Positions 1-37,898 of a stretch of DNA of 37,898 nt are shown one piece after another. Both the position numbers and the translations under genes were made by a program. Numbering within the stretch: position 1 is the stretch's first letter; every line of letters starts with the position of its first letter. The notes under the pieces were generated by a model that was given only the letters and a program-made list of their open reading frames with translations, did no database searches and had not been told where the DNA came from. The DNA is from Bacteroidota bacterium (lineage in GTDB: Bacteria; Bacteroidota; Ignavibacteria; UBA10030; UBA6906), in assembly GCA_020846365.1 (NCBI GenBank), contig JADLEA010000207.1, positions 1 to 37,898 of the forward strand, read 5' to 3'.

Positions 1-168
1 ATTTTCAAGCCGTTCTTCAGCACAAAGGGCGAGAAGGGCACCGGACTCGGCCTTGCTATCTGCAGCAAAATCATCGCCCAGCACAAAGGGGAAATCCGGG
101 TGGAAAGCGAAGTGGGCAAGGGGACAACATTCACCATATTCTTGCCGGTCTGGAGGGGTCAACGATGA
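1..168 (+). CDS. sensor histidine kinase, C-terminal end (partial, starts before window)
   Basis: Frame 1 reads [55 protein letters not shown], a HATPase_c F/G2 box; the stop overlaps the next ATG (ATGA). Confidence 0.9.
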
Positions 169-1427
169 TGCGTGTCCCGGGTCGAATTGCCGCTGTGTGC
201 GTGCTTCTTTTGACTCACGGTCTCCTGCGGGCCGACCAGACGTCGGTGCTCAAGGATGTCCGCGTTGCGACACAGGGGGAAAACTGCAAAGTATCCTTTG
301 CGTTTTCCGGCGACGTGCGGTTTTCCACGGAGCAAGGCAAGGGGATGGTGCGACTGGTGTTTTCGCGCGTGCGGCCGGCAACGGCAGGCACCGTTCTCCG
401 CCGTTCGGTCCCGACCGGACCGGTGGTGAGCATCTCTTTCGCCCGGCCCGCTCCGGACAGTCTTGTTGCCACACTGGTTCTTGCCGAAGGAAGCACGTAC
501 CGGTGTGTGCGGCCTTCCGCGGGGAATGAGCTGTTTGTCGATGTCAGTGGCCGCCCCGGAGTGAGACAGGCCCCGATGCGCAACGCGGCTGCCGTCACGG
601 GATCCGTGCCTGCAACCATGAAGGCGACGGCGCCAACAGGAGCCGCTTCCGCCGCCGCAGGCGCAAAAGTTTCCACGCATACAGGAGTTGTCTCCGGCGT
701 CGCTCGCGCGAAAAAGGATTCCCCTGCGCGGGGTACGGCCGCCACGCACGCCACAGGAACGCCGCGAGATGACCGCGCCGCGTACGCGTCCACGAGCGCC
801 CTGATTGACATTCCAGCGGTTGCGCGCGAGCAGGTGGAGCAGGATGGCCGCGCTGAGGCACAACGGAGTTCTGCAGCGTCGGATCCTCTGTCAGAGCCCG
901 AGTCTTCAAAGGCGCTTGCGCTCCTGCTCAGTGCCGGTTTGAGCCTGTTCTCAACGGTGATGACCATCGGTGTCTGGTACAAGATGCGTCAGCGAATTGC
1001 AGACAGGAGACCGGTGCAATCTGTGGAACCGATGGCCGGCGAGATCACCCGTCCCTTCGCACACCGGGAACCCATCGACACGCGCGACGAGCCCGACGAG
1101 ACCGACGACGCGGGTAAGAAAGAGCTGCTGGCAGCGCTGATGCAGGATGAGATGCAGGAAGACGACGGAGGCCGGGAGACGTCGCTCCAGCTGGCGCGGA
1201 CATTCAAACGTGGAAGCGAGGAAATCACGCTCGCACGGCGGTTCCACGAACAAGGGACGGTGGCGGTGTCGTCCGAACGGATGCAAAGCGCGCTGTCACG
1301 TGCCACGACCAAGACGCAGCGTTTGCAGGCGGCCAGGAAGCTCGGGGTGGGCAGAGGAGAATTTGATCTCGCGCTGAAGCTGAAGACCATGGCGCACGTG
1401 CAGGGCAAGAAGGAGGAAGAGCAATGA
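165..1427 (+). CDS. uncharacterised membrane protein with signal peptide, AMIN-like N-terminal domain, one TM helix ([23 protein letters not shown]) and cytoplasmic tail; flagellar-cluster associated
   Basis: Full ORF between the kinase and flgF with ATGA overlaps on both sides; N-terminal beta-rich segment after the signal peptide resembles AMIN domains. Confidence 0.7.
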
Positions 1428-2167
1428 TCAAGGGCATCTATTCGTCCGAAGCGGCTATGCGCCCCAAAATGACGCGCATGGAAGTGATCGCGAACAACCT
1501 GGCAAACATCAATACGACGGGATTCAAGCGCGACCGGGTGTTCGTCCGGATGCTGGAAGAATCCTCCAATGCGCGACCGGACGGGCGTTCGGATCTCAGC
1601 GGCATCGAAACCCAGCGCGCCATTGACCTTTCGCCCGGCGCGATGCGCCAGACGGGAAACCCGTTCGATCTGGCCATTGCTGGTGACGGCTTCTTCGCCG
1701 TGGATACCCCCCGCGGTGTCCGCCTGACGCGCAACGGCAACTTCTCGCTGAGCGACAACGGCACGCTCGTTACCGCGGAAGGATATCCGGTGCTAGGAAC
1801 GAACGGCCAGATACGCATACCAAACATGGACAAGCGCAGCCAGGATACGATCACGATCCAGCCCTCGGGCGAAGTCGTTCACCGGAACGAGCCCCTCGGA
1901 TTTCTCCGCGTCGTTACGGCGGAAAATCCCGCGGCATACCAGAAGGATCACGAGTCGCTGCTCTTCGTGAACCAGGGGGAGGTCTTGAAGAACATGCCGC
2001 CGGACGCCGTGTCCATCCGCCAGGGTTTCCTGGAGGAATCCAACGTCGAAGGTATCGAAGAGATGATCGCGATGATCGAACTCAGCAGGGCATTTGAAAC
2101 AGACCAACGAATGATTCAGTCGCAGGACGCGACTCTGGACCGGACGATGGATATCGGCCGGGTGTAA
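1424..2167 (+). CDS. flgF: flagellar basal-body rod protein FlgF
   Basis: [40 protein letters not shown]-terminal EEMIAMIELSRAFETDQRMIQSQD; followed by flgG. Confidence 0.92.
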   Translation: MIKGIYSSEAAMRPKMTRMEVIANNLANINTTGFKRDRVFVRMLEESSNARPDGRSDLSGIETQRAIDLSPGAMRQTGNPFDLAIAGDGFFAVDTPRGVRLTRNGNFSLSDNGTLVTAEGYPVLGTNGQIRIPNMDKRSQDTITIQPSGEVVHRNEPLGFLRVVTAENPAAYQKDHESLLFVNQGEVLKNMPPDAVSIRQGFLEESNVEGIEEMIAMIELSRAFETDQRMIQSQDATLDRTMDIGRV

Positions 2168-2193
2168 CGAACACTAGGAGCGAGGCAGGAACG

Positions 2194-2985
2194 ATGAACA
2201 GAGCATTGCGTACGGCGGCGACGGGCATGTATGCCCAGCAGTTGAATATTGACACGATCGCACATAACCTGGCGAACGTGAATACCTCGGGCTTCAAGAA
2301 AAGCAGGCCGGAATTCCAGGATTTGATGTATCAGACACTGAAGAGCACGGGTGTATCCCAGAACCCGAATGTGCAACAGCCGGGAGAACTTCAGGTCGGC
2401 ACCGGCACGGTTCCCGTGTCCACCCAGAAAAGCTTTGCCCAGGGAGACATCCAGCCAACGGAAAATCAGCTGGACGTGGCGATTGAGGGCGAGGGGTTCC
2501 TCCAGGTACGGCGTCCCGACGGGACCCTTGCCTATACGCGCGACGGATCCTTCAAGCTCTCCGGCGAGGGCTCCCTCGTGACGTCCCAGGGTTACCTGGT
2601 GGAGCCGGCTGTGTCGTTTTCCGACGACACCACGACAATCTCCATCGCCCGTGACGGCACCATTGAAGCCGCCACATCAGGGGGCGGAGAGCCCGCCAAG
2701 ATCGGACAGTTCGAGCTGGCGAAATTTGTCAACCCCGCGGGTCTGAGCTCCATCGGCGGGAACTTGTTTGTCGAGACGACGGCATCCGGAGCCCCGATTA
2801 TCGGGACTGCGGGAAGCGAAGGGTTCGGCGAGATTCTGCAGGGAATGCTGGAGTCCTCTAATGTGGACGTCGTGGAGGAAATGGTCGGCATGATCACGGC
2901 GCAGCGTGCGTATGAGATCAATGCCAAGACCATCAAGACCGTCGAGGACATGTTAAACGTGGCCAACGGCATTAAACGTGGCTAA
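2194..2985 (+). CDS. flgG: flagellar distal rod protein FlgG
   Basis: MNRALRTAATGMYAQQLNIDTIAHNLANVNTSGFKKSRPEFQDLMYQTL; C-terminal MITAQRAYEINAKTIKTVEDML. Confidence 0.97.
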   Translation: MNRALRTAATGMYAQQLNIDTIAHNLANVNTSGFKKSRPEFQDLMYQTLKSTGVSQNPNVQQPGELQVGTGTVPVSTQKSFAQGDIQPTENQLDVAIEGEGFLQVRRPDGTLAYTRDGSFKLSGEGSLVTSQGYLVEPAVSFSDDTTTISIARDGTIEAATSGGGEPAKIGQFELAKFVNPAGLSSIGGNLFVETTASGAPIIGTAGSEGFGEILQGMLESSNVDVVEEMVGMITAQRAYEINAKTIKTVEDMLNVANGIKRG

Positions 2986-3703
2986 GCGATCCACCATAGC
3001 GATCTTCGCAGCGCTCGGGACTGTGCTGCTTTCCCTCGCCGCGGTTGCAGGGGAAGGCCCGGCGGTGGTCCGAGCCGGCGAATTCAAGGACGCCGTGCGT
3101 GCGTACATGGCAGGCAAAGGGACGGAGGAGGGCGAGGAACGGGAACTCACGTTCCGCTCCGTGCCCGAAAGTCTCCGGGTGGAATGCGCCTCCTATGCCC
3201 TGCACGTGGAACCGGGCGGCTCCGCGCGGACCAGAGGTGCGACGACATTCGTTATCGCCGTCGAGTGCAGGGGCAAAGCGGTGCAGCGGTGCATGGTAAC
3301 CGCCCTGATACGAACTTACGCAGATGTGGTGGTGGCGAACCGGATGATCCCGTGGCGTGCCACGCCGGCGCCGGACGATCTGCGCATTGTGAGGATGGAG
3401 ACGACCTTTTTCGATCGCCCGATCGTGCAGGATCCGCTCTCCCTGAGCGACAAACGGGCGCGGCGCATCATTGCACAGGGAAGCATCCTGTACCAGGACC
3501 TGTTCGAGCCCGTCCCGCTGGTGATGGCTGGTGACAGGGTGAATGTGCGGGTGAAGGCAGGAAGCGTTACTCTGACCGCCGAGGGCGTCGCGCGTGAGGA
3601 TGGACACCGGGGCGATCTGATTGATGTATCCGTACGGGGAAGGGGTGAACGGCTCAAGGCCCGCGTGTATGATGGCAGGACCGTCGCCGTTCCGGTTGAA
3701 TAG
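2978..3703 (+). CDS. flgA: flagella basal body P-ring formation protein FlgA
   Basis: Signal peptide plus SAF-like C-terminal half (RIIAQGSILYQDLFEPVPLVMAGDRVNVRVKAGSVTLTAEGVAREDGHRGDLIDV); between flgG and flgH. Confidence 0.9.
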   Translation: MAKRSTIAIFAALGTVLLSLAAVAGEGPAVVRAGEFKDAVRAYMAGKGTEEGEERELTFRSVPESLRVECASYALHVEPGGSARTRGATTFVIAVECRGKAVQRCMVTALIRTYADVVVANRMIPWRATPAPDDLRIVRMETTFFDRPIVQDPLSLSDKRARRIIAQGSILYQDLFEPVPLVMAGDRVNVRVKAGSVTLTAEGVAREDGHRGDLIDVSVRGRGERLKARVYDGRTVAVPVE

Positions 3704-3716
3704 GAAGGAAGGAATT

Positions 3717-4292
3717 ATGAAAACACTATTCTGCTCTCTGCTCATGCTAGCCGGTGTCGCGCTGGCGACGGCCCAGGACATGCGCAGCAATATCGGGAGA
3801 TCGCTTTTCGCCGATCAGAAGGCCAATCAGGCCGGCGACGCAGTCACGGTGCTCGTCGTGGAGACTTCCAGCGCTTCCAATGACGCCAGCACCTCCGCGG
3901 AGCGGTCGAGCAATCTCTCGCTCTCCGCCGCGGGCAATGTTGGAGAAAGCTCTCTTCCCGATGTCTCCCTGGGGATCGGGTCGGGCAACTCGTTCAAGGG
4001 TGAGGGGGCAACAACGGCGCGCGGCTCGATCCGGGCACGCATCAGCGCCCGCGTGGACTCGGTCCTGGCAAACGGCAACCTTGCGATCACCGGTAACCGC
4101 ACGATCATCATTAACGGCGAGGAACAGATTATCACCATTACGGGGATCGTCCGTCCGTCCGACATTCAGGCCGACAACAGCGTCTACTCATACAATATTT
4201 CGGATGCACGCATCGCTTTCGAGGGCGGCGGCATCGTCTCACGGGCCCAGGGACCGGGCTGGATCACGAAACTGTTACACTGGCTTTTCTAA
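3717..4292 (+). CDS. flgH: flagellar L-ring protein FlgH (start set at ATG 3717; ORF track start 3621 overlaps flgA)
   Basis: MKTLFCSLLMLAGVALATAQDMRSNIGRSLFADQKANQAGDAVTVLVVETSSASNDA...INGEEQIITITGIVRPSDIQADNSVYSYNISDARIAFEG; SD GGAAGGAA upstream of 3717. Confidence 0.93.
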   Translation: MKTLFCSLLMLAGVALATAQDMRSNIGRSLFADQKANQAGDAVTVLVVETSSASNDASTSAERSSNLSLSAAGNVGESSLPDVSLGIGSGNSFKGEGATTARGSIRARISARVDSVLANGNLAITGNRTIIINGEEQIITITGIVRPSDIQADNSVYSYNISDARIAFEGGGIVSRAQGPGWITKLLHWLF

Positions 4293-4303
4293 GTGAGGGT
4301 GGC

Positions 4304-5404
4304 ATGAACAGGAAACTTCTCATAGGTGCAGGGAACGTGCTGCTCAGCCTGCAGGCGGCGTCTGCAATCCGTATCAAGGACATCGCCTACGTCCATGGCG
4401 TGCGAGGTCAGCAGCTGATCGGCTACGGTCTTGTCGTGGGGCTGAATGGCACGGGCGATACGCAGCGGTCGACGTTCACGCTGCAGTCCGTCAGCAGCAT
4501 GCTCAAACGGTTCGGCATCACCGTACCGCAGAGTGATCTCCGCCTGCGGAATGTCGCAGCGGTGATGGTGACGGCCACTGTGCCGGGGTTTGCCAAGGAA
4601 GGCGGAACCGCAGACGTGGTGGTTTCGTCGATGGGTGACGGGACGAGTCTGCAGGGAGGGACACTTTTGCTGACGCCGCTGTCCGGAATTGACGGCACTG
4701 TCTACGCCATGGCACAGGGACCGCTTTCGGTCGGCGGCATCAGCGTTCGTGCACATGGGAATGAGGTGCGCAGGAACCACACCGCAACCGGGAGAATTCC
4801 GGGCGGGGCAATACTGGAACGGGCCATCCGGTCTTCGTTCACGCAGGATTCCACGGTGGCTGTGGTCCTGATGGAAGCGGATTTCACGACGGCGACGAGA
4901 ATTGCAGAAGCCATCAACGTGAAGATCGGCGAACGGATCGCCATTCCGGATGACGCGTCGAGGATCAGCATCCGCGTGCCGCAGGCATTCATGGCAGACG
5001 GCCGACTGGTCGAGTTCGTGTCGCTGGTGGAGCTTCTGGAGGTAACGCCAGATGTCACGGCAAAAGTGATCATCAATGAACGCACAGGCACGATCGTGGT
5101 GGGGGGTGCGGTGAGCATTTTGCCTGCCGCAATATCCCACGGCGGTCTGAATATCGAAATAGAATCCACACCCGTCATTTCCCAACCGTCACCCTTCTCG
5201 CAGGGGCAGACGGTCTCGACACAGCTCACGGCGGTCTATGCCGGGGAGGACTCGGCAACCGTGATGGCCTTTGACGGAGCGGCGACCGTTCAGGATGTCG
5301 CAAAGACCCTGAACGCTCTCAAAGTCACGCCCCGCGACATCATCGCGATTTTCCAGGCGCTGAAGCGCTCGGGTGCTCTGAACGCAGAATTGGTGATCAT
5401 CTGA
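4304..5404 (+). CDS. flgI: flagellar P-ring protein FlgI
   Basis: AIRIKDIAYVHGVRGQQLIGYGLVVGLNGTGD; TGTIVVGG; C-terminal LNALKVTPRDIIAIFQALKRSGALNAELVII. Confidence 0.97.
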   Translation: MNRKLLIGAGNVLLSLQAASAIRIKDIAYVHGVRGQQLIGYGLVVGLNGTGDTQRSTFTLQSVSSMLKRFGITVPQSDLRLRNVAAVMVTATVPGFAKEGGTADVVVSSMGDGTSLQGGTLLLTPLSGIDGTVYAMAQGPLSVGGISVRAHGNEVRRNHTATGRIPGGAILERAIRSSFTQDSTVAVVLMEADFTTATRIAEAINVKIGERIAIPDDASRISIRVPQAFMADGRLVEFVSLVELLEVTPDVTAKVIINERTGTIVVGGAVSILPAAISHGGLNIEIESTPVISQPSPFSQGQTVSTQLTAVYAGEDSATVMAFDGAATVQDVAKTLNALKVTPRDIIAIFQALKRSGALNAELVII

Positions 5405-6297
5405 TGAACCCCGTGAACTCGACACAGCAGTCGCAGGCGGCGCAGACCCAGCAGACGCTGGATGCGCAGCAGAAACTCCGCCTGCAGTACGCGGTGAAGG
5501 AGTTCGAAGCCGTGCTCGTGGGGTACATGCTCAAGAGCATGCGATCCAGTATCCCCAAGGAAACCATGTTCGGGGAGAGCTATGGCGGAGACATGATGGA
5601 AGGATTGTTTGACATCGAACTGGCAAGACATGTGTCCCGCGGCAGCACCCTGGGGCTCGGGGAAATGCTGTACAAGGAGATTACCGGCGAAGAGATGCCG
5701 AAGACGAAGCAGCTGAAGGAGATACCTCCCGCGGCCGGGATAAGCGTCCGTCCTGCCATCGCGAAGACGGACTCTGCAAGCGACGCTCCGAAGCACTCGT
5801 CGCCGTCGGGCATAAGCAATACGACGTCCGCGACGGGCCCGGCCGGGCAAGCGTCCGCAGTGCCGGACACGGTACGCCGTCGCGTGGACGCGCTCAGTTC
5901 CATCATTGACGACGCGGCGGAGACGCACGGTGTGGATGCCAGCCTTTTGAAGGCGGTCATTGCCACCGAGTCGGCCGGGCGAACGACAGCCCAGTCTTCG
6001 AAACAGGCAAAGGGCCTGATGCAGCTCATCGATTCCACCGCAACTGCCATGGGTGTGCGCAACGTGTGGGACCCGAAGCAGAATGTGCATGGAGGAGCCA
6101 AGTATTTGAGTCAACTGCTGGACCGGTTCCAGGGAAATCTGGAACACGCACTCGCGTCCTACAATGCGGGACCCGGAGCCGTCCTGAAGCACCAGGGCAT
6201 CCCTCCCTACAAGGAAACCAAAGCATACGTGGGGAAAGTTTTGGAATATCTACGCTTTTTTGAACAGCAGGAGCCAGGCACTCATGACGAAGATTGA
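5404..6297 (+). CDS. flgJ: FlgJ-type protein: N-terminal rod-binding domain fused to SLT (type 1) lytic transglycosylase domain
   Basis: N-term KEFEAVLVGYMLKSMRSSIPKETMFGESYGGDMMEGLFDIELARHVS; C-term LLKAVIATESAGRTTAQSSKQAKGLMQLIDSTATAMGV...YLSQLLDRFQGNLEHALASYNAGPGAV. Confidence 0.9.
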   Translation: MNPVNSTQQSQAAQTQQTLDAQQKLRLQYAVKEFEAVLVGYMLKSMRSSIPKETMFGESYGGDMMEGLFDIELARHVSRGSTLGLGEMLYKEITGEEMPKTKQLKEIPPAAGISVRPAIAKTDSASDAPKHSSPSGISNTTSATGPAGQASAVPDTVRRRVDALSSIIDDAAETHGVDASLLKAVIATESAGRTTAQSSKQAKGLMQLIDSTATAMGVRNVWDPKQNVHGGAKYLSQLLDRFQGNLEHALASYNAGPGAVLKHQGIPPYKETKAYVGKVLEYLRFFEQQEPGTHDED

Positions 6298-6742
6298 AGA
6301 ACTCGAACGCGTGATGGAAACCGAGGTGGAGGTCGGGGAAGCCCTTCTCCAGTTGCTCTCGCGGAAGCAGCGCTCTATTGTCGGCATCCAGGGGGATATG
6401 CTTTCCTCTCTTGCCGTCGAGGAGCAGAAGCTCCTGAAGCCGCTGCACGAACTGGAAAGTGAACGCATGCGGCTGGCCGCTGAACTGGCCGGAGCCGCAT
6501 CGGTTCCGGTGACCGAGGAAACGCGCCAGGTGTCCATCGATGAGCTGCTGGAGTGCCTGGATGCGGCGGATGCGGTACGGATATCCACCATGGCGGCCCG
6601 GCTCCGGACGGTGGTCGAGCGCCTGTTGCATATGAACGATCAGAACCGCGTCCTGCTCCAACGGTCGCTCAGGTTCGTTCAGGACACCTTGCGGCTCGTA
6701 ACCGACGATCACACACGACAGCTCGTGGATCACCGCATCTAA
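6284..6742 (+). CDS. flgN: FlgN-like flagellar export chaperone
   Basis: MTKIEELERVMETEVEVGEALLQLLSRKQRSIVGIQGDML, an all-helical small protein between flgJ and flgK; start moved from 6260 to ATG 6284. Confidence 0.7.
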   Translation: MTKIEELERVMETEVEVGEALLQLLSRKQRSIVGIQGDMLSSLAVEEQKLLKPLHELESERMRLAAELAGAASVPVTEETRQVSIDELLECLDAADAVRISTMAARLRTVVERLLHMNDQNRVLLQRSLRFVQDTLRLVTDDHTRQLVDHRI

Positions 6743-6763
6743 GGATTGGGAGGAGGGACGCTG

Positions 6764-8206
6764 ATGAGCGGTATATCACAGGTTCTGGAAACTGCGCGTC
6801 GCGCGCTGCTGGCCCAGCAGTATGGGTTGAGTGTGACGGGGCACAACATTGCGAATGTGAGCACGCCGGGGTATTCGCGACAGCGTGCGGAATTCGTCAC
6901 CACCTCTCCGTCGCAAACGGCGGCAGGGCTCCTCGGCACGGGCGTCATGGTGGAAAGCGTGTCGCGACTGAGGAACCGGTTTATCGATCAACAGATCCGC
7001 TCTTCGAATGACTCATTGAGCCTGGCCAGTGCGGAATACCAGATCCTGAGCCAGATCGAGGCGACGTTTAATGAGCCGTCGGATTCAGGGATGAGCGGGG
7101 TGTTGAACAGCTTCTTCCAATCCTGGCATGATCTCTCCACGAACCCCGAGGATCCCGTTTCCCGCAATGACCTGATGCTGAAAGGAAAACAGGTCACGGA
7201 CACCTTCCACCGGCTCAACGCAGAGATGTCCTCTCTTCGTAATTCGTTGCGCGATGAGATCACCACAAAACTTGACCGGATCAACACGCTCACGACGGAG
7301 ATCAGCAAGCTGAATGTCGATATCACTGCCGCGACGGTTGGCGGGTTGAACCCCAGCGACATGCAGGACCTCCGGGATGCAAAACTGGAAGAGCTGTCCA
7401 CCCTCGCAAACATTCAGGTGCATGAAGACAGCCGCGGATCCGTCATGGTTGTGCTGGGCGGAGCGGTCATTGCCGACAACGGTGCCTCCCTCCCGCTGCG
7501 GCTTGAACCCGCTCCGCCAGCCACGGTCTCCGGATCCTCGTTTGATCAGCTGCGGATCGTGAGCGGTCTGGGTAACGAGGTGAAGTTGACGGGCGGCGAG
7601 GCGGGCGGACTTCTCAAATCCTACAACACAACAATTCCCGATGCTCTGGGCCGGCTGGACCGGCTGGCGGAAGGCATTGTTGCCGAAGTAAACCGTTACC
7701 ATGCAACAGGATACGGGCTTCAGAATCCACCGGCCACCGGCATCAATTTCTTCATGGGCAATAGTGCCGCAACGATCGGCCTGGATCTCACCGACACCTC
7801 TGGGGGGGCGGCAGCAGGATCGGCGCCGAGCATCGACAATATCGCCGCCTCGGCCTCCGCGACCGCGCCCGGAAACAATGAGATTGCCCTGCTCATTGCA
7901 GAGGCGCTGAACCGCAAGCCGGTCACGGATGGCGGCGGGGCGACGCTGCTCGACGGGCTCTCGTTGCTGCAATACTACAACCAGAGCGTCACCCGGATCG
8001 GGTCTGCGGTCAACTCTGCTGATACGATGATCCAGTCGCAGGAGCTCGTGCTCGATCAGTTGACCACGCAGCGCGAGTCGGTTTCCGGCGTGTCGCTGGA
8101 CGAGGAAATGACGGATATGATCAAGTTCCAGAGGGCTTTTGACGCGGCGGCGCGGATGGTAAACACCGCCGACGAAATGTTTCAGACACTACTGAACATG
8201 GTGTAG
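6764..8206 (+). CDS. flgK: flagellar hook-associated protein 1 FlgK
   Basis: MSGISQVLETARRALLAQQYGLSVTGHNIANVSTPGYSRQRAEF; C-term MIKFQRAFDAAARMVNTADEMFQTLLNMV; ATG 6764 preceded by GGAGGGAC. Confidence 0.96.
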   Translation: MSGISQVLETARRALLAQQYGLSVTGHNIANVSTPGYSRQRAEFVTTSPSQTAAGLLGTGVMVESVSRLRNRFIDQQIRSSNDSLSLASAEYQILSQIEATFNEPSDSGMSGVLNSFFQSWHDLSTNPEDPVSRNDLMLKGKQVTDTFHRLNAEMSSLRNSLRDEITTKLDRINTLTTEISKLNVDITAATVGGLNPSDMQDLRDAKLEELSTLANIQVHEDSRGSVMVVLGGAVIADNGASLPLRLEPAPPATVSGSSFDQLRIVSGLGNEVKLTGGEAGGLLKSYNTTIPDALGRLDRLAEGIVAEVNRYHATGYGLQNPPATGINFFMGNSAATIGLDLTDTSGGAAAGSAPSIDNIAASASATAPGNNEIALLIAEALNRKPVTDGGGATLLDGLSLLQYYNQSVTRIGSAVNSADTMIQSQELVLDQLTTQRESVSGVSLDEEMTDMIKFQRAFDAAARMVNTADEMFQTLLNMV

Positions 8207-8208
8207 TC

Positions 8209-9483
8209 ATGCGCATCACAGACACTTCGATTATTTCGAACTTCTTGTCCAGCATCAACCGGAGCAAGGGCCGGATCAACCGTTTGAACACCCAGCTGGC
8301 CGAGCAAAAGCGCATCCTGCGCGTGTCGGACAATCCTTCCGCCTCCAACACGCTTCTGCGCCTCAACGCGGATCTGGAGCGGGTGGAGACGTTCAAGAAC
8401 AACGTTGTCGAAGGAAAGAGCTTCCTGAAGATGACGGCGGAGAGCCTGGGAAAGGTGTCGGATCTGCTCGGGGATGTGAAGTCTGTCCTCACCGGCGCCG
8501 TGAGCACCGGCGATCCCTCGCTGCTTGGCAAGCTGGCCGATCAGGTGGACCAGTTCCTCACGCTGGGCGTGGAGATCGCGAATACGCAGTTCGACAACAA
8601 GTACATCTTCGGCGGGACGCGCACCACGACGCCCCCGTTTGTGCGGACCGGCACGCCGGCGCAGATCACCTATCAGGGCGATGCCCGGGCTATTCAATAC
8701 CAGGTCGGCGAAGGCGTTTCACAGGTCGTCAACGTGAGCGGCATGGCTGCGTTCAACTCGACGGGCGAGGTGTCCCTTGCCGGCATGCTCGACCGGAATG
8801 CCGCGGTGAACACCACGGTCACGAACACCTTGCAGGTGACGGACGGCACGGGCGTGGTGCACGATGTCGTCCTCACGATGCAGAAAGTGGATGCCAACTC
8901 GTGGAGCATTTCGGCGGCTCTCCCCGCCGGCGCCACGGATGCAACCCTGTCGGGGGGCACAGCGACGATCACGTTTGATGCGGTGACCGGGCAAATGAAG
9001 GATCTGGTCCGCGGCACGCCTCTCGTGCTGACACCGTCCGGAGCAACCCCCGGCACTACCGCACCGCCATTGAACATGATCTATAAGGGCGGGGCCATCA
9101 CCGAGGGAGACACCGGGGGCGGGCCGTCCACGATGTCCGGCTCCCATCAAACCATCAGCGTTTTCAACAAGCTCATGGAGCTCAGGGACAACCTCCGCAG
9201 CGGTGTGAAGCCGTCGGCCGATGATATGGCACTCCTGACCATGATGCAGGATGTTGTGATGCGCGAAGAAGCCAGGGCGGGGTCGTATGCGACGAATCTT
9301 TCCAACGCCAACGACTACCTGACTGCCCAGAATGAGCACCTCCTGGATCTCCGTTCCGCGATACAGGACGTCGACCTCGCGGAAGTGGCAATGAAATTGA
9401 AACAGGAGCAATTGATGCTGGATGCGGCGCTCAGCGCGGCGGCGGACATCATACCGAAATCACTGCTCAATTTCCTGACCTAG
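8209..9483 (+). CDS. flgL: flagellar hook-associated protein 3 FlgL with an internal insert
   Basis: MRITDTSIISNFLSSINRSKGRINRLNTQLAEQKRILRVSDNPSAS...LRLNADL; C-term DLAEVAMKLKQEQLMLDAALSAAADIIPKSLLNFL. Confidence 0.93.
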   Translation: MRITDTSIISNFLSSINRSKGRINRLNTQLAEQKRILRVSDNPSASNTLLRLNADLERVETFKNNVVEGKSFLKMTAESLGKVSDLLGDVKSVLTGAVSTGDPSLLGKLADQVDQFLTLGVEIANTQFDNKYIFGGTRTTTPPFVRTGTPAQITYQGDARAIQYQVGEGVSQVVNVSGMAAFNSTGEVSLAGMLDRNAAVNTTVTNTLQVTDGTGVVHDVVLTMQKVDANSWSISAALPAGATDATLSGGTATITFDAVTGQMKDLVRGTPLVLTPSGATPGTTAPPLNMIYKGGAITEGDTGGGPSTMSGSHQTISVFNKLMELRDNLRSGVKPSADDMALLTMMQDVVMREEARAGSYATNLSNANDYLTAQNEHLLDLRSAIQDVDLAEVAMKLKQEQLMLDAALSAAADIIPKSLLNFLT

Positions 9484-9484
9484 C

Positions 9485-10267
9485 ATGAGACGAACTCTTG
9501 ACATAGCGACAGTTCTGGGACTGGTGCTCGGCGTGCTGGCCATTTTCGGCTCCTTCCTGTGGGAAGGTGGGAACCTCGAAGGGATATTGTTACCGCCCGC
9601 GATGCTGATTGTCTTTGCCGGAACATTTGCCGCCGCGTTGACCGGAACATCCCTGAAAACGTTTCTCAGCATGGGGAAGATGTTGAAGCTCGTCACGTTT
9701 CCTCCGACGTACGCGATGCAGGAGGCGATCACGACGCTGGTGCGCTTCTCGACCATCGCGCGGAAGGACGGGTTGCTGGCCCTGGAGAAGGAGCTCGGGA
9801 AGCTGGACAACCTCTTCATGCGGAAAATCCTCCGGTTCGCCATCGATGGAACAGAACCGGAGATCCTCCGTTCTCTTGCCGAAACGGAAGTGAACTACGT
9901 CACCGAGCGTCATGCGCAGAGCGCATCGCTTTTTCAGAAAATGGGCGGATACTCGCCGACGATGGGCATCATCGGGACCGTCATGGGTCTGATCGCAACG
10001 CTTGCCTCCGCAGGCGATGATCCGGATACGCTGATCCGGCATATTGCGAGCGCATTTGTTGCGACGCTCTGGGGGGTGTTCATGGCCAATATCGTGTGGC
10101 TGCCCATCGCGGACAAACTGAAGCACATCCACAACGAAGAGTACCTGTTCATGGATATGATTGTCGAGGGGATTCTGGCGATTCAGGCCGGCGAGATCCC
10201 TTCGGTCATCAAGGCCAGGCTGAACAGCATGCTTCCTGCGGCAGAACAGGAGCAGGACGTCCGATGA
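9485..10267 (+). CDS. motA: flagellar stator protein MotA (set 1, PomA/Bacillus-type)
   Basis: MRRTLDIATVLGLVLGVLAIFGSFLWEGGNLEGILLPPAMLIVFAGTFAAAL...GGYSPTMGIIGTVMGLI. Confidence 0.93.
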   Translation: MRRTLDIATVLGLVLGVLAIFGSFLWEGGNLEGILLPPAMLIVFAGTFAAALTGTSLKTFLSMGKMLKLVTFPPTYAMQEAITTLVRFSTIARKDGLLALEKELGKLDNLFMRKILRFAIDGTEPEILRSLAETEVNYVTERHAQSASLFQKMGGYSPTMGIIGTVMGLIATLASAGDDPDTLIRHIASAFVATLWGVFMANIVWLPIADKLKHIHNEEYLFMDMIVEGILAIQAGEIPSVIKARLNSMLPAAEQEQDVR

Positions 10268-11022
10268 AACGCGCGCGGAGACCACGGGAACAGGGCAATG
10301 AAGACCGGTGGCTGCTCACCTACTCCGATCTGATCACGCTTCTGCTCGGCTTGTTTGTGATTCTGTATGCTATTTCGAAGGTTGATGCCGGGAAATACGT
10401 CGAGATCGCCTCGGCCCTCAACGGAGTGTTTGGTGCGCCTCGCGGAATCCTCACGGGCAATCCGGCGCTGATTGAGCAGCCCGGTTCGGCGCTTCATACG
10501 GAGCGCCAGCGCATCGCCCGCGACGTGCGCAACGCGCTGCAACTGGACGCGCAGCAGCTCCCGATCACGATCACGGAGAATGAGCGAGGGGTTACGGTGC
10601 ACATCATGGAGGAGCTCCTCTTTGCCTCGGGAAGCGCGGTGATCAAAAGCACCTCTCTTGTCACGCTGGACACGCTCGCGGGGGTGCTGCGGCGATTGCC
10701 CAACGACCTGCGTGTGGAAGGGCACACCGACAACGTGCCCATCAGCACTGCGCAGTTCCCCTCGAACTGGCACCTGTCAGTCGCGCGCGCGCTCAATGTG
10801 GCCTACTACCTGATCCAGCGGCACGGCTTGATCCAGGAGCGCGTGTCGGTGGTGGGATACTCGGAGTTCCTTCCCATCGCGCCCAACGATACGCCCGAAG
10901 ACCGGTCGAAGAACCGGAGGGTGGACATCGTCATTGTCGCGACGGGCGAATCGCGGTATGAAACGACCTCACGGACGGCGGAAGCTCTGGAGGCAGAGGC
11001 TCCCCGGGAGAAGCGCTTATGA
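10264..11022 (+). CDS. motB: flagellar stator protein MotB (set 1, OmpA-like C-terminus)
   Basis: ATG 10264 overlaps the motA stop (ATGA); RWLLTYSDLITLLLGLFVILYAISKVDAGKY; VEGHTDNVPIS...NWHLSVARALNVAYYL...SKNRRVDIVI. Confidence 0.93.
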   Translation: MKRARRPREQGNEDRWLLTYSDLITLLLGLFVILYAISKVDAGKYVEIASALNGVFGAPRGILTGNPALIEQPGSALHTERQRIARDVRNALQLDAQQLPITITENERGVTVHIMEELLFASGSAVIKSTSLVTLDTLAGVLRRLPNDLRVEGHTDNVPISTAQFPSNWHLSVARALNVAYYLIQRHGLIQERVSVVGYSEFLPIAPNDTPEDRSKNRRVDIVIVATGESRYETTSRTAEALEAEAPREKRL

Positions 11023-11441
11023 AATTTGTCAATGGAAAGTTCGGCGAAATCTCATGCACGGAAGAGCAGGTGATGCGGTTTCCCGATGGGCTGTTGGGCC
11101 GGAAGGACTGCACCCAGTTTGTCGTGGTGGACGATGAGGTGTCCTCCCCCTTCCAGTGGCTGGTGAGCGTGGAAGATCCGGCCGTTGCCATCTCCGTGCT
11201 GGATCCGGCTGTCGTGCTGGACGGCAATGCCACGGATCAGGTCCTGACCGAGGGGACAACAACGTTTGTCATCGCTACTGCGGGTGAAGGCGGCATCGCC
11301 TGGTGGCTGGACCTCCGTCACCCGATCCTCATCCGCCACAGCGTGCGCATGGGCGAGCAGGTCACACTTGATGACACGGCCTTGCCGGACCGTTTCCCCA
11401 TCGAGGTCCAAGAAGCCGATCAGGGGGCACGATCATGCTAG
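11019..11441 (+). CDS. fliW: flagellar assembly factor FliW
   Basis: FGEISCTEEQVMRFPDGLLGRKDCTQFVVVDDEVSSPFQWLVSVEDPAVAISVLDP; immediately upstream of csrA. Confidence 0.88.
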   Translation: MKFVNGKFGEISCTEEQVMRFPDGLLGRKDCTQFVVVDDEVSSPFQWLVSVEDPAVAISVLDPAVVLDGNATDQVLTEGTTTFVIATAGEGGIAWWLDLRHPILIRHSVRMGEQVTLDDTALPDRFPIEVQEADQGARSC

Positions 11442-11665
11442 TGTTGGCGCGAAAGCCCTCGGAGGCGATCAAGATCGGGGACGACATCATCGTCAAGGTG
11501 ATTGCCATCCGTGGCGGGCAGGTGAAAATCGGGATCGAGGCTCCTCCCGGCGTGCGCGTGATTCGGACGGATTCGCATGTCGCGGCCCCGGCGCACGCTG
11601 AGCATGCGGCGGGTCCCCCGGAGAGCGGTGCTGCCGCTTCTCAAGTGAAGAACACGGAAGATTAA
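11435..11665 (+). CDS. csrA: carbon storage regulator CsrA with C-terminal extension
   Basis: MLVLARKPSEAIKIGDDIIVKVIAIRGGQVKIGIEAPPGVRVIR. Confidence 0.93.
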   Translation: MLVLARKPSEAIKIGDDIIVKVIAIRGGQVKIGIEAPPGVRVIRTDSHVAAPAHAEHAAGPPESGAAASQVKNTED

Positions 11666-11685
11666 CGGAGAAGAACAGGACTACC

Positions 11686-12552
11686 ATGTTTGTCATTATA
11701 GGTGCAGCCGTCGTCCTACTCGGGGTCCTGGGGGGGTTCGTCATGGAAGGGGGGCCTCTCTTGCTCCTCATCCAGCCGGTGGAATTCCTGATCATCGGGG
11801 GTGCGGCGATCGGATCTCTGCTCGTCATGACCCCCCTGGCTCAGTTGAAAGCGCTCGTCGGACGCGCTCTGGGAGTGTTGAAAGGCGATCCCTTCACGAA
11901 GCAGAGGTACCTCGATCTCCTCAGAACGTTGTTCGAGCTGTTTACCGTGGCGAAACGGGACGGACTTATTGCCCTCGAACCGCATGTGATGGAGCCGGGG
12001 AAGAGCGCGGTGTTCACGAAAAACGAATTCCTGTTGAAGCACCACCATGCCCTTGACTATCTGTGCGACACCATGAAACTCCTGCTCGGGGGCGGGGTGC
12101 CGCCGTATGACGTTGAGGCCCTGTTGGACGCGGATATCGACAGCCATCACGCGGAGGGAGCCACAACGCCCGCGCTCATCCAGAAGATCGGCGACGCTCT
12201 GCCGGGCCTCGGGATCGTTGCCGCCGTGCTGGGCATCGTGATCACCATGCAGGCCATCAACGGGCCTCCGGAGGAGGTCGGGCACAAGGTCGCCGTGGCA
12301 CTTGTCGGAACCTTTCTCGGCATCCTCTTGTCCTATGGATTCGTGCAACCTCTCGCCACGCACATTGAACTGCTGCAGGCGTCGGAATCGCGCTTCCTGG
12401 AGTGCATCAAGGCCGGTATCGTTGCCTATGCCAAGGGAAATGCGCCCATCATTGTCGTGGAGTTTGCGCGGAGGGTGATCTATCACAGCGTGCGGCCGAC
12501 GTTTGCGGAGCTTGAAGAAGCTGTCCGCAGCGCCAAGGCCCAGCAGAAGTAA
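11686..12552 (+). CDS. motA: flagellar stator protein MotA (set 2, E. coli-type)
   Basis: MFVIIGAAVVLLGVLGGFVMEGGPLLLLIQPVEFLIIGGAAIGSLL...IGDALPGLGIVAAVLGIVITMQAINGPPEEVGHKVAVALVGTFLGILLSYGFVQPLA. Confidence 0.95.
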   Translation: MFVIIGAAVVLLGVLGGFVMEGGPLLLLIQPVEFLIIGGAAIGSLLVMTPLAQLKALVGRALGVLKGDPFTKQRYLDLLRTLFELFTVAKRDGLIALEPHVMEPGKSAVFTKNEFLLKHHHALDYLCDTMKLLLGGGVPPYDVEALLDADIDSHHAEGATTPALIQKIGDALPGLGIVAAVLGIVITMQAINGPPEEVGHKVAVALVGTFLGILLSYGFVQPLATHIELLQASESRFLECIKAGIVAYAKGNAPIIVVEFARRVIYHSVRPTFAELEEAVRSAKAQQK

Positions 12553-12560
12553 GCGGCCCT

Positions 12561-13346
12561 ATGGACCCGTTCGAACAGTCTCAGGATGTACCCATACGCA
12601 TCGTCAAGAAGAAGTCCGGACACGGCGGCCACCATGGCGGCGCGTGGAAGGTGGCGTACGCGGATTTCGTGACGGCCATGATGGCCCTCTTTATCGTGCT
12701 CTGGATTGTAGGACAAAGCAAGCAGGTGAAGGAATACGTGGCCCAGTACTTCAAAGACCCGGGCGCGTTCATGGAAAACACGAAGGGCGGAGGGGTCTTC
12801 GAGTTCAACAAGCTTCTTGTCGGAGACCGCGTCATGGAAGAGGCCCTCAAACGGCAGCAGGACTCGCTGCATCTACAGGCGATGGCCCAGGAGATTCTGA
12901 AGGAGCTGGGCGACAAGCAGGGCCTCGCGAAACTTGCGGAACAGGTGAAGGTCGAGATTGTTCGCGAGGGATTGCGCATCGAGCTGCTGGACCAGTCGGA
13001 GTCGTTTTTGTTTGTCGGAGGCACCGCCGCGCTGGAGCCGGACGCCATTGCTCTCCTCAAGATCATCGCGGAAGAAGTTTCCGGCTTGCCCAATCATCTC
13101 ATCATCGAAGGACATACGGACAGCCGTCCCTACTCGACGGCCGACGGCTATACGAATTTCGAGCTCAGCGCGGACCGTGCGAACAGCGCCCGCCGGGTGC
13201 TCGTGCGCAACGGCGTACCGCACGCCCGGTTCGACGAGATCCGCGGGTATGCGGATACGCGGCTCAAGAATCCGGCCGATCCCATGGATGTCACGAACAG
13301 GCGCATAAGCATCGTCGTGAAATTCCTGACGGGAGGGGGCGAATGA
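12561..13346 (+). CDS. motB: flagellar stator protein MotB (set 2, E. coli-type)
   Basis: IRIVKKKSGHGGHHGGAWKVAYADFVTAMMALFIVLWIVGQ; OmpA-like IIEGHTDSRPY...NFELSADRANSARRVL...TNRRISIVV. Confidence 0.95.
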   Translation: MDPFEQSQDVPIRIVKKKSGHGGHHGGAWKVAYADFVTAMMALFIVLWIVGQSKQVKEYVAQYFKDPGAFMENTKGGGVFEFNKLLVGDRVMEEALKRQQDSLHLQAMAQEILKELGDKQGLAKLAEQVKVEIVREGLRIELLDQSESFLFVGGTAALEPDAIALLKIIAEEVSGLPNHLIIEGHTDSRPYSTADGYTNFELSADRANSARRVLVRNGVPHARFDEIRGYADTRLKNPADPMDVTNRRISIVVKFLTGGGE

Positions 13347-14530
13347 ACGCGCGTCCGGTTATCCTTCTCGTCGACGATGATGCGGATTCTCTGAAGCTCG
13401 TGAACGACGTCCTGAACGCCGAAGGAGCATACGCCGTGGTGTGCGCCTCCGCGATCCCCGAGGCACGCCAGCTCGCGGAGCTGCATTCGCCGTCGCTGGT
13501 TCTGGTGGACCTTTATCTGGGCAGGGAAAGCGGCCTGGAGCTCGTAGCGTGGATACGGCAGCATCCGCTCCTGCACGATGCGATGGTCATGATGCTGACC
13601 GGTGCCGGCGAAACGGAAACGAAATTGAAAGGGTACGAAGCGGGAGTGGACGACTACATCGTCAAGCCATTCCCGCCCGCGGAGTTTCTCTCGCGCATCC
13701 GCGCCCTGATGCGCATCAAGAAGATGCAGGATCAGCTCAAAGCGGATGGCGCAGAGCTCAAACGGCTGAACACCGCGCTGGGAGAGCATCTGGATGCGCT
13801 CACCGCCCTGCTCGTCAACATTGTGAGCCTGCGTGTGCCGGATGCGGCGGCGCGGTCCCAACGGGCCGGCGCGTACGCGAGGTGGATGTGCTCCCGCCTG
13901 AATCTCCCGGCTGAAAACTCGCACACCATCGTGCTGGCCGCAAAGCTCCATGAGATCGGCAAAGTCGTCATTGCGGATGAGGTCTTGCGCAAAGACAGGG
14001 CAACGTGGACGAAGGAAGACAAAGAGGTCATGGCGCAGTTTCCGCTCTTCGGGCACATGATCGTGGGGAACGTTCCGCAACTACGGGAGGTCGGACATCT
14101 GCTCCGGCATCAGGCGGAAAACGTGGATGGGACCGGATCGCCGGACCACTTGATAAAAGACCAGATCCCTCTCGGCTCACGTATACTCAGAATCGTCAAC
14201 GCCATTGAAGAACGGGGAGCGCTGGACCTGGGCACGATCCGGCAGCAGATTGCCGCGGGCCGGAGCACCATGTTTGATTCGCGGTTGGTTCAGCTGACGG
14301 AGGAATACCTCTTGGCCGTGGCAGATCCCGACTGGATCCAGGGGAAACGCGAGGTTCCTGTGCAATCCCTTGAGGCGGGGATGGTCCTTGCCGCAGACCT
14401 TGTGACATCGGGGGGGATAAAGTTGCTGCCTGCGGACACCGCCCTCACAAGCGGGATGATCGAGCGGATCCTTTCACGGCACAGCGTGGACCCGATTATC
14501 ACGCGGGCGTACGTCCACCAAAACCGCTAA
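13343..14530 (+). CDS. response regulator receiver fused to a degenerate HD-GYP-like domain
   Basis: MNARPVILLVDDDADSLKLVNDVL...LVLVDLYLGRESGLEL...MLTGAGETETKLKGYEAGVDDYIVKPFPPAEFLSRIRALMR; C-term LHEIGKVVIADEVL and RHQAENVDGTGSPDHL. Start at ATG 13343 (ATGA with motB2). Confidence 0.88.
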   Translation: MNARPVILLVDDDADSLKLVNDVLNAEGAYAVVCASAIPEARQLAELHSPSLVLVDLYLGRESGLELVAWIRQHPLLHDAMVMMLTGAGETETKLKGYEAGVDDYIVKPFPPAEFLSRIRALMRIKKMQDQLKADGAELKRLNTALGEHLDALTALLVNIVSLRVPDAAARSQRAGAYARWMCSRLNLPAENSHTIVLAAKLHEIGKVVIADEVLRKDRATWTKEDKEVMAQFPLFGHMIVGNVPQLREVGHLLRHQAENVDGTGSPDHLIKDQIPLGSRILRIVNAIEERGALDLGTIRQQIAAGRSTMFDSRLVQLTEEYLLAVADPDWIQGKREVPVQSLEAGMVLAADLVTSGGIKLLPADTALTSGMIERILSRHSVDPIITRAYVHQNR

Positions 14531-15957
14531 GCCAGGGGTTTCGCGGTCAGGAAGTCATGGATGGCCGCCGCGGCTTGTTTCCCATCCCGCATGGCAAGGA
14601 TGACGGTCGCGCCTCCGCGTGCCAAATCCCCGCCGGCGAAGATTCCCTGACGGCTGGTTTTCTGCGTCTCATCGGTCACCACTGTGCCGCGTTTGCTGGT
14701 CGTCAGCCCTGGCGTGGTGGATTGGATGATGGGATTGGGTTTCTGGCCGATTGCCTCGACCACCGTTTGCACATCCAGGACAAATTCCGATCCCTGAACC
14801 GGAACGGGTCTCCGCCTGCCCGAATCATCCGGCTCCCCGAGTTCCATTCGCTGACACTCGATCCCTGAGACCCAGTGCTGACCGTTCCCGATGATCCGGA
14901 CGGGATTGGTGAGGAGGAGAAGCTGTATGCCTTCCTGTTCGGCATGATGGATTTCTTCCTGCCGTGCCGGCATTTCCTGGCGGGATCGCCGGTAGATCAG
15001 ATAGGCCTTTTCCGCGCCGAGGCGTTTTGCCGTTCGCACCGCGTCCATCGCTGTGTTGCCGCCGCCGATCACCGCGACCGATTTCCCGATCCGGATGGGC
15101 GTGTCGAGGTCAGGAAAACGGTACGCTCCCATGAGGTTGACGCGCGTGAGGAATTCATTGGCGGAATAGACGCCGCTCAGGTGCTCTCCGGGGATGCCCA
15201 TGAACGTCGGCGTGCCGGCGCCGGTCGCAAGAAAGATGGCCGAGAAGCCCCATTCTCCAAACAGCTCATCGATGGTGGCGGTCCGACCGACAACGAAGTT
15301 CGTGTAGATCTCAACGCCCAGCGCTTTGATGCGTTCGGTCTCGATGTCGAGGATTTCCTTGGGGAGACGGAATTCGGGGATCCCGTACCGCAACACGCCT
15401 CCGACAGCGTGGAGTGCCTCAAAGATGGTCACCCGGTATCCCTTTTGCGCGAGCTCTGCGGCGCAGGTGAGTCCGGCCGGACCGGATCCGACGATCGCAA
15501 CCTTTTCCTCGCGGTGTTCGGTAATTGCCGGCGGCTGGAAGAGCTTCTCGCGCATCTCGTAATCTGCCACGAACCGTTCGAGCTTCCCGATGGCGACCGG
15601 TGTCAGCTTCTTGCCCATCACGCAGAGTTCTTCGCACTGTGTTTCCTGTGGACACACGCGGCCGCAGATGGCGGGGAGGTAGTTCGCTTCGCGAATCTTG
15701 CGGACTGCCCCGACGTAGTCATGCGCCAGCACCAGGCGGATGAACCCGGGGATGTCGATGCCCACGGGGCAGCCGTCGCTGCAGTAGGGCGTTTTGCAGT
15801 CGAGGCAGCGCTGCGCTTCAACGATCGTGCGATCCATGTCGAAGCCGAAAGACACCTCGAGGAAATTCGTGCTTCGTGCGGCAGCGTCCTGCTCGAGGGG
15901 TTCCTGGCGGGGGATCTTCATGCGTTCCGACGGCTTGAGCGGATTCGGCGTTGTCAT
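14527..15957 (-). CDS. NADPH-dependent glutamate synthase small subunit-like flavoprotein (NfnB/SudA type)
   Basis: Start ATG at 15957: CLDCKTPYCSDGCPVGIDIPGFIRLV...CGRVCPQETQCEELCVMG...VAIVGSGPAGLTCAAELAQKGYRVTIFEA...SVAVIGGGNTAMDAVRTAKRLG. The ORF call beginning at 16590 is an upstream read-through. Confidence 0.9.
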   Translation of the reverse strand: MTTPNPLKPSERMKIPRQEPLEQDAAARSTNFLEVSFGFDMDRTIVEAQRCLDCKTPYCSDGCPVGIDIPGFIRLVLAHDYVGAVRKIREANYLPAICGRVCPQETQCEELCVMGKKLTPVAIGKLERFVADYEMREKLFQPPAITEHREEKVAIVGSGPAGLTCAAELAQKGYRVTIFEALHAVGGVLRYGIPEFRLPKEILDIETERIKALGVEIYTNFVVGRTATIDELFGEWGFSAIFLATGAGTPTFMGIPGEHLSGVYSANEFLTRVNLMGAYRFPDLDTPIRIGKSVAVIGGGNTAMDAVRTAKRLGAEKAYLIYRRSRQEMPARQEEIHHAEQEGIQLLLLTNPVRIIGNGQHWVSGIECQRMELGEPDDSGRRRPVPVQGSEFVLDVQTVVEAIGQKPNPIIQSTTPGLTTSKRGTVVTDETQKTSRQGIFAGGDLARGGATVILAMRDGKQAAAAIHDFLTAKPLA

Positions 15958-16808
15958 GAGATGACCTCCCGCGTCATGCCTGCGAGCTTGCATGCATGCC
16001 GCTCGTCCGCCATCCGCTCCAGGTCGACATAGGTTCTGTTGCGCATCATGAGCTCGTCGAAATCGACCGCATGTCCGTCGAATTCCGGGCCGTCCACACA
16101 TGCGAATTTCATTGCGCCGTTGACCGTGACCCTGCATCCCCCGCACATGCCGGTGCCATCCACCATGATAGTATTCAGCGAAACCAGCGTGTGCACATTG
16201 TAGGACCGGGTAAGGACGGAGACGGCTTTCATCATGGGCAGCGGGCCGATGGCGAACACCGCATGAACCCCATCGCCTGCGTCCAGGATGTCTTTGAGCT
16301 GGTCGGTCACGAATCCTTTCCGCCCATACGAGCCGTCGTCGGTGGTAAGAAACAGACGATCGGACAGCTGCCGCATTTCTTCTTCCAGAATGATCAGGTC
16401 GTGTGAGCGAGCGCCGACGATCGAGAGGACCGTATTGCCGGCGTCTTTCAGCGCGCGGGCGATCGGAAACAGCTCGGCTGTTCCGACGCCGCCGCCGACG
16501 CATACGACGGTGCCGTGGTGCTGGATGGGTGTGGGGGTGCCGAGCGGACCGACGACATCGCGGATCGCCTCGCCTGCCTTCAGCGCGCACAACTGCTTCG
16601 TGGTCTTCCCCACGGCCTGCACTATAATAGTAATGGTTCCTCTGGCCGGATCGCTGTCAGCGATGGTCAGCGGTATCCGTTCGCCGTGCTCGTCGACACG
16701 GATCATGATGAAATTGCCGGGCTTGCGTTTGCGCGCCACAAAAGGCGCTTCGATTTCGAACAGGGTAATGGTAGGAGCGAGTTGCCGGGTCTGGATGATG
16801 CGAAACAT
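15954..16808 (-). CDS. sulfide/dihydroorotate dehydrogenase-like FAD/NAD-binding protein (NfnA/SudB type)
   Basis: MFRIIQTRQLAPTITLFEIEAPFVARKRKPGNFIMIRVDEHGERIPLTIAD...TVVCVGGGVGTAELFPIARAL...MVDGTGMCGGCRVTVNGAMKFACVDGPEFDGHAVDF; ATGA overlap with the downstream subunit. Confidence 0.9.
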   Translation of the reverse strand: MFRIIQTRQLAPTITLFEIEAPFVARKRKPGNFIMIRVDEHGERIPLTIADSDPARGTITIIVQAVGKTTKQLCALKAGEAIRDVVGPLGTPTPIQHHGTVVCVGGGVGTAELFPIARALKDAGNTVLSIVGARSHDLIILEEEMRQLSDRLFLTTDDGSYGRKGFVTDQLKDILDAGDGVHAVFAIGPLPMMKAVSVLTRSYNVHTLVSLNTIMVDGTGMCGGCRVTVNGAMKFACVDGPEFDGHAVDFDELMMRNRTYVDLERMADERHACKLAGMTREVIS

Positions 16809-16824
16809 GGGTCTCCTGGGACGG

Positions 16825-16843
16825 TAAACAGTGTTTAGACACT
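16825..16843. promoter_or_regulatory. overlapping inverted repeats upstream of the Nfn/Sud gene pair, possible operator
   Basis: TAAACA-G-TGTTTA (16825-16837) and AGTGT-TTAG-ACACT (16830-16843), 17-35 nt upstream of the - strand start at 16808. Confidence 0.35.
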
Positions 16844-16957
16844 TCACCACGACAATGCTAGCAATGCGTGTGCCAGAAGAAGGCGAAGAAATGCGCAAGC
16901 GCGGGGGGTTTTCAGGCCCGAGCGGGAATTCTTATTGCCAAAACCGACAACGGCTTG

Positions 16958-18142
16958 TCAAAAAGAGGAAACTCCCGAAAGCACCTCACGCAGGGTATCG
17001 ACGGTCCGGTTGATCTCTGCTGCGTTGACGATAAGCGGCGGGACGAACCGCAGGACGGTTTTGTCCGTGCCATTGATGAGTATGCCGCGTTCCCTCATAC
17101 CCGCGACCACTGGCTCGGCTTCAACGGTGAGCTCCAGTCCGACCATCAGACCCACTCCCCGCACTTCTTTACAGAGTTTCGGAAATGCCGACGAGCAGTC
17201 GCGCAGGCGGGAGAGCAGGAGATTCCCCATCTCCGTGGCATGTTGCATGAGACCGCGTTCCTCGATTTCTTCCAGAACGGCGATGCCTGCGGCGCAGGCG
17301 ACGGGATTTCCTCCGAACGTTGTGCCGTGCATGCCCGGTTGCAGGACATCTGCCACCGACGGAGCGCCGAGGATTGCGCCGAGGGGGAGTCCGCCGCCGA
17401 TGGGTTTCGCCAGCGTGATGATGTCCGGGGAAAGTGCGAAGTGTTCCGAAGCGAGGAACCGTCCGGTGCGCCCGGTCCCGGTTTGAATTTCATCGGCGAT
17501 CACAAGGAAGCCGTGCTGCTTGCGGAGCTCTTTGAGGGTGTCGACGAATGCGGCTGTAACCGGTCTGATCCCTCCTTCGCCCTGGATGCATTCCAGTACC
17601 ACGGCAGCAGTCTGGGGGCCGACGGCGCTTCGCAGTGCATCGCTATCATTGAACGGGAGCGAGTCGCAATTGTCCAGAAATGGTCCGAAGCCGTCGCGGT
17701 ATGCGGGGCGGTCCATGACGGAGAGTGCGCCGTATGTTCTCCCGTGAAAGGCGTTGCTGAATCCCGCGATGTGTGTTTTCCCCCGGCCCGACCCCCACTG
17801 GCGCGCGATTTTCAGGGCTCCTTCCATCGCCTCCGTGCCGCTGTTTGTGAAGAAGACGCGGGCAGTTCCCGAGTGGCGGAGGAGGAGTTCGGCCAGCCGG
17901 ATCTGGGGTTCCTGGGCAAAATAGTTGGAGACGTGGATATAGCGCGAGGCCTGATCTGCTATGGCGCGGACCACGCGGGGGTGCGCATGGCCGAGGGCAT
18001 TGACGGCAATGCCGGCGAACATATCCAGGTATTGGGTGCCGTCGGCGGTGAACAGGTACATGCCTTCGCCCCGGGCGATCTGGAGGGGGAGGCGTTTGTA
18101 TGTGTGGAAGAACGACGAGGCTTCGCGCGTGAACAGTGACAT
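16958..18142 (-). CDS. argD: acetylornithine aminotransferase ArgD
   Basis: Start ATG at 18142 with AGGAG 6 nt upstream; YLDMFAGIAVNALGHAHPRVV...FFTNSGTEAMEGALKIAR...VVLECIQGEGG...LVIADEIQTGTGRTG...DIITLAKPIGGGLPLGA. Confidence 0.95.
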   Translation of the reverse strand: MSLFTREASSFFHTYKRLPLQIARGEGMYLFTADGTQYLDMFAGIAVNALGHAHPRVVRAIADQASRYIHVSNYFAQEPQIRLAELLLRHSGTARVFFTNSGTEAMEGALKIARQWGSGRGKTHIAGFSNAFHGRTYGALSVMDRPAYRDGFGPFLDNCDSLPFNDSDALRSAVGPQTAAVVLECIQGEGGIRPVTAAFVDTLKELRKQHGFLVIADEIQTGTGRTGRFLASEHFALSPDIITLAKPIGGGLPLGAILGAPSVADVLQPGMHGTTFGGNPVACAAGIAVLEEIEERGLMQHATEMGNLLLSRLRDCSSAFPKLCKEVRGVGLMVGLELTVEAEPVVAGMRERGILINGTDKTVLRFVPPLIVNAAEINRTVDTLREVLSGVSSF

Positions 18143-18163
18143 ACGGGTCTCCTGTCGAAAATT

Positions 18164-18207
18164 GTTCTTGCATAAAGATACACAATTTTGTATATTTATG
18201 CAAGAAC
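18164..18207. promoter_or_regulatory. 44-bp near-perfect palindrome: two ARG-box-like sites and two face-to-face promoters for argD (-) and argC (+)
   Basis: GTTCTTGCATAAAGATACA-CAATTT-TGTATATTTATGCAAGAAC, 20 of 22 base pairs complementary. TGCATAAAGATACA and TGTATATTTATGCA both fit the ARG-box core TGNATNNNNATNCA. + promoter: TTGCAT (18168-18173) N17 TATATT (18191-18196). - promoter: TTGCAT (18203-18198) N17 TATCTT (18180-18175). Confidence 0.85.
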
Positions 18208-18208
18208 T

Positions 18209-19246
18209 ATGAACACACAATCTCATCCTGCTCCCCTCCGCGTCGGCATCGTCGGCGCGTCGGGATATTCCGGCGGCGAGTTGCTTCGCCTGCTGGCCCC
18301 GGCCACCTCCGTGCGCATTGAACTGGTCACGGCACACACGCATGCGGGCAAGCCGGTGGAAGACGTGCATCCGTTCCTGGCCGGATCGGTCCCGCTGAAG
18401 TTCGCCGCTCTGGATGTTGAGCAGTGCAAGGGCTTGGACTGTATTTTCATCGCGCTGCCTTCGGGCGAGGCGATGGGGATCGTGGCCGCACTGCGCAAGA
18501 CCGGAAGCCGGATCATTGACCTGGGCGGAGACCTCCGTCTCCCCACGGCGGAGCTGTACGAGCGCTACTACAAGATGCCTCATGCGGCGCCGGAGCTCCT
18601 CGGGCAGGCGGTCTATGGGCTGCCCGAGCTGTTGCGGGAGCAGATTCGGACAGCCGATCTGGTGGCCAATCCAGGCTGCTATCCGACCAGCGCAATCCTC
18701 GCGCTCCTCCCCGCGGTTGCCGCGCGCCTCATTGACGTCAAGGGGATTGTGATCAACTCCCTGTCCGGAGTTTCGGGGGCGGGGCGGAAGAGCGGCGTGG
18801 AGTACAGCTTCTCGGAGGTGAACGAGAGCGTGCGGGCGTACAAGATCGGAACGCATCAGCACATTCCCGAAATCCAGACGACGCTGGAGAGGGCCGCGAA
18901 GACCCCGGTGACGCTTTCCTTCATTCCCCATCTCATTCCGATCACGCGGGGCATTTACACCACCGTGCACGCCGACCTCAGGCCGGGCGTCACCCCCGAA
19001 CGCGTGCAGGAGGCCTACACGGACTTCTACCGCAACGAGCCGTTCGTGCGTTACAAAGCCCGCATTCCCGAAATCCGGTCCGTGCTCTACACGAACTACT
19101 GCGACATTGGCGCGTTTGTGGAGCCGCACACCGGCAAGCTGGTCGTCGCTTCGGTGATCGATAACCTCGTCAAGGGAGCGGCCGGGCAGGCGCTGCAGAA
19201 CATGAACATCATGTTCGGCTTCCCCGAACATCATCTCTTGAAGTAG
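18209..19246 (+). CDS. argC: N-acetyl-gamma-glutamyl-phosphate reductase ArgC
   Basis: Start ATG 18209: MNTQSHPAPLRVGIVGASGYSGGELLRLL...ADLVANPGCYPTSAILAL...GVSGAGRK...HQHIPEIQ. Confidence 0.96.
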   Translation: MNTQSHPAPLRVGIVGASGYSGGELLRLLAPATSVRIELVTAHTHAGKPVEDVHPFLAGSVPLKFAALDVEQCKGLDCIFIALPSGEAMGIVAALRKTGSRIIDLGGDLRLPTAELYERYYKMPHAAPELLGQAVYGLPELLREQIRTADLVANPGCYPTSAILALLPAVAARLIDVKGIVINSLSGVSGAGRKSGVEYSFSEVNESVRAYKIGTHQHIPEIQTTLERAAKTPVTLSFIPHLIPITRGIYTTVHADLRPGVTPERVQEAYTDFYRNEPFVRYKARIPEIRSVLYTNYCDIGAFVEPHTGKLVVASVIDNLVKGAAGQALQNMNIMFGFPEHHLLK

Positions 19247-19261
19247 AACCAGGAGCACACT

Positions 19262-20464
19262 ATGGAAATGGTCCAGGAGGGCGTGACCGCACCGCTCGGG
19301 TATCAGGCGGCAGGCATTCATTGCGGCGTGAAGAAGGCCCGGAAGGATCTTGCGTTGATCTACACGGACACGCCCGCGCATGCCGCTGCGATGTTCACGA
19401 CAAATTCCGTCGTGGCCGCTCCGGTTGTCGTGGACCGCATCCAGCTTGAGCGCTCTGCCGTCGTTCGTGCGATCCTGGTCAACAGCGGCAACGCCAATGC
19501 CTGCACGGGAGAGCGCGGGCTGAACGACGCATGGGCGATGGTCAAGGCCACTGCCGCCGCGCTCGGGATTGCCGAAAGCGAAGTCCTCGTCTCCTCGACC
19601 GGGGTGATCGGCCAGTATCTGCCCATTGACAGCATCCTTACCGGGGTACCGCTCGCCGTCGAGCGCCTGGGCGCCGACGGCACGGGTGCAGCCGAGGCCA
19701 TCAGAACGACGGACACGTTTTCCAAGGAAGCGGCCGTTCGCTGCATGGTGGGGGGAACCAGGGTCACCGTCGGCGGTATGGCAAAGGGTTCAGGTATGAT
19801 CGCGCCCAATATGGCGACGATGCTTGCCTTTGTCACCACCGATGCCCGGATCACGCCGGAGGTCCTTCGTTCCGCGACGCGACAGGCGGTAGACCGTTCA
19901 TTCCACCGCATCTCCGTGGACGGCGATACCAGCACCAACGACATGGTTGCGGTCCTGGCCAACGGCTGTGCGGAGAACCCGGTCATTGACAGCGAGCAGG
20001 GTCCCGGCTATGCCGCGTTCTATGAGGCCCTCGAGCATGTGCTCGTGGCGCTCGCGAAGATGATTGTGACCGACGGTGAGGGCGCAACAAAGTTTGTGGA
20101 AATCAGCGTCACGGACGCCGCGACCGAAGAGGAGGCCGCGAAGGCCGCCCGGGCCGTCGCCAACTCCAACCTCGTCAAAACGGCCCTCAACGGCGAAGAC
20201 GCCAATTGGGGGAGAATCCTGGCCGCGATCGGCAATGCGGGCATCACCTTCGATCCGGCTCATGTGGAAATACGCTTTGGCAACGTGCCCATCTTACGGC
20301 CCAACTACCTGATAGACTTCTCCGAAGAGGATGCCAAAGAAGTGCTCTCCCGCAAGGACATCCTGATTACGATCCGTCTGCACCGGGGCACCGCCTCCGC
20401 GCTGTTCTGGACGTGCGACCTTTCGCGGGAATACGTCACGATCAATGCCAACTACCGTACGTGA
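19262..20464 (+). CDS. argJ: bifunctional glutamate N-acetyltransferase / amino-acid N-acetyltransferase ArgJ
   Basis: AILVNSGNANACTGERG...GGMAKGSGMIAPNMATMLAFVTTDA (autocleavage motif)...VDGDTSTNDMV...NWGRILAAIGNAG. Confidence 0.97.
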   Translation: MEMVQEGVTAPLGYQAAGIHCGVKKARKDLALIYTDTPAHAAAMFTTNSVVAAPVVVDRIQLERSAVVRAILVNSGNANACTGERGLNDAWAMVKATAAALGIAESEVLVSSTGVIGQYLPIDSILTGVPLAVERLGADGTGAAEAIRTTDTFSKEAAVRCMVGGTRVTVGGMAKGSGMIAPNMATMLAFVTTDARITPEVLRSATRQAVDRSFHRISVDGDTSTNDMVAVLANGCAENPVIDSEQGPGYAAFYEALEHVLVALAKMIVTDGEGATKFVEISVTDAATEEEAAKAARAVANSNLVKTALNGEDANWGRILAAIGNAGITFDPAHVEIRFGNVPILRPNYLIDFSEEDAKEVLSRKDILITIRLHRGTASALFWTCDLSREYVTINANYRT

Positions 20465-21320
20465 GGCCGCTGTGATCGCCATTGCCGACAAGACCGAAAT
20501 TCTGATTGAAGCGCTGCCGTACATCCAGCAGTACGAACAGAAGACGTTCGTGATCAAGTACGGCGGAGCGGCCATGGTGGATGAGGAGTTGAAGGAGACC
20601 TTCGCACAGGACGTGACGCTCCTGAAGAAGATCGGCGTCCGGATGGTCATTGTGCACGGCGGGGGCAAGGACATCACCGATCTGGCCGTGAAACTGGGGT
20701 TGCCGACGCGGTTCGTGCAGGGACAGCGCTACACCGACGAAGCGATGATGGAAGTCGTGCAGATGGTGCTGGGGGGGAAAACCAACCAGGATATCGTTGC
20801 GCGCATCAACCAGCACGACGGCGGTGCGGTGGGCCTGAACGGCGTGGATAACGGCATGTTTCTGGTGCGGAAGCACACGGAGGGGGGCGCGGATCTCGGG
20901 CTCGTCGGCGATATCGTCCGCGTCAACACGACGTTTCTGGAACTGTTGTTTACTCATGACGTCATGCCCGTGATCGCGCCGATCGGGGTGGATACGGAAG
21001 GCCGGGTGCACAACATCAACGCAGACATCGCCGCCGGTTGTCTGGCCGCGGCGTTGCAGGCCGAGAAGCTGGTGTACCTGAGCGACGTTCCGGGCGTCAT
21101 GGTCAATAATGAGTTGCTACACTCCCTGGACCGGTCCAGAGCTGCGGCGCTGGTCGATGCCGGCACGGTCACGAGCGGCATGGTTCCGAAGATCCGCTCG
21201 GCGTTCGGGGCGCTGGATGCAGGCGTGAACAAGGTCCACATTATCGACGGTCGCGTGAAGCACTCCATGTTGCTGGAGATTTTCACGAAGGAAGGCGTCG
21301 GTACCGAGGTGGTACACTGA
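20445..21320 (+). CDS. argB: acetylglutamate kinase ArgB (alternative start GTG 20472)
   Basis: TFVIKYGGAAMVDEELKETFAQDVTLLKKIGVRMVIVHGGGKDI...NINADIAAGCLAAALQAEKLVYLSDVPGV. Confidence 0.95.
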   Translation: MPTTVREAAVIAIADKTEILIEALPYIQQYEQKTFVIKYGGAAMVDEELKETFAQDVTLLKKIGVRMVIVHGGGKDITDLAVKLGLPTRFVQGQRYTDEAMMEVVQMVLGGKTNQDIVARINQHDGGAVGLNGVDNGMFLVRKHTEGGADLGLVGDIVRVNTTFLELLFTHDVMPVIAPIGVDTEGRVHNINADIAAGCLAAALQAEKLVYLSDVPGVMVNNELLHSLDRSRAAALVDAGTVTSGMVPKIRSAFGALDAGVNKVHIIDGRVKHSMLLEIFTKEGVGTEVVH

Positions 21321-21343
21321 CGGATGACGGGAAGAACGGGCGT

Positions 21344-21796
21344 ATGACGAAGACTGCGCGGCAGTTCGCCATCAAAGAGATTCTCACGAGCCGATCCATT
21401 GCGTCGCAGGAAGAGCTGCGCCGGGAGTTGGGCAAGCGGGGCTTCCGTGTCACGCAGGCAACCCTCTCGCGCGACATGAAGGAGCTCGGTGCGAGCTGGA
21501 TCGTACACGGGGGCGTTGCCCAGTATGCCATCAACGCCGATGCCGGGGGATCCGCCCTCCGCCCGATTGTCGGGGCCGAGGTTCTGGGCATCGACGCGAA
21601 CGAATGCATGGTAGTCATCCGCACGCTGGCAGGGGCCGCCCACACCGTGGGGGAATTCGTGGATGTCCAGAACAACCCCGACATTCTCGGCACCGTGGCC
21701 GGAGACAACACCCTGCTGGTCATCCCCGCATCGACATCGAAAACACGACTTGTCTTGAACTATCTCAAACACATTTTCATTGAGGAAGCAGCATGA
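21344..21796 (+). CDS. argR: arginine repressor ArgR
   Basis: [44 protein letters not shown] (wHTH) and [13 protein letters not shown] effector domain. Confidence 0.95.
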
Positions 21797-23046
21797 GCAA
21801 AGAACGCATTGTGGTCGCGTACTCCGGCGGACTGGACACCTCTGTCATGGTGCGCTGGTTGATCGAGCGGAAGAATGCCGAGGTCATCACCTTCACCGGC
21901 GATCTCGGCCACAGCCGGGAATTGAAAGGCGTCAAGGAGAAGGCCATCCATACGGGAGCCGTGAAGGCGTATGTGAGCGACCTGAAGAGGGAGTTTCTGG
22001 AAGAGTACGTGTTCCCGGCCCTCAAGGCGGGGGCGCTCTACGAGGAGGCCTATGTCATGGCCACGTCGCTGGGCCGGCCGCTGCTCGCAAAGGGGCTTGT
22101 TGAGATCGCGCGGAAAGAGGGGGCCACCATGGTCGCCCACGGCTGCACGGGAAAGGGGAACGATCAAGTGAGGTTTGAGGTTTCCGTTGCCGCCCTTGCG
22201 CCGGATCTGCAGTCGATCGCTCCGCTCCGTGAGTGGGAGTTCAAATCGCGCGAAGAAGAGATCGCCTACGCGCAGAAGCACGGTATTCCGGTATCGGCGA
22301 CGATCAAGAATCCCTATTCGATTGACGAAAACATCTGGGGGACGAGCGTGGAGTGCGGCGTGCTGGAAGACCCGATGGTCGAACCGCCGGCCGATGCGTA
22401 TCAGCGTACCGTTGCGCCGGAACTCGCCCCCGCAAAGCCGGAATACGTCGAGATCGTGTTCGAACAGGGAATTCCTGTCGCGGTAAACGGCAAGCAATTG
22501 GATCCGGTGACGCTCGTGCAGACGTTGAACGAAATCGGCGGTGCGCACGGCGTCGGCCGCCTCGACCTCGTGGAAAACCGCCTTGTCGGCATTAAGTCGC
22601 GCGAGATCTACGAGGCGCCGGCCGCCACGATTCTCCACTTCGCCCATACCGAGCTGGAGCGGCTCACGCTGGACAAACCCGTGTTCCATATGAAGCATCA
22701 GCTGGCTGCGGAATACGCCAACATGGTGTACAACGGCCTATGGTTCTCCCCGCTCCGTTCAGCCCTGGATGCCTTCGTCAACGAGACCCAGAGAACCGTC
22801 AGCGGACTGGTGCGCGTCAAATTGTATCGCGGCCGCGTGGACATTGCCGGGCGTTCCTCGGCCCATTCGCTCTACAACACCAAGCTCGCCACCTACACGG
22901 AAGAAGACACGTTCGATCACCAGGCCTCGAAGGGGTTCATCACCATCTACGGCCTTCCAGTGAAAACATACAACCAGGTCAACGGCAGCGGGGTGCCCTT
23001 GCAGACACCGTCCGCACTGATTGCCGAAGCCGAGCCCGTCGCATGA
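21793..23046 (+). CDS. argG: argininosuccinate synthase ArgG
   Basis: [19 protein letters not shown]...[16 protein letters not shown]...[18 protein letters not shown]. Confidence 0.98.
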
Positions 23047-24440
23047 CACGATCCCGCGGGCGGTTCCGGGTCCCTCTGGATGACGAAGCGCTGCGCTTCT
23101 CGTCATCGCTGGAGATCGATCGTCGTCTGTTCAGGGAGGACATCGAGGGGAGCATAGCCCACGTCACGATGCTGGCGAAGCAGAAGATTCTTCCGGGGGC
23201 GGCGGCCCGGACGATACGCAAGGCGCTGGCAGAGATCCGGGAGGAACTCGAAGCCGGGGGAGTGCCGCTTGCCCCCGGCGGGCGATCGGGAGGAAGGCTG
23301 GCCGCGGACGACATCCACATGGCGATTGAAGCCCGGCTTGTGCAGAAAGTTGGGGCGGTCGGGAAGATGTTGCACACGGCACGGAGCCGGAATGATCAGG
23401 TTGCCCTCGACGAACGGTTGTACCTTTGCAGGGAAATCCCCAAAGCGCGGAAGCTGGTCCGCGGGCTACAGCGCGTGCTCGTGCAAAAGGCCCGTGTCTA
23501 CAAAGATGTGATCATGCCCGGGTACACGCATCTTCAGCGCGCTCAACCGGTCCTGCTGGCCCACCACCTGCTCGCATACGTCGAGATGTTCGAGCGCGAC
23601 GGACAGCGATTCCAGGATACTCTGCGCCGCGCGGCGCGGTCGCCGCTGGGTGCGGCGGCTCTGGCCGGGACCTCCTTTGCGATTGATCGCGCCTCGACGG
23701 CCCGGCTCCTCGGGCTGCCGGGCATCGTGGACAACAGCATGGATGCCGTCAGCGACCGGGACGCGGTGATCGAGTGTGTTTCCGCCTGCGCCCTTACGAT
23801 GATGCATCTCAGCCGGCTGGCCGAAGAGCTGGTTCTCTGGGTCTCTCAGGAGTGGCGCTTCGCGGCGATCGGAGAGGCATTTACGACAGGCAGCAGCATC
23901 ATGCCCCAGAAACAGAATCCTGACATGGCCGAGCTGGTCAGGGGAAAAACCGGCCGCGTCTACGGGGACCTTGTCGCGCTGCTGACGCTCATGAAGGGAC
24001 TGCCGCTGGCGTACAACCGCGACATGCAGGAAGACAAAGAACCGTTGTTCGACGCGCTGGACACGACGCTTGCCTCGCTGTCGATCATGGCGCGGATGTT
24101 TGCCACCGTCCGGTTTGCGACGGCGCGGTTCGAGGAGGAGCTCCGTTCAGATTTCCTGCTTGCGACCGAAGTGGCGGACTATCTTGTGCGGAAGGGGATG
24201 CCGTTCCGGAGCGCCTACACCATTGCCGGATCCATCGTTCAGGAGTGCATCGATCGCCGGTGCTCGCTCAACGACCTTCCGCTGGAGCGTTACCGGAAAT
24301 TCAGCGCATTGTTCGCTACGGACGTGTACAAAGCGCTTGATCCGCGAATGACCCTGCGCCGGAAGCAATCCGCGGGCTCCACCTCGCCGGCCGAGGTCAG
24401 CCGTGCGCTGCAGCGCTGGCAGAAGAAGCTGGGTCGATGA
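23043..24440 (+). CDS. argH: argininosuccinate lyase ArgH
   Basis: Start ATG 23043; [19 protein letters not shown]...[22 protein letters not shown]...[29 protein letters not shown]. Confidence 0.96.
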
Positions 24441-24464
24441 GGCGGCGCCTCCTGCCGCCTTTTT
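24440..24464 (+). terminator. Rho-independent terminator of the arg operon
   Basis: AGGCGGC-GCCTCCT-GCCGCCT followed by TTTT: 7-bp perfect GC stem, 7-nt loop, U-tract, directly at the argH stop. Confidence 0.8.
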
Positions 24465-24491
24465 GACCTTTACCGCATTTCTTGTATCTTG
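24463..24491 (+). promoter_or_regulatory. candidate promoter of udk
   Basis: TTGACC (24463-24468) N16 TATCTT (24485-24490); also readable as Bacteroidota-type TTTG N19 TAnnTTg. Confidence 0.5.
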
Positions 24492-24528
24492 TCCTACCTT
24501 ACGCCTCACCCACAACCCAGTACTCAAC

Positions 24529-25155
24529 ATGGATCCCCTTGTTATCGGGATTGCCGGCGGCACAGGATCCGGCAAGACCACGGTCACCAATGCCATCCTG
24601 GAGCGGCTCGACACGAACAGAGCGGTGGTTCTCCAGCACGATTCCTACTACCGCGACCTGAGCTTCTACGGCGACGTCACGCCTGCTCAGGTGAATTTCG
24701 ACCACCCGGACTCGCTGGAGACGCCTCTCCTCATCCGCCATATACAGGACCTCAAGCAGGGGCATCCCATCGAACAGCCGATATACAATTTTACCACACA
24801 TCGGCGGCTGGAGGCCACCAGGACGTTGGTGCCACGGGAAATCATCATCATCGACGGCATCCTCATCTTCGTCGACAAAGAGTTGCGCGAGTTGATGGAC
24901 ATCAAGATCTTCGTGGATACCGACGCCGATGAGCGGCTCATCCGCCGCATCCGCCGCGACATCCTGGAGCGCGGGCGGTCCGTCGAATCCGTGATGCAGC
25001 AGTACGCGTCCACCGTGAAGCCCATGCATCTCGAATTCGTGGAGCCGAGCAAACACTGGGCGGATGTGATCATTCCCCGCGGCGCGGAAAACGTTGTGGC
25101 GATTGACATGGTGGCGAGCAAGATCGCAATGATGCTGAGAGAGAACAGAAACTGA
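24529..25155 (+). CDS. udk: uridine kinase
   Basis: Start ATG 24529: MDPLVIGIAGGTGSGKTTVTNAIL...QHDSYYRDL...VNFDHPDSLETPLL...PIYNFTTHRR. Confidence 0.95.
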   Translation: MDPLVIGIAGGTGSGKTTVTNAILERLDTNRAVVLQHDSYYRDLSFYGDVTPAQVNFDHPDSLETPLLIRHIQDLKQGHPIEQPIYNFTTHRRLEATRTLVPREIIIIDGILIFVDKELRELMDIKIFVDTDADERLIRRIRRDILERGRSVESVMQQYASTVKPMHLEFVEPSKHWADVIIPRGAENVVAIDMVASKIAMMLRENRN

Positions 25156-25187
25156 GTACATTCCAACCCAGAACCGGGGAGGCAATC

Positions 25188-26054
25188 ATGAAGACGGAGA
25201 AGTACCGGGTGCCCGCCGGGAAGAAGGTGTCGCTCAAGGACTACGACACGCGGGATACCGGCCCGTATGCGAACAAAGACGACGCGGCTGAAGACCTGCG
25301 CAGCGATGTGGAGCGCATGGCGGAGCTGCAGAACATCCTCTATGCGCAGAATACCAGGGCGCTCCTTTTGATTTTCCAGGCGATGGATGCGGCCGGAAAG
25401 GACAGCGTCATCAAACACGTGATGTCAGGGGTGAACCCGCAGGGATGTCAGGTATTCAGCTTCAAGACCCCGTCCGCCGAAGAGCTGGATCACGACTTCC
25501 TCTGGCGCTGCCTGAAAGCGCTTCCCGAGCGGGGGAGAATCGGCATCTTCAACCGGTCGTATTATGAGGAAGTCCTGGTCGTGCGCGTGCATCCCGAGTT
25601 CCTTCTGCGCCAGGGACTCCCGGAGAGCGAGAAGGGGAAGACCCTCTGGGACCACCGGTACGAAGACATCAATGCCGTCGAGCGCTACCTGGAACGGAAC
25701 GGGATTACTATCCTCAAGTTCTTTCTCCATGTCTCCGCGAAGGAGCAGAAGGAACGGTTTCTGGAGCGCATAGAGAACCCCGAGAAGAACTGGAAGTTCT
25801 CCATCAACGACGTCAATGAGCGCGGGTACTGGAAGGAATACATGGACGCGTACGAGGAGATGCTGGAACATACGAGCACAGCGTGGGCGCCCTGGTATGT
25901 CATCCCGGCGGACCGGAAATGGTTTACCCGGGCGCTCGTTGCCGATATCATCATCAAGACCCTGGAATCGATGAACCTCCGGTATCCCGAACTGTCCGAC
26001 GCCCAGAAGCAGGACCTCGTCAAGGCAAAAGACCAGTTGCAGAACGAATCATAG
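25188..26054 (+). CDS. PPK2-family polyphosphate:nucleotide phosphotransferase
   Basis: LLLIFQAMDAAGKDSVIKHVMSGVNPQGCQVFSFKTPSAEELDHDFLWRCLKALPERGRIGIFNRSYYEEVLVVRVHPE (Walker A/lid motifs). Confidence 0.93.
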   Translation: MKTEKYRVPAGKKVSLKDYDTRDTGPYANKDDAAEDLRSDVERMAELQNILYAQNTRALLLIFQAMDAAGKDSVIKHVMSGVNPQGCQVFSFKTPSAEELDHDFLWRCLKALPERGRIGIFNRSYYEEVLVVRVHPEFLLRQGLPESEKGKTLWDHRYEDINAVERYLERNGITILKFFLHVSAKEQKERFLERIENPEKNWKFSINDVNERGYWKEYMDAYEEMLEHTSTAWAPWYVIPADRKWFTRALVADIIIKTLESMNLRYPELSDAQKQDLVKAKDQLQNES

Positions 26055-26079
26055 ACCCACTATCAAGGAGTACTGCGGA

Positions 26080-28548
26080 ATGAAGGCGTTGTGTGTTGCG
26101 GTGATAGCTGCCTTGATCCTGCTTGGCTGCGGAAGCAGCAAGCCCCCCGATGTTGCTGCCGGCGCAGCCGCCAAGGGGCCCGAAAAGAAAGACGGCCCAA
26201 AGGCCTACGCGGATGTCATCACGAAGGAGGCAAAGTCCGATTCGGGCATGTTTATCGCTCACCGGATCAAGCAGAAGCTCTTCTACGAGATCCCCGCAAA
26301 GGAGTTCGGCAGAGAATACCTGCTGGTCACTTCCACGGCCAAGACACAATCCGGTCTCGGATACGGCGGGGACAATGTCAATTACCAGGTAGTGCGCTGG
26401 GACCGTTCGGGTGACCGCGTGATCCTGCGCAGCATCCTGTACGCCTCCGTTGCCTCGGATTCTCTCCCGGTCTCCTATGCCGTGGACAAGGCGAATTTTG
26501 CGCCGATCCTCATGGTGTTCGACATCCAGGCGTTCAACAAGGATTCCAGCGCGGTTGTTGTTGACGCCACGGATCTCTATGTATCCGACATGACGGAGCT
26601 GGGCCTGGATCGACGGACGCGCGAGCAGTTCAAGGTCCGGCGCGTCGACCCCAAACGCACGTTCGTTGAGAGCGTGCGCGCATTCCCGGACAACATCGAA
26701 ACCCGCGTGACCGTCACCTATGACGCAGGGCAGGTTCCCGTGGACAATGCCTTGAGCACGATCAGTCTGCTGTTGCACCAGTCCATGGTGCGGCTTCCTG
26801 AGAAACCGATGATGCCCAGGTTGTATGACGAACGGGTGAGTTTCTTCTCGCACCAGGTGTACGACTACGGTTATGACGGTCACCGTGCTGAGCGCCGACG
26901 CCATATTGCCCGCTGGCGGATGGAGCCCAAAGACACGGCGGCCTTTCTCCGCGGCGAACTCGTGGAGCCGGTAAAGCCCATCGTGTTCTACATTGACCGG
27001 GGGGTTCCGGACAAGTGGCGGCCCTACCTGAAGCGCGGGGTGGAATCCTGGCAGAAGGCGTTCGAGAAGGCGGGGTTCAAAAACGCGATTCTGGCCAAAG
27101 ATCCGCCGTCTGTATCAGAGGATCCGGACTGGAGTTCCGAAGATGCCCGGTATGCTACCATCCGGTGGCTCCCCTCGGAAATTGAGAACGCGTATGGTCC
27201 GCATATCTCCGACCCGCGGACCGGGGAGATCCTGGATGCGGACGTCGGGTTCTTCCACAACGTTATGAACCTCGCCAGAAACTGGTATGTGGTTCAGTCG
27301 GGCGCCGTGGATCCCAGGGCGCAGAAGCTGCCGCTCCCCGATGATTTGCTCGGCGAGCTGCTTCTGTACATTGCCGCCCATGAAGTCGGGCATTCGCTCG
27401 GATTTCCGCACAACATGAAGGCCACGTCGATGTATCCCGTGGACAGCCTCAGGAGCCGCACATTTACGGAGAAGTACGGCACCGAGGCCTCCATTATGGA
27501 CTATGGCCGGTTCAACTACATTGCACAGCCCGGAGACGGCGCGCACCTCATCCCCAAGATCGGTCCCTACGATCTGTTTGCTGTCGAGTGGGGATACCGG
27601 CCCTTTGTCGGCGCGAAGACGCCTGACGAAGAGCGCGTGCACCTTAACCGGATCGCGGCGCGTCAGGAAACGGAACCGTTTCTCCGTTTCGGCGACGCCG
27701 ACGGAGTGGATCCGTCTGCGCAGACAGAGGACCTGGGTTCGGATGCTGTGGCGGCCACACAGTACGGTCTCAAGAACATCGCGCGCATCGCGGATCTCCT
27801 TCTGACGATCACCACGAAGCAAGGCGAAGACTACAGCCTGCTGCGCGAGCTCTACCAGGAACTGATCGGCCAGCGCAACAGGGAACTGGGTCATGTGGCC
27901 AATGTGGTCGGCGGAGTTACCCGCACGCGGCGAGTGGCGGGGCAGGAGGGAACGGTGTACGATCCGGTTCCGCGAGAGAAACAAAAGGAAGCGATAGCGT
28001 TGCTCACGCGCGACGCATTCCGCACGCCCACGGAAATCCTCAAGCCGGATATTCTGAAGCTCATCGAGCCGAGCGGGACCGCCGAACGGGTGCTGCAGGG
28101 TCAGCGCAATGTTCTTGCGACGCTGTTGGACAACCGGCGACTTGCGCGCATGGCGAATATTCAGGCCATGCCGGGCGCAGATGCCCGCCCGTACCGTCTG
28201 AGCGAGATGTTCATCGACCTGCGTAGCGGCATCTGGAGCGAACTGGGGACGGGAAGGGTGGGGACCGATCTCTACAGGCGAAACCTGCAGCGTGCCTACC
28301 TGGAGTTGTTCGACGCCAAGTTGAATCCCGCACCCGCGCCTGCTGTTCCTGCGGGGATGCCTGCCGGATTGGCCGCGACGCTCTTTGCGCCCCTGCCGGG
28401 TGAAGCACGCGCAATCATGAGGGCCGAGCTCCAGGATCTGGATGCGGCTCTCGGCCAGGCCCTGTCCAGGAGCTCGGATCGCGAAATACGTGCGCATCTC
28501 CAGGATTGCCGGTACCGGATTTCAAAGATTCTCTACCCTGACAAGTAA
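26080..28548 (+). CDS. zinc-dependent metalloprotease lipoprotein (DUF5117/DUF5118-type family)
   Basis: Lipobox LILLGC; HEVGHSLGFPHNMKATSMYP (HExxHxxGxxH) and Met-turn-like SIMDYGRFNYIAQPGDG. Confidence 0.9.
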   Translation: MKALCVAVIAALILLGCGSSKPPDVAAGAAAKGPEKKDGPKAYADVITKEAKSDSGMFIAHRIKQKLFYEIPAKEFGREYLLVTSTAKTQSGLGYGGDNVNYQVVRWDRSGDRVILRSILYASVASDSLPVSYAVDKANFAPILMVFDIQAFNKDSSAVVVDATDLYVSDMTELGLDRRTREQFKVRRVDPKRTFVESVRAFPDNIETRVTVTYDAGQVPVDNALSTISLLLHQSMVRLPEKPMMPRLYDERVSFFSHQVYDYGYDGHRAERRRHIARWRMEPKDTAAFLRGELVEPVKPIVFYIDRGVPDKWRPYLKRGVESWQKAFEKAGFKNAILAKDPPSVSEDPDWSSEDARYATIRWLPSEIENAYGPHISDPRTGEILDADVGFFHNVMNLARNWYVVQSGAVDPRAQKLPLPDDLLGELLLYIAAHEVGHSLGFPHNMKATSMYPVDSLRSRTFTEKYGTEASIMDYGRFNYIAQPGDGAHLIPKIGPYDLFAVEWGYRPFVGAKTPDEERVHLNRIAARQETEPFLRFGDADGVDPSAQTEDLGSDAVAATQYGLKNIARIADLLLTITTKQGEDYSLLRELYQELIGQRNRELGHVANVVGGVTRTRRVAGQEGTVYDPVPREKQKEAIALLTRDAFRTPTEILKPDILKLIEPSGTAERVLQGQRNVLATLLDNRRLARMANIQAMPGADARPYRLSEMFIDLRSGIWSELGTGRVGTDLYRRNLQRAYLELFDAKLNPAPAPAVPAGMPAGLAATLFAPLPGEARAIMRAELQDLDAALGQALSRSSDREIRAHLQDCRYRISKILYPDK

Positions 28549-28567
28549 CATAGCAGAATCAGCAGGA

Positions 28568-28596
28568 CGGGGAGGCGGCGGGGCTGCCTCCCCGCC
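28568..28596 (+). terminator. GC-rich hairpin(s) 3' of the metalloprotease gene: possible weak terminator or leader switch
   Basis: CGGGGAGGC(28568-28576)/GCCTCCCCG(28586-28594) and the mutually exclusive GGCGGGG(28577-28583)/CCCCGCC(28590-28596); no U-tract follows. Confidence 0.45.
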
Positions 28597-28690
28597 AGTT
28601 GTTGTCGCCTCACATCATGTACGCAGGAACAACGGAGCAGAGTCCATCGATCCTCACACTGAGAGCACAACCCATCCATCGCGCCTGAAG

Positions 28691-29557
28691 GTGATTCTCG
28701 CCTTCCTGGCAATCTACATCATCTGGGGTTCCACGTATCTTGCCATCCGGTTTGGTGTCGAAACCCTGCCGCCTTTCCTCATGGCAGGGATTCGTTTTGT
28801 CCTCGCCGGATCGGTGCTGTTCATCTGGGAGCGGCACAAGGGCACACCTCTTCCGACGCTCGTGCAATGGCGGTCGGCCGCGATTGTGGGGGGATTGCTC
28901 CTCGTTGTCGGCAACGGCGGAGTCACGTGGGCCGAACAGGCCATCCCCTCCGGTGTCACGGCCCTGTTGATCAGCACTTCGCCGTTCTGGTTTGTGGTGC
29001 TCGAATGGATCCTGTTCCGGGGGATCCCTCCCACCGGCCGCATTGTGGCCGGGTTGACGATCGGGCTGTGCGGGGTCTTGTTGTTGATCGGGCCCGATCG
29101 TATTCTCACGGGAGGGGGCTTTCCTCTTAGCGGCATCATGGTCCTCCTGATCGCTACCGTGTCCTGGGCCGGAGGGTCCCTCTATTCACGCCGCGCGTTG
29201 ATGCCGGCGTCTCCGTTCATGGCAACCGCGGCGGAGATGCTGACGGGTGGAGGACTCCTTTTGCTCCTCAGCACCATCCTGGGAGAACCATTCAGCGTTG
29301 ATCCGGCTGCAGTGTCCGTATCATCCATTCTCGCACTGGCCTACCTGTTTGTCTTCGGTTCGCTCGTTGCTTTCACGGCGTACGTGTGGCTCCTCCGTGA
29401 AACCACTCCTGCCCGCGTATCGACCTATGCCTACGTGAATCCCGTTATCGCGGTCATTCTGGGGTGGACACTGGGCGGAGAGGAGCTGACCGGGCGAATG
29501 ATCATCGCCGCGCTCATCATTGTCGTGGGCGTGGTGCTTATCGTGACGCACAAGTAA
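28691..29557 (+). CDS. EamA/DMT-family permease (nearest usable in-frame start GTG 28691; 5' end uncertain)
   Basis: VILAFLAIYIIWGSTYLAIRFGVETLPPFLMAGIRFVLAG...; ten hydrophobic segments; C-term FTAYVWLLRETTPARVSTYAYVNPVIAVILGWTLGGE. Confidence 0.9.
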   Translation: MILAFLAIYIIWGSTYLAIRFGVETLPPFLMAGIRFVLAGSVLFIWERHKGTPLPTLVQWRSAAIVGGLLLVVGNGGVTWAEQAIPSGVTALLISTSPFWFVVLEWILFRGIPPTGRIVAGLTIGLCGVLLLIGPDRILTGGGFPLSGIMVLLIATVSWAGGSLYSRRALMPASPFMATAAEMLTGGGLLLLLSTILGEPFSVDPAAVSVSSILALAYLFVFGSLVAFTAYVWLLRETTPARVSTYAYVNPVIAVILGWTLGGEELTGRMIIAALIIVVGVVLIVTHK

Positions 29558-29621
29558 GCGAGAGCGCCGACCCTGTTGTTGCAGGCGCGGGTCGCTCGTG
29601 CCGGCAGACGCGATGTGGCAC

Positions 29622-29981
29622 TTACAACTTTTCGATGGCTTTAAGGAGGCGGGCGAGATCGATGGGTTTTTGCAGGAAGGCGTCGACGCCGGAAGCCAGG
29701 ATCTCGGCGGGGGAATAGAATTGAGAGTATGCCGTGACCATGATAATGGGGAAGAGCGGGTTTTTTGATTTCGCGTGTTTGGAAAACTCGATGCCGTTCA
29801 TCCGGGGCATGTCCAGGTCCACGATAGCCATGTGCACCAGGGATTTGCTCATGACTTCCAGCGCCTGCTCGCCGTTCTCAGCTTCCAGAATGGAATACCC
29901 CTTTTCCTCCAGGATGTCCTTCAGAAGCTCTCTGGCCTCGGCGTTGTCGTCGATAACGAGGATGCGGGCCCCGGTTTTCAC
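29622..29981 (-). CDS. stand-alone response regulator receiver domain protein
   Basis: RILVIDDNAEARELLKDILEEKGYSILEAENGEQALE...MAIVDLDMPRMNGIEFSK...IIMVTAYSQ...VDAFLQKPIDLARLL. Confidence 0.93.
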   Translation of the reverse strand: MKTGARILVIDDNAEARELLKDILEEKGYSILEAENGEQALEVMSKSLVHMAIVDLDMPRMNGIEFSKHAKSKNPLFPIIMVTAYSQFYSPAEILASGVDAFLQKPIDLARLLKAIEKL

Positions 29982-31183
29982 GAGGGGCTCCCGGCTTGTC
30001 CCCCGGAGAGCACTGCCGAATCCTCCAGGATGCGCCGCACTTCGTCGGCTGTCCGGATCATCTCCTCCTCACTATTATAGAAGTGCGGAGAGAACCTGAG
30101 AAACCCTTCCCTTACCGCAATCGAAATTCCACGTGCCTTGAGGCGACCAACGACATCCTCGGCCCGGATTCCCGATGGGGGTTGTATCGTCACAATGCCC
30201 GCGCGATGGCGGGGATCGAAGGGGGTAATCATCCGGACGCCGGGAATTGCCACGAGTTTCCGCATGAGAATGTCCGTCAAACCCAGGATGTGGTCTGCGA
30301 TGGCCTCGAGGCCGAATTCCAGTAGAGTACTGATGGCCTCCCGCATGGCATGCATGCCTGCGATATTCAGCGTTCCTCCTTCGTAACGGCGGGCTGAGGG
30401 AGCGGGGGGTTGGTCCAGGAGCCGGAAGTTCCATGGAGATGCGACCGAAAGCCAGCCGAGGTATTGCTGCTGAATCCGATCCTGGAGCTCCGCGGAGACA
30501 TACAGAAACCCCGTGCCCGGCGGGGACATCTGCCATTTCTGGGCTCCGGCGGCCAGGGCATCGATGTGCAGCTCCTGAACGTTGCAAGGCACTGCACCCA
30601 CGGACTGGATGCCGTCGACGACGAAGATGATGCCACGGGACCGGCACAACGCTCCGATCTCCGCAAGATCCGCCCGATACCCCGAGAGAAACTGAACGGC
30701 GCTCAACGACACCAGGCGTGTCGTGGGGAGGAGAGTGTCTTCCACTGCTTCTGGCGTGACCACTCCGTCGGGAGCAGGAAGAAGGTCAATGCGCACTCCG
30801 TGACGACGCAGATGCAGGAAGGGATGGAGGTTTGCGGGAAATTCCGCGTCATTCAGAAGCACATGGTCTCCGCTCTTCCAGGGGAGCCCGGAGGCGACGA
30901 CGTTGATCGCGTCCGAAGTGTTCATCTGAAATGCGATACGCTCAGGCGCCTCTGCGTGGATCATCTGCTGGACCAGGCGGCGCCATGCTCTCACCATTTC
31001 GACGTCCGTCTCGTAGGAATCGATGCTGCCGGTCATGCGGTCCTGAATATGGCGTGACAGGGCATCTGCGACGCGCGTGGAGAACGGGCTCGTCGCGGCA
31101 TGGTTCAGGTAGATCTTGCCGCTGGCAAGGTAGGGGAAGAGGGAGCGTGCGCGATCAAGGAGGTGGCGGGGAAAGAGAGTCAT
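29978..31183 (-). CDS. aminotransferase class V (cysteine desulfurase/selenocysteine lyase-like fold)
   Basis: IYLNHAATSPFSTRVADAL...RIAFQMNTSDAINVVASGLPWKSGDHVLLNDAEFPANLHPF...FVVDGIQSVGAVPCNV...LAAGAQKWQMSPPGTGFLYV. Confidence 0.92.
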   Translation of the reverse strand: MTLFPRHLLDRARSLFPYLASGKIYLNHAATSPFSTRVADALSRHIQDRMTGSIDSYETDVEMVRAWRRLVQQMIHAEAPERIAFQMNTSDAINVVASGLPWKSGDHVLLNDAEFPANLHPFLHLRRHGVRIDLLPAPDGVVTPEAVEDTLLPTTRLVSLSAVQFLSGYRADLAEIGALCRSRGIIFVVDGIQSVGAVPCNVQELHIDALAAGAQKWQMSPPGTGFLYVSAELQDRIQQQYLGWLSVASPWNFRLLDQPPAPSARRYEGGTLNIAGMHAMREAISTLLEFGLEAIADHILGLTDILMRKLVAIPGVRMITPFDPRHRAGIVTIQPPSGIRAEDVVGRLKARGISIAVREGFLRFSPHFYNSEEEMIRTADEVRRILEDSAVLSGGQAGSPS

Positions 31184-31248
31184 GTGCGTTGTGCTATCAT
31201 CCTGGAAAAATTACGAAGAATCGAATCGAATAGCAAAGAAGGGGCGTA

Positions 31249-31277
31249 TTGACTTCCCCTTGCCCCTTGCCTATATT
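31249..31277 (+). promoter_or_regulatory. candidate promoter of the C1 peptidase-pbpC operon
   Basis: TTGACT (31249-31254) N17 TATATT (31272-31277), 25 nt upstream of the ATG, with GGAG at 31291-31294. Confidence 0.7.
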
Positions 31278-31301
31278 CGTTCACACCAGCGGAGAAAACC
31301 C

Positions 31302-32084
31302 ATGGCAGCTCGTTCGCGGAGGCGACCCCGTCGGCATGCATACGGATGGGTACCTGACCTTCCCGACCAACGCGACTACCTCTACCGCGTACGTCATCCG
31401 GAGGTACCGGCCCTCCCCTCCTCGATGGATCTAAGGCCGCACTGCTCGCCGATCGAAGATCAGGGTGCTCTGGGGAGCTGTACGGCGCAGGCCCTGGTGG
31501 GAGCAATGGAGTTTCTCGAGAACAAGGACGGTGTTCCGTTCAAGGACCTCAGCCGGTTGTTCGTCTATTATAATGAGCGCGTCCTGATCGGCACGACGGG
31601 GTGGGATTCGGGCGCGACGTTGCGTGACGGTATCAAGACGCTCGCCAAGCAGGGGGTGTGCTCCGAGAAACTGTGGCCTCATATCATCAGCCGGTATAAG
31701 AGAAAGCCCAAGAAATCCTGCTACACCGAGGGTCTGGATCATCAGATCACGTTGTACGAGCGCCTGCTGTCCGTCGAGGAAATGCTCGGCTGTCTCGCCG
31801 ATGGTTACCCGTTTGTTTTCGGGTTCTCGGTGTATGAGAGCTTTGAATTCGGTGACGTTGCCACCACGGGAGTGGCTGTGATGCCGGAGCCCGATGAGCG
31901 TCTGCTGGGCGGGCATGCGGTACTGGCAGTCGGCTACGACGCCTCAGCGCAGCGGTTCCTGGTGCGCAACTCCTGGGGCTCCCGATGGGGACAACGGGGG
32001 TACTTCACCATGCCCTACGCCTATCTCGAAAACCGGAATCTCTCCGACGATTTCTGGACCATCCGCCGCGGCGAAAACATGTGA
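31302..32084 (+). CDS. papain-family (C1) cysteine peptidase, no signal peptide
   Basis: YGWVPDLPDQRDYLY...IEDQGALGSCTAQALVGAMEF (Q/Cys), GGHAVLAVGYD (His), VRNSWGSRWGQRGYFTMPYAYL (Asn). Confidence 0.92.
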   Translation: MAARSRRRPRRHAYGWVPDLPDQRDYLYRVRHPEVPALPSSMDLRPHCSPIEDQGALGSCTAQALVGAMEFLENKDGVPFKDLSRLFVYYNERVLIGTTGWDSGATLRDGIKTLAKQGVCSEKLWPHIISRYKRKPKKSCYTEGLDHQITLYERLLSVEEMLGCLADGYPFVFGFSVYESFEFGDVATTGVAVMPEPDERLLGGHAVLAVGYDASAQRFLVRNSWGSRWGQRGYFTMPYAYLENRNLSDDFWTIRRGENM

Positions 32085-32091
32085 GACGCTC

Positions 32092-34404
32092 ATGCCGGTG
32101 AAGGACGTGCGTCGCAGTCTTGTGATCGCCGGCCCGGTTCTGGCCAGCGGCCTTCTGATTTGGCTCTGGTGGACGTTATTTCCTCTGCCTCCGCCCAAGC
32201 CATATTCATTGGTGGTGGAAGACCGGCAGGGACGTTTTGTGCACGCGTTTCTTGCGACAGACGGGGTGTGGCGCCTCAAGACCTCACCTGATGAAATTCC
32301 TTCGCGGCTGAAAACCATCCTGCTGGAAAAGGAGGACCGCTGGTTCTACTACCATCCGGGCGTCAATCCCTTTTCCCTTGTCCGTGCGGCATTCCAGAAT
32401 CTTACCTCCGGCCGCCGCGTCTCCGGCGCATCCACGATCACTATGCAGCTCGCACGGATGCTGGAGCCGAAAGAACGCACGATACCGAACAAGCTTCTCG
32501 AGATGGTGCGCGCGCTGCAGTTAGAATGGGCATATTCCAAGGACGAGCTCCTCGAGATGTATCTGTCCATGGTGCCGCTCGGAGGGAACATCGAAGGGCT
32601 CGCTTCGGCCTCGCTGCTCTACTATCAGACTCCACTGGAACGGTTGAATATCGCTCAGCTGCTGGACCTGATTCTGGTTCCCAATAATCCAAACGCTCTG
32701 AGGCCGGACCGGTCGGGAAGCGTCTTGCTGGAGGAGCGTCTGAGGCGTTCACGCGCATGGATCGCGAAGGGACTGCTCACGTCCCAGGATTCGCTCATTC
32801 TCTGGTCGACGCCTTCCGCTGCCACTCGGCAGGCCCCCCCCAGACATGCTCCGCATTTTGCGCTGCGCCTCTTCCGCCAGTTCCCCGCAGGGGCAACCGT
32901 GCGGACATCTCTGGACCTGGATATGCAGGACAGGGTGGAGAAACTGCTCAGCAACCACCTGAGGCCGTGGAAGCGTCTGGGAGTGCAGAATGGTGCGGTA
33001 CTTGTGATTGAGAACGCGAGCGGCGCCGTACGGGCGTACGTCGGTTCTGAGGCATTTGCGGATCATGCTGCGCGGGGGCAGGTGGATGCCGTCGTGGCGC
33101 TCCGGTCGCCCGGCTCGACCTTGAAGCCGTTGTTGTACGCGATGCAGATGGAGCGGGGAGATCTGACGCCGCGCACCGTGGTGCTCGACACGCCGTACGA
33201 TGCGGAGGGGTTCTATGCCGAGAACTACGACGGCGGGTATGACGGCGCGGTGTATGCCGACGAGGCGCTCCAGCGGTCACTGAACGTCCCGATGGTACGC
33301 ATGTTGAAGCAGGCGGGATTGACGCAGTTCCAGAAATTTCTTGACCGTCAGGGTTTTGCCTCGCTGCATGCACAACGGGATCGGCTCGGCTTAAGCATGA
33401 TCCTGGGGGGATGCGGCGTGCGGCTGGATGAGCTTACGAATGCCTTTGCCTCGTTTCCGCGGGGTGGACACTGGAGACCGCTCTCCTTCCTCGAGCGCGG
33501 GGCACCGGACACCGCCGGGGTGCGGAAGGTCTTTTCGCAGGCAACGGCATACATGGTCACCCACATTCTCTCGGGGCTGGAGCGGCCGGACTTGCCCAAC
33601 AACTTCGACTACACCCTGTACCTCCCCCGCGTCGCATACAAGACGGGCACAAGCTACGGGAGGCGTGATGCCTGGTGTATCGGGTATTCCGCCGAATACA
33701 CCGTCGGGGTATGGATTGGAAACGTGACCAATGAGGGTGTTCCCGAACTGGTCGGGAGCCGCTCGGCCGCGCCGCTTCTCCTTGACGTATTCACATCGAT
33801 CTCCACCCCTTCACAGAAAACGATTCTTGCAGCGCCGGCGGAGATCAGGCTGCGCCGGGTCTGCGCGCGGAGCGGCCGTCCCCCGGGCCCATACTGTTCA
33901 CGGTTCATGGACGATCTGTATGCCGACGGGCAGTCCAGGTCCACACCCTGCGATATCTGCGCGGAATTCCTGGTATCGCGTGACGGGCGCACCACGTTTT
34001 GCGCGACATGCCTGGGGGATCACCCATATCAGGCAAAGGTGTTCGCACAATACCCCCCTGAGCTTCTGCACTTCTGGCGAACGCATGGCATGATGCAGGA
34101 GACAGCTCCGCCGCACAACCCGGAATGTACGCGCGTGTTTGCCGGCGAAGGACCGACTATCCTCAGCCCCACGGAAGGGATGACGTACTATGTTGTGGCG
34201 CGCAATCAGCAATTCCTCTTGCAGGCCGGGTCCGGGGTGGATGTCCGCGAACACCGGTGGTACCTGGATGACCGCTATCTGGGTGTCAAACGGCCCGGAG
34301 AGAAGCTGTTCCTCGCGCTCAGTGAGGGGAGTCACGCCATCTCCTGTCTGGATGACCGGGGGCGGCTTTCGACAGTGACGATCGCCGTGAAGTACGCGCT
34401 GTAA
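32092..34404 (+). CDS. pbpC: penicillin-binding protein 1C
   Basis: Start ATG 32092; TM; GT51 KEDRWFYYHPGVNPFSLVRA...GASTITMQLARML; transpeptidase SPGSTLKPLLYAM, RSLNVPMVRML, YKTGTSYGRRDAWCIGY; C-terminal BiPBP-like domain. Confidence 0.96.
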   Translation: MPVKDVRRSLVIAGPVLASGLLIWLWWTLFPLPPPKPYSLVVEDRQGRFVHAFLATDGVWRLKTSPDEIPSRLKTILLEKEDRWFYYHPGVNPFSLVRAAFQNLTSGRRVSGASTITMQLARMLEPKERTIPNKLLEMVRALQLEWAYSKDELLEMYLSMVPLGGNIEGLASASLLYYQTPLERLNIAQLLDLILVPNNPNALRPDRSGSVLLEERLRRSRAWIAKGLLTSQDSLILWSTPSAATRQAPPRHAPHFALRLFRQFPAGATVRTSLDLDMQDRVEKLLSNHLRPWKRLGVQNGAVLVIENASGAVRAYVGSEAFADHAARGQVDAVVALRSPGSTLKPLLYAMQMERGDLTPRTVVLDTPYDAEGFYAENYDGGYDGAVYADEALQRSLNVPMVRMLKQAGLTQFQKFLDRQGFASLHAQRDRLGLSMILGGCGVRLDELTNAFASFPRGGHWRPLSFLERGAPDTAGVRKVFSQATAYMVTHILSGLERPDLPNNFDYTLYLPRVAYKTGTSYGRRDAWCIGYSAEYTVGVWIGNVTNEGVPELVGSRSAAPLLLDVFTSISTPSQKTILAAPAEIRLRRVCARSGRPPGPYCSRFMDDLYADGQSRSTPCDICAEFLVSRDGRTTFCATCLGDHPYQAKVFAQYPPELLHFWRTHGMMQETAPPHNPECTRVFAGEGPTILSPTEGMTYYVVARNQQFLLQAGSGVDVREHRWYLDDRYLGVKRPGEKLFLALSEGSHAISCLDDRGRLSTVTIAVKYAL

Positions 34405-34567
34405 TTACCAGCCCCCGTGCGGGATCCGCGTGCTGCGGGGAAGCGTTGCACGCTCAAGCGTTGAATCAGCAAGCCGGTTTTCCGGCACCGCCGCCGGGGC
34501 CGCACCCTGAACAAAGAGATTGATTGCAGAGCAACTCCATCAAACCCAAGGCGAATCGGGAGAACAC

Positions 34568-37500
34568 ATGAACCGCCACATTTCTCTATCGGTAACGATC
34601 CTTCTGGCGCTCCTGCTCATCAGTTGCGGTGGGCCGGACAGCACGCTGCTTCGCGTCACGACAACTCTTCCCGCCGGCATTCTGGAGCGGGATGCCGTGC
34701 TCCCTGTTGCGTTTTCCATGGGGGTCGTTCCCATGGACTCCGTCAACCAGTGGACCTCGACGCCATACATCCTGTTCTCGCCCGATATTCCGGGCAAGTT
34801 CGTATGGGAAGACACCACGCGCCTTGTGTTCAGCCCTGACGGCCAGCTTCCCGGCGACGGCCGGTTCACAGCCCGGCTGAACACCGCGCTGCTCACCCAA
34901 CTTGCCGGCGCCGCGGGTTTCGACGGACCGGAGGAATTCTCGTTTTCGACCGAGAGCTTCAGGATGAAGAACGCCGAGTTCTTCTACGACCGCATCGGCG
35001 AGCGGCGGGAAATTGGAATCCGCGCGAATCTCGAATTCACCTATGCCGTGAATGCACAGGATATTCCGTCGACCATACGCGTCACGATCGACAATGAGCC
35101 ACGGCAAATCTCCGGCGTGGTGACAACCGGGCAGAGCACCGTCATTGCGCTTGACATCGGCACCGTGACACAGCTCGACCGTGAGCGCACCATCGCGGTG
35201 ACGTTCGCAGAGACCCTGGTTTCCCCGGAAACGCAGACGCACATCAGCATGACCGAGCCGTTTGTCTACCGCATGGCCCCCCTTGGAGAGCTCAAGATCC
35301 TGGGACACGAATTCGGTTCTGACGGGACGAACGGCTGGATCAAGATCAGGACGTCGCAAGAAGTGGATGCCGACGTCGCTCGCGCCGCTGTGACGCTCGA
35401 TCCGGCCCGGACGTTCACGGTGCGCAACGACGGGGACGGCTTCACGCTCCTGGGCGCTTTCGAACCGGGTGCGACCTTCCGCCTCAACGTCAAGAGCGGC
35501 ATGGTGAGCGTGCTCGGCGGGAAGACGCAGCATGCATACGAGGCGGACATCCTGATGGGGAATGTCGCCCCGACCTTCGGTTTCGCGTCCGCAAGCGGCA
35601 TGTATATGATGCTCGGCGGCGAGAAGAGCATCGACATCAAAACCGTAAACCTCTCCCGTCTTGCGGTGCGGGTGAGCCAGATCTTTCAGAACAATCTCGT
35701 CTTCTTTCTGGAAAGCGGCAGATATTACGACTATTCCTACTATGACTACGAGGAAGAGGAGAGCCCCAGGTCCTGGATCAAGAAATACCGGTTCTACGTG
35801 GGGAACTACGGCAGGCAGCTTTCGTACGATACTCTCACGATTGCCAGCTCACCCAACCGCGAGGTGACGACTCCGTTCAGCCTGTCGCCGTTCCTCAACA
35901 CGGGCTACAAAGGTTTCTACCTTGTGGAAATCGCCAATCCCGAAGAGGCGTGGCGATCCACGGCCAAGCTCATTTCCATCTCCGATATCGGCTTGATCGT
36001 CAAAGCGAGCAGGGATGCCGTGCTGGTCTTTGCCACGAATCTGCAAACCACGCTGCCCATGCAGGACGTCAGCATTTCCCTGATATCGACGAACAACCAG
36101 GTGATTGCGACAGGGAAGACGGACGGAGGAGGCGTCGCACAGTTCACCGGCCTGGCAGACAAGTTGCAGGAATTCCCGATGAAGCTGATCACGGCGGAGG
36201 CCGAGAATGATTTCAACTTCATCAACCTTGATGACTACCGGGTCGAAACCTCCCGGTTCGACGTGGCAGGAAGGCGGGATGTGGGCGGACCATACGATGC
36301 CCTGCTGTACGGCGACCGCACGATCTACCGCCCGGGGGAACGTATCATGGTTTCGGGAGTCGTTAGAAATATCTCGCAGCCCGTTCCTGCGGCGATGCCG
36401 GTGCATCTGAAGCTGTTCAGCCCCCGGGGATCCCTCCTGCAGGAAACCCAGCACGTTCTGAATCAGGAGGGATCGTTTGAGACATCCACACCCACGGCCA
36501 CCTCGTCGGCAACCGGAGACTACCGCTACGACCTCTACACGGGGAGCGGCATGTTTCTTACCACCTACAAGGTAAGCGTGGAAGACTTCGTCCCGGATCG
36601 CCTCCGGGTGAACCTGACGCCTTCCACGGAGACAGCCGCACTGGGCGAAACGATCAGTTACACCATCCAGGCAACCAACTTCTTCGGTCCACCGGCTGCT
36701 GACCGCAATTGGGAGTTCGAAGGCGTGTTCACGGTGCTCCCCTACACATCGAAACGGTACCCGGAATTCCGTTTCTGGGACGATGCTGCGCGCAACGCCG
36801 TGGGGGATCCGTTCGTAGAAACGGGTCGAACGGATGCGCAGGGGAATGCCGAGGTAGATTTCCCCATTCCAACGGGGCTCACCACTACCGGCATCCTCCG
36901 GGCGCGTGGGCGCGTCGGGGTGTTCGACGAATCCGGCCGTCCGGTGTACCGGATCGCTCAAACGCTCGTGTATCCAAAGCCGTACCTTATCGGCATCCGG
37001 AATCTCGGCCCGTACTACATGGCGCCAAACACTCCGCAGAAGGTGCAGATTGTGGCGGTGGATATCCAGGACCGGCCTCTCCGCGGGTTCACCGCGCGGG
37101 TCGAGCTCGTGCGGTTTGAATGGCATTCCATTCTCCGCCAGCATCCGCAGACCAAGACGCTCCGGTATGTCTCCGAACGCCGGGAGATACAGGTGCGTTC
37201 GGACAGGATCACGCTGGGGGACGGCCCCTTCGAGTATTCCTACGCCGTTCCTCGCTCCGGCGACTATGCACTCAGGGTAAGCAAGGACGGGGATGCCGGG
37301 TACAACCAGATCCAGTTCTACTCATACAGCTGGGGAACGTCGGACATCACCTCCTTCGAAGTGGATCCGGAAGCCAGGGTGGACATCGTCGTGGACAAGA
37401 GCGTCTACGCTCCGGGCGACAAGGCGCGGATTCTCTTCCAGACGCCGTTCAGCGGGCGGATGCTTGTGACGGTGGAACGCAACCGGGTTTTCAGCCATCG

Positions 37501-37898
37501 CTATCTGGATGTCGTCAACAACGCTGCCTCCATGGATCTGGACATCGAGGAGCAGCACCTCCCGACGGTGTACATTTCTGCCGTGTTGTTCCGCAAGATC
37601 ACCGACCTGTCCATCCCGCTTCTTGCGGGCCACGGGTTTGCGCCTCTCATGGTGGAGAAGAAGACCAACAAACTCGATGTGCAGATCAGGGCGCCCGAAA
37701 AGATCCGGCCGAAGACGAAGCAGTCCGTGACAGTGGCAATCGCGGGGGAGAGTGGAGTGACCTTCACGCTGGCGGCCGTGGATGAAGGGATCTGCCAGGT
37801 GAAGAACTACAAGACTCCCGATCCCTACGGCTTCTTCTACGCCAGAAAAGCGCTCGAGACGGAGACCTTCGACTTCTTCAAGCATCTCCTGCCGGAAC
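34568..37898 (+). CDS. alpha-2-macroglobulin family lipoprotein (partial, runs off window)
   Basis: MNRHISLSVTILLALLLISCGGPDS (lipobox LISC); open from 34568 to the window end as spot-read in frame; DRTIYRPGERIMVSGVVRN (MG2-like), DKSVYAPGDKARILFQTPFSGRMLVTVERNRV, LAAVDEGICQVKNYKTPDPYGFFYARKALETETFDFFKHLLPE. Not in the ORF track because it has no stop in the window. Confidence 0.93.
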   Translation, partial: MNRHISLSVTILLALLLISCGGPDSTLLRVTTTLPAGILERDAVLPVAFSMGVVPMDSVNQWTSTPYILFSPDIPGKFVWEDTTRLVFSPDGQLPGDGRFTARLNTALLTQLAGAAGFDGPEEFSFSTESFRMKNAEFFYDRIGERREIGIRANLEFTYAVNAQDIPSTIRVTIDNEPRQISGVVTTGQSTVIALDIGTVTQLDRERTIAVTFAETLVSPETQTHISMTEPFVYRMAPLGELKILGHEFGSDGTNGWIKIRTSQEVDADVARAAVTLDPARTFTVRNDGDGFTLLGAFEPGATFRLNVKSGMVSVLGGKTQHAYEADILMGNVAPTFGFASASGMYMMLGGEKSIDIKTVNLSRLAVRVSQIFQNNLVFFLESGRYYDYSYYDYEEEESPRSWIKKYRFYVGNYGRQLSYDTLTIASSPNREVTTPFSLSPFLNTGYKGFYLVEIANPEEAWRSTAKLISISDIGLIVKASRDAVLVFATNLQTTLPMQDVSISLISTNNQVIATGKTDGGGVAQFTGLADKLQEFPMKLITAEAENDFNFINLDDYRVETSRFDVAGRRDVGGPYDALLYGDRTIYRPGERIMVSGVVRNISQPVPAAMPVHLKLFSPRGSLLQETQHVLNQEGSFETSTPTATSSATGDYRYDLYTGSGMFLTTYKVSVEDFVPDRLRVNLTPSTETAALGETISYTIQATNFFGPPAADRNWEFEGVFTVLPYTSKRYPEFRFWDDAARNAVGDPFVETGRTDAQGNAEVDFPIPTGLTTTGILRARGRVGVFDESGRPVYRIAQTLVYPKPYLIGIRNLGPYYMAPNTPQKVQIVAVDIQDRPLRGFTARVELVRFEWHSILRQHPQTKTLRYVSERREIQVRSDRITLGDGPFEYSYAVPRSGDYALRVSKDGDAGYNQIQFYSYSWGTSDITSFEVDPEARVDIVVDKSVYAPGDKARILFQTPFSGRMLVTVERNRVFSHRYLDVVNNAASMDLDIEEQHLPTVYISAVLFRKITDLSIPLLAGHGFAPLMVEKKTNKLDVQIRAPEKIRPKTKQSVTVAIAGESGVTFTLAAVDEGICQVKNYKTPDPYGFFYARKALETETFDFFKHLLPE

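Follow-up and report, generated by a model that had tools for sequence, protein, structure and literature searches.

Penicillin-binding protein 1C (PbpC) and type I bacterial alpha-2-macroglobulin (A2M) are a published pair (PMC4498604, PMC5764988), and the locus studied here raises the question of what a papain-like cysteine peptidase is doing at the head of their operon. A sequence-only reading of the window, the 37,898-nucleotide stretch of Bacteroidota DNA that we analysed, had rightly taken the pairing as established and had proposed that peptidase, peptidoglycan synthase and protease trap together could be an undescribed envelope defence or quality-control module. Our analysis points elsewhere. 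With a probability of roughly 70%, we read the peptidase gene (C1) as an accessory gene captured into the known pbpC/type I A2M operon, where it is the lead cistron and where some benefit from co-expression is possible. No description of an operon combining a papain-like peptidase, pbpC and A2M was found in the open-licence literature.

Gene order, promoter and the pbpC-A2M pair

All three genes lie on the forward strand in the order first proposed for them, and their coordinates and domain matches were confirmed. C1 occupies 31302..32084 (ATG at 31302, TGA at 32084, 260 amino acids) and is followed by pbpC (32092..34404, 770 amino acids) after a gap (32085..32091) that, read from the sequence, is exactly the 7 nt claimed. 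PbpC scores above the TIGR02073 (PBP 1C) cut-off (645 bits versus 494) and carries the Pfam transglycosylase (Transgly), transpeptidase (Transpeptidase) and BiPBP_C domains. A 163-nt spacer (34405..34567), in which a site scan returned no terminator-like or promoter-like site, leads to the N-terminal part of the A2M gene (34568..37898), which begins with an ATG at 34568 and is truncated by the contig end. Ahead of C1 lie a sigma-70-type promoter-like site, TTGACT-17-TATATT (31249..31277; -35 at 31249-31254, -10 at 31272-31277), and a Shine-Dalgarno-like GGAG nine bases before the ATG (31289..31304), a start that agrees with the homologues. An in-frame ATG at 31182 was rejected as the C1 start because it precedes the promoter and homologues begin near 31302.

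The near-consensus promoter of the sequence-only reading is present, but by itself the match is no more than chance would give, as a scan found 2 such sites against 1.3 expected; we accept it because it is conserved in relatives. TTGACT-17-TATATTCG stands before C1 both in the window's genome (G000) and in a genome of the same genus (G002). In G001, a member of that genus without C1, TTGACT-17-TACATTCG with similar flanking bases lies directly before pbpC, and TTGCTT-17-TATATT holds this position in G016 and G007, which also have no C1. Of 15 loci from the same order that lack C1, 13 have a like site with the exact 17-nt spacer directly before pbpC; in the three tested loci that carry C1, the stretch from C1 to pbpC contains none. 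Because relatives without C1 keep the promoter directly before pbpC, C1 appears to sit within the pbpC-A2M transcription unit, and these sequences are most naturally read as an insertion of C1 into the space between pbpC and a promoter that it already had.

Two outcomes had been named in advance as speaking against a common operon: adjacency in this genome alone, and separate transcription units. C1 directly precedes pbpC in four genomes from three genera of the source's family, namely G000, G002 and, from two further genera, G005 and G010. The junction measures 7 nt in G000 and G002, 25 nt in G010 and -4 nt in G005, where the genes overlap in ATGA. The same order and close spacing in G002, G005 and G010 led us to reject an assembly accident or an adjacency peculiar to one genome. 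Nor, in the three C1-bearing loci tested, does a promoter-like site separate C1 from pbpC. With the pair present in four genomes, its spacing coupled and the ancestral pbpC promoter now ahead of C1, the description of the locus as one apparent operon holds, and co-transcription of C1, pbpC and A2M is what these features predict.

The part of the A2M inside the window has a lipoprotein-like N-terminal signal (...LLALLLISCGG) and MG3, MG2, MG5, MG6 and bait-region (A2M_BRD) domains (Pfam). The remainder lies on contig C145 of the source genome (G000:C145:1-2511); the two contigs share a stretch of encoded protein (SHRYLDVVNNAASM...), and the C145 part bears the thioester motif GCIEQ, which reads GCLEQ in nine of nine close relatives. 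We class the A2M as type I because the G002 orthologue aligns with the Salmonella A2M 4u48 (E 1e-100) and with E. coli YfhM, and by analogy it is predicted to be a periplasmic, membrane-anchored protease trap. In every close locus of the same order that was inspected, A2M adjoins pbpC. The yfhM-pbpC operon of E. coli and Salmonella is alike in placing a PBP1C gene beside a gene for a thioester-bearing, bait-region lipoprotein A2M (PMC4498604, PMC5764988), and the C-terminal two thirds of the A2M align with 4u48 (1e-100) and YfhM. It differs in gene order: in the present locus pbpC precedes A2M, and in four genomes a papain-type peptidase gene stands ahead of both. The magABCDEF operon of Pseudomonas (PMC5764988) likewise encodes a bacterial A2M together with other proteins; however, that A2M is of type II and lacks the CXEQ motif present here, and the six-gene order has no counterpart in the window, where only pbpC and the peptidase gene stand beside A2M.

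The peptidase and its N-terminus

A profile search matches residues 38-238 of the C1 product to Peptidase_C1 (PF00112, 1e-15), and the catalytic motifs are intact, as the sequence-only reading had it: Gln54, Cys60, His205 and Asn223 are invariant in an alignment of 32 sequences. The nearest solved structure is that of xylellain from Xylella fastidiosa (PDB 3ois; E 8e-64, with the runner-up at 6e-10). An AlphaFold model of the peptidase (pLDDT 87) matches 3ois with a TM score of 0.89 and 43% identity, and a Foldseek search with the model gives 2e-31 for 3ois versus 7e-14 for the next structure. Xylellain, rather than the eukaryotic cathepsins, is closest in both sequence and fold, which identifies the product, at the level of sequence and modelled structure, as a short C1A peptidase of the xylellain type.

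The observation that the enzyme has no prodomain holds only for a prodomain of the classical, cathepsin type, because a conserved segment, YGWVPDLPDQRD (residues 14-25), precedes the catalytic domain. Within this YGWxPDxPDxRD segment, Gly15, Trp16, Pro21, Asp22, Arg24 and Asp25 are invariant across 32 homologues, and a short segment of the YGxxPDxxDxRD type stands in place of the prodomain in xylellain too. The N-terminal stretch of xylellain reportedly blocks the active site in an autoinhibitory manner, and its structure is said to contain a bound regulatory ribonucleotide. By analogy, the C1 product would be an active papain-fold protease that is presumably kept latent by its own N-terminal segment. 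The placement of that segment over the active site stays putative, since the model reaches only low to moderate confidence over residues 1-30.

The absence of a signal peptide was borne out by a hydropathy scan of the first 70 residues, in which the highest 12-residue mean is 1.2, compared with 3.0 for the lipoprotein signal of the A2M. The strongly basic N-terminus is also present but is no peculiarity of this protein. Across the subfamily, the residues before the YGWxPDxPDxRD segment are short and basic (median net charge +3; at least +2 in 73 of 86), and a hydrophobic N-terminal stretch over 2.0 occurs in only 1 of 91 members; both features are usual among homologues and are thus subfamily traits. 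Tat export was rejected because the N-terminus has no hydrophobic stretch, and type IX export because nothing follows the catalytic domain and there is no sorting domain. As the peptidase carries no export signal, the likeliest options are action in the cytoplasm and release by a non-classical route or by lysis. PbpC and A2M act in the envelope, whereas the peptidase has no visible signal for reaching it. Xylellain-like peptidases (XLPs) are predicted to be non-classically secreted (PMC12090721), and the C1 product may leave the cell in the same way. Xylellain and the XLPs share with it a single C1A domain in about 260-290 amino acids, the lack of a signal peptide, a basic N-terminus, a YG(W/Y)xPDxxDxRD segment, the fold and the catalytic set. 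Xylellain is nevertheless only 43% identical to it, and whereas the XLP genes of phytopathogenic Arsenophonus strains reportedly lie in or near phage regions (PMC12090721), the gene studied here leads a pbpC-A2M operon.

Distribution and probable gain and loss of the peptidase gene

The four C1 sequences of the family form one clade (support 100/92) with the branching G005,(G010,(G000,G002)). The same branching is found in the trees of PbpC and of a neighbouring aminotransferase and, for the three genomes with a complete A2M region, in that of A2M. Sequence identities drop in parallel for the three proteins: between G000 and G002 they are 82% for C1, 78% for PbpC and 82% for A2M, and between G000 and G005 they are 69%, 60% and 62%. 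The dN/dS of C1 in comparisons with G005 is about 0.09-0.11, a value that indicates purifying selection and is rough, as synonymous sites are near saturation. C1 is nonetheless absent from the slot, with pbpC-A2M intact, in G001 of the same genus and in G007 and G016, and it was found nowhere in the g7 genomes searched, where pbpC-A2M is present. In G001, the promoter and ribosome-binding site are followed by a 30-codon frame (ARTAPRASRYSSGWAAD vs ARSRRRPRRHAYGWVPD), which we interpret with moderate confidence as a remnant of the C1 start left by a deletion. In protein shuffles its similarity was reached in 0 of 1000 trials against G000 and in 16 of 1000 against G002, and in nucleotide shuffles in 12 of 300.

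We prefer a history of one probable gain and about four losses of C1 in the family, because the slot is identical, the four copies form a single clade and G001 seems to retain a relic. By count, three independent insertions at this slot would need fewer steps, yet we judge them less plausible. Wholesale transfer of the operon among C1 carriers was rejected, because PbpC of G005 pairs with that of C1-less G007 and PbpC of G010 with that of C1-less G016, which means that the genes of the operon did not move together.

Outside the family the picture is different. The 80 best C1 loci were drawn from 84,980 genomes, and one of them is G002's own record. PbpC or A2M lies near C1 in none of the other 79 close homologue loci from many phyla (0/79), a survey whose short peptide patterns favour close relatives and in which some contigs are short. 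One of these loci (L098) has a single unrelated, weak transpeptidase-like match near C1. A class sample of 391 genomes contains C1 in 25 and a close PbpC in 71; outside the family, no C1 in this sample lies near pbpC, and genomes that carry both have them unlinked (G238, G281, G240 and G249) or 60 kb apart. In a phylum sample of 396 genomes, no C1 stands beside pbpC or A2M among the 30 best loci outside the family. These loci rule against a link to pbpC/A2M that is general across the C1 subfamily: the association is limited to one family, and no recurrence in an independent lineage was found. Neighbour clustering and reading by hand revealed no recurrent C1 neighbour family elsewhere, and the clusters obtained were dismissed as partners because they consisted of generic families or of long, spurious ORFs on the reverse strand. 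The generic ones comprised response regulators, sigma-54 activators and Omnitrophota pilus genes common to near relatives.

The subfamily itself is patchy and mobile, with a tree that mixes many bacterial phyla and archaeal Nitrososphaerota. C1 relatives occur in phage records, and both the transfer of xylellain-type genes to viruses (PMC10380794) and XLP genes in or near phage regions (PMC12090721) have been reported. This distribution, the phage relatives and the repeated absence of C1 from the slot would suit a mobile gene that landed behind a good promoter and gains nothing from these neighbours. We consider such a pure passenger doubtful, however, as C1 has stayed in frame and under purifying selection at the same place in three genera, with an ATGA overlap in G005. 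Our confidences are not mutually exclusive, since the passenger overlaps with a captured accessory gene and fitness data alone would separate the two.

The captured accessory gene remains the reading that we favour. An ancestor of the family would have captured a mobile, single-domain xylellain-type C1A gene, which entered an already existing pbpC-type I A2M operon behind its promoter and ahead of its first gene. As lead cistron, the gene would now share the transcript of the operon and be coupled to it in translation. The C1 product would work in the cytoplasm, or leave the cell non-classically or by lysis, and is apparently not needed for the envelope function of PbpC and A2M. Because some relatives keep C1 and others have lost it, C1 is probably an add-on rather than a core part of envelope defence. 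Some points count against this account. One gain and about four losses need more steps than three gains, the sequence would be compatible with non-classical export, and C1 has been kept first, tightly coupled and under purifying selection in three genera since the family ancestor. A gene inserted by mere chance would as a rule have decayed sooner, which makes some advantage of co-expression likely.

Possible links to envelope function and what the locus means

The most interesting of the surviving alternatives is a self-protecting arrangement, in which the peptidase is released to act outward while the co-expressed A2M traps stray molecules in the periplasm and PbpC repairs the wall. The gene order and coupling, constant over three genera, are consistent with it, as are the retention of the CXEQ thioester and bait region in the A2M, the predicted non-classical secretion of xylellain-like peptidases (PMC12090721) and the finding that papain cuts the bait region of a type II bacterial A2M (PMC5764988). 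We regard it as unlikely, however, given that the peptidase has no export signal, that several relatives keep A2M without it, that C1 and pbpC are unlinked in G238, G281, G240 and G249, and that A2M requires no dedicated protease. Improbable as well is the corresponding claim that in this family the operon has become a unit of three genes for protease, trap and wall repair, making a papain-type protease that acts outward or is freed by lysis along with a periplasmic trap and a wall-repair synthase of its own; if true, the protease would come equipped with its means of self-protection. The module of the sequence-only reading, with the three proteins acting jointly on envelope proteins or wall damage, could draw on the common promoter, the coupling and the long retention, but we find it very improbable, because the association occurs in one family only (0/79, and none in the class and phylum samples), C1 is repeatedly absent while pbpC-A2M is unchanged, and the peptidase shows neither a signal peptide nor a hydrophobic region of the Tat type nor a sorting domain at its C-terminus.

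The locus represents a variant, at the level of one family, of the established pbpC-type I A2M operon, and the finding is otherwise modest. It indicates that a mobile protease can become the lead cistron of an envelope-defence operon of known type, and that a protease so captured can be kept over the lifetime of a family and yet be freely shed. Since the same genus includes members with and without the peptidase, it offers a small natural comparison for the role of xylellain-type peptidases.

Probable remnant of the peptidase gene in a close relative

Relative G001, which belongs to the same genus but lacks the xylellain-type C1A peptidase gene (C1) ahead of pbpC, carries between the promoter and pbpC (locus L135, about 2541-2760) a frame of 30 codons, MSCIARTAPRASRYSSGWAADPSGRNGTRA, which stops 4 nt upstream of a possible pbpC ATG. 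This frame is probably a remnant of the start of the C1 gene; it looks as if an in-frame deletion had left a coupled leader peptide.

Genes around the operon

Two minus-strand genes (29622-31183) are arranged back to back with the operon that C1 and pbpC belong to. One of them (29978-31183) is class-V aminotransferase/cysteine-desulfurase-like; the other (29622-29981), which shares 4 nt with the end of the first, encodes a response-regulator receiver domain that stands alone. The coupling of a receiver domain to a PLP enzyme is an unusual combination, and the same pair is kept in relatives G001, G007, G010 and G016. Between the aminotransferase gene and the operon, G010 has an insertion (locus L017, 3849-8311) on the opposite strand, with a GH38 alpha-mannosidase gene and a galactokinase-like GHMP kinase gene; G016 (locus L143) has a mannosidase-sized gene in the corresponding place, yet without C1. 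A large lipoprotein-like met-zincin (DUF5117/DUF5118/DUF4953; window 26080-28548), which also adjoins the operon in G002, is likely another envelope protease near it.

Gene interruptions and the distal end of the operon

In G016 (L143), pbpC is broken by an internal stop or frameshift, and in G010 it is split over two contigs (L017/L146); either sequencing error or a pseudogene could account for these interruptions. Within the alpha-2-macroglobulin gene (A2M), window 37495-37898 overlaps positions 1-400 of G000:C145, the contig that carries its remainder. The overlap contains a small mismatch (LLAGHG/LLSGHG), which suggests that strain variation caused the assembly break. About 280 nt downstream of A2M on that contig starts a gene for a putative small multi-helix membrane protein of LiaF-like appearance (L206, 2792-3703), possibly an additional member of the C1-pbpC-A2M transcription unit.
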